NCBI GenBank assembly: GCA_030271625.1
Contig: JARXKN010000001.1
Location: 62,001-126,000 of the forward strand
Source of the DNA: Patescibacteria group bacterium
Lineage (GTDB): Bacteria; Patescibacteriota; Saccharimonadia; Saccharimonadales; UBA4665
Length of the DNA stretch: 64,000 nucleotides
Direction of reading: 5' to 3'
In this document: piece after piece, positions 1-64,000 of the stretch
Layout of the letters: each line of letters opens with the position of its first letter
How positions within the stretch are numbered: the first letter of the stretch is position 1
The notes under the pieces: generated by a model
Databases searched by the model: none
What the model was told of the DNA's origin: nothing
What the model saw: only the letters and a program-made list of their open reading frames with translations
Made by a program: the position numbers and the translations under genes

Positions 1-2078
1 CGGCCATAGCCAATACCCAAGCGGCGCTGCAGCAAGCTCGTGCTGGCTTTACCACCGTCAATTACCACCCGCACTGCATCACGGTACATCGGCTCTTCGG
101 CACCGCTACCAGCCCCATTCCCACTGTAGTCGGCGACAACGCCACCCTTGCCGTTAAGCTGTACTGGCTGGCTAACCACTTCGTCGTCATACTGTGGTGG
201 TCGTTGCATCTTCAGGAATTCCGTAACTTTAGCCGTCTCTTCGTCTTCAATTAAGGCCGCCTGAACACGCTTTGGTTTTGGCATATCACTGGTGAGTAAC
301 AGCATGTCACCACGGCCCAGTAACTTCTCGGCACCCATCTGGTCGATGATGGTTCGGGAGTCGATCTGACTGGCCACCGTAAAGGCAATTCGAGCTGGGA
401 CGTTAGCTTTAATTAAGCCAGTAATAACGTCAACACTTGGACGCTGTGTAGCCAGCACTAAGTGGATACCGGCGGCTCGGGCCTTCTGAGCCAAGCGCAC
501 AATTAAGGCTTCGACGTCGCGGGCCGCCATCATCATCAGGTCAGCTAACTCATCAATGACAATCACAATATATGGCATACCCTCTTCTTTTTTGAGGTTA
601 TTGTATTCGCTAATGTTTCGCTTACCGACTTCGGCCATGGCGCGCAATCGGCGCTCCATTTCGGCTACCGCCCACTTTAAGGCACTAATACACTTCTCTG
701 GTTCATTAATAACCGGCGTTAACAGGTGTGGAATATCGTTGTATGGTGCCATTTCAACCTGCTTGGGGTCGACCAGTATGAGCTTTAAATCTGATGGCGA
801 GTTACGGTACAGCAAGCTGGTTAAGAAGGTGTTAATCATCACCGACTTACCAGAGCCAGTCTGTCCAGCAACCAACAAGTGAGGCATCTTGGCCAAATCA
901 GCCACCACTGGCTTACCGGCAATATCCTTACCGATTACGAAAGTTAAGGTGCCGTCGAGTTCATTCCACTCTTTAGATGTTAGGAGTGACGCCATGCGCA
1001 CGGTAGCGGCTTTTTTATTAGGTACTTCGATACCAACAGCTCGTTTACCAGGAATCGGCGCTTCCATACGAATCGAGTGGGCCGCCAGGTCGAGCGCTAA
1101 GTTGTTCTCTAAGGCCGTAATCTTAGTTAACTTAACGCCAGTTGGTGGTTTCATCGTGTACTGCGTAACGCGGGGGCCAATGTTGGCACCCTCCATCTCA
1201 ACTTCGATATTAAAGTTGGCAAAGGTATCGTGAATAATCTGGGCGTTGCCATTAACATCGCCGGCATCGGCCTTATCTTGCTTCTGATTTAACAATGATA
1301 AGGCTGGGAACTGCCAGTTCGGATCGCTCGCAATCGTTAAGGCGTCGTGATTCTCATTAATCGTCAGCTTAGCAGCGGTGTTGCGCATACTATTGTGGCG
1401 TGGCGCTTCCTTCTCTTTTTCGGCAACGACTTCGGCAGCTGTGTGGTGCATGACCGGTACGCCTTCGTTAGTTTTAAAGCTACTGGCCACGGCCCGCTTC
1501 TTTAAAGCCACTAGGTCGCCTTCTTCGGCTGCTTCTCGTTCTGGACGCTTGAAGAGGTTTACGACATTAGCTAACACCTGTAATGAGATACCGAGAGCGA
1601 AGAATAGTGACAGTAACGTTAAGACAACAAATAATAAACTGGCTGGAAACTTATCGAGGGCGCCTAAAATGACATTGCCGAGCACTCGGCCGACACTGCC
1701 CCCATGCCCACCTGTGATTACACCTAGCTGATCTTTGTGGCTAAAAGCAACGTGAGCCCAGGCCGATGAAAAGACTAAGACCCCCAACATGCTCATAAAT
1801 TTACTAAACGGCATGCGGTGATCTTCGCTAGAAAATTTAATAACACCCCAGTAAACTAATGCTGCTGGGACTAGATAAGCCATCCAGCCGTAGAGCCAGT
1901 ACGCCGCCTCAAACAAGCCTTTCGGCAAACTACCGCCGGTGCCAAAGCCGCCGAGTAGCGCAAAGACACCGAATAGAATCAGTAAAATCGCGCCGCTGTA
2001 GGCCAAAAACGGCGAACGTTCGCGTTCAACCGGTGCTTCGACTTTTCTTTTTCTGGTTTGTGTTTTCTTTTTTGCCAT
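1..2078 (-). CDS. ftsK: DNA translocase FtsK/SpoIIIE, 3' end outside window
   Basis: This is a membrane-anchored ATP-driven DNA pump that clears and resolves chromosome termini at the division septum. About 692 codons are visible. The start at 2078 opens a basic leader (MAKKKTQTRKRK) followed by four hydrophobic stretches in roughly the first 190 residues, as in the FtsK N-terminal domain. A linker precedes the motor, whose Walker A motif GQTGSGKS lies near bases 845-870. The last visible residues (STSLLQRRLGIGYGR) match the start of the C-terminal winged-helix gamma domain, so only a few dozen residues appear to be missing beyond the window edge. A TATAAT box ends 11 bases before the ATG. 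Family assignment is secure; the stop codon is not seen. Confidence 0.95.
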   Translation of the reverse strand, partial: MAKKKTQTRKRKVEAPVERERSPFLAYSGAILLILFGVFALLGGFGTGGSLPKGLFEAAYWLYGWMAYLVPAALVYWGVIKFSSEDHRMPFSKFMSMLGVLVFSSAWAHVAFSHKDQLGVITGGHGGSVGRVLGNVILGALDKFPASLLFVVLTLLSLFFALGISLQVLANVVNLFKRPEREAAEEGDLVALKKRAVASSFKTNEGVPVMHHTAAEVVAEKEKEAPRHNSMRNTAAKLTINENHDALTIASDPNWQFPALSLLNQKQDKADAGDVNGNAQIIHDTFANFNIEVEMEGANIGPRVTQYTMKPPTGVKLTKITALENNLALDLAAHSIRMEAPIPGKRAVGIEVPNKKAATVRMASLLTSKEWNELDGTLTFVIGKDIAGKPVVADLAKMPHLLVAGQTGSGKSVMINTFLTSLLYRNSPSDLKLILVDPKQVEMAPYNDIPHLLTPVINEPEKCISALKWAVAEMERRLRAMAEVGKRNISEYNNLKKEEGMPYIVIVIDELADLMMMAARDVEALIVRLAQKARAAGIHLVLATQRPSVDVITGLIKANVPARIAFTVASQIDSRTIIDQMGAEKLLGRGDMLLLTSDMPKPKRVQAALIEDEETAKVTEFLKMQRPPQYDDEVVSQPVQLNGKGGVVADYSGNGAGSGAEEPMYRDAVRVVIDGGKASTSLLQRRLGIGYG

Positions 2079-2108
2079 TGGTTTTGTTTATTATACCCTG
2101 TTAAATGC

Positions 2109-2342
2109 TTATGGTCTAGTCGCTTTAAACAGCCGGTAAGTGTCCACGGCATTATCCATAATAGCTACTTGGATCATTCTATCGTCGTTTTCCTCAAAGT
2201 GTAACAAGCTTAGATGAGCAATCTGCCGTTTAACTAGCAAATCGTGAAACGACTTATCGCCCCCTCCCTGTTGTAACAGATCAGGATCGGCCCACGGGTT
2301 GTAATGCTTGCTTAGAACGTTGAGGGAGTATGGTCCGTTCAT
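2109..2342 (-). CDS. Small hypothetical protein, 77 aa
   Basis: I do not recognise this protein. It is a soluble-looking 77-residue product without membrane segments or cysteines, with a mixed charged and hydrophobic C-terminal half. The evidence that it is a real gene is its position between two leftward genes and a TATAGT hexamer at 2349-2354 that ends exactly six bases before the ATG. That is the same arrangement as at polA, orn and other well-supported genes here, and it predicts a leaderless mRNA. No function can be proposed. Confidence 0.55.
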   Translation of the reverse strand: MNGPYSLNVLSKHYNPWADPDLLQQGGGDKSFHDLLVKRQIAHLSLLHFEENDDRMIQVAIMDNAVDTYRLFKATRP

Positions 2343-2390
2343 AGCTATACTATAGCAAATTTTACAACTTATGTCAATATGCTTATGGCT

Positions 2391-2585
2391 TTAGCGTTGG
2401 TCGTTGGCGTCAACAAATTGCTGCCATTTGTGCTGCTCGTTGATGTCTTCTATTAGCAGTTCCGGTGTGCTAATAACATCGACGGACTGCGGCAATCCGG
2501 CCGAGGGGTTAGCGACTAGCTTGTCCCAGAGGACTGGCCTGTAGTTCTTTGGGTCTCGAGCAGTAAGTAGAGGTATCTTTTCCAT
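2391..2585 (-). CDS. Small hypothetical protein, 64 aa
   Basis: This is an unrecognised 64-residue soluble protein with no obvious motif. It lies between RNase J and the 77-aa gene, all transcribed leftward. There is no Shine-Dalgarno sequence, but the six bases TACTGT preceded by TGA (an extended -10 pattern) end six bases before the ATG, which fits leaderless starts elsewhere in the window. It may be lineage-specific. Whether it is expressed is inference. Confidence 0.45.
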   Translation of the reverse strand: MEKIPLLTARDPKNYRPVLWDKLVANPSAGLPQSVDVISTPELLIEDINEQHKWQQFVDANDQR

Positions 2586-2623
2586 AAAGATACAGTATCA
2601 GATTGTTGCTTTTTTGTCAATTA

Positions 2624-4804
2624 CTAGTCGGTACGTGCGTCTTGGGTAAGCAAGCGAGCTCGCATTTCCTGGAACCGTTTTTGCTGATCGGCCGCTAGTT
2701 CTTCTGGCGACTTTGATACCTCGGCTGGTTGACCATTCGGCTGAACTTGGCCATTGCTTTGCGGCTTGCCCTCTTGGCGACCCCCGCCACTAATAACGTT
2801 AATGACTGGAATAACAATTGGACTACGTTGCGTCTGTTCGAACAAGTAATGGGTCACGTGGTCTTTCAGCTCGACCTTGAAACGATCTAAATCGACGCGT
2901 TTAAAGCGTTGTTGGACAGCGCGCTTTAGTTCGACTCGTAAGCCATTCATGATTTCTTCGTTATCACGCATGTAAATGAAGCCGCGACTAATGATGTCAG
3001 GACTGGTCATCAGGTTACCTGATTTTTTATCGATGGTAAGAATGATAGCAACTAGGCCTTCTTCACTTAACAGTACGCGGTCCTTAACAACAACGTTGCT
3101 GACTAGGGCACCGGTTTGATCGACCAGGATGGTACCGTGTGGCACTTCACCGATGGTCTCCATTTTGTCGGCTGTGAAAGCCAGAACCTGACCGTTCTCG
3201 GCGTTAACGGTGTTGGCGCGCGGGATACCCTGCTCGACGGCGAGGTCAATGTGACGCTGTTTCACGCGGTAAGCACCGTAAATGGGAACAAAGAACTTGG
3301 GCTGCGTTAGCTGGATCATTTCGGCGTACTCATCGCGGCTGGCGTGACCAGAAACGTGTAGTGGTCCAACGCCATCTAGTTCGTGGTTTCGGTGTTCAAA
3401 GACATGGACATGCTTGCGAACCAGGCCGTCAACCATGTCGCCAATTAAGGAGTCGTTACCGCTCTCTGGGATTGGTGTACTGGAAAGGACGACGGTGTCT
3501 TGCTCCTTTAATTTGACGTGGCGGTGTTCGCCGTTGGCCATGCGCTGCAAGGCGGAACTAGGTTCGCCTTGACTACCGGTACAGACCACTACGACATCAG
3601 TGTCGTTCATAGTAGCGACGCTAGCAATTGGCACAAACGTTCCCTTTGGTACCCGCACAAAACCATGGCGAATAGCCATTTCTAGGGTGCTGACCATACT
3701 GCGGCCATCCATAGCGACTTTACGACCATTGTGCACAGCGGCGTTAATAATCATCTGCACCCGGTTCATGTTGGTACTAAACAAACCAACAAAGATGCGG
3801 CCCGGTGCCTGATTGATGATGTCGATAAAGCTTTGTTCGATAGTCGATTCGCTGGGCGTTCGGCCCGAGCGTTCGACGGTCGTACTTTCACTGAGGAGCG
3901 CTAGCACGCCTTCGTCACCGAGGGCTTTTAGGCGCTCCAGATCACTACGCTCATGGTCGAGTGGGTTTTGGTCAAAACGGAAGTCACCAGTGTTAATGAT
4001 GCGGCCAACGGGCGTATCGAGAACAATACAGGTCGAGCCTGGAATGGAGTGCGTAATCCGCACTAGCTCCACAAAGAACTCGCCGATTTTTAGGCGCTCG
4101 TGGGTGTTTTCGTTCATCATGACGGTTTTGAGCTCAAAGCCATCTGGCATTGGCAAACCGAAGTTATTAAAGATTTCTTCGACGCGGCCGATAGTAAAGT
4201 TACTGCCGTAAATTGGCGCTGGGAAGAGTGGCACAATGTGCGGCAAACCACCGATGTGGTCTAAGTGACCATGGGTAATGATGTAAGCCCGGATTTTGTG
4301 CTTAATTTGCTCCAGGTAAGCCGTGTCGACAATGCCGTAGTTAATACCGGGTAAATCAACACCCAGGTCATTACCACAATCAAGAATAACGGCGTCATTA
4401 ATGTATTCGACTAAGATCATGTTCTTCGAACCACCACCGTCCATACCACCAAGACCAATAATCTTGAGGCGTGGCGTGTCGTCAATCTGGTTGGCGCGCT
4501 GTGGTTTTACCTGATCGGCGGTTTGGTATTTGTTAGAGATGCGCTGGGCATCCATTTGCGATCGCTTCTGGGCCCGAACGGCCTGACCACGCGAGGTGCT
4601 GAGTGAGCCGCTCAAAGGTGGTTTACCACCGCCCTGGCCACCACCGTTACCACCACGGCCGCGACCACCACGACTGCGGTTTTGGCCGCCGTTGTTTTGA
4701 CCAGACGCACCTTCGGGCTTGGGGCCACGAGGCGGACGGTTACGATTGTTGTTATTGTTTGGCTGCGCACTTGGTGCGTTGCCGGTGTTGTTGTTGGGAT
4801 CCAT
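2624..4804 (-). CDS. rnj: Ribonuclease J with disordered N-terminal extension
   Basis: This is a metallo-beta-lactamase/beta-CASP ribonuclease for 5'-3' exonucleolytic and endonucleolytic mRNA decay and rRNA maturation in the cytoplasm. From the chosen start it has 726 residues. The zinc-binding motif HGHLDHIGG and later motifs (GDFRFD, CTGSQGEP, HVSGHAS) are all present. The first ~90 residues are a low-complexity Asn/Gly/Arg/Pro stretch with RGG and GGQ repeats before the catalytic domain begins (LKIIGLGGMDGGG). The start at 4804 is chosen over an in-frame start seven codons upstream because an AAAGGAGA ribosome-binding site sits just before it. Core enzymes are about 550 residues, so both ends are extended. 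The extension probably binds RNA or partners, which is inference. Confidence 0.96.
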   Translation of the reverse strand: MDPNNNTGNAPSAQPNNNNNRNRPPRGPKPEGASGQNNGGQNRSRGGRGRGGNGGGQGGGKPPLSGSLSTSRGQAVRAQKRSQMDAQRISNKYQTADQVKPQRANQIDDTPRLKIIGLGGMDGGGSKNMILVEYINDAVILDCGNDLGVDLPGINYGIVDTAYLEQIKHKIRAYIITHGHLDHIGGLPHIVPLFPAPIYGSNFTIGRVEEIFNNFGLPMPDGFELKTVMMNENTHERLKIGEFFVELVRITHSIPGSTCIVLDTPVGRIINTGDFRFDQNPLDHERSDLERLKALGDEGVLALLSESTTVERSGRTPSESTIEQSFIDIINQAPGRIFVGLFSTNMNRVQMIINAAVHNGRKVAMDGRSMVSTLEMAIRHGFVRVPKGTFVPIASVATMNDTDVVVVCTGSQGEPSSALQRMANGEHRHVKLKEQDTVVLSSTPIPESGNDSLIGDMVDGLVRKHVHVFEHRNHELDGVGPLHVSGHASRDEYAEMIQLTQPKFFVPIYGAYRVKQRHIDLAVEQGIPRANTVNAENGQVLAFTADKMETIGEVPHGTILVDQTGALVSNVVVKDRVLLSEEGLVAIILTIDKKSGNLMTSPDIISRGFIYMRDNEEIMNGLRVELKRAVQQRFKRVDLDRFKVELKDHVTHYLFEQTQRSPIVIPVINVISGGGRQEGKPQSNGQVQPNGQPAEVSKSPEELAADQQKRFQEMRARLLTQDARTD

Positions 4805-4844
4805 TGTTTCTCCTTTTCGAGTCAATGTTGGTGTCTGACTATTA

Positions 4845-5453
4845 CTAGCTGGACTTAATTTTATTCATAATAATGGGGATCACTGCGAAGTCGTCTATCA
4901 AAGTCTGGCGCTGCGCCGGATTATACAAGGCAGCGGCTGGGTGAAAGAGAGGCAAAATGATTACCTCAAGTATATCATCTTTGTCTTCTTTCAGACTGAG
5001 TTTAATGCGCTTCGGTTCACCGTGGACTTGGCTGATTTGCAGGTCCGGTAAGAAACAATTCATGCTGTGACGGCCAAGGGTCACCACAACTTTGGGCTGA
5101 ATTATTTCTAACTGGCTCTGTAAATAGGGCAGAAAAGCCTTTTTTTCTTCTGGTTTTGGGTCTCGATTATCTGGCGGGCGGTACTTCACGATATTGGTGA
5201 TGTAGACGTCCTCACGGCTAAGATTAATCATCTCCAACATGCTGTTTAGGAACTTACCGCTAGCGCCAACAAATGGTTTACCTAGCTCGTCCTCTTTCTT
5301 ACCGGGGGCCTCGCCAATAATTACGATGTCGGCATTAGGGCTCCCTTCCCCAAACACCAGCTGCGTCGCCTGCGTGGCTAGTTCGGGCGTGACGTTATCA
5401 TCGAGTATCTGCTGTTTGATGGCCTCTAGTTGGGCCTGCTGACTACCAGTCAT
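4845..5453 (-). CDS. Uracil-DNA glycosylase, family-4-like, Fe-S ligands missing
   Basis: This is predicted to excise uracil from DNA in base-excision repair. From the start at 5453 it has 202 residues, the usual family-4 length. Visible family motifs are VFGEG, GEAPG (residues 47-51), GKPFVGASGK, the RPPDNRDPKPEE segment and the C-terminal HPAAAL motif. The four cysteines that hold the 4Fe-4S cluster in family-4 enzymes are absent: the N-terminal CPLC-type pair is gone, and the pair in the CRPPxNRxPxxEExxxC segment reads Tyr and Ala. The only cysteine left is in MNCFLPD. The start is chosen because a GGAG site precedes it; the gene overlaps the upstream acetyltransferase by 11 bases, so the two are probably translationally coupled. 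Confidence 0.85.
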   Translation of the reverse strand: MTGSQQAQLEAIKQQILDDNVTPELATQATQLVFGEGSPNADIVIIGEAPGKKEDELGKPFVGASGKFLNSMLEMINLSREDVYITNIVKYRPPDNRDPKPEEKKAFLPYLQSQLEIIQPKVVVTLGRHSMNCFLPDLQISQVHGEPKRIKLSLKEDKDDILEVIILPLFHPAAALYNPAQRQTLIDDFAVIPIIMNKIKSS

Positions 5454-6015
5454 GTTTGTCGAGACTCCAGACTTCATACTCAGTAAGCCTGCCGCTATTA
5501 GCATTTTTAGTCATGCTAATCATCGATGCCCCTAGTTGCTTGGCAATTCGCTTGCTGGGTTCATTATCTGGTCGGATGTGTAAATTAATCACCTCCAGTC
5601 CCCACTGACTAAAACCAAAGTCACGTAACCCTTCGGTGGCTCGAGACATAATGCCCTTGTGTTGGGCTTGCTTAGCTAGCCAATAGCCCATTTGGGACTG
5701 CCGATCAGTCCGAGTGTGTAGATTGACGAAACCAACCGGCTTACCTTCATACAAGACTTTGTACGGCGCCCGGGTGCCGGCCTCGGTAGCCGCTGCCATA
5801 GCTTTTACCTCCACAACGGCCTGGGCATGGCTGTACTTACTGACCCAATCAAGGGTACCCGCCAAAAACGCACGGTTGTCATCTACCAGCTGGTAGAACG
5901 ACGAGGCATCACGGGCCTCCAGCCGCTGTAACGTAACTTCGTAGTCAATCGCCATAAACCCGGGCGGTGTTACATAATCGGCAGCGGGGGCGGACAAGCG
6001 TTGCTCTAAGTCCAT
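5443..6015 (-). CDS. GNAT-family N-acetyltransferase (RimJ/RimL type)
   Basis: This 190-residue protein looks like an acetyl-CoA-dependent N-acetyltransferase of the RimJ/RimL (Acetyltransf_3) type. It shows the N-terminal LQRLEARDASSFYQLVDDNR strand-helix unit, a central GFVNLH strand, the MGYWLAKQAQHKGIMSRA segment that corresponds to the acetyl-CoA-binding loop, and the NLHIRPDNEPSKRIAKQLGA segment typical of the family's C-terminal half. Its ATG overlaps the TAA of the small membrane gene upstream (TAATG), and its own end overlaps the uracil-DNA glycosylase. The acceptor could be a ribosomal protein, a small molecule or another protein; the sequence does not decide. Confidence 0.85.
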   Translation of the reverse strand: MDLEQRLSAPAADYVTPPGFMAIDYEVTLQRLEARDASSFYQLVDDNRAFLAGTLDWVSKYSHAQAVVEVKAMAAATEAGTRAPYKVLYEGKPVGFVNLHTRTDRQSQMGYWLAKQAQHKGIMSRATEGLRDFGFSQWGLEVINLHIRPDNEPSKRIAKQLGASMISMTKNANSGRLTEYEVWSLDKHDW

Positions 6016-6215
6016 TACCGGGCCTTGCCCTGTTTAAAGCTACGGATGAGATTGCTTAAAAAACCAACCAAGAATACCAGGGTTAATAAATAGTAAAATA
6101 AATTTCCCCGATCAATCGCTAGGCTAATAAACAGGTAGCTCAGCCCCAACTCGACGACACCAAACACTAATAAGCCCACGTGTGTTTTGTGCCAAGCGTC
6201 GAGCTGGTTGAACAT
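6015..6215 (-). CDS. Small two-helix membrane protein, 66 aa
   Basis: The product has two hydrophobic segments (about residues 12-32 and 38-58) and a basic tail (FKQGKAR), which suggests a helical hairpin in the cytoplasmic membrane with its C-terminus inside. The gene starts 7 bases after the pnp stop and ends in a TAATG overlap with the acetyltransferase, so it lies inside a leftward operon. I do not recognise a family. Confidence 0.65.
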   Translation of the reverse strand: MFNQLDAWHKTHVGLLVFGVVELGLSYLFISLAIDRGNLFYYLLTLVFLVGFLSNLIRSFKQGKAR

Positions 6216-6222
6216 CTATAAC

Positions 6223-8352
6223 CTACGCCTCTTTGGTTTCTTCTTTAGCGGCGCGCATCGACAGCTGCAAGCGACCGCGTTCGTCAATGCCGAGTAATTT
6301 AACATCGACTAGGTCGCCTTCTTTAACAACGTCACTAGGGTGTCCGACACGTTCGTTGCTCATCTCGCTGACGTGGACTAGGCCATCCTTACCAGGCATG
6401 ATTTCGACAAAAGCGCCGAAGTCCATAACGGTTTTAACGGGACGACCGGTGTAGATCTTACCGACTTCTGGATCTTCGGTAATACCCAGAATCCAGGCTT
6501 TAGCTGCCGCAATGCTCTCGCCGTCAGGGCTGGCAATCATGACGGTGCCATCGTCTTTAATATCAATTTGGGTGTTAGTTTCAGCCGTTATCCGTTGGAT
6601 GGTTTCGCCGCCCTTGCCAATAATTTCACGGATTTTGTCCGGATTGATCTGAATCGATTCGACGCGTGGTGCGTAGGGGCTCATCTGACCTGGCTTGGAA
6701 ATGGTTGTTAACATGTGCTCCAAAATGTGTGCCCGACCGTCCTTACCTTGCACCAGCGCCTTTTTAAGCGTTTCTACCGGTAAGCCATGGACCTTCATGT
6801 CCATTTGCAAGGCGGTAATGCCCTTGCTGGTACCAGTAACTTTAAAGTCCATGTCGCCCGCAAAGTCTTCGGCGTCAGCAATATCGCTTAAAACGATTTC
6901 CTTGTCCCCATCGACCATCAGACCCATAGCGATGCCGCTAACTAAGGCTTTTAGTGGCACGCCAGCATCGAGTAGCGCTAAGACGCTCGAACAGGTAGCG
7001 GCCATGCTAGTGGAGCCATTCTGGCTCATGATTTCAGTTACGGAACGGATAGCATAGGGGAATTCAGCTTCACTCGGCAGTACCGCCGTAATGGCGCGCT
7101 CGGCCAGGTAGCCGTGGCCAATTTCACGACGACCAGGAGAGCCAAGGCGGCGGACTTCACCGACGGTATAGCCTGGTGCGTTGTAGTGGTGGAAGTAGCG
7201 GCGTTCGCCTTCCTTTTCCATAGTATCAACAACTTGGTTAAAGCTGAGCGGCGCTAATGTCACAATGTTGAGCGCTTGGGTCATGCCACGGGTGAACAAG
7301 CTAGAGCCGTGAGCTCGTGGCAGCAAGCTGACTTCGCTGCTTAAGGTTCGGATTTCAGTTAGGGCACGGCCGTCAGGACGGACGTTATCTTCTAAGATAC
7401 CCTTACGAACGTCCTTATGGACAGCCGATTGGAAGGCTTCATCGTAGGTGTTAGTGTTGGCGGCGTAATTTTCGTGCTTAGCGGCCATAGCCTGCTGCAT
7501 CTCTTCTTTAAGATTGGCAACTAGCACATTGCGTTCAGGGTATGGTTTGCGTAAATCTTCACCAAGTCGGCCCTCTACCCAGGCGTCAATTTCGGCTTGG
7601 ATGTCGGCGTTGGGAAGTTCTAAGCTGTATTCCTGCTTGGTAACGCCGACTTTTTGTGCCAGTTCCGCTTGCAAGGCGATTGCCGGCTGCATGGCTTCGA
7701 AGGCGTAAGCAATAGCTTCGGCGACCTGCTCTTCGGTCACTTCTGAAGCACCAGCTTCGACCATCATGACACCGTCTTTAGTACCGGCAACAACCAGATC
7801 AAGATCACCTTCATCAAGCTGTTGTGGTGTCGCAAAGGCGGTGTACTTGCCGTCGACCAGCCCAACGCGCAGACCAGCAACGGGGCCATCAAATGGTGCA
7901 CCAGTCAGCATAAAGGCAGCGCTGAGGGCGATCATAGCGATCATGTCTGGGCGGAAATTAGGGTCCATACTGAGGACACTAGCCACACCTTGGGCTTCGT
8001 GGCGGTAACCTTTAGGCCACAGCGGGCGGATTGGACGGTCAATCAAGCGACCAATCAGGATGGCGTCATCACTAGGACGGCCTTCCCTTTTAATAAAGCG
8101 GCTACCGCTAATCTTGCCGGCCGCATACATTTTTTCTTCGTAATCAATGCTCAACGGAAAGTAATCAAAGCCTTGCAGGCTTTTGTTGCTAACCATAGCC
8201 GTACCAAGCACCACGGTATCACCGTAACGAACCAAGACTGAGGCAGAGGTGCGAAAGCCGACGCGGCCAACCTCTAAACTTAGGGTTTTGCCGCAGAGCT
8301 CGGTGCTAACGGTAATAATATCTTTGCCAAGGGGGTTAATAGTTGTTCCCAT
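6223..8352 (-). CDS. pnp: Polyribonucleotide nucleotidyltransferase (PNPase)
   Basis: PNPase degrades RNA 3'-5' using phosphate and can add heteropolymeric tails. The 709-residue protein has the full domain order: first RNase PH domain (residues ~1-220), helical linker, second RNase PH domain (~300-540), then the KH domain with the GKGGETIQRI loop and a C-terminal S1 domain (GKIYTGRPVKTVMDFGAFVEI). Length is normal for the family. It follows rpsO, as in many bacteria, separated by 170 bases that can form long imperfect hairpins. In Escherichia coli pnp is autoregulated through an RNase III-cleaved leader hairpin at this position; similar control here is inference. Confidence 0.97.
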   Translation of the reverse strand: MGTTINPLGKDIITVSTELCGKTLSLEVGRVGFRTSASVLVRYGDTVVLGTAMVSNKSLQGFDYFPLSIDYEEKMYAAGKISGSRFIKREGRPSDDAILIGRLIDRPIRPLWPKGYRHEAQGVASVLSMDPNFRPDMIAMIALSAAFMLTGAPFDGPVAGLRVGLVDGKYTAFATPQQLDEGDLDLVVAGTKDGVMMVEAGASEVTEEQVAEAIAYAFEAMQPAIALQAELAQKVGVTKQEYSLELPNADIQAEIDAWVEGRLGEDLRKPYPERNVLVANLKEEMQQAMAAKHENYAANTNTYDEAFQSAVHKDVRKGILEDNVRPDGRALTEIRTLSSEVSLLPRAHGSSLFTRGMTQALNIVTLAPLSFNQVVDTMEKEGERRYFHHYNAPGYTVGEVRRLGSPGRREIGHGYLAERAITAVLPSEAEFPYAIRSVTEIMSQNGSTSMAATCSSVLALLDAGVPLKALVSGIAMGLMVDGDKEIVLSDIADAEDFAGDMDFKVTGTSKGITALQMDMKVHGLPVETLKKALVQGKDGRAHILEHMLTTISKPGQMSPYAPRVESIQINPDKIREIIGKGGETIQRITAETNTQIDIKDDGTVMIASPDGESIAAAKAWILGITEDPEVGKIYTGRPVKTVMDFGAFVEIMPGKDGLVHVSEMSNERVGHPSDVVKEGDLVDVKLLGIDERGRLQLSMRAAKEETKEA

Positions 8353-8382
8353 AAAATAGGCCTTCTTTCTGTGTTAGAGCGG

Positions 8383-8510
8383 TCTTCGACAATGTTCAAA
8401 TATAGCGCGTGACTTGTGCTGGCTGCACGACGTATATCTGTTGCATTGCCGAAGAGAGCTTAAACGTTAATGTGCACAAGTTGGTCGCCTCGAGTTTATC
8501 GAGACGACTA
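8383..8510 (-). promoter_or_regulatory. Structured leader between rpsO and pnp
   Basis: The transcript of this gap can fold into two hairpins. The first pairs GTCG-CTCGA with TCGAG-CGAC around bases 8485-8509. The second has a 12-bp arm, 8383-8394 with 8444-8455, with one mismatch, and encloses an inner stem built on ATATA/TATAT and CGTG/CACG. No run of U follows, so it is not an ordinary terminator. Position and shape resemble the PNPase autoregulatory leader of enterobacteria, which is a structural analogy only. Confidence 0.5.
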
Positions 8511-8522
8511 TCTATGCATTAA

Positions 8523-8789
8523 CTAGCGGCGGATGCCGAGCTTGGCGATGAGGTCAAGGTAAGCTTGGCTATCACGAGCTGCGATGTAGCGTAGCAAACG
8601 GCGGCGCTTGCCAACCATCTGCAACAGACCACGGCGGGCCATAAAGTCGTGCTTGTTGACCTTTAAGTGTTCAGTGATTTCTTTAATACGCTCGGTGAGA
8701 ACACCGACCTGGGCGCTGGAACCACCAGTGTCCTTAGCGTGCACCTGCACATCTTTAATAATGGCTTGTTTCTTCTCAGTTGTAATCAT
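8523..8789 (-). CDS. rpsO: 30S ribosomal protein S15
   Basis: S15 is a primary 16S rRNA-binding protein of the small-subunit platform. The 88-residue protein has the family's normal length and motifs: HAKDTGGSSAQVGVLTERI, LTEHLKxNKHDFxxRRGLLxxVGKRRRLLxYI. The order truB-rpsO-pnp is conserved in many bacteria and supports the identification. Confidence 0.98.
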   Translation of the reverse strand: MITTEKKQAIIKDVQVHAKDTGGSSAQVGVLTERIKEITEHLKVNKHDFMARRGLLQMVGKRRRLLRYIAARDSQAYLDLIAKLGIRR

Positions 8790-8837
8790 ATAAAGACTAT
8801 ATTACCAGATGATGGCCCCTGGTGCAAGACCGCGCCG

Positions 8838-9527
8838 TTAACTAGTTAGCGCTACGGCTAGACTGTCAACATCTAGACTTTTAACAGCTACCGCCTGCTC
8901 GACGCTATTAGTTGCAATCTTCGTGCGGCGGAGTTCGGTAGTATAGGCTCCGGTTTTTAATACCACCCCCAGGTCTTCCACGAGGGTTCTAATGTAGGTC
9001 CCGGAGGAGACATCGGCTACTAATTTCACTTCTGGGTAGGTGTAGTCGAGCAGCTCGAGGCGATGAATCGTGACCGGTCGGGCCTCCATAATTACCTCTT
9101 TGCCATCGCGGGCCAGTTTGTAAGCTCGCACCCCGTTAACCTTTATGGCCGAAAAGGCCGGTGGAATCTGTTGGATTTCACCGCGAAACTGTTCCAGCGC
9201 CGTTACAATTTCAGCCTCAGTTGGAACTGTGTTCGCTACGTCGCTAAGCTCCCCTTCCGGATCGCCGGTGGTGCTGGTTTGACCTAGCCGCATTGTCATT
9301 TCATAGGTTTTATCAAGTTTACTAAACTCACTGGCCCGCCGGGTGTACTCCTTGCCAATCAGTAAAATTAACAACCCAGTGGCGAAGGGGTCAAGCGTGC
9401 CGCTATGGCCAACTTTACAGTTCTTTGGCTTTTTACCCTCGACGTTGGCGACAATCCGGCGCACATAATTAACGACGTCAAACGACGTCCAATCGGCTGG
9501 TTTATCAACGAGTAGGATTCCTTGCAT
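8838..9527 (-). CDS. truB: tRNA pseudouridine(55) synthase
   Basis: TruB makes pseudouridine 55 in the T-loop of tRNAs. The 229-residue protein has the TruB N-terminal motif (GILLVDKPADWTSFDVV), the catalytic segment KVGHSGTLDPFATGLL with its Asp, the YEMTMRLGQTSTTGDPEG loop, and the GTYIRTLVEDLG motif. It ends soon after the catalytic fold and lacks most of the C-terminal PUA extension found in E. coli TruB. It sits between the NrnA-like gene and rpsO. A TACACT hexamer ends eight bases before the ATG. Confidence 0.95.
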   Translation of the reverse strand: MQGILLVDKPADWTSFDVVNYVRRIVANVEGKKPKNCKVGHSGTLDPFATGLLILLIGKEYTRRASEFSKLDKTYEMTMRLGQTSTTGDPEGELSDVANTVPTEAEIVTALEQFRGEIQQIPPAFSAIKVNGVRAYKLARDGKEVIMEARPVTIHRLELLDYTYPEVKLVADVSSGTYIRTLVEDLGVVLKTGAYTTELRRTKIATNSVEQAVAVKSLDVDSLAVALTS

Positions 9528-9566
9528 TAGACCCTAGTGTAACGGATACGGCTACCGACAGACAGT

Positions 9567-11246
9567 TTATTGCTGGGGTGGAGTGCCAAAATTAAACGGA
9601 ATTGGTGGTGGCACCGGTGGTGGCGCGTTTGGATCGGTGACTTGCGGAGTGATAGCTTCGGTGTTGCCTTCTGGCGCGTAAGGATGGAACGGCGTTAGGG
9701 GCGTTAGCACCGCTTCGGGTCCAGGGGCTGGCGGGATAACTTGATTTAAGACATCTGTAAAGGAATTACCCGTCGCGGTAGTTTCCGCTGGACGCAACGG
9801 ATCTCCTAAAGGCTGAGCCCCTAATGACTGGACTGGTTCAGGAGCCATCGGCTGACTGCTCAGGGCTCGTAGCACCTCGTCGCGAGCGGTATCGAGTGAT
9901 TCACCATGAGTACTGTGTACTTCCGATTCTAGTTCAGCGAGCGTTTTACCGCCAGCATCAGCTGAGGCTGGCGTGTCGTTTAGTTGATTGCCGGCGTCTT
10001 GGGTAGCGGCAACCCATAAGGGAGGTGGTGGGGTGAAACCTGTCAATAATGGTTCGTATTTTTGGCTAGAGGCTGGCTTTTCAGCTTCGGTAGGAGCCGG
10101 TACTTCTGTTTGCGGGCTGGGACGATTAAGTAAGGCTGGTGGTGCTTCAGCCGGTATGCCGAGGGCGTCGTTGGCCGGGTCTAGCCCCTCGGGACTGCTG
10201 TTAGCGGTTAAGGTGCCGCCTAAAGTTGGCGGTTCGACAATTAAGCGTGAGGTTTTACTTGGCTGTCGTGGCTCTGCCTCCTGAGGCGTTTCCGACTCTT
10301 CGGCCGTCTGTTCTGGAGCGGGGAGTTCAGTTTGCTCGTCGACGGTATCCCCTTCACTGGTTTGCAGATCCTGTAGAACCGCTTCGATACTATCGTGATC
10401 AATTTCTAAGGTTCCGTCGGCCGGCGCTTTGGGTGGGGCTGGCTCTGCAGCCGGTTGATCGGAGGTTTGATTGCTGCTTTGACCGGCAGCGGACTCGTTG
10501 CCACCAGCAGTATCGAGTTTAGTGGCTACCAACTGTTGATTGGCGCCAGCGGCCATTAATTCGGCACTAATACTCATGGTCTGCGGGGTGGTCTTTTCGT
10601 TACTAAAGCGTTGGGTTTCGGAAACGATACCAGTCAAAAGCGCCGTGGCAACTTGCGTATCGAGCAAATTATCACCCAGTGCGTGCGCCAGGCTAACAAT
10701 TACCTCCGACAAGCTACTGGCATTTGACTCGGACCAGTTAATGCTGCCAAGCTGTGAACCGCCACCAGTTGAAATACTGCTGACAACGGCGTCGTGCAAA
10801 ATACGACCATGAGCGGTAATGGCGGCGTCGAAATCTTCTTGCTGGGTAACCCCCAGTGCAATCACCACGTCGACATTAAAATCGCCTTGGCTAAATTCTA
10901 AGTCTTTGTCGGTTAATGAGACGCGGAACGGTGTAATAAAGATGCGCACCATTTCGTCTTCGACTTTATAGCGCAGCTTGTCGGCCTTGCTCTTATCGAG
11001 CGCAATGATAAAGTCTCGTAAACTATCGGTGTTTTTTTCTAAGGTATTTTCGGGCTGCAAGAACTCCAACGTCGAAGGAATTTCACCGCTAAATACCGCT
11101 GTAGCATGCTTGCCGAACTTATTTAGCAAGACCGTTAAACCAACACAGGCCGCCAGCTGATCGACACTAGGATTACGACTGACGGTCACCAGTATATTAG
11201 TTGCTGATTTCAGCTTTTCGACAAGTTGATCTTTTGGGCTATCCAT
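9567..11246 (-). CDS. Degenerate NrnA-like DHH-family protein with Pro-rich tail
   Basis: Residues 1-240 resemble the DHH phosphoesterase domain of NrnA, which degrades nanoRNA or cyclic dinucleotide products. Key catalytic motifs are eroded. Where active enzymes have NPDGDAIGS, this protein reads NPSVDQLAAC, and the DHH motif position reads SISTGGG. The ASSLSEVIVSLAHALG and LLTGIVSETQRF segments still follow the family pattern. Residues ~245-559 are low-complexity, rich in Pro, Glu, Ala and Thr, and end in a Pro-rich tail. Its position upstream of truB matches the common rbfA-nrnA-truB order. I infer a non-catalytic descendant of NrnA; the role of the tail is unknown. Confidence 0.75.
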   Translation of the reverse strand: MDSPKDQLVEKLKSATNILVTVSRNPSVDQLAACVGLTVLLNKFGKHATAVFSGEIPSTLEFLQPENTLEKNTDSLRDFIIALDKSKADKLRYKVEDEMVRIFITPFRVSLTDKDLEFSQGDFNVDVVIALGVTQQEDFDAAITAHGRILHDAVVSSISTGGGSQLGSINWSESNASSLSEVIVSLAHALGDNLLDTQVATALLTGIVSETQRFSNEKTTPQTMSISAELMAAGANQQLVATKLDTAGGNESAAGQSSNQTSDQPAAEPAPPKAPADGTLEIDHDSIEAVLQDLQTSEGDTVDEQTELPAPEQTAEESETPQEAEPRQPSKTSRLIVEPPTLGGTLTANSSPEGLDPANDALGIPAEAPPALLNRPSPQTEVPAPTEAEKPASSQKYEPLLTGFTPPPPLWVAATQDAGNQLNDTPASADAGGKTLAELESEVHSTHGESLDTARDEVLRALSSQPMAPEPVQSLGAQPLGDPLRPAETTATGNSFTDVLNQVIPPAPGPEAVLTPLTPFHPYAPEGNTEAITPQVTDPNAPPPVPPPIPFNFGTPPQQ

Positions 11247-11351
11247 AGTGTTTTTTAGTTTACTTTTATTTGAGTGTTTTTATTATTAGAATTTCTACTG
11301 TCAGCGTAGCACACTGCCCTTGTCGTTGTCGAGCAAACTGCTAGTGTATTC

Positions 11352-11380
11352 TTTACAAAGAAGCTACTCCTGTATATAGT
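11352..11380 (+). promoter_or_regulatory. Probable rpsT promoter
   Basis: TTTACA (11352-11357) and TATAGT (11375-11380) are separated by 17 bases. They lie 61 bases upstream of the rpsT start, which has its own AAAGGA ribosome-binding site, so this mRNA is leadered, unlike many in the window. Confidence 0.6.
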
Positions 11381-11440
11381 CAGTTATTGAAACATAATTA
11401 AGATTACGCGTTACGCCGTAACAAAAAAGGAAATCCAGCA

Positions 11441-11824
11441 ATGCCAATTATCAAGTCCGCCAAAAAGCGCGTTAAAACCGCTAACAAAGCCGCCGTCCGC
11501 AACAGCAAGACCAAGCGCACCCTTAAGACTGCTTTGAAGAGCTTCCACGCTGCCGTAACTGGCAAGACTAAGGATGCTGGTGACAAGCACGCCAAGGCCC
11601 AGAGCGCCATCGATAAGACTGTTAAAAAGGGTCTTGTCCACAAAAACAAGGCTGCTCGTATGAAGAAGCAAGCTAGCGCCAAAGCTAAGGCCGCCGGCGT
11701 TAAGCCAACTGCTCGCGTTAAAGCCGCACCAGCTAAAAAAGCCGCTGCACCAAAGAAAACTGTTGCTAAAAAGCCGGTGGCTAAAAAAGCCCCTGCTAAG
11801 AAGCCAGTTGCTAAGAAAAAATAA
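11441..11824 (+). CDS. rpsT: 30S ribosomal protein S20 with basic tail
   Basis: S20 binds 16S rRNA in the body of the small subunit. Residues 1-~85 match the family (MPIIKSAKKRVKTANKAAVRN, then three long helices). The remaining ~42 residues are an Ala/Lys/Pro-rich tail with repeats such as AKKPVAKKAPAKK, like histone-H1-type tails. Typical S20 is about 85-90 residues and this one is 127. Whether the tail contacts rRNA or other nucleic acid is inference. A UUCG-loop terminator follows. Confidence 0.93.
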   Translation: MPIIKSAKKRVKTANKAAVRNSKTKRTLKTALKSFHAAVTGKTKDAGDKHAKAQSAIDKTVKKGLVHKNKAARMKKQASAKAKAAGVKPTARVKAAPAKKAAAPKKTVAKKPVAKKAPAKKPVAKKK

Positions 11825-11844
11825 ATCTTTAGCGTCTATAATTT

Positions 11845-11872
11845 AGCCACCTTTCGAGGTGGCTTTTTTATT
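11845..11872 (+). terminator. rpsT terminator with UUCG loop
   Basis: An 8-bp perfect stem (AGCCACCT / AGGTGGCT) closes a TTCG tetraloop and is followed by six T residues. It lies just beyond rpsT and touches the end of the convergent holA gene. Confidence 0.9.
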
Positions 11873-12797
11873 ATCGACTCAGCGCTAGTTGCAAGAAGTA
11901 GTTCTGGAGCGCTTCATCACTATCGAGGTTACTGCGTTTAGATTTAAGGTCGATATCTAAGAGCCCTGTTAGCAGCTGCTGCAGTTCTGGTAGGCTCAAA
12001 TTACGAGCGATTGCAGTACTCTTCTGGACCACATATGGACTCAGTCGCGCTTCTTTTGCAACATCTGCTGCCGAACGATTACCACCAGTTTTTATCAGTA
12101 GCAATATGTGCAGTTGCCAGGCTAAAATGGCGATAATCTGCGGCGCCTCAACTTTGAGCGCCCGCTGCTCTGCATAGAGCTGCAAAGCCCGCTCGCCATG
12201 GCCGGCAAAAGCGGCTTCTAACAATTGAAAGATTGTGCTCTGCGGCGAAGCCTCGGTGAGTAAATCAATGGTACTGCGGGTAATATGATCATTGTGCAGC
12301 AGCAGTTTTTCCAACTCACTGGCCAACAGTTGCTGGTTTAAGCCGATACGGTCAATTAGGTAACGGGCGTCGTTGCTACTAAGATTACCGCCTTTATCTT
12401 TTGCGAGGCGCACTAACCAAGCGGCTAGACCATTACTATCGAGCGCTGTGTACTCTGTAAAACTGGTACTTTTCTTTAAAAATTTATAGTAGGCCGAACG
12501 TTTATCAATTTTAGGTTCAATAATAATAATGTCTGTCGTGTTCGGCACCACACCGAGTAAGACTTCGACTTGCTCAGTGAACTGTTTATTAGCACTCGGC
12601 GCCCGCAAGACCACCAATTTTTTACTCGCTAAAAATGGCAAACACGTTATAGCCTCCCGCAGCCGCGCCAGGTCTACGGTTTCACCGTCAATCCGCTCCA
12701 ACGCTAGGTCACCCTGCTCGGCAACAAATTTTTGGACGGCTTTATGTAAATCGTGTTGCAGGCCAAAACTGTTAGGTCCACACAAGGTTGTAATCAT
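11871..12797 (-). CDS. holA: DNA polymerase III delta subunit
   Basis: HolA is the clamp-loader subunit that opens the beta clamp. The 308-residue protein follows the HolA pattern: an N-terminal segment with the GPNSFGLQHDL loop, the LPFLASKKLVVLRAP strand, the KxDKRSAYYKFLKK region, a lid with NDARYLIDRIGLNQQLLASELEKLLLH, and a C-terminal collar domain ending YFLQLALSR. The N-terminal P-loop is not canonical, as is usual for delta. TATAAT at 12805-12810 ends seven bases before the ATG with no ribosome-binding site, predicting a leaderless message. Confidence 0.9.
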   Translation of the reverse strand: MITTLCGPNSFGLQHDLHKAVQKFVAEQGDLALERIDGETVDLARLREAITCLPFLASKKLVVLRAPSANKQFTEQVEVLLGVVPNTTDIIIIEPKIDKRSAYYKFLKKSTSFTEYTALDSNGLAAWLVRLAKDKGGNLSSNDARYLIDRIGLNQQLLASELEKLLLHNDHITRSTIDLLTEASPQSTIFQLLEAAFAGHGERALQLYAEQRALKVEAPQIIAILAWQLHILLLIKTGGNRSAADVAKEARLSPYVVQKSTAIARNLSLPELQQLLTGLLDIDLKSKRSNLDSDEALQNYFLQLALSR

Positions 12798-12906
12798 GGT
12801 AGGAATTATACGCTAGGCCTCATACTAAGCAGTTGTAGTAATAATATAGTAAAATATTCGGTTTAACTGATTGAGCGGATATGGTACAACTGTTCAGGAC
12901 TGATTT

Positions 12907-15093
12907 ATGCCACAAATTCTTATTGTTTCTAACCGCCTACCCGTAACTGTTAATAAAGTTGATAACAAACTCAGCTTCGATACCAGTATGGGCGGTGTTG
13001 CCACCGGGCTGGCCTCGTACGTTAAAAGCCGCAAAAATAAATGGATTGGCTGGCCTGGCATTGCCTCCGAAGACCTGACTGAAAAAGATAAACAACAGAT
13101 CATTACCCGGCTGGCCAAACGTAATTGCGTGCCGGTCTTTCTAACCAAACGACAGGTTGAAGATTTTTATAACGGCTACAGTAATAGCCTGTTGTGGCCA
13201 CTGTTTCATAACTTGCCAATGGTGGCCGCTAAAAAACGCTGGTGGAAAGCTTATCAAGACGTAAATACCGCCTTCAGTCAGGCTGTTTTAAAAACGGTCG
13301 TTGGCAATAGCAGCGTCTGGATACAGGACTACCAACTAATGCTCCTACCGGAGTTGGTTAAGCTTGACCGTCCGCTGCTGCAGGTGGGATTTTTTATGCA
13401 TATCCCCTTTCCCGAGCCAAAGACCTTCGCCAAACTTCCCGAAGCTAATCAGCTGCTGAGTGGTGTGCTGGGGGCGGATTTAATTGGCTTTCACACTAAG
13501 AATTACGTTAGTAATTTTCTGAAAACGGTTCAAGCCTTTGATCTGGGACTAAGTGCTGATGATCAATTAATTCTGCCCGATCGAACGGTTCAGGTCACAA
13601 ACTTTCCCATGGGCATAGACTACGAAAAGTTTACCGCAGCTCGTAAGTTACCGGCCGTCAAAACTGCCACTAAAGAGCTTAAGCAACGCTACAAAGGTCT
13701 TAAAATTATTGCTGGCGTGGATCGCTTAGACATCACCAAAGGTTTTGCCGAACGCTTGATTGCCTATCGAGATTTTCTGCGCCAGTTCCCTAAAGAACAC
13801 GGCAAAATCGTCTTTGTACTCGTCGGTGCGCCATCACGGGGCGAGATTGATGCCTACCAGCAACTCAGCAAAAAGGTCGATGATTTAGTGGCCGCTATCA
13901 ATCACGAATTTGGCACCCCGAAATGGCAGCCCGTTGACTACAATAATCAGGGCTTAAACTTCGAAGCCCTGACCGCCCTGTTTCAGATTGCCGATATCGC
14001 TTTTATCGCTCCGCTGCGCGACGGTATGAATTTGGTAGCAAAAGAATACATCGCCAGTAAAAAGAAAAATGGCGTCTTAATTTTAAGCGAAACTGCTGGC
14101 GCCGCGCATGAGCTACAGGATGCCTTGCTAGTAAGCCATAAAAAACCAGCTTCCTTAGTGGCTGCCATCGACCAGGCGCTACATATGCGCCGCCGTGAAG
14201 CCCGTGGCCGCTTTAGACGCATGCAACGACACCTCGCCGATAATACCGTTCACACCTGGGCTAGTGACTTCATGACTACCCTGCAGAAGCCAGTTCCCGG
14301 CACCCCAAAGCTCTTGACCCGCACTCTGACACCGAAGCTGCAGACCGTCATCCACGCCCGTTACTTACAAGCCAACAAACGACTCATTCTACTCGATTAT
14401 GACGGTACCTTAGTGCCTTTTAACGGCGATTACGCTACTAATCGAGCGCCAAAATCGCTCATCCAGTTGCTAGCTAAACTCACCGCCGACCCGGCCAACA
14501 CCGTAGTCATAGCGAGTGGTCGTTCAGCCGATGACCTCGATGCTTGCTTTGATAGTCTCGATGTAAATCTTGTCGCTGAGCACGGGGCAATGATTAAGTC
14601 GGCCGGCCAGCATCAATGGAAAACGTTAGTACGATCCGAGGGCCGCTGGAAGCGCCAGCTACTGCCAATTTTGCGCAAGTATGCCGCAGTAACACCGCTA
14701 GCTCGGGTAGAGGAAAAGCCCCACTCTTTGGTGTGGCACTACCGACAATCACCGCCTTATTACGCCCAGAAAAATGTCGTTATCTTAAAGCGTATTTTAA
14801 AGCCAATCGTAAAATCATTTGGACTGACAATTTTAGCCGGTAATAAAGTTTTAGAAATTAAAGATCCAGCTATCACTAAAGGTACGGCTATTACGAAATG
14901 GCTCACTAAGGATTACGATTTTATTGTCGCTATTGGCGATGATATTACGGACGAAGACCTGTTTACCGCCCTACCGGCTGCCAGTTACACCATTAAGGTT
15001 CGCAATGGCCGCACGGCCGCGAACTACCGACTCGCCAGTGATAAGGCGGTGGTAAGCTTTTTAGCTCGACTCAAAAATAAATCTATTGTTTAG
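12907..15093 (+). CDS. Fused trehalose-6-phosphate synthase/phosphatase
   Basis: One 728-residue polypeptide is predicted to make trehalose-6-phosphate from UDP-glucose and glucose-6-phosphate and then dephosphorylate it. Residues ~1-470 are a GT20 synthase (VSNRLPVTV, GGVATGL, WIQDYQLMLLPELV, FFMHIPFPEP, GVDRLDITKG, LRDGMNLVAKEY). Residues ~490-728 are a HAD trehalose-phosphatase with LLDYDGTLVPF, a SGR segment and the C-terminal GDDITDEDLF motif. This order is common in eukaryotes and some bacteria, while enterobacteria use separate otsA and otsB genes. The end overlaps convergent mutM by 11 bases. Trehalose would serve as an osmo- or desiccation protectant, which is inference. Confidence 0.95.
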   Translation: MPQILIVSNRLPVTVNKVDNKLSFDTSMGGVATGLASYVKSRKNKWIGWPGIASEDLTEKDKQQIITRLAKRNCVPVFLTKRQVEDFYNGYSNSLLWPLFHNLPMVAAKKRWWKAYQDVNTAFSQAVLKTVVGNSSVWIQDYQLMLLPELVKLDRPLLQVGFFMHIPFPEPKTFAKLPEANQLLSGVLGADLIGFHTKNYVSNFLKTVQAFDLGLSADDQLILPDRTVQVTNFPMGIDYEKFTAARKLPAVKTATKELKQRYKGLKIIAGVDRLDITKGFAERLIAYRDFLRQFPKEHGKIVFVLVGAPSRGEIDAYQQLSKKVDDLVAAINHEFGTPKWQPVDYNNQGLNFEALTALFQIADIAFIAPLRDGMNLVAKEYIASKKKNGVLILSETAGAAHELQDALLVSHKKPASLVAAIDQALHMRRREARGRFRRMQRHLADNTVHTWASDFMTTLQKPVPGTPKLLTRTLTPKLQTVIHARYLQANKRLILLDYDGTLVPFNGDYATNRAPKSLIQLLAKLTADPANTVVIASGRSADDLDACFDSLDVNLVAEHGAMIKSAGQHQWKTLVRSEGRWKRQLLPILRKYAAVTPLARVEEKPHSLVWHYRQSPPYYAQKNVVILKRILKPIVKSFGLTILAGNKVLEIKDPAITKGTAITKWLTKDYDFIVAIGDDITDEDLFTALPAASYTIKVRNGRTAANYRLASDKAVVSFLARLKNKSIV

Positions 15094-15961
15094 CGAGCTT
15101 TTGACACTGCGGACAAGTATGTGTCCCGCGGCCAGCAACTCTAGTTTTTATTATTATCGTGCCACAGCGAGGACACGGCTGACCTTCTTTTCGAAACACC
15201 GCTGCAAAGGTTAAATAGCGGCCGCGATTACCTTCGGCGTTGACGTAATTTTTGTCGCTGCTGCCGCCTTCGGCTATCGATTTACGCAGCACCGCTTGCA
15301 TGGCGCTAAATAAGGGCTCAAACTTTTTAGCTGGCACATTCTTAACAAGTGTACTGGGATGAATGGCAGCGCCCCATAAACTTTCATCAGCATAAATATT
15401 GCCGATGCCGGCAACAACTGTTTGGTCCAACAAGGCGGCTTTTATATTCGTGTTCTTACGTCGTTGTAGTCGATCACGCAATATTTGCCAGCTAAAATCA
15501 GCACTCAGCGGCTCAGGACCAACTTTTTTAAAGAAATCGAGATTGGCAATTTCGGTGGTCGGTAATAGACGCATCCAACCAAATTTTCTTTGATCATTAA
15601 AATAAAGGGTGGTACCGTCGCTAAAGGTTAGCGTAACTCGGGTTGATGTATCGGGTAATTGCCCAATTAACGAGGCGTTGGGGTGCCCAGCACCAAAGCG
15701 TTCACCATCACCAACATAGACTAGCTGCCCAGTCATTTTTAAATGGACAACGAGCGAATAGTGACTCGAGAGTCCAATCAGTAAAACTTTCGCTCGTCGA
15801 CTAACGGTCACTACCGAGCTATTAATTAAAAAAGCTTGCACGTCGGCTGGAGCATTTGGAAAACTTTTTGGGGTATCAAACGTTACAGCAGCAATCGTTC
15901 GGCCAATGATTAAGCCTTCTAGCCCGCGGCGAACGGTTTCAACCTCTGGTAATTCCGGCAT
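15083..15961 (-). CDS. mutM: Formamidopyrimidine-DNA glycosylase (Fpg/MutM)
   Basis: Fpg removes oxidised purines such as 8-oxoguanine and cleaves the abasic site. The 292-residue protein has the catalytic N-terminus (PELPEVETVRRGLE, Pro2/Glu3), the HLKMTGQL segment with the catalytic Lys, the VAGIGNIYADESLW helix-two-turn-helix, and an intact C-terminal zinc finger CPRCG...CPQC. Metal ligands are kept here, unlike in DnaG and the uracil glycosylase of this window. CATACT preceded by TGT (extended -10) ends six bases before the ATG, predicting a leaderless mRNA. Confidence 0.97.
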   Translation of the reverse strand: MPELPEVETVRRGLEGLIIGRTIAAVTFDTPKSFPNAPADVQAFLINSSVVTVSRRAKVLLIGLSSHYSLVVHLKMTGQLVYVGDGERFGAGHPNASLIGQLPDTSTRVTLTFSDGTTLYFNDQRKFGWMRLLPTTEIANLDFFKKVGPEPLSADFSWQILRDRLQRRKNTNIKAALLDQTVVAGIGNIYADESLWGAAIHPSTLVKNVPAKKFEPLFSAMQAVLRKSIAEGGSSDKNYVNAEGNRGRYLTFAAVFRKEGQPCPRCGTIIIKTRVAGRGTHTCPQCQKLAKQ

Positions 15962-15990
15962 GCCATCAGTATGACAGATGAATAAAATGC

Positions 15991-16013
15991 CTGTCTAGCT
16001 ATATACTAGACAG
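15991..16013 (+). promoter_or_regulatory. Inverted repeat overlapping a leaderless promoter
   Basis: CTGTCTAG (15991-15998) and CTAGACAG (16006-16013) form a perfect 8-bp inverted repeat with a 7-base spacer. The repeat ends directly before the ATG at 16014 and contains a -10-like TATACT (16002-16007) six bases before that ATG. It could be an operator or simply an RNA hairpin. It lies in the 52-base gap between mutM and the divergent DciA-like gene. Confidence 0.55.
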
Positions 16014-16250
16014 ATGGATTCCCTGTTTAGCATTCTTGGCCAAAAAAACTTTGACGAACCGCCGGAAGCAGCCAGTATTAAAAAGTTTGTGTGGGATGAA
16101 TATAAAACTGTGGTTGGCGTCCAAGTTCGCGATAAAGATATTAGCGTTCAGGTGCCAAGTGCCGCGCTCGCCAATACGCTGCGCTTACGGGCGCCAGAGT
16201 TAAAACGCCGCTGCCAAATCGATAAAAAGATAAACTTCCGGATTACTTAA
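16014..16250 (+). CDS. Short DciA/DUF721-like protein
   Basis: The 78-residue product matches the core of the DUF721 (DciA) family: a strand giving VQVRDKDISVQVPSAALANTLRL, then RAPELKRR and a final basic strand KINFRIT. DciA is the bacterial replicative-helicase loader that works with DnaB in species lacking DnaC or DnaI. This protein is much shorter than standard DciA and holds only the KH-like domain. The identification rests on motif resemblance and is moderate. The start follows an inverted repeat containing a TATACT box, with no ribosome-binding site. Confidence 0.6.
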   Translation: MDSLFSILGQKNFDEPPEAASIKKFVWDEYKTVVGVQVRDKDISVQVPSAALANTLRLRAPELKRRCQIDKKINFRIT

Positions 16251-16800
16251 GCACGACCGCTAAGTCGGTTTTTAGCTGACTAAGATTTTGATACAGCACT
16301 GCCTGCATACCGACCGCTTTGGCGCCCTCACAGTTAATTTCTAAGTCGTCCACCATCAGGCAGTTGGCCGGCTCGACACCAAGTCGTTCAGCCATCAATT
16401 CGAAGATTGCCGCGTCTGGTTTGGTTAGTTTTACGGTATGCGAAAAGATCATACTGTCGAACAGTTGTTGCTCGGCTTCGGTTAGAAACTTCTCGGTTAT
16501 CCAGTTACTAGCTATATTACTTAAGAGGCCGATTTTATAGTTGGTTTTAAGGCTGCGGATAACAGCTAGCAGCTCCTGATTTTTAGTAGCCCCGCCATGA
16601 TTAGCTTCCACCAATTCGGGCCGGTGCCCGCAGGCCGCTTCAACCGATGATAAATACTCAGCAAGTGGGATAAAGCCAGCATCGTAGGCTTTATTTAAGT
16701 CATTTAACGTCGACTGCGCGGCTAATGGCATCCGCGCCACAAATTCCCGCCAGTAGTCTGTCGTAAGGACCCCAAAACAATCAAAGATAATCGCCTGCAT
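16243..16800 (-). CDS. HAD-superfamily hydrolase
   Basis: This is a 185-residue haloacid-dehalogenase-fold enzyme, probably a small-molecule phosphatase. Motif I reads IFDCFGVLT: the nucleophile Asp is present and the +2 position is Phe instead of Asp, as seen in several dehalogenase-like HADs. Motif II is LLSNIA, motif III the Lys in KLTKPDAAIFELM, and motif IV MVDDLEINCEGA. Substrate is unknown. It overlaps the convergent DciA-like gene by 8 bases. TATACT at 16808-16813 ends seven bases before the ATG. Confidence 0.85.
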   Translation of the reverse strand: MQAIIFDCFGVLTTDYWREFVARMPLAAQSTLNDLNKAYDAGFIPLAEYLSSVEAACGHRPELVEANHGGATKNQELLAVIRSLKTNYKIGLLSNIASNWITEKFLTEAEQQLFDSMIFSHTVKLTKPDAAIFELMAERLGVEPANCLMVDDLEINCEGAKAVGMQAVLYQNLSQLKTDLAVVLK

Positions 16801-16840
16801 TACCCTAAGTATACGCGCTAGGCCCTGTTATTAAACTTGG

Positions 16841-17410
16841 TTATAAATCAAAGCTAAAGCTGCGGTGATCGACTAACTTATTGTAATCAGGTACTTGTTT
16901 CTTAAATAACGATAGCGTTAGGTTGGTTTTACCCTGGAAGCTTTTTGGACCGGCACAGCTGGTTGACCAGAAACGCTCTAATTGTTTGCCAGAGTCTACA
17001 AATTCGAAGATGTAGCGTGAGCCGAGGGCGCAGTAGCCACGGTCGTTTTTTAGGCTGGCAGCGGTATCGCCTTTAGTAAAACCGGCTAGTTCAATCGCTC
17101 GCAGGAATGAGGTGTAGCTAGTTTGAGTATTAGGATAGGTCTGGGTTTTAATGACATTGCCGTCGTAGCCCTGTAGCTCTTCGTAGGTTGTGCTGTCTCG
17201 CCCAACAGTGATGCGAGTCGCGTAGTGGTTCTGCGGGGCAGATACTGGTCCGTCTATGGTTAAGCGAGCGGTAGCGGCTGAGCTGGCATAAGAATCGAGT
17301 GATTTTGAAGAATTTGGGACTTTAGTTTTAGTGTCGCCGCCCGACACAAGCAAGACTATCAATAAGATGATAAGTCCGACAGTTACAAAAAATCCAATTA
17401 AATACTTCAT
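16841..17410 (-). CDS. Membrane-anchored extracytoplasmic protein, 189 aa
   Basis: I do not recognise a named family. The protein begins with an uncleaved-looking signal anchor (MKYLIGFFVTVGLIILLIVLL), then a Ser/Ala/Lys linker and an extracytoplasmic domain of about 150 residues. The two cysteines in GYCALG and STSCAG could form a disulphide. The start at 17410 is chosen because AGGAGA lies five bases upstream; an in-frame start 11 codons earlier lacks such a site. Confidence 0.7.
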   Translation of the reverse strand: MKYLIGFFVTVGLIILLIVLLVSGGDTKTKVPNSSKSLDSYASSAATARLTIDGPVSAPQNHYATRITVGRDSTTYEELQGYDGNVIKTQTYPNTQTSYTSFLRAIELAGFTKGDTAASLKNDRGYCALGSRYIFEFVDSGKQLERFWSTSCAGPKSFQGKTNLTLSLFKKQVPDYNKLVDHRSFSFDL

Positions 17411-17520
17411 ACATTCTCCTGATGGATACACATATACTAACACTATTGTCTGTTTTTTGCAATAGCCTTAAGCGATTTTAAGCTGTACCGCCAAACTGCA
17501 AAAAGCATTATACTTAAGCT

Positions 17521-17970
17521 ATGTTTTTGCAGTATCGAACCGGCCTAGCGACGCTGGTTCAATTTATAAGCTTGTGTCTATTGGGCATCCTCAACACCGC
17601 TGACTCGGTGATTTCTACCTGCACTAGTCATCATAGTACCTGTATTAGTAACCTGTTGGTGTCGGTTATCTTCTACCTGCTGATGGCGGCTTGGTTTGGC
17701 GGCCTATGGGTGATTGGTTACAGCGCCCAAGAGCGACGCAGCCGTCGACTGGCCTTGCTGCTTATCGGCCTGGAGTTACTAGTGCTGCTGGTAGCGGCCT
17801 TTAACGCTCAGCATCACGCCAATTTCATTAACTTGCTCACGAGTGCCATCGATAGCTTGCTGGCCATTTGGGTTATCCTATTGGCCTGGCGACTCAGCCG
17901 CTCTAAAGGCGGCCGGATTGTATCTAGCCAACAGGCTCGTCAGCGGCGCCATCCTCCAACCAGCCTATAG
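17521..17970 (+). CDS. Four-helix membrane protein, 149 aa
   Basis: Four hydrophobic segments (about residues 10-28, 40-65, 78-96 and 100-122) and a basic C-terminal tail (RQRRHPP) indicate a small polytopic inner-membrane protein. No family is recognised. TATACT at 17509-17514 ends six bases before the ATG, with no ribosome-binding site, which supports both the start and a leaderless message. It converges on the 87-aa gene. Confidence 0.65.
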   Translation: MFLQYRTGLATLVQFISLCLLGILNTADSVISTCTSHHSTCISNLLVSVIFYLLMAAWFGGLWVIGYSAQERRSRRLALLLIGLELLVLLVAAFNAQHHANFINLLTSAIDSLLAIWVILLAWRLSRSKGGRIVSSQQARQRRHPPTSL

Positions 17971-18234
17971 CTATTTACAGATACTGGACTGTGAACCGAG
18001 TAATGTCGTGAGGCTATCGTTACTACAAAGCTGACTTTTAATGTCTAGGTTCTTGGAGGTTTGCTGCTGGAAGTTCTCTAGCTTCTTGACGGAGTTATTA
18101 GCAGCCGTGATGACACTGTAGAGCGCAATCCCACCAATGATAAAACCAATAATAATGGTGCAGCCAAAGAAGGTTATCCAAAAGTTGAGAAATTTGAGCT
18201 GACGAACAATTTGTTTAAGTAAGGCTTCATCCAT
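17971..18234 (-). CDS. Single-pass membrane protein with coiled tail, 87 aa
   Basis: The product has one long hydrophobic helix (about residues 17-42) preceded by a basic segment and followed by a polar, helix-prone stretch (NNSVKKLENFQQQTSKNL) and two C-terminal cysteines. No family is recognised. TATACT at 18241-18246 ends six bases before the ATG. The gene abuts the stop of the convergent four-helix membrane gene without a gap. Confidence 0.65.
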   Translation of the reverse strand: MDEALLKQIVRQLKFLNFWITFFGCTIIIGFIIGGIALYSVITAANNSVKKLENFQQQTSKNLDIKSQLCSNDSLTTLLGSQSSICK

Positions 18235-18251
18235 GAACTAAGTATAACCGA

Positions 18252-18560
18252 CTACTGAGCATAACTGGCGTAGAGGGGCGGAATTTCGTGTCGCAACGTC
18301 AAGCGACCAGTCGAAATTGCAAACTGCGAACGTTGTAGCTGACGGCGACCAAGTCCGCGCATCGTCTCGCCGAGGTGTAGCCCACCAACTTCAACCATAG
18401 CCTGCCTATTAGCGTAGGCTTCGGCAGTCGCAACGCCGGCCGCTACAAACTTACCGTCGCCTTCACCGTCACCACTACGCTGCGCGACTTCTGTTGGCGG
18501 ATAGGCATTGCTGCCGCCACCGGCCGTTGTTAAGACTGGTTTGTCTACTAATGATTGCAT
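18252..18560 (-). CDS. Hypothetical protein, 102 aa
   Basis: This is an unrecognised soluble protein rich in Gly, Ala and Arg. The start at 18560 is preferred over one eight codons upstream because a GGGGG ribosome-binding-type sequence lies before it. The composition is unusual and no homology is evident, so it could be a lineage-specific protein or, less likely, a chance frame. The C-terminal half (HLGETMRGLGRRQLQRSQFAIS) looks helical and basic. Confidence 0.5.
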   Translation of the reverse strand: MQSLVDKPVLTTAGGGSNAYPPTEVAQRSGDGEGDGKFVAAGVATAEAYANRQAMVEVGGLHLGETMRGLGRRQLQRSQFAISTGRLTLRHEIPPLYASYAQ

Positions 18561-18641
18561 AGCTAACCCCCTGCTTATCCGCACACTATGCGCGCCGGTG
18601 CGGCAAACGTCAGTGAAAATACGTACTGAAGGGCTATGGTT

Positions 18642-21293
18642 TTACAAAGCGCCCCAGTTATCGGCTATAGTAACGTCGACATCAAGTCGAACCGGAAGCT
18701 TATAGACTTGCTCCATTTCGTCCTTAAGCAGATGAGCTATGTCTTCGGCGCCAGCAGCTGGGCATTCTACCAGAATGGAGTCGTGAATTTGTAAGAGCTG
18801 CTTAGATTCTGGGAATTCAGCCTGTAATCGGTTTTGGACTTTAATCATGGCAAGCTTCATTAAGTCAGCTTCGGTACCCTGAATCGGCATATTAATGGCC
18901 GCGCGCTCAGCACCCTGTCGCACCATAAAGTTACTCGATGTAATATCGGGCATCGGTCGCCGACGGCCGTGTAGCGTTTCAACATATCCATCCTGGCGGG
19001 CTTGGGTAAGTAGTCGGTCCATATAATCAAATAAGGGCTTACGAAGGGCTTTGTATTTATCAATAAATGTCACAGCTTGTTCATGGGTCATGCTGGCAGC
19101 GATTGCAAGGCCGTGCGGACTCATGCCATACAAAATACCGAAGTTAATTACCTTGGCGGCTTGGCGCATCCCTTTGGTGACATCTTCAATTTCTCGGCCA
19201 TAGACCTGGGCAGCAGTGGCGGTGTGGATGTCAGCGCCCCGATTAAACATATCAATTAGCTCGGTATCATTGGCAAGTACGGCAGCCAATCGCAGTTCAA
19301 ACTGAGAATAATCGGCACTCACAAGTTTTTTACCTTCCGCAGCCACAAAAGCGGTGCGAATCCGTCGGCCTAAATCGGTACGGGTCGGTATATTTTGTAA
19401 ATTAGGGTCGGTACTACTAAGACGGCCGGTTTGGGCAATCGTTAAGTTAAATGTAGTGTGCAACCGCGAGGCTTCGTCGACTAATTTTGGCAAGGCATCG
19501 ATGTAGGTATTTTTTAATTTGGCCACCTCACGATACTGCGTAATGAAATCAATAATTTCGTGACTTCCCCGCAGTTTATCAAGCTCGCTAGCAGCGGTAC
19601 TGAAGCCCGTTTTACCCTTCTTAATACCGCGGCTTGGTAAACCCATAGTTTCGAACAGAATGTCGGCTAATTGCGCTGGTGATCCGATATTAAACTCTTG
19701 ACCGGCATGGCCATAAATCTGCTGTTGCAGGTCGGAAATAGTGTCGTTAACCTCATTTGCAAAGTTGTGGAGGTAGTCAGTGTCTAAATGAATACCTTCG
19801 TACTCCATTTCGGCCAGCACCGTAATGACGGGCCACTCAATATCATGCGCTAGCTTTTGCACTTTTGGCAGTTCGGCCAAGTCTTTTGCTTGCTGCTTGT
19901 GTAAAGCCGTCAAGACAGCGATTATTTCGGCAGCGCGGCTCATAACCTCTTGGGTATCGATATCTTCAAAAGCTGAACCATCATAGGCCAAATCGGCCTG
20001 GGCTAGTTCGGTCAGTGATTGTTCGCGGCGTAAACTGTTTAACAAAAAGGCGCCGACCAATACATCATGGCTCACGGCTGGTAAGCGAATGCCTAGCGCC
20101 AAGAAGACTTTTAGCGTCGATTTAACATCGTAGCCGACAACCGCCCCTAGTTTTCCAAGCGCAGCATGGAGTGCTGACTGGCTCAGCTTAGTAAGATCGA
20201 GGGTGTAAACTTTTGCTGGCTCAGCACTGATAATGAGCACTTGTGGATTTCGACCATGCTTACCGGCTGCTCGGGAATAGACATAGACTGGCTGGTCGGC
20301 TGGCAAAACCAGGGCTTTGAGGGCGGCATCGGTAGTTATAATTGTGTTGCTGCCAGTGCTCAGGGCGGCGCCGGTGTGCGTATTAACACTACTAGTGGGC
20401 ACTTGCATTACATCTGGTAGTTGGCGAGCAAGCGTCCTAAATTCTAGTTTTTGCAGTAAGGCTTGGATGGCAGCCGGGTCAGCTTTGGTGCCGTCAACAG
20501 CCGCTAAATCAAGCTCCATGGGCGCATCAGTCCAGATTCGAGCTAGTTCTCGACTGAGGTAGGCCAAATCTTTACCGGCTACCAACTTCTTGCGCATCGA
20601 CTCTTTAATTAAATCTAGGTTGTCGTAGACATTATCTAAATTATCGTAGAGCTTCAAAAGCTCGAGAGCTCCCTTTTCACCTATTCCCGGCACACCTGGA
20701 ATATTATCGGAACTATCGCCTTTTAAAGACTTCAGGTCCAGGAATTGGCTAACGGCAATGCCATATTTCGTTTCAAAACTTTCTGGTGAATACATTTCTA
20801 TGTTCGATAAGCCGGTTTTGAGGGCGTAGACATGCACCCGGTCATTTATCAGCTGCAGCATGTCCATATCAGAGGTAATCAGGAGCGTTTCAATGTCTTG
20901 GGCGGCAGCTTGCACTGCTAGGGTGCCCATAATATCGTCGGCCTCATAGTCATCTAATTCATACAATGGCCAGCCAAAAGCTTGCAGCAATTCGTGTAGC
21001 ACCGGAATTTGTTCTTTAAAGTCAGCCGGTGCCGGTTTACGGCCAGCTTTATAGGCGGGGTACATTTCGAGTCGTCGTCGAATATTAGTTTTGGGCTTAT
21101 CCCAGGCCACGGCCACATAGTCAGGCTTGAGGCGGCGGATGACCTCAAGAGCCATGGTTGCAAAGCCAAACACCCCACCGGTTGAGATACCCTCTTTGGT
21201 AGTTAAGTTAGGCATGGCGTAATAGCCACGATAGAAAACACTTTTACCATCAATCACTACTAGTCGTTTGCGAGGGGAAGCGGCTGTACTCAT
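18642..21293 (-). CDS. polA: DNA polymerase I
   Basis: Pol I fills gaps and removes RNA primers in replication and repair. The 883-residue protein has an intact 5' nuclease (VIDGKSVFYRGYYAMP, EADDIMGTLA, TSDMDMLQL, SLKGDSSDNIPGVPGIG), a central region with the shape of a 3'-5' exonuclease, and a full family-A polymerase (SADYSQFELRLAA, QAAKVINFGILYGMS, QIHDSILVE). The proofreading motifs are degraded: the FDTET-type motif I is replaced by VYVYSRA and the motif III Asp is not seen, so proofreading is probably absent, as in Taq and Bacillus enzymes. TATACT at 21300-21305 ends six bases before the ATG. Confidence 0.97.
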   Translation of the reverse strand: MSTAASPRKRLVVIDGKSVFYRGYYAMPNLTTKEGISTGGVFGFATMALEVIRRLKPDYVAVAWDKPKTNIRRRLEMYPAYKAGRKPAPADFKEQIPVLHELLQAFGWPLYELDDYEADDIMGTLAVQAAAQDIETLLITSDMDMLQLINDRVHVYALKTGLSNIEMYSPESFETKYGIAVSQFLDLKSLKGDSSDNIPGVPGIGEKGALELLKLYDNLDNVYDNLDLIKESMRKKLVAGKDLAYLSRELARIWTDAPMELDLAAVDGTKADPAAIQALLQKLEFRTLARQLPDVMQVPTSSVNTHTGAALSTGSNTIITTDAALKALVLPADQPVYVYSRAAGKHGRNPQVLIISAEPAKVYTLDLTKLSQSALHAALGKLGAVVGYDVKSTLKVFLALGIRLPAVSHDVLVGAFLLNSLRREQSLTELAQADLAYDGSAFEDIDTQEVMSRAAEIIAVLTALHKQQAKDLAELPKVQKLAHDIEWPVITVLAEMEYEGIHLDTDYLHNFANEVNDTISDLQQQIYGHAGQEFNIGSPAQLADILFETMGLPSRGIKKGKTGFSTAASELDKLRGSHEIIDFITQYREVAKLKNTYIDALPKLVDEASRLHTTFNLTIAQTGRLSSTDPNLQNIPTRTDLGRRIRTAFVAAEGKKLVSADYSQFELRLAAVLANDTELIDMFNRGADIHTATAAQVYGREIEDVTKGMRQAAKVINFGILYGMSPHGLAIAASMTHEQAVTFIDKYKALRKPLFDYMDRLLTQARQDGYVETLHGRRRPMPDITSSNFMVRQGAERAAINMPIQGTEADLMKLAMIKVQNRLQAEFPESKQLLQIHDSILVECPAAGAEDIAHLLKDEMEQVYKLPVRLDVDVTIADNWGAL

Positions 21294-21307
21294 CTGTTCA
21301 GTATAGC

Positions 21308-22327
21308 CTATTCGGGGCTAGCATAGTCTCTTAGTGCGGCGCTACGGGCCGGATGTCGTAGTTTGGCTAAGGCTTTACTTTCTATTTGTCGAATCCGTTC
21401 CCGCGTTAGGCCAATCTGCTTGCCAATTTGATCGAGGGTTTGTGGTTGGCCATCGTTTAGGCCGTGGCGTAATACGAGTACCTTTCGCTCGCGCTCATCA
21501 AGAGTCTCTATCGCTTCCCAGAGCTTAGCTTTCATATCATCGTGCATGACGACTTCGGCGGCTATCGGTGCATCGGTATCCTCTATAAAATCACCGACTG
21601 TCATACCTTCATCGCCGACCCCGGCTTGCAATGAAATAGGTTTTTGACTATCTCTTAAAACTCGCTTTAACTTTTCTGGGGTCAAGTCAGCGGCCGCTGC
21701 AATTTCGTAGAGGCTCGGCTCACGGCTCAGCTCAACTTTTAAATCACGCGTAATCCGACTAACCTTATTGACCACCTCGACGGTATGTACTGGCAACCTA
21801 ATTTCACGCCCGCCCTCTGCTAGGCCACGTGAAATAGCCTGGCGAATCCACCAGGTTGCATAGGTCGAGAACTTAAAGCCTTTACGATAATCAAACTTTT
21901 CTACGCCTCGAACCAGCCCGATATTGCCCTCTTGCACTAAATCTAGTAGGTCCATACCTCTGCCTGCACTGCGTTTTGCAATTGAAACTACCAGCCGCAG
22001 GTTGGCTTCAATAAGTTGTTGCTTAGCCAGTGCACCGTCTTTACTAAGCAATTCTAGCTTTTTTACTTGGCGCTGATATTTCGCCGGCAGCTCTGCCCTG
22101 TTTGCCAGTAGGTGACCTGCGTACAAACCAGCCTCGATTCGTTTCGATATGGTAACTTCTTCTTCGGCAGTCAGTAAGGGGACGCGGCTAATCTCATTAA
22201 AGTAACTCCTGACCGGATCGAGCGCCGACGCAGACTGATCAATATCGAGTATGGCTGCCGGTTCATGGGCAGCTTCGTTGATTGGTTCATACACCGATTC
22301 AGGCATGATTTCAGAATTTTGGCTCAT
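21308..22327 (-). CDS. RNA polymerase sigma-70 factor, second copy
   Basis: This 339-residue sigma-70 protein has region 1.2 (DPVRSYFNEISRVPLLTAEEEV), region 2 ([40 protein letters not shown]), region 3 and region 4 with its helix-turn-helix ([27 protein letters not shown]). It lacks a long region 1.1. A second, longer sigma-70 lies 3.5 kb away in the dnaG operon and is the better primary-sigma candidate. This copy may be a group-2 alternative sigma or a duplicated primary factor. It lies 14 bases upstream of polA and is read in the same direction. Confidence 0.93.
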   Translation of the reverse strand: MSQNSEIMPESVYEPINEAAHEPAAILDIDQSASALDPVRSYFNEISRVPLLTAEEEVTISKRIEAGLYAGHLLANRAELPAKYQRQVKKLELLSKDGALAKQQLIEANLRLVVSIAKRSAGRGMDLLDLVQEGNIGLVRGVEKFDYRKGFKFSTYATWWIRQAISRGLAEGGREIRLPVHTVEVVNKVSRITRDLKVELSREPSLYEIAAAADLTPEKLKRVLRDSQKPISLQAGVGDEGMTVGDFIEDTDAPIAAEVVMHDDMKAKLWEAIETLDERERKVLVLRHGLNDGQPQTLDQIGKQIGLTRERIRQIESKALAKLRHPARSAALRDYASPE

Positions 22328-22404
22328 TCAATCTATAGTGACATGCTGTGGTGACCGATACAAGCATGAGCAAAATCATCGGTAGCACCGTATAATGCTT
22401 ATGT

Positions 22405-25206
22405 ATGGATGATTACCGCCGACTTAATTACTACCGACTAAGTGTGGAAGCCGTCCTAGAAGAGTTGCAGAGTCAGCGCAACGGACTGACTGCCAAGGCG
22501 GCCGCTATAAGGCTGCAAAGCCATGGCCCCAACCAGTTAGAACGCGTAAAACACGAATCAGCCGTGGCCACGTTGCTGCGGCAGTTTAAAAATTTACTAG
22601 TGGTAATGCTGTTAATAAGCGCTGGCTTTTCAATCTATTTACATGACGCCAAAACCGCAACTATTCTGCTGTTAATCGCCCTGCTTAATACGGCCGTCGG
22701 TTACTTTCAGGAGCACAAAGCTGAAAGTCTGATGAAAGGCTTGGAGCAGTTACTGGTGCCGCAGGCCAAGGTGCTGCGTGGTGGCAAATTAACCCTCATT
22801 AGTTCGGTTGAGCTAGTACCCGGCGATGTTGTCTACGTAGAATCCGGCGACAGCATACCGGCTGATTTACGGGTTATAGAGGAGGCGGAATTAGCAACTA
22901 ACGACTTTGCCCTAACTGGCGAGAGTAACCCGAGTCGCAAATTTGTCCACGCTATTAGTGCCGCCGTCCCTTTGGGTAATCGCCATAATTTATTGTTCAT
23001 GGGCACGACCGTCGCAACCGGTACTGGTTACGGCATAGTCATTGGCACTGGCATGCAAAGTGAGTTGGGGCGGATTGCCAGCCTCAGCCAAGCAACGCCG
23101 GCCGAAGCTTCGCCGCTCCAAAAAGAGATGCAGCACTTAGCTAAACGGATTGCGCAAGGTACAGCCGTGCTGGCTTTGGCGCTTACCTTCATTGCGCTTA
23201 AATCTAATCTAAACCTCCACGATGCAGTGCTGTTTGGGATTGGCATTGGCGCCGCTATGATTCCCACCGCCCTGATTGCCGAAGTTAACATTACTCTAGC
23301 CCAAGCCGCCGGCCGCCTGGCCAAAGCCAAAGCACTGGTAAAAAAACTGGCGGCTGTTGAAACCCTTGGCTCAACTAACTTCATTTTGACCGACAAGACC
23401 GGCACGTTAACTAAGAATGAAATGACCGTTGAGCAGCTGTTGATTGGCCGCACCATATATAAGACCACCGGTACCGGCTATGAAGCCAATGGCAGTATCG
23501 TATCTGAGCGCGGCAAGGTCGTAAGTGCCAAAAAACTTACCGACCTGGCCTTCTTTTTTGCCACTGGCGCCCTTGCCAGTAACGCTAGGGTCAATCCGCC
23601 AGATAGTGAACACATCGATTGGTACGTTGTTGGTGACCCGACAGAAGGTTCGCTTATTACCTTAGCTCGCAAAGCTGGTCTTGATCCCGATGCCTGGGAC
23701 GCTGACAACCCAGAAGTTAAAGAATTTCAGTTTGACTCAGCCCGCAAGCTGCTCAGCTCAGTACGTTTAAGTGACGGTCGACTAATGGTCTACACCAAGG
23801 GAGCCCCAGAAAGCGTTCTCGAGCGCAGCGTCGATATGTGGGACCATGGCCACGTCCGTCAGCTAACAGCTGCTGATCGGACTCATTTTGCCGACTACAA
23901 CCAAAAACAGGCCCACAGTGCGCGCCGTAATTTGGCGTTTGCCTATCGGCTACTACCGGCCAAAACCAATCCCAAAAAACTTGATATGGCCGCGGTCGAG
24001 AGCCAGTTAACTTTCTTAGGTATGGTCAGTATGTCCGATCCGCTACGCGAAGCTGTGCCGGCAGCTATGACAGCCGCCGCTGACGCCCATATTAAAGTCT
24101 CGATTATTACCGGTGACTTTCCAGCCACTGCCAAAGCTATTGCCGTTAAGGCTAACTTGGGCAAAGTTATAACCGTAGTTTTGGGGGATGAACTAGAAGG
24201 CTTAGCTGACAGCCAGATATTGCAGCTGGTTGAACGTGGCGGCACCGTCTTCTCTCGGGTAGCTCCGGAAGACAAACTACGGATTGTTGAAATCGTGAAA
24301 CGCAGCGGACACATTGTGGCTGTAACTGGTGATGGTATTAACGATGCCCCGGCTCTCAAACGCGCCGATATTGGCGTGGCCATGGGCCGGACCGGTACTG
24401 ATGTGGCTAAGAATGCTGCTGAAATTATCCTGCTTGATGACAGTTTCACGACCCTGGTAGGAGCGATAGGCGAAGGCCGACTAACGTATCAAAATATTCG
24501 TAAAGCGGCGCGCTGCGTACTAACCGCTAATGCTGGTGAGCTATTTACCGTGTTACTGGGCTTAGTAGCCCTATCGGCTTTTCATATTTCGCCGGCTATC
24601 ACCCCTATCCAAATCTTGGCGATCGATATCGTGGCTCAATTACTGCCAATCACGGCGCTCGGCTGGGACACACCGTTATCGCGTCTCATGAAGGAAAAGC
24701 CGCGTAACCCCCACGATCACATTATTAATAAGCGGGCTGTCTTGGGATTCATGGGCTTCGGCGCCTTAGCGGCGTTGTTGAGCTATGGTAACTACTTGTT
24801 CTTCTTTATCCGCCATCACCTGAGTCCAGAGTTTATTGCCACCGATACACCGATGTATCTGCAAGCTACCACCCTGACCTGGCTGTCTTTAGTACTGTGT
24901 CTAAATGTCTATCTTTTCTTTGAACGGGCCGATGCCCACGAAAACTTCTTCACCAGTTACCTATGGGGCAACAAAAAGTTACTCGCTGCCTTTGGCGGTT
25001 CATTTTTCTTAATTGCTAACATTATCTACAACCCATGGGTGCAGCCCTACTTCAGCACCGCTAGCCTTAGCCTAAGTGACTGGCTAACCGCCGTAGTGGC
25101 GGCTGGGCTGTACTTTAGCTTCCGCCTTAGTCAACGCCAAACCCGTAAGCACTCCCGCCATGCCGTGCTGGAACTACACCACAGCGTACACCCTACTAAG
25201 TCGTAA
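22405..25206 (+). CDS. P2-type cation-transporting ATPase
   Basis: This is a 933-residue P-type ATPase with the standard order: N-terminal cytosolic domain, M1-M2, actuator domain with TGES (ALTGESNPSRK), M3-M4, the phosphorylation site DKTGTLT (Asp330), the nucleotide-binding domain with KGAPESVLE, the hinge VTGDGINDAPALKRADIGVAMG, and M5-M10. Overall layout fits Ca2+ or Na+/K+-type (P2) pumps. The M4 ion-site motif reads PTALIAEV instead of PEGLPA, and M6 reads AIDIVAQLLP where calcium pumps have a Thr-Asp pair. The transported ion therefore cannot be named. TATAAT ends eight bases before the ATG at 22405. Confidence 0.92.
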   Translation: MDDYRRLNYYRLSVEAVLEELQSQRNGLTAKAAAIRLQSHGPNQLERVKHESAVATLLRQFKNLLVVMLLISAGFSIYLHDAKTATILLLIALLNTAVGYFQEHKAESLMKGLEQLLVPQAKVLRGGKLTLISSVELVPGDVVYVESGDSIPADLRVIEEAELATNDFALTGESNPSRKFVHAISAAVPLGNRHNLLFMGTTVATGTGYGIVIGTGMQSELGRIASLSQATPAEASPLQKEMQHLAKRIAQGTAVLALALTFIALKSNLNLHDAVLFGIGIGAAMIPTALIAEVNITLAQAAGRLAKAKALVKKLAAVETLGSTNFILTDKTGTLTKNEMTVEQLLIGRTIYKTTGTGYEANGSIVSERGKVVSAKKLTDLAFFFATGALASNARVNPPDSEHIDWYVVGDPTEGSLITLARKAGLDPDAWDADNPEVKEFQFDSARKLLSSVRLSDGRLMVYTKGAPESVLERSVDMWDHGHVRQLTAADRTHFADYNQKQAHSARRNLAFAYRLLPAKTNPKKLDMAAVESQLTFLGMVSMSDPLREAVPAAMTAAADAHIKVSIITGDFPATAKAIAVKANLGKVITVVLGDELEGLADSQILQLVERGGTVFSRVAPEDKLRIVEIVKRSGHIVAVTGDGINDAPALKRADIGVAMGRTGTDVAKNAAEIILLDDSFTTLVGAIGEGRLTYQNIRKAARCVLTANAGELFTVLLGLVALSAFHISPAITPIQILAIDIVAQLLPITALGWDTPLSRLMKEKPRNPHDHIINKRAVLGFMGFGALAALLSYGNYLFFFIRHHLSPEFIATDTPMYLQATTLTWLSLVLCLNVYLFFERADAHENFFTSYLWGNKKLLAAFGGSFFLIANIIYNPWVQPYFSTASLSLSDWLTAVVAAGLYFSFRLSQRQTRKHSRHAVLELHHSVHPTKS

Positions 25207-25786
25207 TAATTTGGGTTATCGCCGTTTCCAGGCTGCTAGTATCGGCACCGTTATTCTCAATGAAAACGTCAGATAGATCTTTTACTCCAGAACTGTTGAG
25301 GTTGGCAGCATCGCCGCCCTCGGGTGTGTGCATTTCGGCGGCTTCTTCTGATAGGAACTGCTCAAAGGTTTTGTTGTCTTCTTCGGCGCGGCCGCGCTCG
25401 GCTTTGTTGCGCTGGATACGGTCATACCGCGTTTGCGGATCGGCATCGACCCACACCATAGTGCCGTTCATCTCGTGAATCCGATCGGCTTCCCCTGGGT
25501 TGCGGATCGAAGCCATAACCACTCCTTGGTATTGGTCTTTAACTGTTTCGAATTGTGCGACGGCTTTATCAACTAGGACGCCCAACCCGAGCTCTCGACG
25601 CCATTCGGCACTAATCTCGCGTAAGACTTCCCGCTCCACTGGCTGGTTACGACGTTGCGCCTCGGTCCGCAGTAAATCGGTAACCGAAATAAACAGATAG
25701 CCATGCTGCTCAGCTAAAATCTGGCCGACGGTATCTTTACCTGACCCGTTGGTGCCACCCAGACCAATAATCTTAAAGCTATGCAT
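25196..25786 (-). CDS. P-loop nucleotide kinase-like protein
   Basis: The 196-residue protein begins with a Walker A motif GTNGSGKDT and has features of small P-loop kinases: a DLLRTEAQRR lid-type segment, a SIRNPGEADRI strand, and a WVDADPQTRYDRIQRN helix with Arg residues. It resembles dephospho-CoA kinase and the adenylate-kinase/AAA_18 group without matching one closely. It lies four bases after rpoD, in the dnaG-rpoD operon, and overlaps the convergent P-type ATPase by 11 bases. The substrate is unknown. Confidence 0.75.
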   Translation of the reverse strand: MHSFKIIGLGGTNGSGKDTVGQILAEQHGYLFISVTDLLRTEAQRRNQPVEREVLREISAEWRRELGLGVLVDKAVAQFETVKDQYQGVVMASIRNPGEADRIHEMNGTMVWVDADPQTRYDRIQRNKAERGRAEEDNKTFEQFLSEEAAEMHTPEGGDAANLNSSGVKDLSDVFIENNGADTSSLETAITQIITT

Positions 25787-25789
25787 AGG

Positions 25790-26986
25790 TTATTTAATGT
25801 AATCGTGAAGTTTCTTAGCGTCGCGGTGCTTGCGTAATTTAGCCAAGGCTTTAGCTTCAATCTGACGGATGCGCTCCCGAGTAACGCTAAATTCCTGTCC
25901 AACTTCTTCGAGGGTGTGGCTCTTGCCATCTTCTAAACCAAAACGCAGCTTGAGAATTTTTTGTTCGCGTTCGGTTAAAGCGCCGAGCATATCTTTGACC
26001 TGCTCTTTTAGGAGCTGGCCGGTAGCTGATTCTTCAGGAGACACGGTATCTTCGTCTTCAATAAAGTCAGCTAAAACGGAATCTTCTTCATCATCACGGA
26101 TAGAGGCATCAAGACTTGAAATATCCTGCTTAATCTTCATGATGTGTTCCACCTTGTCGACTTCGATTTCCATGGCCTTAGCAATTTCTTCGTTAGACGG
26201 CTCACGGTTGAGTTCCTGCGTTAAGCGACGCTGGGTCCGCAGCAACTTATTAATGGTTTCGACCATGTGCACTGGAATTCGGATAGTCCGAGCTTGGTCA
26301 GCGATGGCCCGCGTAATAGCTTGGCGGATCCACCAGGTAGCGTAAGTCGAGAACTTAAAGCCCTTATCGGGGTCGAACTTTTCGACGGCCCGCAGTAGAC
26401 CGGTGTTGCCTTCTTGAATCAGGTCGAGCAGATCTAGTCCACGACCAACATATCGCTTGGCAATCGATACGACGAGACGCATATTAGCTTCAGCCATCTG
26501 GTCTTTGGCATCTTTTTCGCCAGCGACAACCCGGTTGGCTAGTGCTAACTCTTCTTCGGAAGATAATAGTGGAATCTTACCAATTTCCCGGAGGTACAAA
26601 CGAACAGAGTCGTCGGCCACGTCATCATCGAGGTAAACAGCAGTGGTGGCGTCAATATCTTCTTCTTCCGCTTCTTCTTCTGCCCACTCGTCGGTAAAGG
26701 CGGCGGCATCTGGTTCGGTGGTAGTAATTTCGATGTTACCTTCAGCCAGTTCCGTAAAAAGCGCGTCAAGAATTTCGGCGTTTTCAGCGGTTTCTGGAAT
26801 CATGGCGATAATGTCACGCTGATCAATTTTTCCGGTCTCTTTAGCCTTGGCTAACAGATCAACCTTATGCTCGGCGCTGGTTTTGGCATCGCGCAGCACT
26901 TTATTAGCTTTTTCGGCATCTTTTTGAGCTTTAATCTCTTCTTTAGTTGGTTTTGGTTTAGTAGGTGCCTTAGGTTTTTTCGCCAC
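25790..26986 (-). CDS. rpoD: RNA polymerase primary sigma factor
   Basis: The 398-residue sigma-70 has an acidic and lysine-rich N-terminal region (about residues 1-125) with region 1.1-like character, then region 1.2 ([19 protein letters not shown]), region 2 ([40 protein letters not shown]), region 3 and region 4 ([30 protein letters not shown]). Its start overlaps the end of dnaG by 17 bases. The dnaG-rpoD pairing is the classic macromolecular synthesis arrangement and supports its role as the housekeeping sigma factor. Confidence 0.95.
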
Positions 26987-28796
26987 GGGTAATACCGCCT
27001 TTCACTTGATTTAATAGTTCGTCGTAGTTCTTAGCTTGGGTTAACAGCTCAGTAGTAGCGCGCTCATCGGCGCCTTCGAGTTGATTGATAATTTTTTGTT
27101 TAGCGGTTTTTACAAATTGTTCTACCAGCCGTGCCTGCAATCGAGCTGCTTCGTAATGAAGTTCATTTAGCTCGAGGCCCTGGTAGAGTTCCTCATAGAG
27201 TAATGCAAGTATTTTAACATAATCTGGTAAACTTTGCCCGTTCTCAGAGGTAGCAGCGTAAGCTTTGAGCTGCTTTAGGTCGTCGGGCTTACCGTAAAAG
27301 TCGGGGTGTTCTACCAAGAATTTATACAGTTCGTAGGCGTTAACGTTAGTGAACATTGGGTCAGTGAGCAGTTGCAGAAATTCCCGTAGTGTCGGACGGA
27401 GCAACAGTAAGCATAAAAAGGCATCTTCGGTGCGTTGCCGCTCCAGAGCTAAGCGATCGACCTGACCTGGCGACACGGGGGTCACCTGCATCGGCTTCTT
27501 GCGCATCACCGGCGCTTCCTTAGTTGCCTGGTCATATTTTTGTTCAAGCGCTTCGCGGCTAACATCCATACTTTTGGCAATGGCATTTAAATAATGGTCT
27601 CGTTCGACGGCGTCGCTGAGGTCGCGCACCACCGGTAGGAGTTTATCGCTAAACTTACGCTTGCCTTCGGCAGTTTTGATGTCGAGCAGTTTGGTGTAGC
27701 GTTCAATCAGCCAGTCAAGAGCATAGCTTGGTGCTTCAATGGCCGCCACCCAGGCGGCTGGATCTTGTTGAATTAATTCATCGGGATCTTTACCGGTGGG
27801 GATAGTAATAATGCTCAAACTAACTTTTACTTTCGATGCAATCGGAATCGCCCGCTCGGTTGCCGCCAAGCCAGCTTTATCAGCGTCAAAACTAAGTCGG
27901 ATATCGCCGGTAAAACGACTGAGGCCCTTGAGGTGCGGCTCGGTTAAGGCCGTACCAGCCGTGGCCACGACTTGGCGGACGCCGGCCTGATGGCTACTAA
28001 TAACATCGAGGTTACCTTCGGCAATAACGGCATAACCGCCTTTTCGGATTGATTCTTTAGCCAGATGTAGCCCATAGATATGTCGGCTCTTATCGTAGAG
28101 CGGGGTTTGCGGCGTATTAATGTACTTCGGGGCGTCTTTGTCGTCGGTGAGTTGCCGAGCCGTAAAGCCAATCACTCTCCCCTGCTGATCTTGTAACGGT
28201 ATCATCAGCCGACCGCGGAACATGTCGGACAAGCCACGGTAACTACTGTTACTACTTAAGCCGGCTTGCTTAATTTCTAGCTCGCTAAAGCCTTTGGAGC
28301 GAGCAAAATCAACGAGGGCGGTGCCGTTATTGGGTGAATAGCCCAGTCGCCACTCCAGAGCCGTTTCCTTGCTAAACTTGCGTCGTTTAAAAACATACTC
28401 CAGGGCGATTTGATTTTTAGAAAACTGCACTTGGTAAAACTTGGCAGCCAAGTCGAGTAGCTCGTGTAAGCGCTCTTTGCTGGGACCATTATTACTACCA
28501 GCACCGGGCTGCCGGAATTGGGCTAAGTCGATGCCGGCTTTGCGGGCTAACAAATCCAGCGCCGCTTTGAAGTCTAGACCCTCGACTTCCATGACAAAAC
28601 TGAACATGTCGCCACCCTTGCCGGAGCTAAAGTCATGCCAAATCTGCTTATCCGGACTAACCACAAAACTGGGGGTGTTTTCGGCAGCGAACGGGCTTAA
28701 ACCTTTAAAATTACGGCCGGCTCGCTTGAGCTGCACATACTCTCCAACCACGTCCTCGATTGCTAGCCGGGTCTTTACTTCATCAACAGCGTCCAT
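26970..28796 (-). CDS. dnaG: DNA primase, zinc-binding site degenerate
   Basis: DnaG makes RNA primers for replication. The 608-residue protein has the expected order: N-terminal zinc-ribbon-type domain, RNA polymerase basic domain, TOPRIM domain ([16 protein letters not shown], and LSFDADKAG with DxD), and a C-terminal helicase-interaction region. The zinc ribbon keeps its sequence frame but not its ligands. Where typical DnaG has CPFH and HCFGCG, this protein has SPFA (Ser34, Ala37) and HDFSSG (Asp55, Ser58). All four metal ligands are therefore replaced. The gene overlaps rpoD by 17 bases. Confidence 0.95.
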
Positions 28797-28861
28797 AGCT
28801 ACAAGAGTACAGGGTTTAGCCTCTGTGGTACAGAGGTGTCAGATGTGCTTAAATAGTGCTT

Positions 28862-29482
28862 ATGCATCCGCAACAAAATTATTCAGCCCCAAACAGCCCA
28901 AATAATTATGATTTTATCGTTAATCCAGCCGCGCCACCAAAGCGTAATCCGTTAGCAGGCGGCTCGACTATCAGCCGTTTGGTTATGGCTGTGGTCGGCC
29001 TGTTTGTCTTATTACTATTGTTTGTGGTGGCGCGTAACTTACTAACTACTGATACCAGCAACCTACCGGCTCTGGTACGGGTTGCGAATGAGCAGCAAGA
29101 ATTAATCCACGTTACCACCGAAGCCACCAGTGGACAGCAGCCCCTCAGTAGCGCCAATCGCAACACGGCGGTTACAACCAACGCGTCGCTCACTACCGCC
29201 CGCAGTGAACTTTTGAGCTATCTGGCGACTCAGCACAAAAAAGTCGATAAGAAACAGCTGGTCTACACCAATGCTAAAGCCGTTGACGCCCAGTTAACCG
29301 CTGCGGCATCAGCTAGCACTTATGACGCCACCCTCCATCAGATTCTCAAAACACAGCTTGATAGTTACCAGCTTAGTCTGAAGCAAGCCTACGCCAAAAC
29401 TACAGGGCCAAAAGGTCGTGAACTACTCAACAAGCAATATGACGAAGCCGGGCTACTACTGCGCCAACTTGGCACTAACTAA
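28862..29482 (+). CDS. Membrane-anchored helical protein, 206 aa
   Basis: The protein has an Asn/Pro-rich cytoplasmic N-terminus of ~35 residues, one transmembrane helix (LVMAVVGLFVLLLLFVVA), and an external domain of about 150 residues that is mostly helical and Ala/Thr/Gln-rich with no cysteine. No family is recognised. The start at 28862 is chosen because TAAATA ends six bases upstream; a GTG two codons earlier is possible. It diverges from dnaG and converges on the YjbR-like gene with an 8-base overlap. Confidence 0.65.
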   Translation: MHPQQNYSAPNSPNNYDFIVNPAAPPKRNPLAGGSTISRLVMAVVGLFVLLLLFVVARNLLTTDTSNLPALVRVANEQQELIHVTTEATSGQQPLSSANRNTAVTTNASLTTARSELLSYLATQHKKVDKKQLVYTNAKAVDAQLTAAASASTYDATLHQILKTQLDSYQLSLKQAYAKTTGPKGRELLNKQYDEAGLLLRQLGTN

Positions 29483-29822
29483 TCGTTGGCTGATCGACTT
29501 GGTGTTCGCCAGTAACTAATAGGTAGCTGTGTCGAATCAGGTCTTCAATTTCATCGAGTGGCACCTGCCCTGCCAGCACAATGGTGTTCCAATGTTTTTT
29601 GTTCAAATGATAGCCCGGCATAATCTCGTCATATTTTTCTCTTAGGACCAGCGCCAATCCGGGGTCGCACTTCAAGCTGAGCTGGAGCGGCTGTTTATCT
29701 TCACTGATTAAGGCAAACATTTTGTCACCAACTTTGTAGACCGCTACCTCTTTTCCAAAGGGGTAGTCGAGCCGCGCATTGGGCATACTAAGAATGTAGG
29801 TCTCGATAGCTTTATGATCCAT
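29475..29822 (-). CDS. MmcQ/YjbR family protein
   Basis: The 115-residue protein shows the MmcQ/YjbR pattern: an N-terminal helix, LDYPFGKEVAVYKVGDKMFALIS, the SLKCDPGLALVLREKYDEIMPGYHLNKKHWNTIVL segment and a C-terminal helix ending DLIRHSYLLV. The fold is known as a CyaY-like or double-wing DNA-binding-type domain, with biochemical role mostly undefined. Its start overlaps the stop of orn by one base, so it is co-translated with the oligoribonuclease. Confidence 0.85.
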   Translation of the reverse strand: MDHKAIETYILSMPNARLDYPFGKEVAVYKVGDKMFALISEDKQPLQLSLKCDPGLALVLREKYDEIMPGYHLNKKHWNTIVLAGQVPLDEIEDLIRHSYLLVTGEHQVDQPTIS

Positions 29823-30379
29823 TATTGTTCCTGCTCGCCGAACCAGGTTAAATAGTGCTGCAACTCAGCAATGCTAGCCTGGATATCGTCAAAGGCGCGG
29901 TGGACTTCTTTCTTTTCGAACTCCACACCGTACTTGCCTTGCATGAGAATCTTTAGGGAGCTGACATCAAGCATGCGGTAGTGCAGTTTTAGATCGAGCG
30001 CTGGCCACCACTGCTTAATAAAATTACGATCGTTATGAATACTGTTGCCGGCTAGGATGGCTGACTCATTGCCAAAGTGCTCTTCAACCAGGGCAATTAT
30101 CTCCCGTTCAACATCATGGGCGTCTTTACCATCAGCGAGCTTATCAATAAAACTGTCTCGATTTACCGGATAATCTTTCCACCAGATGTTTTTTTGCATA
30201 CGATCTATAACCACTTCGCGGTCTTGCTTAACGCACGCTTCGTAGGAAGCCAGGGTTTTAAAGTTCATATCAGTTATTTCGGCAGCAACTTCTAGAATAA
30301 CGTCTTGTTGCGCGTCTAATCCGGTCATTTCTAGGTCAACCCATAGTAATTTTGTGGGGATAGCTTTTTTATCAATCAT
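29822..30379 (-). CDS. orn: Oligoribonuclease
   Basis: Orn is a DEDDh 3'-5' exoribonuclease that finishes RNA decay by degrading two- to five-residue oligonucleotides, including pGpG. All acidic residues are visible: WVDLEMTGLD (D, E), ILAGNSIHNDRNFI (D) and HRAFDDIQASI (H, D). The start at 30379 gives 185 residues, the family's usual length. The frame stays open upstream, but TATACT at 30386-30391 ends six bases before this ATG. An intact Orn may compensate for the degenerate NrnA-like protein at 9567, since both families act on nanoRNA. Confidence 0.95.
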   Translation of the reverse strand: MIDKKAIPTKLLWVDLEMTGLDAQQDVILEVAAEITDMNFKTLASYEACVKQDREVVIDRMQKNIWWKDYPVNRDSFIDKLADGKDAHDVEREIIALVEEHFGNESAILAGNSIHNDRNFIKQWWPALDLKLHYRMLDVSSLKILMQGKYGVEFEKKEVHRAFDDIQASIAELQHYLTWFGEQEQ

Positions 30380-30431
30380 GGCCCTAGTATAGCCGAAAAC
30401 CCATGGCAGGCCATAAGCGGCTTTACTGGCA

Positions 30432-30458
30432 AAAAGCCCCAGCCGAAGACTGGGGCTT
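30432..30458 (-). terminator. Terminator after the FMN reductase gene
   Basis: Read leftward, AAGCCCCAG and CTGGGGCTT pair around a CTTCGG-containing loop and are followed by five T residues. It lies between the FMN reductase gene and orn, so it separates the two transcription units. Confidence 0.85.
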
Positions 30459-30482
30459 ACAATCGCTCGCAAATGCCTGTTT

Positions 30483-31067
30483 CTAACGGGCGGCAGCTAA
30501 CGCATCGCTGTGCCATTTCAGGTCAGCCAGCATGCCAGTAATAGCACCTTGTGGGCCGTAAGGATTAGCTTTGATTGCCGCATCAAGCTTACCGTCTTCG
30601 TCTATCAAACTACCCTGGTTAACGTAGCCAACAAATTGGACGCCACTGGGAATCATGGTCGCAGCAGCTTCGCTGAGAATCTCTTTAAGGTGGGTTGCGG
30701 CTCGAGCGCCCCCGACGCCACCATGAGAAACGACAGCCACTGGCTTCTGCTTCAATTCGTACGTCAAGAAGTCGATAGCGTTCTTAAGCACACCGCTAAT
30801 AGAGTGGTTGTATTCAGGCGTCACAAAGACGTAGGCATCGGCCGTAGCAACCGTATCGAGCCACTGCTGCACTGCTGCCGTTGGTTGACGGTCAGGATTA
30901 TAACGCGGGCTAATCGCCTCGTCGAAAAATGGTAACCCAAAATCTTTCAAATCAACAATCTGGACTTCCGCTCCCTCGATGGTAGCCGCTTCGGCAGCCA
31001 CCCATTTCGCCACATTTAGTGTTGCGCGGCCAGGTCGGGTTGAGCCAACAATAATTTGTACTTTCAT
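30483..31067 (-). CDS. NADPH-dependent FMN reductase family protein
   Basis: This 194-residue flavodoxin-fold protein is predicted to reduce quinones, azo compounds or flavin using NAD(P)H. It starts with VQIIVGSTRPGRATLNVAKWV, the phosphate-binding loop of the NADPH:FMN reductase family, and carries the flavin-contact segment FVTPEYNHSISGVLKNAIDFL and the VVSHGGVGGARA strand. A clear AAGGAG site precedes the ATG. It diverges from an HxlR-type regulator 69 bases away, a common pairing for redox-stress reductases. Confidence 0.92.
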   Translation of the reverse strand: MKVQIIVGSTRPGRATLNVAKWVAAEAATIEGAEVQIVDLKDFGLPFFDEAISPRYNPDRQPTAAVQQWLDTVATADAYVFVTPEYNHSISGVLKNAIDFLTYELKQKPVAVVSHGGVGGARAATHLKEILSEAAATMIPSGVQFVGYVNQGSLIDEDGKLDAAIKANPYGPQGAITGMLADLKWHSDALAAAR

Positions 31068-31090
31068 TACTAGCTCCTTGTGGTATATTT

Positions 31091-31126
31091 AGTATAGTAA
31101 AGGCAGTATAACCGACGTGCTATACA
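31091..31126. promoter_or_regulatory. Divergent promoter region, reductase/HxlR
   Basis: The gap holds two direct AGTATA repeats (31091-31096 and 31105-31110), which read as TATACT -10 elements for the leftward reductase. Rightward there is an extended -10 (TGC then TATACA, 31121-31126) for hxlR. The repeats are candidates for HxlR binding, which is inference. Confidence 0.45.
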
Positions 31127-31136
31127 ATGTAAAGTA

Positions 31137-31481
31137 ATGAATACTACATCCCTTAGTACAACACCCCTCCCTCTCGAACCAGCTGTCGGCTGTATTGCCA
31201 GCGCTATGCAAATTATTGGTAGTAAATGGACCGCGCTCATCCTACGTGATCTGTTTGCTGGCCCAAAACGGTTCTGTGAACTAGAACGCTCAGTTGGCAC
31301 TATTAACCCGCGCACTCTGTCACAACGGCTCGACGATTTAGAGGCGCACGGTATTATTACCCGAGCCTGCTTTAATGAAGTCCCGCCCCGTATTGAGTAC
31401 ACCCTGACGCCAAAAGGCCACGACCTGCAGCCAATTCTAGAACAAATGGCTGCTTGGGGTAGCAAACACGCTGCTAATTAA
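31137..31481 (+). CDS. HxlR-family transcriptional regulator
   Basis: The 114-residue protein is a winged-helix regulator of the HxlR family: LEPAVGCIASAMQIIGSKWTALILRDL, the recognition region RFCELERSVGTINPRTLSQRLDDLEAHGII, and the wing RIEYTLTPKGHDLQPIL. Members often sense aldehydes, quinones or oxidants through conserved cysteines. Three cysteines are visible (GCIAS, RFCEL, RACFN), of which the one in GCIAS sits where the family's sensing cysteine is usually found. It probably controls the divergent FMN reductase. Confidence 0.92.
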   Translation: MNTTSLSTTPLPLEPAVGCIASAMQIIGSKWTALILRDLFAGPKRFCELERSVGTINPRTLSQRLDDLEAHGIITRACFNEVPPRIEYTLTPKGHDLQPILEQMAAWGSKHAAN

Positions 31482-31483
31482 GC

Positions 31484-31951
31484 CTATTTACTATTGCCCT
31501 TCTTCTTCGACTTCTTTTTACTCAGTTTATCTAGCTTGAACACCTTAATAATGATATAGATGGCCGCCAGCACGAAAACAAAGTTAAGGATGGCGTACAG
31601 CAGTGCTCCCCAGCCAAAGTTAGCCGCGTGGCTTCGAAAGTGCAACGTAAAGGTCCGCACACTGAGCGCCTTACCAAATACCAGTATAAAAGCTGGGTCG
31701 ATAAAGCTGGCTAATATCTGTTTAACAACCTGTTGCGCCTGTGAACCGACTGCAAAACCAACCGCCAAGCCAACCACAGCGTACTCTTTTAAAAAGCCGA
31801 CGAAGCCTTCGATTGGTTCCTGGACGAGGTCACGGGTGACAAATACATTGAGGCCTGATTTATGTTGCGCCGTTGGCGGTGTCTGAATCTTAACGTTGTC
31901 GCCCTGAGCCGTTACTTTAACGTCAGTTGAGGTTTTTAATTGTTCGGTCAT
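31484..31951 (-). CDS. mscL: Large-conductance mechanosensitive channel
   Basis: MscL releases solutes on osmotic downshock. From the start at 31951 the protein has 155 residues: a polar N-terminus, the first helix (KEYAVVGLAVGFAVGSQAQQVVKQILASFIDPAF), a periplasmic loop, a second helix (WGALLYAILNFVFVLAAIYIIIKVF) and a strongly basic C-terminus. The start has an AAAGGA site and lies 10 bases after the argS stop, so the two are co-transcribed. The sequence diverges from the E. coli pore helix but keeps the small-residue pattern. Confidence 0.85.
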   Translation of the reverse strand: MTEQLKTSTDVKVTAQGDNVKIQTPPTAQHKSGLNVFVTRDLVQEPIEGFVGFLKEYAVVGLAVGFAVGSQAQQVVKQILASFIDPAFILVFGKALSVRTFTLHFRSHAANFGWGALLYAILNFVFVLAAIYIIIKVFKLDKLSKKKSKKKGNSK

Positions 31952-31961
31952 AAGTAATCCT

Positions 31962-33665
31962 TTACATTTTTTGGGGTGTTGGTAGTCCGAGCAAACTGAG
32001 GCCGTGATGCAACGTCCGGGCATAGTTTTCAATGAGCAATAGCCGTAGTTCCTGACGTTCGTTGCCAATGACGCGGTTATTTTCATAAAAACGGTTAAAG
32101 TCCTGAGCCAACTCGTACAAATAATTACAAATTTGATGCGGCAGTAACTCGGTAATGGCTTTAGCGAGCACCTCTTGGTATTCAGTTAGCTTGCGAACTA
32201 GCAGCCGCTCGGCTGTTTCCAGTTCCAGTCCTGGCCGCAGTACAACATCATTAGCTAAGACAGCTGTCAGACGACTAGCCTCGTAACCCGCCTTGTCTAA
32301 AATACTGCAGGCCCGGGCCAGAGCGTACTGCAAATATGGTCCGCTGTTCCCTTCTAAACTGACTGATTCGTTAACATCGAAAGCAATATCCCCGCCCAGG
32401 CGGTGCTTCAAAAAGGTGTACTTAATGGCACCAAGTGTCACCTGCTGTTTGGTGGCCGCGTCGATAGCTGTTACTGCCTGACCGACTGCCGCCAGGACAT
32501 CAGCGGCGCGGGTCACATTGCCTAAACGAGAGCTCATTTTTTGGCCACTACCAAAGCGAATGGTACCGTTGGTCAGGTGGGTTTGTTTAGCAGCCAGCTC
32601 GGGATCAATCGCCGCCAAGGCAGCAAAGACAACTTGCATGTATTGCAGTTGGTCGTTACCCGTCAAAATGTAGCGATGATCGTACTTAAAATCATCTAGT
32701 TCGTTATAAATAACGCCTAAATCTTTGGTTTCGTAGGTTGGTAGGCCTTTAGAGGTAATGAAGACTCGAGTGTGCAGCCCAGCGTCTTCACCCTTAAAGA
32801 CGACAGCGCCATTACTAGCTTCGAATACCGGCGGCGTGTTGACTCGAACCACGCTTAAGCCCCGTTCAGCGGTACCGCTTTCTGGATAGTAGCTGTTGAA
32901 TGGTGATACCACAATTGATTCATAGAAGGCCTTAAAATATTCATAACTCCAGCCGCGGCATTCCCAATAAATTTTAGCGAGCTGACTGTCATGGTCGCTA
33001 CTGTCGTGAAAGCTATAAATTTGGGTGTTAATTTCGGTGATAGCTTGCTTGGCTGCTTCATCGGTTTCGTAAGCACTAGCTCCGGCAACATAGGCCGTAC
33101 TAATCCAGCTGGGGCGTTCGGCGGGCGGCACAGCAGCGAGTTGCGAGACATCTTCACCAAGCTGTTGTTTAATGGCGTACAAACATTTGGCCACGTGCAA
33201 CCCAACATCACCACCAAAATTAGCTCGATAAATGGTAGCGCCACTAGCAGTTAATAAGCGGCCAATCGCATCACCAACTACCGTCTGGTACAGATGACCA
33301 GTGTGTAGTTCCTTAAACGCATTGGGGCATGAGTATTCCAATAGCACGCGTTTATTGGCATTAAGCTGCGGGGTTGCGGTGGTTGCCCCGCCCAACAGCG
33401 CCTCCTCAGTCAGGGTCAGGTTAATGAAGCCCGGCCCGGCAATTTGCGCTTCGGTTACGGTATCCGTGAGTTCGGTAGCAATAGCAGCCACAATTTCGGT
33501 TGCAATCTCGCGGGGTGGCTTGGCTAGTTCTTTAACTAACTGCATAGCCACATTGGTGGCATAATCCCCAAATTTTTCGTCAGTCCGGGTTAATTCTACC
33601 GGCACAGTGGCATCAAAAAGTCGCTCGACAATAGCGGCAATGGCCGCCTCTAATTGCTGTTTCAT
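31962..33665 (-). CDS. argS: Arginyl-tRNA synthetase
   Basis: ArgRS charges tRNA-Arg. The 567-residue class I enzyme has the N-terminal Add-1 domain, the HIGH-equivalent HTGH in CPNAFKELHTGHLYQT, the KMSK-equivalent QKMSSRLGN, and a C-terminal DALR anticodon-binding domain. It would charge the unusual tRNA-Arg(GCG) at 52137 among others. TATGAT at 33672-33677, preceded by TGA, ends six bases before the ATG, so the message is predicted to be leaderless. Confidence 0.96.
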   Translation of the reverse strand: MKQQLEAAIAAIVERLFDATVPVELTRTDEKFGDYATNVAMQLVKELAKPPREIATEIVAAIATELTDTVTEAQIAGPGFINLTLTEEALLGGATTATPQLNANKRVLLEYSCPNAFKELHTGHLYQTVVGDAIGRLLTASGATIYRANFGGDVGLHVAKCLYAIKQQLGEDVSQLAAVPPAERPSWISTAYVAGASAYETDEAAKQAITEINTQIYSFHDSSDHDSQLAKIYWECRGWSYEYFKAFYESIVVSPFNSYYPESGTAERGLSVVRVNTPPVFEASNGAVVFKGEDAGLHTRVFITSKGLPTYETKDLGVIYNELDDFKYDHRYILTGNDQLQYMQVVFAALAAIDPELAAKQTHLTNGTIRFGSGQKMSSRLGNVTRAADVLAAVGQAVTAIDAATKQQVTLGAIKYTFLKHRLGGDIAFDVNESVSLEGNSGPYLQYALARACSILDKAGYEASRLTAVLANDVVLRPGLELETAERLLVRKLTEYQEVLAKAITELLPHQICNYLYELAQDFNRFYENNRVIGNERQELRLLLIENYARTLHHGLSLLGLPTPQKM

Positions 33666-33693
33666 GCCTTTATCATATCAGATTGACAACAGA

Positions 33694-34128
33694 TTAGGCG
33701 CGATCAGCGGCCCGCTGCTCGGGTGTTTCGTTGGGCCGGGCATAATCGTCTTCTAGACGCCAGGTAGTACCGAGCTCAGGCGTCGACACTTCAACCACAT
33801 CACAGTCGGTTATGCCAATTAAACGGTGGCGCTGGCCTAACTTAGTGCTGTAACCCTGCCCGGCTTGGAGTTCGGTCTGGATTAGTTCGCCACTGGCGTC
33901 CTCCCACATAACTGCAGCTTGCCCATTCATGACCAGCCAGCTTTCTTGCTTCTCATCGTGTAACTGCAAACTTAAGCGAGCGCCGGCGTTAATGTGGATG
34001 ATTTTCCCCATATACGGTGCGTCTTCCGGAACCCAATGCAGCTCATAGCCCCAAGGTTTTTCAATCCGACGGACAAACGAAGCTGTCGAGAAATTAGTTG
34101 TGTCAAAGTGTGGCGCTTGATCTGCCAT
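33694..34128 (-). CDS. Cupin-fold sugar-phosphate isomerase-like protein
   Basis: The 144-residue protein resembles the cupin domain of type II mannose-6-phosphate isomerase/GDP-mannose pyrophosphorylase: RIEKPWGYELHW, then NAGARLSLQLHDEKQESWLVMNG and YSTKLGQRHRLIGITDCDVVEVSTPELG. It lacks the nucleotidyltransferase part. The start at 34128 is fixed by a GGAGG site eight bases upstream. It lies 28 bases upstream of argS. Exact substrate is unknown. Confidence 0.8.
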   Translation of the reverse strand: MADQAPHFDTTNFSTASFVRRIEKPWGYELHWVPEDAPYMGKIIHINAGARLSLQLHDEKQESWLVMNGQAAVMWEDASGELIQTELQAGQGYSTKLGQRHRLIGITDCDVVEVSTPELGTTWRLEDDYARPNETPEQRAADRA

Positions 34129-34252
34129 CGGGGGTACCTCCAAATTACTTACTCCAGTATACCTGCTCGGCACGTTGGCAATTATGCTTATGTATATTAA
34201 ACTTATGACAGAGAATATAACTAGACGCTGTAGCAGCGGTAACGGGGGTAAG

Positions 34253-34753
34253 ATGTTTGGGCACCAAAATAACGATCAAGATCAGTCAGCGACGGACTAC
34301 AATCCGACACCTAATGGCGCACAACCGGTTGCGCCAACCAGTGAACCGTTTAACCCCGCTCTACCTAACCCCGCCATGGGCTATGGTGAAGTAACTACAC
34401 CGCCTACCGACACTCCACAGCCCGACGCCCCTCAGGCTGACGACCACAGCACGCCGGTTCAGTTTGACGAACCATCAACTAGCGCGCCGATGCTATCGTC
34501 TGCCACCAATGACCTGCTCGACATTAAACAGCAAGCCCTAAACCAACTTTCACCACTCGTTGACCACTTAGAACAGTCACCAGAAGAAAAATTCCGGACT
34601 ACCATGATGATGATTCAAGCCACCGACAACCAAGACTTGGTTAAAGATGCCTACGCCGCTGCCCAAGCTATTCCTGATGAAAAAGCTAAAGCCCAAGCCC
34701 TGCTCGATATTGTGAACGAAATAAATTACTTTACCCAGCACCACCAGGCTTAA
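34253..34753 (+). CDS. Hypothetical protein, disordered N-terminus, 166 aa
   Basis: No family is recognised. Roughly residues 1-85 are low-complexity and rich in Asn, Pro, Thr, Asp and Gln, and the C-terminal ~80 residues form a helical segment (LDIKQQALNQLSPLVDHLEQSPEEKFRTTMMMIQATD). Two starts compete. The ATG at 34253 has a GGGGG ribosome-binding sequence; an in-frame ATG at 34205 has TATATT ending six bases upstream, the leaderless pattern, and would add 16 residues. A strong terminator follows. Confidence 0.65.
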   Translation: MFGHQNNDQDQSATDYNPTPNGAQPVAPTSEPFNPALPNPAMGYGEVTTPPTDTPQPDAPQADDHSTPVQFDEPSTSAPMLSSATNDLLDIKQQALNQLSPLVDHLEQSPEEKFRTTMMMIQATDNQDLVKDAYAAAQAIPDEKAKAQALLDIVNEINYFTQHHQA

Positions 34754-34764
34754 ACGGCCCTATT

Positions 34765-34793
34765 AAAAAAGACCCGGGAGACCGGGTCTTTTT
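34765..34793. terminator. Bidirectional terminator
   Basis: GACCCGG and CCGGGTC form the stem around a GAGA-type loop, flanked by six A residues on the left and five T residues on the right. It can serve both the rightward 166-aa gene and leftward groL. Confidence 0.9.
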
Positions 34794-34812
34794 AGTTGGG
34801 GTAGCTTTGGAG

Positions 34813-36456
34813 CTACATCATACCGCCCATTTGGCCGCTTAGATCAGCAGCGCTCTTGGGTTCTGGTACATCCACTACTAAGGCACCCATAGTCATGGCC
34901 GTACCGGCAATCGAAACAGCGTTTTGCAAGGCTTCTTTAGTAACCCGAGCTGGGTCAATAACACCAGCCGCCTTGAGGTCGACTAGTTTGGTTGGGTCAT
35001 TAACGTTGACACCAAAGCCCGCTTTGCCGGCCTTAACCTGTGGCAACCACTCATCGGCGTTAACGCCCGCGTTGGTAAGCAAGATGCGGAACGGCTGTTG
35101 TAAGGCTCGCTGCAGGAGCTGCTTACCGGCCGTAACCGTGGCGTCTTCGGAAGTATCAATCGCCACTTTTGGAATTAGGTTGATTAGCGTTACGCCGCCA
35201 CCAGGCACGATGCCTTCGTCGAGCGCAGCCTTAACGGCGGCTACCGCGTCATCGACTCGGAATTTCTTCTCTTCGATTTCGGTTTCGGTAGCACCACCAA
35301 CTTTTATAACGGCGACTTTACCGCTTAAGGCGGCCCGGCGCTTCTCTAGGTTTTCTTTGTCGTAGGAACTAGTTGACTGGGCAATCTGTGATTCAATCTG
35401 TCCCACCCGAGCCGCCACCTCAGTTTCACTGCCGTCACCCTCAATAATCGTAGTCTCGTCCTTAGTCACGATAACTCGTCGAGCCGTACCAACGACGTCA
35501 AGGCCGACATTTTCGAAGGTCATACCGCGGTCTTCGGTGATAACTTCGGCACCGGTTAAAACAGCAATGTCATTAAGGACGTCCTTACGACGATCGCCAA
35601 ACGATGGCGCTTTAATAGCGACGGTGTTAAAGACACCTTTCAGGCGGTTCAAAACCAGCGTTCCCAGCGGTTCGCCTTCAACGTCTTCGGCAATCAACAC
35701 CAAATCTTTTTTGCCTGACTGGGCTAATTTTTCGAGTAGCGGCAAGAATTCTTGTAAGCTAGAAATCTTTTTATCAGTAATCACGATAGCGGGTTTGTCG
35801 TACACCGCTTCCATGCGTGCGGTGTCAGTCACCATGTAGGGACTGACAAAACCACGATCGAACGTAAAGCCTTCGACAACTTCTGATTCCAATAACAGGC
35901 CCTGCCCGGCTTCAACCGTTACCACACCATCTTTGCCGACTTGATCAATAACATCAGCAATCAGTTCGCCAATGGCAGCATCACCGGCACTGATGGTAGC
36001 GACTTCAGCAACCCGACTCTTCTTGCCTTGAATATCTTCGGCTAGGGTGCCGAGTTCGGTAATAACTGCTTGAGCTGCCGATTCTAAGCCTTTGCGGAGC
36101 AGCATCGGATTGTGGCCAGCCGCAATCAGCTTATTGGCTTCACTAAGGATGTGATAGGTCAGCACCGTTACGGTCGTGGTACCGTCGCCAGCCACGTCGT
36201 TCATTTTGGTTGCAGCCTGCTTAATTAGCTCAGCACCAACTTTTTGACCAAGCGTTTCATCGTCAACATCGGCTAGTTCAACACTCTTGGCAACCGTCAC
36301 GCCATCATGGGTAACCGTTGGGTGGCCGTAGCTCTTACTAATAACTACGTTGCGACCTTTAGGTCCCATGGTTGTCTTAACGGCGTTATATAAAATCTCG
36401 GCGCCAGCTAACACGCGGCGGCGGGCATCATCATCATAAAAAACTTTTTTGGCCAT
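34813..36456 (-). CDS. groL: Chaperonin GroEL
   Basis: GroEL is the ATP-driven folding chamber used with GroES. The 547-residue protein has the family sequence throughout: TTMGPKGRNVVI, VTHDGVTVAKSVEL, GDGTTTVTVL, GDRRKDVLNDIAVLTGA and the C-terminal GGMM repeat tail. Length is standard. An AAAGGA site precedes the start. It lies 29 bases after groES in one operon controlled by a CIRCE element. Confidence 0.98.
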   Translation of the reverse strand: MAKKVFYDDDARRRVLAGAEILYNAVKTTMGPKGRNVVISKSYGHPTVTHDGVTVAKSVELADVDDETLGQKVGAELIKQAATKMNDVAGDGTTTVTVLTYHILSEANKLIAAGHNPMLLRKGLESAAQAVITELGTLAEDIQGKKSRVAEVATISAGDAAIGELIADVIDQVGKDGVVTVEAGQGLLLESEVVEGFTFDRGFVSPYMVTDTARMEAVYDKPAIVITDKKISSLQEFLPLLEKLAQSGKKDLVLIAEDVEGEPLGTLVLNRLKGVFNTVAIKAPSFGDRRKDVLNDIAVLTGAEVITEDRGMTFENVGLDVVGTARRVIVTKDETTIIEGDGSETEVAARVGQIESQIAQSTSSYDKENLEKRRAALSGKVAVIKVGGATETEIEEKKFRVDDAVAAVKAALDEGIVPGGGVTLINLIPKVAIDTSEDATVTAGKQLLQRALQQPFRILLTNAGVNADEWLPQVKAGKAGFGVNVNDPTKLVDLKAAGVIDPARVTKEALQNAVSIAGTAMTMGALVVDVPEPKSAADLSGQMGGMM

Positions 36457-36485
36457 CAGTAGTTCCTTTCAAATTAGGGGTACGC

Positions 36486-36752
36486 TTATTTAACGGTAGC
36501 GAGAATATCTTCTTCTTTAACGAGGATGTACTCCGTACCATCGACTTTAATGTCGGTATTGCTGTAACTCTTATAAACAATCCGGTCACCAACTTTAACT
36601 TGGGTAGCGTCTTTGCCGACTGCTACAACTTTAGCGGTCTTGGGTTTTTCTGCTGACTTTTCAGGTAAATATAAACCGCTGGCAGTTTTAGTTTCGGCCT
36701 CTTCGCCCTGGGCTACAATGTAATCGCCTAACGGCTGTAGTGGTGTGCTCAT
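36486..36752 (-). CDS. groS: Co-chaperonin GroES
   Basis: GroES caps the GroEL ring. The 88-residue protein has the expected PLGDYIVAQ start, a mobile-loop region (AEETKTASGLYLPEKSAEKP), and the GDRIVYKSYS...EYILVKEEDILATV C-terminal half. An AAAAGGAGGAA ribosome-binding site lies just before the ATG. It is the first gene of the groES-groEL operon. Confidence 0.97.
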   Translation of the reverse strand: MSTPLQPLGDYIVAQGEEAETKTASGLYLPEKSAEKPKTAKVVAVGKDATQVKVGDRIVYKSYSNTDIKVDGTEYILVKEEDILATVK

Positions 36753-36774
36753 AATTCCTCCTTTTAAGCAGCAG

Positions 36775-36801
36775 TTAGCACTTAAGCATTGAGAGTGCTA
36801 A
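36775..36801 (-). promoter_or_regulatory. CIRCE operator for HrcA
   Basis: TTAGCACTT (36775-36783), nine bases, then GAGTGCTAA (36793-36801) matches the CIRCE consensus TTAGCACTC-N9-GAGTGCTAA with one mismatch. It lies 23 bases upstream of groES, downstream of a TATTAT -10-like box, where bound HrcA repressor would block transcription. No hrcA gene is in the window. Confidence 0.95.
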
Positions 36802-36851
36802 CTATCAGCACTTATAATACCCACGAGCCAATCGGAAGTCAAAAAGTTCGG

Positions 36852-37865
36852 CTACTCCCGGGAGCGTAACTTATGATCAGCGAAGACTTTTTCGTAGGCG
36901 ATAAGTAATTGCTCTAAATGGGGCGAGCGGCGTTCTATCAGCCCCTCTTTATACGGTCGAAATAAATGTCGGGCATAGCTTCTAAATTTGGCGGCGTTGG
37001 TATCAGGGCGGTCGCGAGCCGGTAAGCTACTAATAATAAACTCGTCAATCGATAGGCAAACGCTGGTGAAATCAGTGCTCATACTTTGCTTGATGCGTAA
37101 TTGAGCGGCGGCAACTTCTGACGGGTCACTGCTAGTTTCGGCCACTTCGGCCATAGCTAGCGAACTAATGGTCAGCTCAGGGTCGATAACTATCAAATCC
37201 CCTTTCTCTCCAAAACCAACGTTCTTAAACTCTAGGTCACCATGGAATAGCAACTCACTATGCAGCAGCGCCATGGTATTAACGGCAAATTCTAACTGAT
37301 CCCATTTTTCTGGGGTGCCTAACTCTTGCCACTCAACGGTATCCATAGTTGCCACCGGTTTTTCAAAGCGGGTTAATAAGTGGTCTGTCCCGCCATTAGC
37401 AGCCACTAAAAAGGCCGTCGGCTCAAATGTCGGTATGTCGAGCTTGCGCATATACTGGAACATCGCTAGTTCGCCCAATAAGGCGGCCCGATTTTTGGTT
37501 GGTTTAACAGCTACTTGGGACTCGCTACAGCCCGGCTCATCATCATGCCAATGCGACAGTAGTTTGCCAAAAAAGACTTCGTTATGCGATTTTTCTCGAC
37601 CGAGCCGGTGACCATGCTGGGTAATAAATGAATAGGCATCTGGTTTAGCACCATAATCTGTCAGCGCCTCCTCCGTGTCGGTACGATTCAGAAATAAACC
37701 GCTCGCTAATTTAATATCGGGACGAGTGTATTTGCCGGTGTGATTAATATGCTCAGTAACGTCGGGCAGCGAAAAGATTCTATGAGCTTGAACCGTACTT
37801 ATTTCGGACTGAAAAGTATCGATGGTCTGCGAACGCAGCCCAAGATCTCGTTCGATTTCAGCCAT
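36852..37865 (-). CDS. Protein-kinase-fold (APH/Kdo-kinase-like) protein
   Basis: The 337-residue protein has a kinase-like C-lobe signature: MALLHSELLFHGDLEFKNVGF (catalytic HGD...N) followed by LIVIDPE, where the metal-binding Asp is followed by Pro-Glu instead of Phe-Gly. The middle region reads LLTRFEKPVATMD, consistent with the hinge. This pattern fits small-molecule or lipopolysaccharide kinases of the APH/Kdo type more than Ser/Thr kinases. It overlaps the upstream 196-aa gene by 8 bases (ATGGCTGA), so the two are translated together. The substrate is unknown. Confidence 0.7.
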   Translation of the reverse strand: MAEIERDLGLRSQTIDTFQSEISTVQAHRIFSLPDVTEHINHTGKYTRPDIKLASGLFLNRTDTEEALTDYGAKPDAYSFITQHGHRLGREKSHNEVFFGKLLSHWHDDEPGCSESQVAVKPTKNRAALLGELAMFQYMRKLDIPTFEPTAFLVAANGGTDHLLTRFEKPVATMDTVEWQELGTPEKWDQLEFAVNTMALLHSELLFHGDLEFKNVGFGEKGDLIVIDPELTISSLAMAEVAETSSDPSEVAAAQLRIKQSMSTDFTSVCLSIDEFIISSLPARDRPDTNAAKFRSYARHLFRPYKEGLIERRSPHLEQLLIAYEKVFADHKLRSRE

Positions 37866-38448
37866 GCAGCAGACCTTCGGCGGTCATTTCCATCAGGTGG
37901 TGAATTTCGTTGTCGGTAAAGACATCAGACTTTTCCAACTCGATAGCGACCGAACCCAAAGCCTGACCAATTTTTTTATCGGGGTTAAGGACATAGGGCG
38001 GCGTCAGATAAATGTTGCCACCGTATAATTCATTTTCGTCGACGGCAAAAGCAAAACTATCCAGTACCGACCGCTCTTCACTGGATTGCGGAAAACCAAC
38101 CCCAGCCGTTTCTAACTGTTTGAAGACGGTGCCAAGTTTGTAGAACATCTCGCCGTAATTAGCAACGTCGCGGGCTACGAATCGCAATAAGCGTCGGACG
38201 GTGCGCGTCCCTTCTGGCACAGTCAGCCACAGTTCATCATCACGGTAAATACCAGAGAAGACGGGCAACCGCAGTTCGCTCAACTCCTCGTGTGACCGGG
38301 CGTCATTCTCATGAGCCGGCAAGCTAATTATTCGAGTACCTATCTCGTTAGAATAAAATTCTTTTAAGCGATTAGCAGGCGTTTGCAATAACCGACGGTT
38401 GGGCTCAATCGGTATTAAGACGCTAGGACTAGGGAATGATTCTGACAT
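37858..38448 (-). CDS. Hypothetical partner of the kinase-like protein, 196 aa
   Basis: I do not recognise a family with certainty. The second half (YGEMFYKLGTVFKQLETAGVGF, then NIYLTPPYVL) has the rhythm of a kinase C-lobe but lacks the HxD catalytic residues, so it may be a degenerate kinase-fold protein. It ends in TGA, one of only two TGA stops seen in the window, within the ATGGCTGA overlap with the kinase-like gene. A TGG-TATAAT extended -10 lies 11 bases before the start. Confidence 0.6.
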   Translation of the reverse strand: MSESFPSPSVLIPIEPNRRLLQTPANRLKEFYSNEIGTRIISLPAHENDARSHEELSELRLPVFSGIYRDDELWLTVPEGTRTVRRLLRFVARDVANYGEMFYKLGTVFKQLETAGVGFPQSSEERSVLDSFAFAVDENELYGGNIYLTPPYVLNPDKKIGQALGSVAIELEKSDVFTDNEIHHLMEMTAEGLLHG

Positions 38449-38509
38449 AATTTAACATGATTATACCATAAACACATTTATTAGGCAACCTGTTGTTACA
38501 CTGGTAGGC

Positions 38510-39373
38510 ATGCACACACCAATTAACTCCAAAGTAGTCATGTCGGACGCCCTTAACTTTGATGATTCGGCTGCCATTAACCCGTATATGGACAGTTCAG
38601 AACCAATCGATAGGGTTAAAGCCCAGGCAGAACACAACGCTATCCGCGCTGCGCTCGTGCAGGCGGGAGTTGAAGTCTTACCGGTTCCCTCGCCCGAAGG
38701 CTGCCAGGATGGCGTTTACACCGCCAACTGGGCGCTCGTACACGGCAACACGGCCATTATGTCGCGCCTACCGAACGCTCGGACAGCCGAAGAGCCGTAT
38801 GCCCGTCAGGTTTTAACAGATCTCGGCAAGACCATTGTAGAAGTCCCAGACGGTCTTCGCTTCAGCGGTCAAGGTGATGCCCTGCCCTGCGGCAATTATT
38901 TATTTACAGGCAGCTGTTATCGTACCGACCAAGCAGTCCATGAATTCTTAGCGCAGACCCTCGATTTAGACGTTATAAGCCTCCAAACGGTGCCTCAAAT
39001 GAACAGCCAAGGGCAAGTAGTAATCAATGCCAGTAGCGGGTGGGAAGACAGCTTTTTTTACGATATAGATTTAGCGCTGGCTGTGCTCCGAGCCGACCTA
39101 ATTGCCTGGTGTCCTGAAGCTTTTATGCCCGAAAGCCAGGAAAAACTGCGGGCTCTTCCAATTGAAAAGATAGAAATTAGTTTAGCCGAAGCCACCGAAG
39201 CCTTTGCCTGTAATCTGGTCTCAACTGGCGAAACGGTCATAATGAGCGCCCACGCACCAGAATTTCAAGCGGCTGTCGAAGCCCACGGGCTAAGGACAAT
39301 TACGCCAGAGATCTCTGAACTCGCCAAGGGCGGCGGCTACATTCGCTGCACCACACTGACGTTAGCTAACTAA
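38510..39373 (+). CDS. Arginine-deiminase-fold hydrolase, catalytic His replaced
   Basis: The 287-residue protein belongs to the amidinotransferase/DDAH superfamily, near CtlX and dimethylargininases. Visible signatures are QDGVYTANWALV, FSGQGDALPCGNYLFTG (acidic substrate-binding site), FACNLVSTGETVIMS and the C-terminal GGGYIRCTTL with the nucleophile Cys280. In related enzymes the catalytic His lies in a FYHLD-type motif; here it reads FYDID, with Asp185 in its place. Activity on arginine or citrulline is therefore uncertain. An extended -10 (TGT-TACACT) ends seven bases before the ATG. Confidence 0.8.
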   Translation: MHTPINSKVVMSDALNFDDSAAINPYMDSSEPIDRVKAQAEHNAIRAALVQAGVEVLPVPSPEGCQDGVYTANWALVHGNTAIMSRLPNARTAEEPYARQVLTDLGKTIVEVPDGLRFSGQGDALPCGNYLFTGSCYRTDQAVHEFLAQTLDLDVISLQTVPQMNSQGQVVINASSGWEDSFFYDIDLALAVLRADLIAWCPEAFMPESQEKLRALPIEKIEISLAEATEAFACNLVSTGETVIMSAHAPEFQAAVEAHGLRTITPEISELAKGGGYIRCTTLTLAN

Positions 39374-40107
39374 ACGTTTGTAATGTTTAGAACTTTTGTT
39401 TGATCTTCATGATCATAGATTGCTGCCAGCACAACTACTTGCTCGCCGTTTATTTTTCCTGGCAAAAGTACAAGTGCTCGATTGCGAGTACCTTGCACGT
39501 CAATTTTATAGGCCGGATAAGTGGTGTTAACCTTGCGTTGTTTGTTACGAGCCGCTCCGGGCGTGGCGTTGACGGGTCGAAGTTTACCACTGTTGCCTTT
39601 TAGTTCTTCTAAGAAACGTGGAATGCCGTTCGTCTTCAGTAAGTCCATTAGATAGTCGCTCACGCCCTCGGCTTCGAGGTGCGTATACGCGTCTTGGGTA
39701 ACACGGTGTTCACCAATAATTGATGCGAAATAAAAAGCCGTACTGTCATTAGGGTTGCGCTCAACCGGAACTGTAATAGTGCCCTTACCAATCAGCCAAC
39801 CGATTTTGTCGCAGTCAACGGCTATTGTTTGTTCAGATTCGCGCTCCGCTATTACGGTTTGGGTATGTTCATTATAAGATTTTGCCTGGGCAATATCGGC
39901 ATCAGCCTGGCGCTGAACCTGTTCACTCAAGGCCATTTCGCCAGCTAGCTGGGCTACTTCAGCTCGCCGTTCGGGCATGTCGCTCGCCACAGCTTCAGCA
40001 AATAAGTCACCAACTACCATTTGCTCGTCAAGACTGAGGCTCGTTAAATCGATGACGCTGGGATCCGCTGGCTGCGGGACTTTGTTGGCTAAATTATCAT
40101 GTTGCAT
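39370..40107 (-). CDS. Hypothetical protein with possible RelE-like C-terminus, 245 aa
   Basis: No firm family. Residues ~20-95 are helical and charged. The last ~90 residues (IPRFLEELKGNSGKLRPV, then AYKIDVQGTRNRALVLLPGKINGEQVVVLAAIYDHED) resemble the strand order of RelE/HigB toxins. This is a weak resemblance, and the catalytic residues of RelE cannot be confirmed. It lies 38 bases after the 84-aa gene on the same strand and overlaps the end of the deiminase-fold gene by 4 bases. Confidence 0.5.
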   Translation of the reverse strand: MQHDNLANKVPQPADPSVIDLTSLSLDEQMVVGDLFAEAVASDMPERRAEVAQLAGEMALSEQVQRQADADIAQAKSYNEHTQTVIAERESEQTIAVDCDKIGWLIGKGTITVPVERNPNDSTAFYFASIIGEHRVTQDAYTHLEAEGVSDYLMDLLKTNGIPRFLEELKGNSGKLRPVNATPGAARNKQRKVNTTYPAYKIDVQGTRNRALVLLPGKINGEQVVVLAAIYDHEDQTKVLNITNV

Positions 40108-40145
40108 AGTGTTTATTATTACTTACTTTTATATACATTAGCACG

Positions 40146-40400
40146 TTATTGTGGTTTTGTAAACGTAGGGGTTTTGAAGGCCTCCTCGGTTAGCTTCGCA
40201 AGTAACTCATTTTTGCCTAAGATGATCGCAACTTTCTTACCAAATTCAATTTGATCTTCTAGTGGATCAAGATGGGTCGGTCGGCTTTTTTCGGTCTCTA
40301 GCAACTCAGCATTGAGCTCCAGTTGGGTTTCATGTATCCAGTTTTGGACGGTAAAATCTTCCGGAGTTGGGGCGGGGTTAGCTGATGATTCAGGGCTCAT
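40146..40400 (-). CDS. Small hypothetical protein, 84 aa
   Basis: This is an acidic, helix-rich 84-residue protein (NWIHETQLELNAELLETEK, then FGKKVAIILGKNELLAKLTEEAF) with no membrane segment. An extended -10 (TGG-TAGAAT) ends eight bases before the ATG. It is upstream of, and probably co-transcribed with, the 245-aa gene; its small size and acidity would suit an antitoxin, but no DNA-binding motif is visible, so that is speculation. Confidence 0.55.
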   Translation of the reverse strand: MSPESSANPAPTPEDFTVQNWIHETQLELNAELLETEKSRPTHLDPLEDQIEFGKKVAIILGKNELLAKLTEEAFKTPTFTKPQ

Positions 40401-40431
40401 ATCAACTTATTCTACCATAATTCTACTAACT

Positions 40432-41739
40432 TTACAAAGGTTGCGCAGTTGTTTGGAGTGCTGCTCGGGTGGTTGCAATTTCGTCCCAAGGATTTTCGCC
40501 GTTGGCGCGTTCGATGGTCTTTTCGTGGCCTTTACCGAGCAGAATGACCGTGTCGCCAGGAGCCGCTCGCTTAATCGCAAAGTTTATCGCCTCCGTTCGG
40601 TCGAGTACCAGAAACAGGTCACGGTCACGGATTTTACCGGCCCGTTCAGCTCCGGCGGCAATTTGATTTAAGATTTCTAGGCCATCAACATCGCGGTCAT
40701 CCTCTTCGGTCAGAATAACTTCATCACAATACCGGCCAGCTAGTTCACCCTGTACTGCGCGTTTGGTTTCATCGCGGCGCCCGGCTGAACCAAACATCGC
40801 AATTAATTTGCCTTTAACCACTGGCTTTAAGTCCTTAAACAATTTTTCGAAACTATCCGGCGTATGGGCAAAGTCGACAATGACATCAAAATCTTGGCCT
40901 TCGGTAATCCGGGTCATGCGGCCTTCCACGCCTGGCAAAGCTGCTATGCCCTGCTCTATTTGCTGTTGGCTTAAACCAAGCTGCTGTCCGACACAGATGG
41001 CAGCAAGTGAGTTATAGACGTTGAAGCTGCCCGGCAAATTGCAGTGGATATGATACGCCACATCATTAATTTGCACATCATAGTCGACTCCTGAGGGGGC
41101 TAGGACAACATTAGTAGCTCTGATATCGCCGGCCGTCACCCCGTAGGTAAGCGGGTGGGCAACGTCACTAGCAAACAGAGCGGCGCTGGGATCCTCGGCG
41201 TTAATAATTCCCAGTTGCATACCAGCTTTATTCTTATTCGCTAACTTGAAGAGTTTGCGTTTGGCATCACGATAGCGCTCAAAAGTGCGGTGATAATCAA
41301 GGTGTTCGTGAGTAACGTTAGTCATAACAGCTACGCTATATGGCACTCCAAAAACGCGGTTTTGAGCCAGGGCGTGGCTGGTGGTCTCTAGCACGAGCCA
41401 TTCAATACCCTGCCCTTTCATCCATTTTAAACGCTCCATCAGTTCGGGGACGCTAACGTTGGTCATGTGATGAATTTGCGGCTTGATGTCGGCCCCGACG
41501 CCGTAGCCAACAGTGGTCATAAGACCAACTTTAAAACCAGCTTCGTGCAGCATGCGATGGATGAGATAGCTAGTAGACGTCTTACCATTAGTACCGGTGA
41601 CACCAATAACGTTTAGTCCCCGGCCCGGAAAACCGTTAATGGTGTTGAGTAATACCGACTCAACTAAGTGGCCGTACGGTTCGACAGCCCCATACAAATT
41701 ATCCGGAATAAGATTTTTAACGATTTTTCGTGGATTCAT
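40432..41739 (-). CDS. murE: Mur ligase, MurE type
   Basis: MurE adds the third amino acid to UDP-MurNAc-dipeptide in peptidoglycan synthesis. The 435-residue protein has the P-loop VTGTNGKTS, the ETTSHAL and TNVTHEHLDYHRTF motifs, the PGSFNVYNSLAAI segment and the C-terminal LLGKGHEKT. It is shorter than usual: the N-terminal UDP-binding domain is reduced to about 50 residues. The side-chain specificity motif (DNPR in diaminopimelate-adding enzymes) reads EEDDRDVDG, so the amino acid added cannot be predicted. The start at 41739 follows TATACT by seven bases. Confidence 0.9.
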   Translation of the reverse strand: MNPRKIVKNLIPDNLYGAVEPYGHLVESVLLNTINGFPGRGLNVIGVTGTNGKTSTSYLIHRMLHEAGFKVGLMTTVGYGVGADIKPQIHHMTNVSVPELMERLKWMKGQGIEWLVLETTSHALAQNRVFGVPYSVAVMTNVTHEHLDYHRTFERYRDAKRKLFKLANKNKAGMQLGIINAEDPSAALFASDVAHPLTYGVTAGDIRATNVVLAPSGVDYDVQINDVAYHIHCNLPGSFNVYNSLAAICVGQQLGLSQQQIEQGIAALPGVEGRMTRITEGQDFDVIVDFAHTPDSFEKLFKDLKPVVKGKLIAMFGSAGRRDETKRAVQGELAGRYCDEVILTEEDDRDVDGLEILNQIAAGAERAGKIRDRDLFLVLDRTEAINFAIKRAAPGDTVILLGKGHEKTIERANGENPWDEIATTRAALQTTAQPL

Positions 41740-41757
41740 ATCCACTAGTATAGCGGA

Positions 41758-43629
41758 CTACCCGTCAGGGTTGCTGGCTTTTAACCAAGCAGCGATGGCG
41801 GCGCGCGCGGGGGTAATATCGGCGACTGGTCGTTCCTTGAGTTCCATGCCTGCTCGTCCACCAAATATCGCTACTTGCAGCCTGTCTTTGGGGGTTGGTG
41901 CCGTACGTTGCCTGTGACGTTGCTCGAGAATAGTCTTGAGTCCGGCATGAGCCGCAAGTAATAGTTTGGCATTCTCAGACTTCTTTAGATCGTCATCGTG
42001 TAGGCCTCGAGCCGCTTCAACCATGTCTTCGGTGCCGCCAAAATGAGCTACGGTATCAATGTTCTGAAGCGAGCGGATGATAAAAACGTCGGATGCGAAA
42101 TATTTGGCGGAGGTGGCTGCTTGCGGGCTGGTCAACCATGGCATGCCACTAGGGTTATGCACATTGAGCTTTGGGTCGCTTAACATATCAGTCATTAGAC
42201 CCGTGCCGTAGCTTTCTACAAGTGTGGTCAGCTTCATCCAGAATCCGGGATGCGCAGCTTTGTTAATTGCCTCAATAAAGCGCATTCGATGCGTTCCTGA
42301 CGCACCTCCAGGCATGACGCGATCAGTAAACGCCCTAAAAGCCAGCTTCTCTGCTTCGGCCGGCTTGAGACCTGCAGCCTGCCAGTCGAGCCTCTCAAAG
42401 AGAGTGTCAATCAGTATGCGGAACTCAGGATAGGCAACTAAGATTCTATCCGTAAGCTCTTCGGTCTTTTTTGTAGTGCCTATCTGACGGGGCTCGATAC
42501 TCGTCTCAGTCCACGCAGATCTTTCTCTGAGCGTCCTGTCTCGTGGCAATGATTTATAGTCTAAGACCTCGGCAGCCATCAGTTGGGCCAGCTTTTCTGT
42601 CATTCCCTCGAACCAGAACTTCGGCCATGACTGTCGGATGCTTACGTGTTCCTCGACAATAGTACTTTCAGCGAGATCATGCTGCTTTGAAAGATGGTAA
42701 TACTCGTTTGTGCTGTAGTGGATGAGTTCATGAAACAACGTTTTTAAGATACGAGCCTCGTTGGCGTCATCATTAAACCTGACAAGAGGGTTGTCTTCAC
42801 CGACTGTTGCGAACAGCTTAGAGACCGTCCGTGCATCTCGATTCATAACGTGGTTGGCGCTAAACGGATCGATGCTTACGGTTCGATCCTCAGGGTCCAT
42901 CATGCCAAATATTTCTGCTTCCCAGATCTGGCTATTCAAGATTGAGGTGATTGGATCGGTGATACGAACCGGTGCCTTCCTGGCGTCTTCGGCAAATCGG
43001 CGGCGAGTTTCTGCAGGCAACAGTGCCTTTAGTTTGGGTGAGTCGAGTGCTTCAACGTAGCGCTCACGCCAACCATCAATTTTGTCAGCCCATTTTTCTT
43101 CGGTAATTCGAGCCGTTATGGCATAGGCGTAATAATTGAGAAAATCTTCGGTTTCAGATGCCGAACCAGACTGTTCATCATTGAAATTCACTTCCGGACT
43201 AAGGACTCGATAGTCCTGAATTAGGTCTTTAATGTAGCCAATGCGAAGATCAGCCTCCCCATCTAAATGCTCGGTGTCGTGGAGTAAGTTGGCAATATCA
43301 CGCATGTCCTTAAATTTGTTTTTTAACAGATAGTATTCGGCACATTCGTCGTCGTCCATATCATAGAATCCACCACTGTTTTCAAAGCACTCTAGTTCAT
43401 GGCTCGTATCGGCAAGTGACATTTCTTGCAAGGATTCACAATACGTCAGTTCGCTAAGCCGCTCTAAGACACCAGGCGTATCATCAACTACCTCAGGAGC
43501 ATGGTCCTGAACCAACAAACTCGGGCGAGTGGTGCCAACAATATTATCGGTCTGATGCTTTTGCTCGACATGCGCCGGCGCAACGAGTCTTACATCAATG
43601 AGTTCAGGACTTATTTCGTAATTTGACAT
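41758..43629 (-). CDS. Putative zinc metallopeptidase, 623 aa
   Basis: No named family is recognised. A central HELIH zinc-binding motif (within ILKTLFHELIHYSTNEYY) is followed about 45 residues later by FWFEGMTEKLAQ, whose Glu is a good third zinc ligand, giving a gluzincin-like arrangement. No signal peptide or membrane segment is seen, so the protein is probably cytoplasmic. The first ~190 residues are acidic and rich in Asp and Glu. The start at 43629 is chosen because an extended -10 (TGC-TACGAT) ends seven bases upstream. It diverges from tsaD. Confidence 0.65.
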   Translation of the reverse strand: MSNYEISPELIDVRLVAPAHVEQKHQTDNIVGTTRPSLLVQDHAPEVVDDTPGVLERLSELTYCESLQEMSLADTSHELECFENSGGFYDMDDDECAEYYLLKNKFKDMRDIANLLHDTEHLDGEADLRIGYIKDLIQDYRVLSPEVNFNDEQSGSASETEDFLNYYAYAITARITEEKWADKIDGWRERYVEALDSPKLKALLPAETRRRFAEDARKAPVRITDPITSILNSQIWEAEIFGMMDPEDRTVSIDPFSANHVMNRDARTVSKLFATVGEDNPLVRFNDDANEARILKTLFHELIHYSTNEYYHLSKQHDLAESTIVEEHVSIRQSWPKFWFEGMTEKLAQLMAAEVLDYKSLPRDRTLRERSAWTETSIEPRQIGTTKKTEELTDRILVAYPEFRILIDTLFERLDWQAAGLKPAEAEKLAFRAFTDRVMPGGASGTHRMRFIEAINKAAHPGFWMKLTTLVESYGTGLMTDMLSDPKLNVHNPSGMPWLTSPQAATSAKYFASDVFIIRSLQNIDTVAHFGGTEDMVEAARGLHDDDLKKSENAKLLLAAHAGLKTILEQRHRQRTAPTPKDRLQVAIFGGRAGMELKERPVADITPARAAIAAWLKASNPDG

Positions 43630-43682
43630 AAAGACTATCGTAGCATATTTCTTATGTTTATACAAATGCTATACTGGGGTGA

Positions 43683-44741
43683 ATGAGAGTTTTAGGTATC
43701 GAAACGAGCTGCGACGAGACAGCGGCGGCGGTCGTTGAAGACGGCCAGAAGCTGCTAAGTAACGTCATCTTGAGCAGTATGGATTTACATGCGCAATACG
43801 GTGGCGTGGTGCCGGAGATTGCGGCTCGTAGCCATATTGAAGCCATCATGCCGGTTATCGACCAGGCCCTTACCGAAGCAAAGTGTAGCTGGGATGACAT
43901 TGATGCCATTGCTGTCACCTACGGCGCTGGCCTAGGCGGCAGTCTGTTAATCGGCGTTCTGACGGCTCGGACGCTCGCAATTTCACGTGAAAAGCCGCTC
44001 TACGCCATTAATCATGTGGTGGGGCATGTCTACGCTAACTTCTTGACGTCCACTGCTCTGCCCGGTTATTCGATGCGAGCACAACAGCCAGTCTTCCCTA
44101 TGTTAGCGATTATTGTTTCGGGCGGGCACAGTCAATTTGCGCTATTCCAAGACCACTTCAGTTATGAGCTACTCGGCCAGACGCAGGACGATGCGATTGG
44201 CGAGGCCTTTGATAAAGTCGCTAAGATTGTTGGCCTGCCCTACCCTGGCGGTCCTTCGGTGGCCAAAGCCGCCCTACAAGGTGACGCCTACGCCTACCAA
44301 CTGCCAAAAGCCAAGGTCGGACGCTATGACTTTAGCTTCTCAGGCCTCAAAACAGCCGTTTTAAGGCTAGCTCAGGCCGAAATAGGGGAAAGTTACAACT
44401 TCCCTTCCACGAAACTGCCACAGCGGCTGTCTGTAGCTCAGAAGCACGATATTGCCGCCAGCTTTCAACGTATAGCCATAGAGACTATTGTTGATAAGGC
44501 TAAACTGGCTTATGCAGAATTCCAACCAGCCAGCGTCGTGATTGCTGGCGGTGTAGCGGCTAGTTCAGAGTTACGGCGTCAATTATCAGCTGCCCTGCCG
44601 CTCTCTATTGGGTACCCCGACAGCAAACTATGTACTGATAATGCGGCTATGATTGCCACTCTCGGATACTTTCACGTGAAATGTGGTCAGCCGATAGCCG
44701 ATCCATATTCACTCGATATCGCCCCGAATCTCAGTATGTAA
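43683..44741 (+). CDS. tsaD: tRNA N6-threonylcarbamoyladenosine synthase subunit TsaD
   Basis: TsaD transfers the threonylcarbamoyl group to A37 of ANN-decoding tRNAs. The 352-residue protein has the family landmarks: LGIETSCDETAAAVVEDG, GGVVPEIAARSHIE, the metal-binding INHVVGHVYANF, IIVSGGHSQFALF, GEAFDKVAKIVGLPYPGGP and VIAGGVAASSELR. Length is normal. An extended -10 (TGC-TATACT) ends seven bases before the ATG. The gene contains two of three parS-like palindromes. Confidence 0.97.
   Translation: MRVLGIETSCDETAAAVVEDGQKLLSNVILSSMDLHAQYGGVVPEIAARSHIEAIMPVIDQALTEAKCSWDDIDAIAVTYGAGLGGSLLIGVLTARTLAISREKPLYAINHVVGHVYANFLTSTALPGYSMRAQQPVFPMLAIIVSGGHSQFALFQDHFSYELLGQTQDDAIGEAFDKVAKIVGLPYPGGPSVAKAALQGDAYAYQLPKAKVGRYDFSFSGLKTAVLRLAQAEIGESYNFPSTKLPQRLSVAQKHDIAASFQRIAIETIVDKAKLAYAEFQPASVVIAGGVAASSELRRQLSAALPLSIGYPDSKLCTDNAAMIATLGYFHVKCGQPIADPYSLDIAPNLSM
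43981..43992. promoter_or_regulatory. parS-like palindrome 1 (inside tsaD)
   Basis: TTTCACGTGAAA matches the 12-base core of the bacterial parS consensus (TGTTTCACGTGAAACA); the two bases on each flank differ. It lies within the tsaD coding sequence. ParB binding is inferred from the match and from clustering with two further copies. Confidence 0.7.
44670..44681. promoter_or_regulatory. parS-like palindrome 2 (end of tsaD)
   Basis: This is a second exact copy of the 12-base core TTTCACGTGAAA, near the 3' end of tsaD and 69 bases before copy 3. Confidence 0.7.
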
Positions 44742-44748
44742 TCAAAGA

Positions 44749-44764
44749 GTTTTCACGTGAAAAC
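44749..44764. promoter_or_regulatory. parS-like palindrome 3 (tsaD-valS gap)
   Basis: GTTTTCACGTGAAAAC is a perfect 16-base palindrome containing the same parS core, in the 71-base gap between tsaD and valS. As the only non-coding copy it is the least likely to be explained by protein sequence. Confidence 0.75.
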
Positions 44765-44812
44765 CGGGCAGGGTAGCGCCAGCCGTTACAGAGGTGGTAT
44801 GATAGTAAGCAT

Positions 44813-47455
44813 ATGAAATTACCAAAAACCTACGAGCCCAGTGAATACGAAGCCAACATCTACGCCTTATGGGAGCGCAGTGGGGCATTTACGGCTGACC
44901 CGACCAGCCACAAAGACCATTTTTCAATCAGCATGCCGCCGCCCAACGAGACCGGCACCTTGAGTCTGGGCCATGCGCTCTTCTTAACACTGCAAGACAT
45001 TATGGCCCGACATGCCCGTCAACAGGGCAAAGACGTGCTGTGGCTGCCCGGTACCGATCATGCAGCCTTACCGGTCAACGCCATCATTGAGCGCAAGCTG
45101 GTCGAAGAGGGAACTAATAAGCACGAAATTGGCCGGGATGCCTTTTTAGCCCGGACTCGGGAGTTTGTAGCTGATAGCCGTGGCACCATGTTGACCCAGA
45201 TGCGGGCTATGGGCGCCTCGGCCGACTGGACCCGCTTGCGGTACACGCTGGACGACGCCCTTAATCGCTGCGTCAATGAAACCTTTACCAAAATGTATTC
45301 CGACGGTCTCATTTACCGCGGTAACCGAATTGTTAACTGGGACCCTATTTTAGAGACCAATGTCTCTGATATAGAGGTTGAATACGTCGAAGAAAAAGCC
45401 AAGTTTTACACCTTCCAATACGGCCCATTCCAGATTGGCACCGCTCGGCCCGAAACCAAGTTCGGTGATAAGTATGTGGTCATGCACCCCGACGATGAGC
45501 GCTATGCCACGTATCAGCATGGTGACACGTTTGAAACGGAGTGGATAAACGGCCCCATAACCGCCACCATTATTAAAGACGATGCCGTTGACCCTAAGTT
45601 TGGTACTGGCGTGATGACAATAACTCCTTGGCACAGCCAAATTGATTTCGAAATTGCCGAGCGTCACGGATTAGATAAAGAACAAATCATCGATTTTCAC
45701 GGCAAGTTGCTACCGATTGCCGGCGAGTTTGAAGGCCTGACAATTACCGAGGCCCGCGAGCGAATCGTCCAGAAATTGGACCACAAGGGGCTGTTAGTTA
45801 AAACTGACGACCACTACCTTCACAGCATTGCGGTAAACGAGCGCGGTAAGGCCGTTATTGAGCCGCAGATTAGGCTGCAGTGGTTTGTTGATGTAAATAA
45901 GCCCGTCGTGAACTGGAAAGGGAAGCAGCGGAGTATTACCGAGGTCTTGCAGGCCGTGATTGCCGACAAAGACATCACGATTACTCCGCAGCGCTTCAAT
46001 AAAATCTACAGCCACTGGGTCGATAACTACCGAGACTGGTGTATTAGCCGCCAAATATGGTGGGGTCACCGGGTACCGGCCTGGTATCGCACCGACACCG
46101 ATGGTAAGCAAGAGACCTATGTTGGCGTTCAACCACCGACCGATCAATCTGACGGCTGGCACGACTGGGAGCAAGACCCGGATACCCTCGATACTTGGTT
46201 CAGCTCAGCCCTCTGGACCTGGAGCACGCTTATCGATCCAGCGATTGCTCAAGATTACTCGCTCAGCCTTGATGAACTGCTACAACTGAGCCCTGATTTT
46301 AAGGCTTACCACCCAACGACGGTCATGGAAACCGGCTGGGATATCTTGCCGTTTTGGGTAATTCGGATGATTTTAATGTCCACCTACGTCACGGGGCAAG
46401 TGCCCTTTAAGGACGTCTATCTCCACGGCATGGTCAAAGCCGCCGACGGCAAGAAGATGAGCAAAAGCCGACCCGAGTCTATCATTGACCCTCTCAAGAT
46501 AATTCCGCAGTATGGCACCGACGCCTTACGCATGGGCCTGATTATGGGTGTCAAACCGGGCAATGATCAAAACTGGTCCACCGGTAAAATCGAAGCCAAC
46601 CGTAACTTCTGCAATAAACTCTGGAATATCGCTCGTTTTATTGAAGCCACCCTAGGTGATGATTACACCCCCGAAAAGTTAGAAATTACCTCTGTTGCCG
46701 ATCACTGGATAATGCAAAAGTTACAACAGAATCAGCAGGCAATTCACGCCGATCTGGACCAGTACGCCTTCAGTGAAGCCTACGACAAACTCTACCACTT
46801 CATCTGGGATGATGTCGCTGACTGGTACATCGAGGCTAGTAAGGCCGCGCCAAACAAGCCGTTGCTAGCCTTTTTACTGGAAACAATGTTGTTGTTAGTA
46901 CATCCTTTTGCGCCATTTGTATCTGAAACTGTCTGGCAAACACTCGGTTGGGAAGGCGACAGCTTGTTGGCCACTAAGACCGTAGTCGCTATCCCTAAAG
47001 CCGCTGCGGCCAAGGCCGAAAGCTTCACCCAAATTCAGAATATCGTGACTGAAAGCCGCTTTATTCAGAACGCCCTCAAAGTCAGCGGCGTGACATTGTA
47101 TTATAATGGCGTCGATTTCTTGCGGGATAACGCTGCAATCATTAAGCGGCTGGCCCGACTACGCGATGTCACCGAGGTAACTGATGGTACTGGTTTGTAT
47201 CTAACCAGCACGAGCGCTAGCTGTTGGCTCGACATCGATCAGGCGACCGCCAAAGCCTACCTCGGCGAACTAGCCCAAAAGCAAACCCAGCAGAAAGCGG
47301 TCATCACCCAGTTAGAGCAGCGGCTAAGCAACACTAGTTACGTTAAAAATGCCCCGCACGCCGTAGTCACTCAAACCAAAGACCAACTAGCCGAAGCCCG
47401 ACAGTTGCTAGTAAGTTTAGAGCGAGAGTACGCTCGCTTCGATACCACTGCCTAG
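44813..47455 (+). CDS. valS: Valyl-tRNA synthetase
   Basis: ValRS charges tRNA-Val. The 880-residue class I enzyme has MPPPNETGTLSLGHAL (HIGH-equivalent LGHA), the WLPGTDHAAL segment, the editing domain (TARPETKFGDKYVVMHPDDERY), the DTWFSSALWTWS motif, the catalytic KKMSKSRPESIIDP, the anticodon-binding domain and a C-terminal coiled-coil arm (LAQKQTQQKAVITQLEQRL). Length is typical. An extended -10 (TGG-TATGAT) ends nine bases before the ATG. Confidence 0.96.
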   Translation: MKLPKTYEPSEYEANIYALWERSGAFTADPTSHKDHFSISMPPPNETGTLSLGHALFLTLQDIMARHARQQGKDVLWLPGTDHAALPVNAIIERKLVEEGTNKHEIGRDAFLARTREFVADSRGTMLTQMRAMGASADWTRLRYTLDDALNRCVNETFTKMYSDGLIYRGNRIVNWDPILETNVSDIEVEYVEEKAKFYTFQYGPFQIGTARPETKFGDKYVVMHPDDERYATYQHGDTFETEWINGPITATIIKDDAVDPKFGTGVMTITPWHSQIDFEIAERHGLDKEQIIDFHGKLLPIAGEFEGLTITEARERIVQKLDHKGLLVKTDDHYLHSIAVNERGKAVIEPQIRLQWFVDVNKPVVNWKGKQRSITEVLQAVIADKDITITPQRFNKIYSHWVDNYRDWCISRQIWWGHRVPAWYRTDTDGKQETYVGVQPPTDQSDGWHDWEQDPDTLDTWFSSALWTWSTLIDPAIAQDYSLSLDELLQLSPDFKAYHPTTVMETGWDILPFWVIRMILMSTYVTGQVPFKDVYLHGMVKAADGKKMSKSRPESIIDPLKIIPQYGTDALRMGLIMGVKPGNDQNWSTGKIEANRNFCNKLWNIARFIEATLGDDYTPEKLEITSVADHWIMQKLQQNQQAIHADLDQYAFSEAYDKLYHFIWDDVADWYIEASKAAPNKPLLAFLLETMLLLVHPFAPFVSETVWQTLGWEGDSLLATKTVVAIPKAAAAKAESFTQIQNIVTESRFIQNALKVSGVTLYYNGVDFLRDNAAIIKRLARLRDVTEVTDGTGLYLTSTSASCWLDIDQATAKAYLGELAQKQTQQKAVITQLEQRLSNTSYVKNAPHAVVTQTKDQLAEARQLLVSLEREYARFDTTA

Positions 47456-48309
47456 TTATTACTAGGTTCGAGGGCTTTACGAATTTCAACAACCGATTCT
47501 TCTGGCCGTCCGTAATCAAACCAAATAACGTGCCAGCCGCGGGCTTCAGCAGCTGTCAGGTTAGCTTTGGTGTCGTCAATAAAGAGTATTTCTGACGCCG
47601 GTACGCCAGCTCGCTCCTCGGCAACGGCGTAAATTGCCGCCTCTGGCTTAATCGTACCCAGCTCCGATGAGTCGATAGTGGCGTCATATTTAATAGCTGG
47701 CACTTTGTCGAGGGCTTTCAAACCGTCTAGTAAGCCGGGCATAATATTAGTTAGCAGCCCGATGCGGTAGTGTTCGGCGGTCCACTTCACCAGCTCGTGC
47801 ATTTCAGTGATTTTCTCGGCTGCAGCTAAGTAATAGTCCGCCCAGTCGATAGCTGGTATGCCGATTCTTTTCGCGAAAGCCGCGTTAAAATCATCGGTCG
47901 TAAACTCGCCTCGGCAAGCAGCGTCGTTATAGTGCCAAAAGGCAGTTTCGACGACGTCCGATGGTATATCGTATTTTTCGGCTATTTGTCCAAAGGCACG
48001 CTGATAGAAGCGGATAAGACAACCGTTGACGTCAAAATAGACAAAGCGAACACCGCTCTTAGTGGTTCTTAAATCACGGCGAGCTAGCGAGGCGGGCAGG
48101 GAAGCGTTGCCCATGAGGGCATCGAGGCTCATATTGAGCGCTGTGGCAATGGCTTGAATCGTAAAGATTGATGGCGACTTAATGGCGCCGCGTTCAATTT
48201 TAGTAAGCGTCGAAAAGCTTAAATTAGCGCGCTGACACAAAGCTTGCTGCGTTAAACCGGCCGCTTGACGCGCCGATTGCAACTGTTTTCCCAACCCACG
48301 CTCATCCAT
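47452..48309 (-). CDS. XRE-type HTH fused to HAD hydrolase domain
   Basis: The 285-residue protein joins two domains. Residues ~1-65 are a Cro/CI-type helix-turn-helix (LGKQLQSARQAAGLTQQALCQRANLSFSTLTKIERG). Residues ~82-285 are a HAD domain: motif I FDVNGCLIRF, motif II LLTNI, motif III TIKPEAAIY and motif IV LFIDDTKANLTAA. In motif I the +2 acid/base Asp is Asn, so phosphatase activity may be changed. It could be a metabolite-sensing repressor that uses the HAD fold as ligand domain. The start at 48309 follows an extended -10 (TGA-TACTAT) by six bases; an ATG two codons upstream also exists. Confidence 0.85.
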   Translation of the reverse strand: MDERGLGKQLQSARQAAGLTQQALCQRANLSFSTLTKIERGAIKSPSIFTIQAIATALNMSLDALMGNASLPASLARRDLRTTKSGVRFVYFDVNGCLIRFYQRAFGQIAEKYDIPSDVVETAFWHYNDAACRGEFTTDDFNAAFAKRIGIPAIDWADYYLAAAEKITEMHELVKWTAEHYRIGLLTNIMPGLLDGLKALDKVPAIKYDATIDSSELGTIKPEAAIYAVAEERAGVPASEILFIDDTKANLTAAEARGWHVIWFDYGRPEESVVEIRKALEPSNN

Positions 48310-48367
48310 AGCCATATAGTATCAATTTTTGGCTGTTTTTGGAATTAAAAATAGTACTAAACGGCTA

Positions 48368-48547
48368 TTATAAGTGAATAACCAGCGTCAAAAGCGTGAT
48401 AAAGACCAAGAAGACGATAACAAAACACACCCCGGTAACAGTCCAGACGTTTTTGGCATTACCGTAGCCGAGTCGCGGCCCGGCCTTGGAGTAGACAAAG
48501 GCAGCTGCGCCAGCGGCCATCATAAAGGAGATAATAAAAGGTGACAT
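48368..48547 (-). CDS. Small two-helix membrane protein, 59 aa
   Basis: The sequence encodes 59 residues starting MSPFIISFMMAAG and ending LLTLVIHL, with hydrophobic helices at about 3-20 and 35-57 separated by a basic, Gly-rich turn (KAGPRLGYGNAKN). The ATG lies 12 bases after the HIT-gene stop, suggesting co-transcription. Two clean membrane spans with a positive loop in a short frame argue for a real gene. No family is recognised. Confidence 0.65.
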   Translation of the reverse strand: MSPFIISFMMAAGAAAFVYSKAGPRLGYGNAKNVWTVTGVCFVIVFLVFITLLTLVIHL

Positions 48548-48559
48548 CTCTAAAGTGTA

Positions 48560-48949
48560 CTAAAAGGCTAACTTATTAGCCATAGCGCTTAAGCTGGCGT
48601 GGTCGGGCTCGTCATTAGCAGGTCGGGCGTCATAGTCAGCGACGGTCGAAAAGGGAATTAAATGAACATGCGCATGGGCCACATCAACGCCAACAATTTT
48701 TTCGCCAACGAAGGGAACTGCTAAAACGCTGCGTAGCCGCTGGGCAACTTTTTGGGTCGTCCCCATCAGGGCTGAGTACACTGTTGGATCTAAGTCCCAC
48801 ACAGACGCCGCCGCTGTTTTAGGAATTACTAGCGTGTGGCCCGGCTGCACTGGGTTAATGTCGAGGAAGGCCAGGGTAGTGTCATCCTCATACACCTTAT
48901 GGCAAGGAATTTCTCCGGCAATAATTTTACTAAATATCGTTTCGCTCAT
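48560..48949 (-). CDS. HIT-family nucleotide hydrolase
   Basis: The 129-residue protein is a histidine-triad hydrolase of the Hint type, acting on AMP-linked substrates such as adenosine phosphoramidates. It has IFSKIIAGEIPCHKVYEDDTTLAFLDI, PVQPGHTLVIPK and the catalytic triad HAHVHLIPF. TATACT at 48956-48961 ends six bases before the ATG, predicting a leaderless message. It is followed by the 59-aa membrane protein gene. Confidence 0.95.
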   Translation of the reverse strand: MSETIFSKIIAGEIPCHKVYEDDTTLAFLDINPVQPGHTLVIPKTAAASVWDLDPTVYSALMGTTQKVAQRLRSVLAVPFVGEKIVGVDVAHAHVHLIPFSTVADYDARPANDEPDHASLSAMANKLAF

Positions 48950-49065
48950 AGGGGCAGTATAAGCTAGGTGCTGTCTAACTGACTATAAAAAATTAACTAG
49001 ACCTTAAATAACGTAATTTTGTATGGGCTTATGCTTGGTGCTGACGGGCAGGGGAGTAATAGTGA

Positions 49066-51981
49066 GTGACGATGCGCTACTATTTCTCACGTTTAAACCG
49101 CTTCTGCCTTGGCCTGCTGTTACTATTACTCCTCATCGCAGGTAGTTTACGGGCCGCCGCCTTAGTGCCCGCACCAGTTGCGGGTCCAGCCTGGGATAAT
49201 CCGACTACCATGAGCCTGCGTAGCCTGGGAACTAGTGCGTCAACCGGCGAGGCGCATTTGGCTTTCGAAGACAACCTGGACTGCATTAAGTCCACCTATC
49301 GTTTAAACGGTAGCGACACTAAGCAAGCCGGTTGTTACGAACCGACTGCTTTTGGCGGCCTGGATGTCGAACATAACCTGGTTAGCTTTAACGATAACGA
49401 AGAGACCGCCGTTCCATTACTTGGTTATGGCCCGCACGATGTACTGCTAGCTTGGCCAGGAACCGCTTCAGCGCTGTCAATTACCCCCACCCCAACTGAC
49501 GGCGTCTACCTCAGTATTTATAAGGATATCCTGACGGCGACTACCGACCAGCGTAATCTGTTAGGGCAGGTGACCGCTAAACAAGTTAATCGGGCCGCCG
49601 ATGTTGCTTTACTCGATCCGGCCGGCCGAAAATTAATAGTCAATTTTAATAGCCTGGCTTTTTCGGATGGCGGTTCCTGGTTAGTGGCTGAGAGTTTAAG
49701 CGGCTTATTTTATAGAATTAATGTGGCTTCACTGACGGCCAAACCGTTTGCGCCTTCATACACCAACTTTGGAGCCGGCTATAACGAGTCACAAGTTGCT
49801 GTTAGTCCCGACGGTGATTACGTGGCGATTGCTAACACCGCTGCTCGTTCACTACGAGTCTATAATCTGGCGAATTGCCTATCAACGTCCTCAGATACTA
49901 CTATTTGTCCGTCGCACGATTACTGGCCGTTTATCGCTAGTAAAGCTAGCAGCTTCACCCATCCACTTCATCTGCGCTTTTTAAATGACGGGCTACTAGC
50001 CCTTACCGACATCTCAGCGACAAGTCAAACAACCTATGAACTGGCGCCGGTGAATAATAGTTTCGCCTTAATGGATTATCTTGCTTTAGGTGATTCCTAC
50101 ACTGCCGGGGAAGGGGCTTTTGCTTATAAGCAAGGTACTGATACGCCGACTAATCAGTGTCATAATTCGCTAAAGTCATATCCCTCACTGCTGACAACAG
50201 CTCTCTTTACGCAAGCCGGTGGTAAATCAATTGCTTGTTCGGGCGCTAGGATGGCTGATATAACTGGCGGGCCCGATTACAATGGCCAAGCCGACGACGG
50301 CCTAGCCTACGGCCAACGCACAAAAGATCAAATTACGCAGTTGCTTACCGACCTGACGCCGGGTACTTTGCCGCAGTCGGCGTTTGCCGGTCATTATCAG
50401 CCGGCAGCTATGACCGTTTCGGTAGGCGGTAACGACATTGGCTTCGGATCAATTCTCAAACTTTGTGTGGCGCCCCACGTAAATCCGCACGTTACCAACG
50501 CCAATGCCTGTTACAGCACTTACGAAGACCGGCTCGAGTTGGCCAATAGTATCGACGCCCAAGTGCCGCGCCTTGTTAAGATGCTCAAACAGCTAAAGCA
50601 AACCACGCCCGGCACTGTCATCTATCTCGTTGGCTATCCGCTCATCGCAGTTGATACCGGCAGTTGTGCGATTAACGTCCATCTCAACACTACCGAACTC
50701 GCCCTATCGATAGAGGTTATAAAAGAGTTAAATCATGCCTTAGCGCGGGCGGCGATTGCGACGGGCAGTAATTATGTGGATGTCGAAATGGCGCTGGCCG
50801 GGCATCGACTATGCGAAACCGATAGCAAGCTAGTAGCCGTTAATGGCGTAACGGCCGGCAATGACGGGGGATTTGCGGCTTCAATTTTTGGCCACTCCGT
50901 AACCGTCGATTTTCTTGGCAAAGAAAGTTATCACCCGACAGCTTATGGGCAGCAATTAATCGAAGAAGCCATTCTCCGACAAACGCATAATCTCCACGAC
51001 AAGCTGGCAGCACCGCTTGCGTCGGCTCCTGCCAGCACAGCAACTGCAAAAATATTAGACGCCCCTAAGTCCGGCAGACCAACGATACGTAAAGTTCCGA
51101 CTGTAATTACCAAGCATCAGTCTGCTAAACGTGGCGCCAGCCTACCCATTACCGTCAGCGGCCGCGCCCACGGACTGCGCGCCAATACTACCTACACCGT
51201 CAAGCTGAAGCAGGGTAGTGCCGTGACTAGTATTGGCACGATTTTGAGTGCGACCGACAGCGCCATCGCTGGCTCCGTAAATCTACCGTCAACAACTGTT
51301 CCCGGTACTTACGAACTTGATCTAGACGGCACCGATCAATTAGGCAGCCCAGTATCAATGATTGACGTGATTACAATTATCGACAGTGATACCGACTATG
51401 ACGGCGACACTACCCCCGATACGGTCGATGGCTGCCCAACTATAAAAAATAGCGGCATCGATAGTGATCACGATGGTATCGATGATGCCTGTGATGGCAT
51501 TATCGACGACAGCCCGCCCGACACTAGTTTATTGCCAGCAGTCGTTGTGGCGCCGGCACCAGCGGCCGGCGGGTCTACCGGTCTTGGGAATGCACCGCTC
51601 GTAGCCGCTACTGACGTCCTAGCCACCCTACAGCCAGCAACAGCTTCAGCGCCGTCGACCAGCCTGCAGGCCGGTATTAAGACTAAGCTACTATCAGTAT
51701 CATCTTCACCAGCACCCAAACCACTGCCGCTGCAGACCAGCAGCCCGGCCGGGGTTCTGGGCGCTACCGTTACAGCTAGGCCGCAATCACTGCAACCAGT
51801 AGCAGCCCGACTACGCCCCGCCGCAGCTACACCGAGGCCAGTGTTACCACGTTTACCCTGGTTCTGGCTGGTAGTAGCCTACGCGCTGGCTTTAGTTATT
51901 TTGACGCTAACAAAAAGAGCCCGGCATAGCCTGGGCTCTTCATGGCGGAGAAAGAGGGATTCGAACCCTCGGTACCCGTAA
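49066..51981 (+). CDS. Large secreted SGNH/GDSL hydrolase with C-terminal anchor
   Basis: This 971-residue surface protein starts with a signal sequence (basic, then LGLLLLLLLIAGSLRAAA). Residues ~40-335 look like a beta-propeller-type region (LVNFNSLAFSDGGSWLVAES, VAVSPDGDYVAIAN). An SGNH esterase domain follows: GDSYTAGEG near residue 344, SVGGNDIGFG and the catalytic YHPTAYGQ. After an Ig-like stretch comes a calcium-binding type-3-repeat-like segment (DSDTDYDGDTTPDTVDGCP), a Pro/Ala linker and a final membrane helix (FWLVVAYALALVILTL). The GTG start fits a GGGGAG site nine bases upstream. The last ~13 codons run antisense into tRNA-Ser. Confidence 0.88.
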   Translation: MTMRYYFSRLNRFCLGLLLLLLLIAGSLRAAALVPAPVAGPAWDNPTTMSLRSLGTSASTGEAHLAFEDNLDCIKSTYRLNGSDTKQAGCYEPTAFGGLDVEHNLVSFNDNEETAVPLLGYGPHDVLLAWPGTASALSITPTPTDGVYLSIYKDILTATTDQRNLLGQVTAKQVNRAADVALLDPAGRKLIVNFNSLAFSDGGSWLVAESLSGLFYRINVASLTAKPFAPSYTNFGAGYNESQVAVSPDGDYVAIANTAARSLRVYNLANCLSTSSDTTICPSHDYWPFIASKASSFTHPLHLRFLNDGLLALTDISATSQTTYELAPVNNSFALMDYLALGDSYTAGEGAFAYKQGTDTPTNQCHNSLKSYPSLLTTALFTQAGGKSIACSGARMADITGGPDYNGQADDGLAYGQRTKDQITQLLTDLTPGTLPQSAFAGHYQPAAMTVSVGGNDIGFGSILKLCVAPHVNPHVTNANACYSTYEDRLELANSIDAQVPRLVKMLKQLKQTTPGTVIYLVGYPLIAVDTGSCAINVHLNTTELALSIEVIKELNHALARAAIATGSNYVDVEMALAGHRLCETDSKLVAVNGVTAGNDGGFAASIFGHSVTVDFLGKESYHPTAYGQQLIEEAILRQTHNLHDKLAAPLASAPASTATAKILDAPKSGRPTIRKVPTVITKHQSAKRGASLPITVSGRAHGLRANTTYTVKLKQGSAVTSIGTILSATDSAIAGSVNLPSTTVPGTYELDLDGTDQLGSPVSMIDVITIIDSDTDYDGDTTPDTVDGCPTIKNSGIDSDHDGIDDACDGIIDDSPPDTSLLPAVVVAPAPAAGGSTGLGNAPLVAATDVLATLQPATASAPSTSLQAGIKTKLLSVSSSPAPKPLPLQTSSPAGVLGATVTARPQSLQPVAARLRPAAATPRPVLPRLPWFWLVVAYALALVILTLTKRARHSLGSSWRRKRDSNPRYP
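51912..51940 (-). terminator. Terminator for tRNA-Ser(CGA)
   Basis: Read leftward, AAGAGCCC and GGGCTCTT pair and are followed by five T residues. It lies directly after the tRNA-Ser 3' end and inside the coding sequence of the rightward SGNH gene. Confidence 0.85.
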
Positions 51982-52032
51982 GGGCACACTGCTTTTCGAG
52001 AGCAGCACCTTCAACCACTCGGTCATCTCTCC
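51943..52032 (-). tRNA. tRNA-Ser(CGA)
   Basis: This 90-base tRNA has an acceptor stem GGAGAGA/TCTCTCC-type pairing, a long variable arm typical of serine tRNAs, the T-loop GTTCGAATC and an encoded CCA. The anticodon loop CTCGAAA gives CGA, reading UCG codons. Confidence 0.95.
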
Positions 52033-52136
52033 AGATATCTCAACCATTTTACCAGACGCGGACTAACCCTAGCGTAAGTGTCGCTAATATGCTAGAATTA
52101 CCCCTGTTGCTTTTATAAAACTGCAGCATCCAGCGT

Positions 52137-52213
52137 GTACCCGTAGCTCAGCTGGATAGAGCGTCGGCTTGCGGAGCCGAAGGTCGTAGGTTCGAATCCT
52201 GTCGGGTACACCA
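52137..52213 (+). tRNA. tRNA-Arg(GCG)
   Basis: This 77-base tRNA has an acceptor stem GTACCCG/CGGGTAC, an AGCTGGATAGAGC D-arm, the anticodon stem TCGGC/GCCGA, the T-loop TTCGAAT and an encoded CCA. The loop TTGCGGA gives anticodon GCG, reading CGC and, by wobble, CGU. Most bacteria use ACG, edited to inosine, for this box. Confidence 0.95.
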
Positions 52214-52224
52214 TACTTGTCATC

Positions 52225-52252
52225 AAAGCTTTCTCACTGAGAAGGCTTTTTT
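52225..52252 (+). terminator. Terminator after tRNA-Arg
   Basis: AAAGCTTTCTC and GAGAAGGCTTT form a stem (one G-T wobble) with a 3-base loop, followed by a T run, 12 bases beyond the tRNA CCA. Confidence 0.8.
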
Positions 52253-52268
52253 ATATCCTGGTACTATC

Positions 52269-52652
52269 TTGACAGAAGAACAAGCTTATGCTAATCTTAT
52301 TAATGAAAGTTCTAAAACAAACACTATTATGCATGCCATCCAAATCATTTATCTCATAAGTTCGCTAGTGTCGGTTGTGGCCATGTGGCCCCAGATAAAG
52401 CAGTTATTTGTCACCAAACAATCTGACGAACTGAGCATACCTACCTGGTTGAGCTGGACGCTTTGTCAGGTTATATCGGTGGTGTATGCCTATTCAATTC
52501 ATGCACTGCCATACTTTATTGCCTGCGTATCATGGCTCGTTTTTTACTTACTAATGCTCACCATGATTCTGAAATACCGTCATACGACCAAACTGGCCGC
52601 TGAGTCAGTTGCCATTGAGCCTACTCCCAGTTATCAATTTGCTAAGCAGTAG
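52269..52652 (+). CDS. SemiSWEET-like PQ-loop membrane protein
   Basis: The C-terminal ~105 residues have three transmembrane helices and the PQ-loop signature (VVAMWPQIKQLFVTKQSDELSIPTWLSWTLCQ) of SemiSWEET sugar transporters, which work as dimers. A Tyr/Pro/Phe-rich second half follows the family pattern. The start is uncertain: a TTG at 52269 gives 127 residues, and an ATG at 52329 gives 107, the more usual SemiSWEET length. Neither has a strong ribosome-binding site. Sugar specificity is unknown. Confidence 0.85.
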   Translation: MTEEQAYANLINESSKTNTIMHAIQIIYLISSLVSVVAMWPQIKQLFVTKQSDELSIPTWLSWTLCQVISVVYAYSIHALPYFIACVSWLVFYLLMLTMILKYRHTTKLAAESVAIEPTPSYQFAKQ

Positions 52653-53447
52653 CTAGTAGTCAAAACAAGGGATCAATAATTGCTCTTCAGCCTGGACGCA
52701 AATACCGGATAAGCGCCGGTTAGCGGAGTCAAACAGAGCGGCGCAGGGCAGGTTATCTACCAAGACATACGTCACATCTGGGTTATCGTGCAGTAATTGC
52801 TGCACGACTTTTAGTTTTGGATCGTACCACTCAAATAAATTAATAGTGCCCTTAGCGGTCTCGGCCAGTAGCAGTGGATCAATAATACCCCGCATACTCC
52901 TTAAAAAGTCGCCTACCACAGCCGGCGAAGGCGACGAATCCATGAGCGGGTCTTGGCGGGTGACAACTTCAGAGCTATACATCAAGGTATCGTCTATGAA
53001 TGGTCGGGCCGGCGACAAGAAAGTCGGATTTTCAGCTTCCTCTTGCAAGCTGGCAATCGGGCGCAAGCTAAGCAGCCCAAACCGTAGGATTTCGGGATGC
53101 TTAGTCGCCAGTTCGACAATCAGGACCGGAAAGGCGGGCCGCAGTAACATGTGGATGTCGCTGGTTGCCTCGTCTTTCATTTCGGCAATTGTGCCGTCGA
53201 TATCAAATAAGCAAACTACTGGCCCGCTGGCTGTTTCCATCGTATCGGAAACCGATTCATACACCTTGGTAAAAAATGACTGCTCCTTGGCAAAGGCCTT
53301 GTCGTGCAGTTCCTCGAGTTTGGCTTGAGAGGTGAAAAGTTCCATGCCGGTTGCTAGCTGCGACCAGTAGTATTCGAATTCGACGTTAAAGCGGGGGGAG
53401 TCAAGATGATAACGCTGCTCTGGTGACGGCAACGGGCTCTGATTCAT
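52653..53447 (-). CDS. HAD-fold protein, 264 aa
   Basis: The protein shows HAD motif I in VVCLFDIDGTIAEM (DxDGT intact) at about residue 85, a possible motif II in LRFGLLSLRP, and YVLVDNLPCAALFD as a motif IV candidate with only one Asp. A helical segment of ~80 residues precedes the HAD core. It is probably a phosphatase or a HAD relative with changed chemistry. The start at 53447 is preferred over one 18 codons upstream that adds a hydrophobic stretch, because AAAGAG precedes it. Confidence 0.7.
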   Translation of the reverse strand: MNQSPLPSPEQRYHLDSPRFNVEFEYYWSQLATGMELFTSQAKLEELHDKAFAKEQSFFTKVYESVSDTMETASGPVVCLFDIDGTIAEMKDEATSDIHMLLRPAFPVLIVELATKHPEILRFGLLSLRPIASLQEEAENPTFLSPARPFIDDTLMYSSEVVTRQDPLMDSSPSPAVVGDFLRSMRGIIDPLLLAETAKGTINLFEWYDPKLKVVQQLLHDNPDVTYVLVDNLPCAALFDSANRRLSGICVQAEEQLLIPCFDY

Positions 53448-53582
53448 ACTCTTTACTCTATAGATGAATAAACATACCCACAAGTAAAAAATGCTTAGCA
53501 CAGTATGTCCATAAGATAACTCATGGCAGCAGTTTCGGTCGCCCGTTATGCTTATAACGTTAACTAATCAAGGAGGCACACT

Positions 53583-53771
53583 ATGGCAATTAGCGATCGA
53601 GGCTTTGCATCTATGGACGAAAACAAGAAGCGCGAAATTCAATCAATGGGTGGCAAGGCAAGTGGCGGGAACACTAAGTCTACATCCACGAACCGCAGTA
53701 CTACGACTGGTCGGGGCAGTAACCTAACCCCGGCTGACCGCAGTAAGGGTGGCAAGAACAGCCACCGCTAA
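53583..53771 (+). CDS. KGG-repeat stress-type small protein
   Basis: The 62-residue basic hydrophilic protein carries the KGG motif (RGFASMDENKKREIQSMGGKASGG and a final RSKGGKNSHR) found in general-stress proteins of the YciG/Con-10 type. Members are intrinsically disordered and linked to desiccation or osmotic stress, with no known enzymatic role. An AAGGAGG site lies just upstream, and a strong terminator follows. Confidence 0.88.
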   Translation: MAISDRGFASMDENKKREIQSMGGKASGGNTKSTSTNRSTTTGRGSNLTPADRSKGGKNSHR

Positions 53772-53791
53772 TCGCGAGTTAACCCCTTATT

Positions 53792-53819
53792 AAAAAGAAC
53801 CCCTACGGGGGTTCTTTTT
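53792..53819. terminator. Bidirectional terminator
   Basis: AAAAAGAACCCC and GGGGTTCTTTTT pair around a short TACG loop, lying between the KGG gene and the convergent ferric-reductase-like gene. It can end both transcripts. Confidence 0.92.
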
Positions 53820-55182
53820 AATTATGTAACGCAAAGCGTTCGTAATGCAGCTGATTGGTGGGCAGAGCAGTTGCTTGCAAGTCGGTAATGACGCTGTCCA
53901 TCATGACTTGCGGTCCGCAAACGTAGACATCGCGCTCAGCAAAATCGGGGACTAGTCTTTTAATTCGTGCTCCGTCGATGTAGCCTGTTTCGCCCTTAAA
54001 GCCTTGGGCGGCGTTACTGAAGACCGGTACAAGCTTTAGGCCTTGCTTAGTGAGTTGCGCTAACTCATCTTTAAAAATCACGTCCGCTAGCGTTCGGTTA
54101 CCATAAACTAAGACGCAGTCTTGCTGGGCGGCTAAGGCAGCGACTAGTAATGTTCGAAGTGGCGTGATACCAACCCCGCCAGCGATAAATAAACGCTTTT
54201 TAGTTTGAGCGACTTCATCGGTAAAACGTCCGTACGGCCCAGACACCAGAACTTTGGTACCTGGTTTTACATGCGGCAGGATACTCGTGTAATCACCTAA
54301 GCTGCGGACCGTAAGCCGGAACTGATCGTTAATTGGCACGGCCGACATAGAGAAGGGGTGTTCTTGAAAAATATAGCGCTTGCTTAAGAACCGCACTAAA
54401 ACGTACTGACCTGGTCTGGCTGGCCATTTGGCCAAATCTTTGCCACCGATATATAACGAATTTGCGGAAGCTGTTTCTGGTTCGACTCGGGCCACCTTAA
54501 ATTGAAAACGCAGCAAGTTAATAACCGGTAGGCTAAAGCGCCAGAACAAAACGTTTATCGCTACAAAAACATAGACCGCTAACCAGTACAGCCGGGCTAG
54601 CGGGTGCCCCTGGAAGCTACCACCGACGGCTAACTGGTGTGAAAAGGCGAGCACGATAGCGGCATAGACCAGCAAGTGGACGTAGTACCAAGTTTCGAAC
54701 TTTAATTTCTTACGCACAATATAGATAGAGCAGGCCACCACCGCTATAAATAGCACCTCAGCAATGGCCGCTTTCCAGACATCGTTGTAATGGAATAAAA
54801 CTTGGACGTACTGCGTGAAGTAGTTAACGTGTGCCGTCAGACTATAGCCCAGCACAACCAGCGGGGCATGAACGAGAATAAAGCCAATTGCCATGTAGCC
54901 GTTGTAGCGATGGTAGCTGGCCAAATGATCGAGGCCAAATGGTCGTTCAATCCAGGCAACGCGTCCCATTAATAAGAATTGGGTCAGCGCGAAGGTGGCC
55001 GCAAACAAACCAAATAGTCGGCCGAAGGCAAGGACGATATTGCCCGCATTTCCGGAAGACAGTAAGTCGGCCGAAGTGGTTGCCCAAACGGTTAGGACGA
55101 AGGCCAGGTTAAGATACCAGGCTCCTACAACCGCCGCTTGGGCTTTAGTGATCTTACCTTGAAAGAGTTTTGTAACGACCAT
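53818..55182 (-). CDS. Ferric-reductase-like transmembrane flavoprotein
   Basis: The 454-residue protein has six or so membrane helices (residues ~15-225) with histidines in helices (SYHRYNGYMAIGFILVH, and WYYVHLLVYAAIVLAFSHQL) suited to bind two haems. A cytoplasmic FAD domain follows (RPGQYVLVRFL, FQEHPFSMSAVP) and then an NAD(P)H domain (FIAGGVGITPLRTLL, VYVCGPQVMMD). This is the ferric reductase/NADPH oxidase layout, which moves electrons from cytoplasmic NAD(P)H across the membrane. It lies 8 bases after the cupredoxin gene, a plausible external electron partner. Confidence 0.92.
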   Translation of the reverse strand: MVVTKLFQGKITKAQAAVVGAWYLNLAFVLTVWATTSADLLSSGNAGNIVLAFGRLFGLFAATFALTQFLLMGRVAWIERPFGLDHLASYHRYNGYMAIGFILVHAPLVVLGYSLTAHVNYFTQYVQVLFHYNDVWKAAIAEVLFIAVVACSIYIVRKKLKFETWYYVHLLVYAAIVLAFSHQLAVGGSFQGHPLARLYWLAVYVFVAINVLFWRFSLPVINLLRFQFKVARVEPETASANSLYIGGKDLAKWPARPGQYVLVRFLSKRYIFQEHPFSMSAVPINDQFRLTVRSLGDYTSILPHVKPGTKVLVSGPYGRFTDEVAQTKKRLFIAGGVGITPLRTLLVAALAAQQDCVLVYGNRTLADVIFKDELAQLTKQGLKLVPVFSNAAQGFKGETGYIDGARIKRLVPDFAERDVYVCGPQVMMDSVITDLQATALPTNQLHYERFALHN

Positions 55183-55190
55183 AAGTACGA

Positions 55191-55601
55191 TTATTCGACA
55201 ACGACTGAGCCGTGCATGTAAGGGTGTGGGCTACAGTGGTATTTGTAGGTACCGGATTTAGTAAAGGTGTAGGTGTAGGCTTCTCCCTTACCAATCAGCT
55301 TACCGTCGGGCATCATGTTGTCGTCGGAGACAATATTGTGTTTAACACTGTCGGTGTTAGTCCAGGTTACCGTCGTACCAACTTTAACTTTTATGTCGGC
55401 CGGGCCAAACATGTAGTTGGCAATTGTTACTTTATCGGCAGCGACTGCATTAGAAGTGCTAGCTGAAGTTGAGCTACTGTCGGTGTTGCCGCTCATAGCG
55501 GTATCGGTAGTATTCTTTTTACCGGACGAAGCGGCCACGATAGCCACTAAGGCTATAACTACGACGACGGTTCCAATGATAATTGCAGGCGTTTTTTTCA
55601 T
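55191..55601 (-). CDS. Membrane-anchored cupredoxin (plastocyanin-like)
   Basis: The 136-residue protein has an N-terminal signal anchor (KTPAIIIGTVVVVIALVAIVA), a Ser/Thr linker and a cupredoxin domain: VTIANYMFGPADIKVKVGTTVTWTN, the copper-ligand His in SVKHNIVSDD, and the C-terminal HCSPHPYMHG carrying Cys, His and Met ligands. It should bind a type 1 copper outside the membrane and transfer electrons. It is co-transcribed with the ferric-reductase-like gene 8 bases downstream. Confidence 0.93.
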   Translation of the reverse strand: MKKTPAIIIGTVVVVIALVAIVAASSGKKNTTDTAMSGNTDSSSTSASTSNAVAADKVTIANYMFGPADIKVKVGTTVTWTNTDSVKHNIVSDDNMMPDGKLIGKGEAYTYTFTKSGTYKYHCSPHPYMHGSVVVE

Positions 55602-55621
55602 ATATACATCCTTCTTTAAAA

Positions 55622-55655
55622 AATAAGCAGGTCAACCTAGGCCGACCTGCTTATT
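55622..55655 (-). terminator. Terminator after the helical-repeat gene
   Basis: A perfect 12-bp stem (AATAAGCAGGTC / GACCTGCTTATT) with a 10-base loop is followed, reading leftward, by a T-rich stretch. It lies between the helical-repeat gene and the cupredoxin gene, so it would attenuate or separate the two. Confidence 0.85.
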
Positions 55656-55682
55656 GTAAACCTATTCAGGCTTTGTTGTTGA

Positions 55683-56378
55683 CTAGTTCTGGAACTTGTC
55701 AGGGAACTGCTTAACAATACCGCCAGCTAAGGTGCTGAAGATACCGTTAAGGTGCTGTGCGGCTTGGTCGCGGGCAGCGGTTTCGCCAGCAAAGTCACCC
55801 TTTACGTGCAAGTCGATCATCTGGGCAGTCTGAGTAACGTGGTCACTGAGGACTGAGTACAGTGTGTCTTCTGGCAAGTTTGGGTTAGCTTTGGCTAGGT
55901 AGGCTGATAGTGGGTGCGTGTACTGGGTGTCGATGGTGCTTAAAGCAGCTTTCTTACCAGCGTCATCGCCCTTGCTTGAAGCAACGGCGTAGTTTACGAA
56001 TTGGTCAAGGTGAAGCTTCCAAACGGTGTTGAAAGTAGTTTCAGCGTCTTTACCATAGATACTACCAACAGCAGCACCAATATCAGTACCGTTCTTGTAT
56101 AGGTCTTTGCCAACTTCTGCAGCGTTTTTGTCGCCATCGAGGGCGGCGTCAACAGCGTGCATAGTTAGGTCCTGGTGCTGTACACCCAAAGATACTAGGT
56201 TGGCACGAATGTCGGCAGCCTTAGTACCACTGGTTGGAGCAGTAGCAGAATTCTTGGTTGTTGATGATGTGTCTTTATTGTCTGAAGCCTTGGAGACACC
56301 AAAGCCGACAGCCAAACCTACGACTAGTAGGACGGCACTGAGGGCTACGTTTGCAGCACCTTTGTTGGAATTACTCAT
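55683..56378 (-). CDS. Secreted helical duplicated-repeat protein, 231 aa
   Basis: After a signal anchor (NVALSAVLLVVGLAVGFGVS) and a Ser/Thr-rich linker, the ~170-residue domain contains two related helical units with spaced His/Asp residues (HQDLTMHAVDAALDGDKNAA, and HVTQTAQMIDLHVKGDFAGE) and ends GGIVKQFPDKF. The pattern of H.xLT...D.HL repeats with a final GI.KQFP..F matches a family I recall in Bacillus and clostridia that has no established function. The clustered His and acidic residues could bind metal, which is inference. AGGAGA precedes the start. Confidence 0.75.
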   Translation of the reverse strand: MSNSNKGAANVALSAVLLVVGLAVGFGVSKASDNKDTSSTTKNSATAPTSGTKAADIRANLVSLGVQHQDLTMHAVDAALDGDKNAAEVGKDLYKNGTDIGAAVGSIYGKDAETTFNTVWKLHLDQFVNYAVASSKGDDAGKKAALSTIDTQYTHPLSAYLAKANPNLPEDTLYSVLSDHVTQTAQMIDLHVKGDFAGETAARDQAAQHLNGIFSTLAGGIVKQFPDKFQN

Positions 56379-56394
56379 TTAATTCTCCTGATTA

Positions 56395-56430
56395 ATTGTT
56401 AACAAGCTTAATTATTATTTGTTTAACAAT
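56395..56430. promoter_or_regulatory. Paired MarR-type operators and promoter
   Basis: TTGTTAACAA (56396-56405) is a perfect 10-base palindrome, and TTGTTTAACAA (56419-56429) is a near copy. They lie in the gap between the MarR gene and the helical-repeat gene. Reading leftward, a TTGACT -35 and an AATAAT -10 with a 17-base spacer enclose one site, and the other lies at the predicted start of transcription. This is a classic repressor layout. Confidence 0.75.
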
Positions 56431-56446
56431 ATAAGTCAATGGGTTT

Positions 56447-56893
56447 TTATACAGTGACTTTTAAATCGTCTGTGCTATTGTTAATAATTGCTTCTAAAAC
56501 AGCTTCAAAGCCAGCTAAATCAGCCGGTGTAGTACCCGCCAAAATTCCGCTCAAAGATTTCTCTAAAGCTGACTCAACTTTTTTCATAAAAACTTTACCA
56601 GTACTCGTAAGCATTAGTAACTTCACTCTCTTGTCAGTGTGGTGGGGAAGCAGTTCAATTAAATCTTTAGCAATTAAATCTTGGACCAAGGTTGTCACTA
56701 ATGGCGCCTTAACATTCATGGTATTAGCAACTTCTACGAGCCGGACACCGTCTTTAGTTTCACGGATAATACCCATAAGAACCCAGCTTGTAGGGTTAAT
56801 GTCGTAATTGCTTAAACAACCCGTTACGTTGGAACGCAACAGTCGGTAAGCCTTCATAAATAGGGCACCGCTAAGGTAAGTAGGTATATTCAT
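56447..56893 (-). CDS. MarR-family transcriptional regulator
   Basis: The 148-residue winged-helix regulator has the MarR pattern: an N-terminal helical dimer segment, SNYDINPTSWVLMGIIRE, the recognition helix NTMNVKAPLVTTLVQDLIAKDLI, the wing HTDKRVKLLMLTSTGKVF, and a C-terminal dimerisation helix. MarR proteins usually repress their own or neighbouring genes and respond to small ligands or oxidants. It is upstream of, and likely controls, the helical-repeat, cupredoxin and flavocytochrome genes through the operators at 56395-56430. Confidence 0.92.
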   Translation of the reverse strand: MNIPTYLSGALFMKAYRLLRSNVTGCLSNYDINPTSWVLMGIIRETKDGVRLVEVANTMNVKAPLVTTLVQDLIAKDLIELLPHHTDKRVKLLMLTSTGKVFMKKVESALEKSLSGILAGTTPADLAGFEAVLEAIINNSTDDLKVTV

Positions 56894-56962
56894 AATTTAG
56901 CATCTCTTAACTAACTTAAGTAGTTTACCAATAAATCAACAACTGGTCAAGATGACTTCACC

Positions 56963-57076
56963 TTATTGTAAATCATCCATGAACGTATTAGAATTTTGAT
57001 TTGAGTCGCGGGGCTTATTGTTTTTCTGCTGTTCAGCTAATCGGTGCAGCCGTTTAAAATATTCTTCTAAGTTCAT
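56963..57076 (-). CDS. Possible small protein, 37 aa
   Basis: The frame encodes 37 residues, starting MNLEEYFKRLHRLAEQQ and ending TFMDDLQ, hydrophilic and with a helical N-terminal half. An AGGAAGG ribosome-binding sequence lies just upstream of the ATG. No family is recognised; support is the ribosome-binding site and the otherwise empty gap. Confidence 0.4.
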   Translation of the reverse strand: MNLEEYFKRLHRLAEQQKNNKPRDSNQNSNTFMDDLQ

Positions 57077-57206
57077 TACAGACCTTCCTGGTAGCCTAGG
57101 GATGTACTGTTATTTAGTAATCTTTAACGATTTTACGCGATAGCCGGGCAGCTGGGCAGTCATATTTTTCACTGCGTACGAGCCATGTTGCTATACTGAG
57201 GGTACG

Positions 57207-57833
57207 ATGCAAGTAACTATTTTTGGGGCAGCAGGCAAGGTTGGTCAACGGGTTGTCACTAAGTTATTAGCCGACAATCATCAGCTGGTTGTTTTTGTTC
57301 ACCGACACAACCCGTACGCCAACACGCCTAACGTGACGGTCATTTCTGGCTCAATTGATAACTACCAAGCTGTGGCTACTGCGATTCAAGGCAGCCAAGC
57401 TGTCATAAGTACCTTGGGTAGCTGGGGCAGTCCGGCCAAGAATATTGTTAGTACCGGTACCGAGACTATTGTCCAGGCGATGACCGAGCAGGGTGTACAG
57501 CGACTTATTACGGTCAGTGGGGCGGGCGCTTTCTACAGCCAGGACCACCCGACTACAATCGATAGACTAACTCATCGCCTGCTTCAGTTAGTCGCGCCCA
57601 AAATATTAACCGACGGCGAGCAGCACCTTGCAGTCTTGGAAGCCAGCACCTTAGACTGGACCTGTATCCGGTCACCGGTTATGACAAAACGCCATAGCAA
57701 TGACTATGAACTGCGTCAGGCGCTACCTTCGCTATTAGCCTATGTTCCTCGCGAGGCAGTGGCACAATGTTTAGTCGACCAACTTCAAGACTCTACATAT
57801 TTTAAAAAGGCGCCGGTTATTTATCATGTCTAG
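57207..57833 (+). CDS. NmrA/SDR-type NAD(P)-binding protein
   Basis: The 208-residue Rossmann-fold protein starts with the dinucleotide-binding loop VTIFGAAGKVGQRVV and follows the atypical short-chain dehydrogenase pattern of NmrA-like proteins or flavin/biliverdin reductase-like proteins: VISGSIDN, AVISTLG, GVQRLITVSGAGAF and LDWTCIRSPVM. No YxxxK catalytic pair is evident, so it may be an NAD(P)H-binding regulator or a reductase. It overlaps the downstream SGNH gene by 8 bases. Confidence 0.85.
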   Translation: MQVTIFGAAGKVGQRVVTKLLADNHQLVVFVHRHNPYANTPNVTVISGSIDNYQAVATAIQGSQAVISTLGSWGSPAKNIVSTGTETIVQAMTEQGVQRLITVSGAGAFYSQDHPTTIDRLTHRLLQLVAPKILTDGEQHLAVLEASTLDWTCIRSPVMTKRHSNDYELRQALPSLLAYVPREAVAQCLVDQLQDSTYFKKAPVIYHV

Positions 57834-58503
57834 ACTGACACTGATTGGCTTTTTGGTAGTAACACTTATTTTGGCTGAAGTTATCAGCCTATTGCAGCTG
57901 CGCTCTAGCCTCACCAGCAACGCGACCTACTGGCATAACCTGCAGTCGCAGCCCGGGGAACTGACCTATATCGCCTTAGGCGATTCCGCCGCCCAAGGGA
58001 TTGGCGCCAGTCGACCAAACAATGGCTACGTTGGATTGGTGGCGGCTCGCTTAGCGACCAAGACCGGTAAGACAATTCGGGTCGTGAACCTTAGTGTGTC
58101 GGGGGCGAAGATTCAGGATGTTATCCAGCAGCAAATTCCTCAGCTAGCAGGCTATAAGCCTGATTTTGTGACGATTGAAATTGGTGCCAATGACCTTGTG
58201 TCTTTCAATGCCACTGATTTTAAAAATAGTTACCGCCAGCTAGCGCCATTGCTGCCCCGCGGTACGGTCGTCGCCAACATGCCGAACTTTGGCGGTCGGA
58301 TAAAGCGCGTTATGGCGGTCCAAGCTGCCAATAAAATTGTTGCTGACACGGCCGCTGCTCATAATTTGCCGATGGCTGATCTGCACACCGCCACTAAATC
58401 CCGCGAATCACCCTTCAATTACGCCGCTGACTTCTTCCATCCTAGCAATCGCGGTTACCGCAACTGGGCTGACGCCTTTTGGATCGAGCTTAACAAGCTG
58501 TAA
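57826..58503 (+). CDS. SGNH/GDSL-type esterase, membrane-anchored
   Basis: The 225-residue protein has an N-terminal signal anchor (LTLIGFLVVTLILAEVI) and an extracytoplasmic SGNH hydrolase domain with block I YIALGDSAAQGIG, block III EIGANDLVSF and block V DFFHPSNRGY, giving Ser, Asp and His of the catalytic triad. Substrates are probably esters or acetylated cell-surface sugars, which is inference. Translation is coupled to the NmrA-like gene by overlap. A second, much larger SGNH protein is encoded at 49066. Confidence 0.92.
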   Translation: MSRLTLIGFLVVTLILAEVISLLQLRSSLTSNATYWHNLQSQPGELTYIALGDSAAQGIGASRPNNGYVGLVAARLATKTGKTIRVVNLSVSGAKIQDVIQQQIPQLAGYKPDFVTIEIGANDLVSFNATDFKNSYRQLAPLLPRGTVVANMPNFGGRIKRVMAVQAANKIVADTAAAHNLPMADLHTATKSRESPFNYAADFFHPSNRGYRNWADAFWIELNKL

Positions 58504-58568
58504 GATTACTAATAGTCCAACTTCGGCGTACAGGCTATGCTGCACCTATAAGCACTAAGGGAGTAGAC

Positions 58569-58649
58569 ATGCACGAAAAAAAGATAGCCCAAGACGCTCG
58601 CCAAAACCGGCAGTTAGATGGCTGGTGGCGCACTTACTTAGAGTACTAG
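58569..58649 (+). CDS. Possible small protein, 26 aa
   Basis: The frame encodes 26 residues, starting MHEKKIAQDARQNRQL and ending RTYLEY, strongly charged. An AAGGGAG ribosome-binding sequence lies six bases before the ATG, and the next gene starts 10 bases after the stop. It may be a true small protein or a translational leader for the downstream membrane protein. Confidence 0.35.
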   Translation: MHEKKIAQDARQNRQLDGWWRTYLEY

Positions 58650-58659
58650 TGGTCGCTCT

Positions 58660-58971
58660 ATGAGTCTGCTGGCAAGCATCTTCATTGGCATAATTGTCGG
58701 TGGTGGAGCCGGCTTTTTACTAATTGAAAACCTTGACTCTTTGATTATTAATATTGTGTTTGGTCTCGTCGGATCAATCCTTGCCCTAGTACTGTTTTAC
58801 ATCTTTGATGCTGGTCAAACATCAACTATGGTGTTCAGTTGGCGGGGTGCTTTGTGTTGCGCCATCGGAGCCTTAATTGTGGTCATCCTCTTTAACGGAC
58901 TGCAGCGGGCCATGCCAAAACGAATTAATAAGGCCGCCGTTGACGAGGGCAGTAAGATTGATGAAGACTAA
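58660..58971 (+). CDS. GlsB/YeaQ-like small membrane protein
   Basis: The 103-residue protein has three hydrophobic segments with Gly-rich pattern (IFIGIIVGGGAGFLL, IVFGLVGSILALVLFYIF, ALCCAIGALIVVILF) and an acidic C-terminus. The arrangement resembles the GlsB/YeaQ/YmgE (transglycosylase-associated) family, a stress-linked group of unknown function. The match is by pattern only. It follows the 26-aa reading frame and converges on the BrkB-like gene with a 4-base overlap. Confidence 0.65.
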   Translation: MSLLASIFIGIIVGGGAGFLLIENLDSLIINIVFGLVGSILALVLFYIFDAGQTSTMVFSWRGALCCAIGALIVVILFNGLQRAMPKRINKAAVDEGSKIDED

Positions 58972-59963
58972 CTAAAACGGGTGTCGATTATTTCGGAGTC
59001 AATTTGACGCTCTCGTCGTGCTTGGCGACTCATCACCCGCTTATCGGCGGCCGTTAGGTCCGATTCTTGCATACCGCGAGGGTATAACCGGAGTGATCGC
59101 ACCGAAGCAATCTCGACTGCATAATAAATTGTTTGGGCCTGGAGATAAATCCAGAATAACAACCCTAATGACAAGGCAAAAATGCTGTAGACAGCGTTGA
59201 GGTGTTTTAGTTGGCGCGTTAAGACTAAGTTACCGGCAAACTGCAAAGCCACCAGCCCAATAGCTGCCGCTGCAGCAGCCGAACGGGTCTGGCGGAAAGG
59301 CACATGGCCCGGCAGCGCCAGATTAAGTAAGAGTCGGAACAGCCAAAATAAAATTAATATGTTTATAGCAATCGAAAGGGCCCGAAACACAAAACCTTGA
59401 CCAGCCGCAGCCGCAATACCGCTCGTGATACTGGCCAGCAAGAAGCCGATACCGCCAACGCCAATAATAGCTAGGTTTTTTAGGATTGATAGCGGAAAGC
59501 CAACTCGCTCGGCCCGTGGTGTCTGCCAAATATGGTTCACGCCGTTACGAAAGGCATCGGCTACACCTCGTGCACCGTAGAGCGTGAACAAAATACCGAC
59601 AATCAGCGCCACACCGCTCTTGTGGATGGACTGCACCTTCGATAATTGATCGCCAAAGGAAGGGAAGTAGCTGGCAATGGCTGAGGTGACCGTGTGTTGC
59701 AAGCCCAGCTGGCTCGTGCCTAACATTGTTACCAGCGTCGTTACTACCAGCAGTAATGGAAACAGCGATAGAAACCCATAATAGGTTAGTAGCGCCGCCT
59801 GATAGCCGGCCTCATCTTCACCGTATTTTTTAATCACCGCGTAGGGAAAGGCGGTAGCGGGGTGGCGTCGTTGCCATTTATCGATGACGGCAATAGTTTT
59901 TTGCAGAATATTCATGGTTGGTGCAGGTGAGCTTATTGTAGCATCGCTCACGGCACTCGGCAC
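58968..59963 (-). CDS. YihY/BrkB-family inner membrane protein
   Basis: The 331-residue protein has six transmembrane helices and the family signatures: DEAGYQAALLTYYGFLSLFPLLL near the N-terminus, LFTLYGARGVADAFRNGVNHIWQ in the middle, and VYSIFALSLGLLFWIYLQAQTIYYAVEI near the end. Once called virulence factor BrkB or RNase BN, this family is of unresolved function. The GTG at 59963 overlaps the stop of the 74-aa gene (TAGTG), and an ATG at 59915 is an alternative. Confidence 0.92.
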   Translation of the reverse strand: MPSAVSDATISSPAPTMNILQKTIAVIDKWQRRHPATAFPYAVIKKYGEDEAGYQAALLTYYGFLSLFPLLLVVTTLVTMLGTSQLGLQHTVTSAIASYFPSFGDQLSKVQSIHKSGVALIVGILFTLYGARGVADAFRNGVNHIWQTPRAERVGFPLSILKNLAIIGVGGIGFLLASITSGIAAAAGQGFVFRALSIAINILILFWLFRLLLNLALPGHVPFRQTRSAAAAAAIGLVALQFAGNLVLTRQLKHLNAVYSIFALSLGLLFWIYLQAQTIYYAVEIASVRSLRLYPRGMQESDLTAADKRVMSRQARRERQIDSEIIDTRFS

Positions 59964-60187
59964 TACCTTTTGACGGCGTTGGAAACTTTTTTTAAGGCGC
60001 CCGCTACAGCCGTGCCTTTATCGGCAATCGTGGTAAGCATGTGTAACTTGGCTTCAATAGTATCGTGCAGGGCAGTGACCTTCTTTTTGATAACCAATAG
60101 GGCAAAGACTATGGCAATTGTCAGTAGCAAAGCTAAGCTCATATAAATAATACCAATTACGTAAAATGTGGTCTGCAGATCGGACAT
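59963..60187 (-). CDS. Single-pass membrane protein with coiled segment, 74 aa
   Basis: The protein has one N-terminal membrane helix (VIGIIYMSLALLLTIAIVFALLVI) followed by a charged, coiled-coil-like stretch (KKKVTALHDTIEAKLHMLTTIADKGTAVAGALKKVSNAVKR). This layout resembles DUF948-type proteins, but I cannot confirm it. It overlaps the start of the BrkB-like gene and is probably co-translated. Confidence 0.65.
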   Translation of the reverse strand: MSDLQTTFYVIGIIYMSLALLLTIAIVFALLVIKKKVTALHDTIEAKLHMLTTIADKGTAVAGALKKVSNAVKR

Positions 60188-60313
60188 ACTAACTCCTTGT
60201 TTATAAGTCTAGAATACCTGTGGAAGAGTTATCCACCGTGTAAGAATAATTACAGTCGCCGGCTAGCCATAAGCTTAATAATAATCAATACTAACATAAA
60301 CGGAGACGCAAAT

Positions 60314-60442
60314 ATGTCAAACGAAGAAGCTGACAAAATGATGGATGATTTCGAACGCTGGGATGTGAAGAATGCTCGTCACAATTTCCTAGAACGCATG
60401 GAACGAAAGCTTCACCACAAAGAACATACTGCGCGCCCGTAA
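60314..60442 (+). CDS. Small hydrophilic protein, 42 aa
   Basis: This 42-residue protein (starting MSNEEADKMMDDFERWD) is highly charged and probably helical with a basic C-terminal half. The start at 60314 is fixed by a GGAGA site eight bases upstream; the frame is open upstream but has no other plausible start. A strong terminator follows. No family is recognised. Confidence 0.6.
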   Translation: MSNEEADKMMDDFERWDVKNARHNFLERMERKLHHKEHTARP

Positions 60443-60460
60443 TCTTATTCTGACTTACTA

Positions 60461-60490
60461 AAAACCTCCCTGGTAATAGGGAGGTTTTTT
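60461..60490 (+). terminator. Terminator after the 42-aa gene
   Basis: AAAACCTCCCT and AGGGAGGTTTT pair around a GGTAAT-type loop, followed by a T run; it can act in both directions, between two convergent genes. Confidence 0.9.
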
Positions 60491-61025
60491 AAAATCTGAT
60501 TTTTCGCATCAGCCGATCAATCGGATCGTCGTGATGTTGTTCGAGCGGCAGTCGCAGTGATAGCAAATCAACGATGGCCGCTTCGTCATCCGGTGCAAAG
60601 TAAATCGACAGGGCTGGGGCAAAGCGCTTTAAGGGCATGAGGTTAACGCTGGCGAAGGCTTGTTGGTCGTCGACGGTAAAGGAGCGGAAAGTATCCAGGT
60701 CATAGTTTTTGTCGCCAATAGTAAGAAAGTTAGTGTCTAATTGATAGGTTAGTTCTCGGGGCGGGCGGGAGCCATAGCCACCAAGCACGGCCGCCCCAAC
60801 TATCACTACCAGCGCTGAGATAGTGTCTTTAGTCATGAGCCACACTAAGGCGGCAATGATAACGGCTACAAGCCCCAGCATGGCGTACCATTTAGTGGAT
60901 TTATGGTGGGCGATGTACTCTGAGGCGGTCCAGGTTATCGCTGGGTCGCTGTAGGCCGGCTCGGGGGCTTCAAGAGAGGGATCGAAAGCGGTAGTAGTTT
61001 CAGGTGTAAGTGGTTCCTCTGGCAT
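60489..61025 (-). CDS. CPR-type WTASEY membrane protein, 178 aa
   Basis: The protein has an acidic N-terminus, a segment ITWTASEYIAHHKSTKWYAMLG leading into two membrane helices (residues ~47-66 and 68-86), and a C-terminal soluble domain with alternating strands (YQLDTNFLTIGDKNYDLDTFRSFTV) that looks PH-like. I recall the WTASEYxxHxK...WY pattern as widespread in CPR genomes; no function is established. TACAAT ends seven bases before the ATG. Confidence 0.75.
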   Translation of the reverse strand: MPEEPLTPETTTAFDPSLEAPEPAYSDPAITWTASEYIAHHKSTKWYAMLGLVAVIIAALVWLMTKDTISALVVIVGAAVLGGYGSRPPRELTYQLDTNFLTIGDKNYDLDTFRSFTVDDQQAFASVNLMPLKRFAPALSIYFAPDDEAAIVDLLSLRLPLEQHHDDPIDRLMRKIRF

Positions 61026-61073
61026 AAGCGTTATTGTACAACAGATTTATATGACGGTCGATGAAGCCGCAAT

Positions 61074-61100
61074 AAAAAAGACCCAACATGGGTCTTTTTT
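61074..61100. terminator. Terminator after tRNA-Ser(GCT)
   Basis: AAAAAAGACCC and GGGTCTTTTTT form a stem around AACAT. It lies two bases beyond the tRNA 3' end and upstream of the leftward 178-aa gene. Confidence 0.9.
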
Positions 61101-61102
61101 AT

Positions 61103-61195
61103 TGGCGGAGAGAGAGGGATTCGAACCCTCGCGGGAGATTGCTCCCCCCTAATGATTTAGCAAACCATCCCCTTGAGCCACTTGGGTACCTCTCC
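61103..61195 (-). tRNA. tRNA-Ser(GCT)
   Basis: This 93-base tRNA has an acceptor stem beginning GGAGAGG, a long variable arm, the T-loop GTTCGAATC and an encoded CCA. The anticodon loop TTGCTAA gives GCT, reading AGC and AGU. Confidence 0.95.
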
Positions 61196-61242
61196 AGGTT
61201 TTTGTACAACTGCGCTGGCCTATTGTAACCAATAATCTGGCT

Positions 61243-61332
61243 TGGCGGAAGGGGTGGGATTCGAACCCACGGTACCCTTGCAGGCACGACGGTTTTCAAG
61301 ACCGTTTCCATCGACCACTCGGACACCCTTCC
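61243..61332 (-). tRNA. tRNA-Ser(TGA)
   Basis: This 90-base tRNA has an acceptor stem beginning GGAAGGG, a long variable arm, the T-loop GTTCGAATC and an encoded CCA. The anticodon loop CTTGAAA gives TGA, reading UCA and wobble partners. Confidence 0.95.
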
Positions 61333-61380
61333 ACAGGTACAATTACACGAGCAATATCAGGGGTGATTATAGCAGCTGGC

Positions 61381-62046
61381 TCAGGCTTGGGCAAACACGA
61401 TGGCTGATACTTGGGTGGCGCCGGCTCGCAGTAGGGTGTCGGCGGCAGCACGCAAGCTGGCGCCGGTTGTTGTCACGTCATCCACTAGCAGTACTGAGGC
61501 GCCAGCTAAAGAGAACCGTCGCTTTACTCTATAGGCGCGCTGCAGCTGCTCGAGCCGTTGTTGGCGACTAGCGCCGCGCTGGTGCTGCTGGCCGACCCGA
61601 GCCAGACAGGGCAGGCACGATAGACCTGTTAGCTTGGAATAGTTTCGGGCCAGCAACGCCGCCTGATCGTAGCCGCGCTGCCTTACCCGGGACGTGGCCG
61701 TCGGTAGCGGTACTACGATGGTAGTAGCTGGCGGCTGGTATAGTGCCGCAAAGGCTTGCGCCATAACTCGGGCCGCTTGTTGGGCGCCCGTAAATTTAAG
61801 TCGCCAGACTAATTCTTTAGCCAGACCACTGTAGGGCGCGACTCGCCAGACCGCCTTCAGCTGAGATTGCTTTTTGCAATCAGGGCAGGTCTGGTAATTT
61901 GTCGTGGCCTTCTGGCAACTGAAGCACGTAGAAGGGAGTACCGTTATCGTCTTTTGGCAAGCGCTGCATAACAGCGAGCCCTCCTGCGCACAGACCAGAC
62001 AGACGTGCGGCGCCAACCACCCAATAAAGGTATCTAGAAGGCTCAT
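61381..62046 (-). CDS. comF: ComF-family phosphoribosyltransferase-like protein
   Basis: ComF proteins are needed for natural DNA uptake, probably coupling ATP use to entry of single strands, and their fold is that of phosphoribosyltransferases. The 221-residue protein has an intact N-terminal four-cysteine zinc finger (CLVCAQEGSLLCSAC, then CFSCQKATTNYQTCPDC) and the PRPP-binding motif VLLVDDVTTTGASLRAAA near its end. It ends in TGA, one of two TGA stops seen in the window. Confidence 0.93.
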   Translation of the reverse strand: MSLLDTFIGWLAPHVCLVCAQEGSLLCSACQKTITVLPSTCFSCQKATTNYQTCPDCKKQSQLKAVWRVAPYSGLAKELVWRLKFTGAQQAARVMAQAFAALYQPPATTIVVPLPTATSRVRQRGYDQAALLARNYSKLTGLSCLPCLARVGQQHQRGASRQQRLEQLQRAYRVKRRFSLAGASVLLVDDVTTTGASLRAAADTLLRAGATQVSAIVFAQA

Positions 62047-62083
62047 GTTGTCATTATTGTGTTGTAAATAAGTGATTCTTTCA

Positions 62084-62113
62084 TTGCACTCTGTTAACTA
62101 CCTAAGCTATACT
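62084..62113 (+). promoter_or_regulatory. Promoter of hsp20
   Basis: TTGCAC (62084-62089) and TATACT (62108-62113) are separated by 18 bases. They lie about 94 bases before the hsp20 start, leaving a long leader. This is a standard sigma-70-type promoter; no CIRCE element is visible. Confidence 0.65.
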
Positions 62114-62206
62114 GCCAGTAAGACAAAAATGCAAGATTCTTAATGAAGAGTTAATATTTTTAGAACTTCCACAAACTAGGAAGTTCGTAACTGGAGGGTA
62201 ACAACT

Positions 62207-62689
62207 ATGGCGCGACGTAATCGCGAAGACGATCTATTGCTTGAAGAAGACGAGCTAACCGCTGCGTTTTTAGGCGACGACGATCTAACGCTTTCACAAC
62301 CTGGTAACAATGACCAACCTCAGGCGCAACCCGCATCTGACGAATGGGAAGAAGACGAAACCGTTCCCGGCCAATTAGCCGTTGATGTTTATGAAACTCG
62401 TGAAAAACTAGTTGTCAAAGCGCGTACTGCTGGCGTCAATAAGCACGACCTAGACGTTAGTATCTCTGACAATCAGCTAACCATCCGTGGCACCCTCAGC
62501 GCCGGCAACGACGACGGGGTAGAGAACTACTTCCTGCAAGAGTGTTACTGGGGCGAGTTCTCTCGAACCATCGCTTTACCAGTGCCGGTTAAAGAAGAGG
62601 AAATCGAAGCTATGCTCAAAGACGGTGTCCTCACCATCAGCTTCGGTAAAGTTAAACAAGATACAATCAAGAAGATCCAGGTCCTCTAG
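62207..62689 (+). CDS. Small heat-shock protein Hsp20
   Basis: This 160-residue ATP-independent holdase has an acidic N-terminal arm of ~58 residues (rich in Asp, Glu and Gln) and an alpha-crystallin domain: GQLAVDVYETREKLVVKARTAGVNKHDLDVSISDNQLTIRG, the YFLQECYWGEFSRTIALP strand, and DGVLTISFGKVKQDTIKKIQVL. The C-terminal IxV-type anchor is present as IQVL. A GGAGGG site precedes the start, and two terminators follow. Confidence 0.95.
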   Translation: MARRNREDDLLLEEDELTAAFLGDDDLTLSQPGNNDQPQAQPASDEWEEDETVPGQLAVDVYETREKLVVKARTAGVNKHDLDVSISDNQLTIRGTLSAGNDDGVENYFLQECYWGEFSRTIALPVPVKEEEIEAMLKDGVLTISFGKVKQDTIKKIQVL

Positions 62690-62707
62690 GGGTATTGTTG
62701 TTACTGA

Positions 62708-62734
62708 AAGGCCCTACTTGGTAGGGTCTTTTTT
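62708..62734 (+). terminator. hsp20 terminator
   Basis: AGGCCCTAC and GTAGGGTCT pair (one G-T wobble) over a short TTG loop and are followed by six T residues, just past hsp20. Confidence 0.85.
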
Positions 62735-62772
62735 ATTGGCAACAGACAGCTAGCGCTCCGGCTCTGGGGTAG

Positions 62773-62800
62773 AAAAAGACCCTCGATTGAGGGTCTTTTT
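62773..62800. terminator. Second terminator, bidirectional
   Basis: AAAAAGACCCTC and GAGGGTCTTTTT pair around GATT. It lies between hsp20 and the convergent pilin-like gene, and can serve the leftward unit. Confidence 0.9.
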
Positions 62801-62819
62801 ACAGAGGCTGGGTTATTGC

Positions 62820-63260
62820 TTAGCCAGCGGTAGTAGCTGAGTCAGCCGTCTTGAGGACGAAGTGAACGATGAACTGAGCAAGAGCCACAATAATCAGACC
62901 AACAATGGCGTAGATAAGCGTGTTCTTAGCACCAGATACGTTACCGCTGTCACCACCAGAAGTGATGTACTTGAAGCCTCCGTAGATAATCATGATGACG
63001 GCAATAATACCGACGATGATTGAGAAGATGTTTACAACGTTAGCGGCCAGCTTGTATAGGCCACCGGTAGAAGCAGTGCTGCTGCTATCGGTACATTCGC
63101 CACCAGTACCAGCAGAACCAGTGTCGCTAGTAGCGATGTTAGTTCCTTGACAGACAGAAGAGGCAATACTAGCGTGAACAGTGACTGGCACCAGCAGGGG
63201 AACAGCTCCCATCAGCATGGTTGCAAGCACAAACATCGAACTTTTAATTTTTTGAATCAT
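62820..63260 (-). CDS. VirB2/TrbC-like pilin-type protein, copy 1
   Basis: The 146-residue protein has a signal peptide (MFVLATMLMGAVPLLVPVTVHA), a short Ser/Thr/Gly region with two cysteines, and two membrane helices flanking the KYITSGGDSGNVSGAKNTL loop. This matches the TrbC/VirB2 family, subunits of type IV secretion or conjugation pili. CPR genomes often carry several such genes, and no secretion ATPase is visible in the window. Role in a pilus is inference. Confidence 0.85.
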   Translation of the reverse strand: MIQKIKSSMFVLATMLMGAVPLLVPVTVHASIASSVCQGTNIATSDTGSAGTGGECTDSSSTASTGGLYKLAANVVNIFSIIVGIIAVIMIIYGGFKYITSGGDSGNVSGAKNTLIYAIVGLIIVALAQFIVHFVLKTADSATTAG

Positions 63261-63340
63261 TTTTCTGACCTTTCATTATATTTACCTTACTTATACCACT
63301 GTGGGACATGTTAAATCAAGCTCTATACTTCTTATGGCTG

Positions 63341-63751
63341 CTACTTGACGGCGTTGGCCAACACATAGCGCACAATGAGTTGCGCTGACGCAGCTACGAA
63401 GAGACCGACTAGTGCGTATATAAGGGTATTCTTTGCCGAAGATATACCGTTTGAGTCACCACCGGAAGTCACATACTTGAGGCCGGCAATGATAATCATA
63501 ATCACTGCAGCCACTCCCACTACAATTGACAGGATAGTAATTACTGCGCGTACTGACTTATTAACCCCCGTCCCCGTGCAATCACTGCCAGTTACTCCCG
63601 CTCCCTGCAGAACCTGACCCTTTGCAGTATCTTCTCCGGCACCACAGACGGCAGCACCAAATGTCGACAATGGCATCGCCGAAACCAGAGAGGGAACAGT
63701 TAGAGTTACGATCAAAAGTACTGCTGCAATAATATTTACAATTTTATTCAT
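63341..63751 (-). CDS. VirB2/TrbC-like pilin-type protein, copy 2
   Basis: The 136-residue paralogue has the same layout as copy 1: a signal peptide (VNIIAAVLLIVTLTVPSLVSA), a Cys-containing Gly-rich region (two Cys), and two helices around KYVTSGGDSNGISSAKNTLIYA. The external segment is different, whereas the helix-loop-helix core is highly similar, so the copies arose by duplication. It lies 80 bases upstream of copy 1. Confidence 0.85.
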   Translation of the reverse strand: MNKIVNIIAAVLLIVTLTVPSLVSAMPLSTFGAAVCGAGEDTAKGQVLQGAGVTGSDCTGTGVNKSVRAVITILSIVVGVAAVIMIIIAGLKYVTSGGDSNGISSAKNTLIYALVGLFVAASAQLIVRYVLANAVK

Positions 63752-63761
63752 AATACCTACT

Positions 63762-64000
63762 TTACAATTTACTGATAATTAATGTGATGATTGACTGCGC
63801 TAAAATAATTATCACAAGGCCTATAAGTGCATATAGGATAGTGTGCTTGGCTGAACTAACACCGTTAGAATCTCCTGAGGAAGTAACAAATTTAATACCC
63901 CCTACAATCAAGAGTATCACCGCCGCCATGCCAGCTACAATGGCGATTAACCGTGTTACTTTCAACAAGATACCGTTGGGCCCGGATATAGGATTGTCAG
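63762..64000 (-). CDS. VirB2/TrbC-like pilin-type protein, copy 3, 5' end outside window
   Basis: About 79 codons are visible, running off the window edge. They start in frame with DNPISGPNGILLKVTRL, followed by the helix-loop-helix core KFVTSSGDSNGVSSAKHTILYALIGL. The pre-helix segment NPISGPNGIL is typical of this family, so the true start and signal peptide lie beyond base 64000. It ends 10 bases before copy 2 starts, indicating one operon. Confidence 0.85.
   Translation of the reverse strand, partial: DNPISGPNGILLKVTRLIAIVAGMAAVILLIVGGIKFVTSSGDSNGVSSAKHTILYALIGLVIIILAQSIITLIISKL

Follow-up and report, generated by a model that had tools for sequence, protein, structure and literature searches.

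Among described systems, the 'MsrQ-like' flavinylation-associated electron transfer systems (Meheust et al. 2021, PMC8238504) contain the closest relatives that the flavocytochrome (Fcyt) considered here was found to have outside Saccharibacteria, and the two share a PF01794 + PF00175 protein, six helices, two haems, a predicted NAD(P)H donor and an adjoining extracytoplasmic carrier. They differ in the identity of the neighbours, which here are a type-1 cupredoxin (Cup) and a helical protein (Hel), with no FMN-binding or ApbE gene alongside and no FMN_bind in the genome. SpNOX and the NOX-FRE proteins (PMC5676040; PDB 8qt6) match Fcyt in domain order, in bis-His spacing and in their FAD and NADPH motifs, but Fcyt is encoded beside protein electron carriers. 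In the relevant passages of Starr et al. (2018, PMC6031116), the soil Saccharibacterium Ca. Teamsevenus rhizospherense has a blue-copper protein, Ndh-2 and a bo3 oxidase, whilst those of a study of denitrifying Patescibacteria (PMC12931201) describe a 'plastocyanin' in the absence of complex III, and leave as a question what reduces it. As in the passages on both, a cupredoxin and a bo3 quinol oxidase occur here together in a CPR bacterium; unlike the denitrifying Patescibacteria, the source genome has no NirK-type domain.

The original prediction knew of no described system with this combination of genes. That view holds in part: precedents exist for the sisters of the flavocytochrome and for the blue-copper protein, whereas the rest, namely Hel and a flavocytochrome reductase for the cupredoxin, has no counterpart in those passages of PMC6031116 and PMC12931201, within a literature search of open PMC. 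The locus lies in a window of 64,000 nucleotides (contig JARXKN010000001.1, positions 62,001 to 126,000), from a Saccharibacterial genome of 1.15 Mb that is 98.5% complete. All four of the leftward genes proposed were recovered as minus-strand ORFs exactly where they had been placed (Table 1), with the Cup ORF 8 bp upstream of that of Fcyt.

Table 1. Genes and candidate regulatory elements of the locus, numbered by position in the window.
Feature	Position	Strand	Remarks
Fcyt, flavocytochrome, 454 aa	53818..55182	-	six-helix ferric-reductase-like domain
Cup, type-1 cupredoxin, 136 aa, membrane-anchored, amicyanin-like	55191..55601	-	
Strong stem-loop between Hel and Cup	55622..55655	-	15 bp stem, 4 nt loop, then T-rich stretch
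Hel, anchored extracytoplasmic six-helix protein, 231 aa	55683..56378	-	family without a name
Palindrome TTGTTAACAA, putative MarR operator	56396..56405	-	kept in G087
Promoter-like TTGACT-17-AATAAT, upstream of Hel	56411..56439	-	10/12 consensus bases
Palindrome TTGTTAAACAA, putative MarR operator, within -35/-10 spacer	56419..56429	-	not palindromic in G087
MarR/SlyA-type regulator, 148 aa	56447..56893	-	

The four proteins and their regulatory elements

Fcyt matches the Pfam families Ferric_reduct (E 5e-14), FAD_binding_8 (E 2e-9) and NAD_binding_1 (E 1e-20), and PDB 8qt6, of SpNOX type, is among its best PDB matches (2.5e-13). Set against the sequence filters published for prokaryotic NOX proteins (Hajjar et al. 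2017, PMC5676040), it has the two His-x12/14-His pairs in transmembrane helices (His91-x13-His105 and His169-x12-His182, kept in all close orthologues, as a 'two-haem' protein should have), an FAD motif, HPFSM at 275, that fits H[PSA]F[TS][LIMV], and the NAD(P)H motif of the NOX/FRE filter as GVGITP at 336. By all sequence tests it belongs to the NOX/FRE superfamily, and its orthologues are 78, 61 and 55% identical within the genus and 49% in G196. The first mark of MsrQ-like systems, a PF01794 protein with a PF00175 domain, is present too; the second, an FMN-binding or ApbE gene in the cluster, is absent, the neighbours being Cup, Hel and MarR. Fcyt is not a flavinylation system, since the defining FMN/ApbE genes are missing; it probably works like a NOX or MsrQ-like transmembrane reductase with a protein as its acceptor.

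Cup, the sole match to PF00127 (Copper-bind) in the source genome (62.9 bits, E 4e-17), has the plastocyanin-family fold with a complete ligand set (H88, C123, H126, M129) and a single N-terminal hydrophobic segment, in agreement with its description as an anchored type 1 copper protein. Its closest solved relative is amicyanin. The H-C-H-M site and the CxPHPxM loop are those of amicyanin/plastocyanin-type cupredoxins, but Cup differs from these in its membrane anchor, its gene context and its score against TIGR02657 (amicyanin), which at 73.3 bits lies under the curated cut-off of 110.2.

Hel is without a match in Pfam, NCBIfam or the PDB. AlphaFold2 gives its mature domain six helices (pLDDT 83, pTM 0.77; for most of the domain, pLDDT is about 80-96), so that 'helical' is apt and 'helical-repeat' is not: no repeat was borne out for the Hel of the source genome, and a tandem copy was seen only in Planococcus. 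The protein, rightly taken to be secreted, is anchored by one N-terminal hydrophobic segment. Conservation centres on H68, N96, Y108, H123, H180 and H209/Q; in the model, His68 (kept in 33 of 35 aligned homologues) lies in helix 1, His123 (30 of 36) in helix 3, His180 (34 of 36) in helix 5 and position 209 (21 His and 11 Gln among 35) in helix 6. Foldseek searches with two AlphaFold2 models returned nothing below E 0.2, and sequence-profile matches in the PDB were mainly to de novo helical bundles and short helical stretches. No phage homologue was found; outside the phylum, homologues occur in Bacillota, Nocardioides, Methylocystis and Bradyrhizobium. Hel is a widespread family, present in Saccharibacteria, Bacillota, Actinomycetota and Alphaproteobacteria, that has no solved structure and is misnamed in databases. 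The Bacillota proteins called 'copper amine oxidase' (e.g. WP_065524945.1) are homologous to Hel at 34% identity and differ from it in having two tandem Hel domains; neither Hel nor the Planococcus protein has a Pfam match, and with no copper amine oxidase domain found that name is unsupported here. The Planococcus homologue adjoins a plastocyanin-family gene.

The fourth gene encodes a MarR regulator, as proposed (PF01047, 27.6 bits against a gathering cut-off of 24.6). An OhrR-type Cys redox switch was considered and rejected, as its one Cys is not kept in the orthologues of G089 or G013. Two kinds of element that the original prediction did not contain, the stem-loop between Hel and Cup and the palindromes upstream of Hel, accompany the genes. 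Within the window, the palindromes TTGTTAACAA and TTGTTAAACAA are confined to the MarR-Hel gap, and MarR may control the Hel promoter; promoter-like sites numbered 10 against 4.9 expected, so the candidate for that promoter is a weak one. The stem-loop (z = -4.4 in the source genome) has counterparts downstream of Hel in most loci: z falls below -3 in 62% of loci and in 12% of control gaps, the medians being -3.4 and -0.4, and the sequences are unrelated among loci. It could be a partial terminator or an mRNA-stabilising hairpin. A T-rich stretch follows it in the source genome and in G086 and is missing in most other loci, which makes differential stability of the Hel message an alternative to termination.

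Gene order and partner exchange among relatives

Of 393 Saccharimonadia genomes, 24 were found to encode Hel, or 27 if three marginal matches are counted. Beside it stand a cupredoxin in 16 of the 24 loci, MarR in 14 and a thioredoxin-reductase-like gene in seven, and a full-length Fcyt is present at five. A PF00127 protein is encoded in 15 of the 24 genomes with Hel and in 55 of the 369 others (Fisher p 5e-7, a guide value only, the genomes being related). The recurring core is Hel plus Cup, often with MarR. Cup immediately precedes Fcyt on their shared strand, at an ORF spacing of 2-13 bp, in the source genome (G000), G087, G196 and G213, which represent three families. Within the genus, the unit is complete in G087, flanking genes included, G086 has Hel-Fcyt without Cup, G085 has Fcyt alone, and G089 has MarR-Hel with a cupredoxin-like protein that lacks the Cys. 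In G103 Hel adjoins Fcyt with no Cup, in G213 Cup is joined to Fcyt without Hel, and G097 has an orthologous Fcyt without an adjoining cupredoxin. The genes do therefore co-occur in relatives, the failure of which had been named as grounds for abandoning the proposal, and Hel and Cup, which are neighbours, co-occur far beyond chance; the locus is nevertheless modular rather than an obligatory set of four. Given this variable gene content and the hairpin, which may split the operon between Hel and Cup, a strict four-gene operon is unsupported.

In a tree of 37 Fcyt sequences, every Cup- and Hel-linked Fcyt falls in one eight-member Saccharibacterial clade (G000, G087, G085, G086, G196, G097, G213, G103), which groups with an Actinobacterial set and the Saccharibacterial loci L141-L144. 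Outside the phylum, the nearest relatives found are the Actinobacterial proteins (about 35% identity); after each come genes for an FMN-binding protein and an FAD:protein FMN transferase (ApbE), and a VIT transporter accompanies some. By gene order, FMN-binding and ApbE-like genes also stand beside Fcyt at L141-L144, with Pfam support for FMN_bind at each of the four and for ApbE at L142 and L144. In a third branch, a gene for a Pfam-confirmed Cyt-b5 comes after L149, genes with HPGG (the b5 motif) hold that place at L150 and L155, and Met or Gln replaces one haem ligand, at position 169, in four members; the ORF of a paralogue in the source genome itself (L045; G000:C6, about 486 kb) overlaps a gene for an anchored cytochrome b5. 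An FMN-binding protein was discarded as partner of Fcyt in the source genome, which has no match to FMN_bind (PF04205). The simplest reading is that the small anchored neighbour is the external acceptor of each flavocytochrome. Fcyt would then be an NAD(P)H-driven transmembrane reductase with an exchangeable external acceptor, in this case a cupredoxin, and the swap of carriers among its cousins suggests an interchangeable electron outlet in bacteria without a normal respiratory chain.

Electron routes and competing readings

Genes for an Ndh-2-like reductase and a quinol bo3 oxidase (cyoABCDE) are present in the source genome, so its organism is not purely fermentative and the expectation of a fermentative lifestyle does not fit it. 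This genome yielded no laccase, NirK, CuA oxidase or ferrochelatase. With no ferrochelatase found, the cell must obtain haem for Fcyt from outside, a supply also proposed for T. rhizospherense in the relevant passages of PMC6031116. CyoA has no C-x3-C-x3-H motif and its best matches are quinol oxidases; Cup therefore has no route through CuA into the bo3 oxidase. Donation to NirK or a multicopper oxidase was likewise dismissed, the Cu-oxidase_3 domain being absent from the genome.

In the mechanism we propose, Fcyt would take electrons from cytoplasmic NAD(P)H, pass them across the membrane from FAD to the inner and then the outer haem, and reduce the anchored Cup on the far side, where Cup would occupy the place held by a flavinylated FMN-binding protein in the sister MsrQ-like systems and by an anchored cytochrome b5 in the paralogous branch. 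Type-1 copper centres are more oxidising than the b haems found in such proteins, which makes the electron step downhill. Judged from sequence, this path from NAD(P)H through Fcyt to Cup seems somewhat more probable than its absence. Hel would be the extracytoplasmic partner of Cup, because the Hel-Cup pairing is wider than the link to Fcyt; it probably carries metal or haem on its conserved histidines, and may act as the next electron acceptor or as the copper donor to Cup. Cup cannot be the sole acceptor, as Fcyt in G085 and G097 has no adjoining cupredoxin and Hel in G086 and G103 has no Cup; and since most Cup-Hel loci are without Fcyt, Cup must there have another role or another source. 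It also counts against the path that no cupro-enzyme to which Cup might pass electrons was found in the genome. The transmembrane electron-transfer module originally envisaged remains the best reading of the Fcyt motifs, the T1 site and the synteny, but not as a fixed set of four genes. A bolder version, in which host-dependent CPR bacteria have a new class of enzyme, a transmembrane NAD(P)H:cupredoxin oxidoreductase, with Hel, as a new extracytoplasmic metal- or haem-binding family, next in line, an outlet that bypasses quinone and complex III, and three types of external partner among the homologous flavocytochromes, is speculative and rather doubtful.

Other assignments of the same genes must be weighed against this path. 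Fcyt belongs to the same protein family as ferric and cupric reductases, and might serve in assimilation by reducing external Cu(II) or Fe(III), a reduction that the original prediction also allowed for, with Cup and Hel as copper chaperone and store. VIT iron transporters beside the Actinobacterial relatives were read as iron assimilation by Meheust et al. (PMC8238504), His-rich, Cys-less cupredoxins adjoin Hel in several loci, and a heavy-metal-type ATPase lies near the Hel locus of G013. Around the genes themselves, however, the flanks examined in G000, G087, G196 and G213 contain no Cu/Fe transporter, no HMA metal-binding domain was found in the source genome, and a complete T1 site is what one expects of electron carriers rather than of chaperones; we consider a metal reductase unlikely.

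That Fcyt makes external superoxide as SpNOX does, with Cup and Hel protecting against it or using it, would accord with its passing every filter of Hajjar et al. 2017 and with the rank of 8qt6 among its PDB matches. Those filters also admit ferric reductases and FMN-linked MsrQ-like proteins, though, and the tight coupling to genes for one-electron carriers favours a protein acceptor, which leaves a bacterial NOX improbable. About as improbable is a Hel-Cup-MarR unit for copper or oxidative stress in which Fcyt is merely a passenger gene: Hel-Cup does occur without Fcyt in most loci, and in Bacillota, and thioredoxin-reductase-like genes flank Hel at the seven loci mentioned, but the close junction of Cup and Fcyt recurs in three families, once (G213) without Hel, and Hel adjoins Fcyt without Cup in G086 and G103.

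If electrons do pass from Fcyt to Cup, Fcyt, whose gene lies 8 bp from that of the genome's sole cupredoxin, would be a concrete, testable candidate for the reductant of Patescibacterial plastocyanin, the question left in the passages of PMC12931201 cited above. Should the swap among FMN protein, cupredoxin and cytochrome b5 prove true, NOX-type membrane proteins would form a general base for interchangeable external carriers.

Genes near the flavocytochrome

The KGG repeat protein beside the window's flavocytochrome gene (Fcyt) has a counterpart at the same place in the related genome G087, with 94% identity, and the possible 37-codon ORF is located just upstream of marR. At its 3' end the 971-aa ORF extends into a tRNA-Ser gene (window 51943-52032), as would be typical of either an overcalled C-terminus or a true overlap.

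Positions of additional genes in the window and in the source genome (G000)
Feature	Location	Strand	Remark
971-aa ORF	window 49066-51981	plus	C-terminus RRKRDSNPRYP
KGG (stress-induced) repeat protein	window 53583-53771	plus	convergent to Fcyt
Possible 37-codon ORF	window 56963-57076	minus	purine-rich stretch upstream
Short ferric-reductase-domain protein and secreted protein	G000:C6:216206-217508 (L046:4207-5509)
Second flavocytochrome and cytochrome b5 pair	G000:C6:485706-486902 (L045:5309-6999)

Homologues of Hel and their loci

Bacillota homologues of Hel, the six-helix extracytoplasmic protein, carry annotations of 'copper amine oxidase' or 'glycosyltransferase' (in records such as NZ_CP016541.2 and NZ_CP127876.1), names without domain support in the one such homologue tested. 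In several Hel loci (L089, L090, L091, L092) a type-1 cupredoxin is followed by a second, cupredoxin-like protein that is His-rich and Cys-less, with a Cupredoxin_1 match in L091. Adjoining the Hel-cupredoxin locus of G073 (L088) is a pair resembling that of L046, where a short ferric-reductase-domain protein, lacking the FNR part, is overlapped by a secreted protein that carries a SAHVL motif and is of unknown family.

The second flavocytochrome of the source genome

The second flavocytochrome gene (L045) overlaps one that encodes an anchored protein with a cytochrome b5 domain. In this flavocytochrome Met replaces one of the four haem-ligand His residues, a position occupied by Gln in its relatives L149, L150 and L155. 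It is as if this branch had lost one membrane haem upon gaining an external b5 haem.
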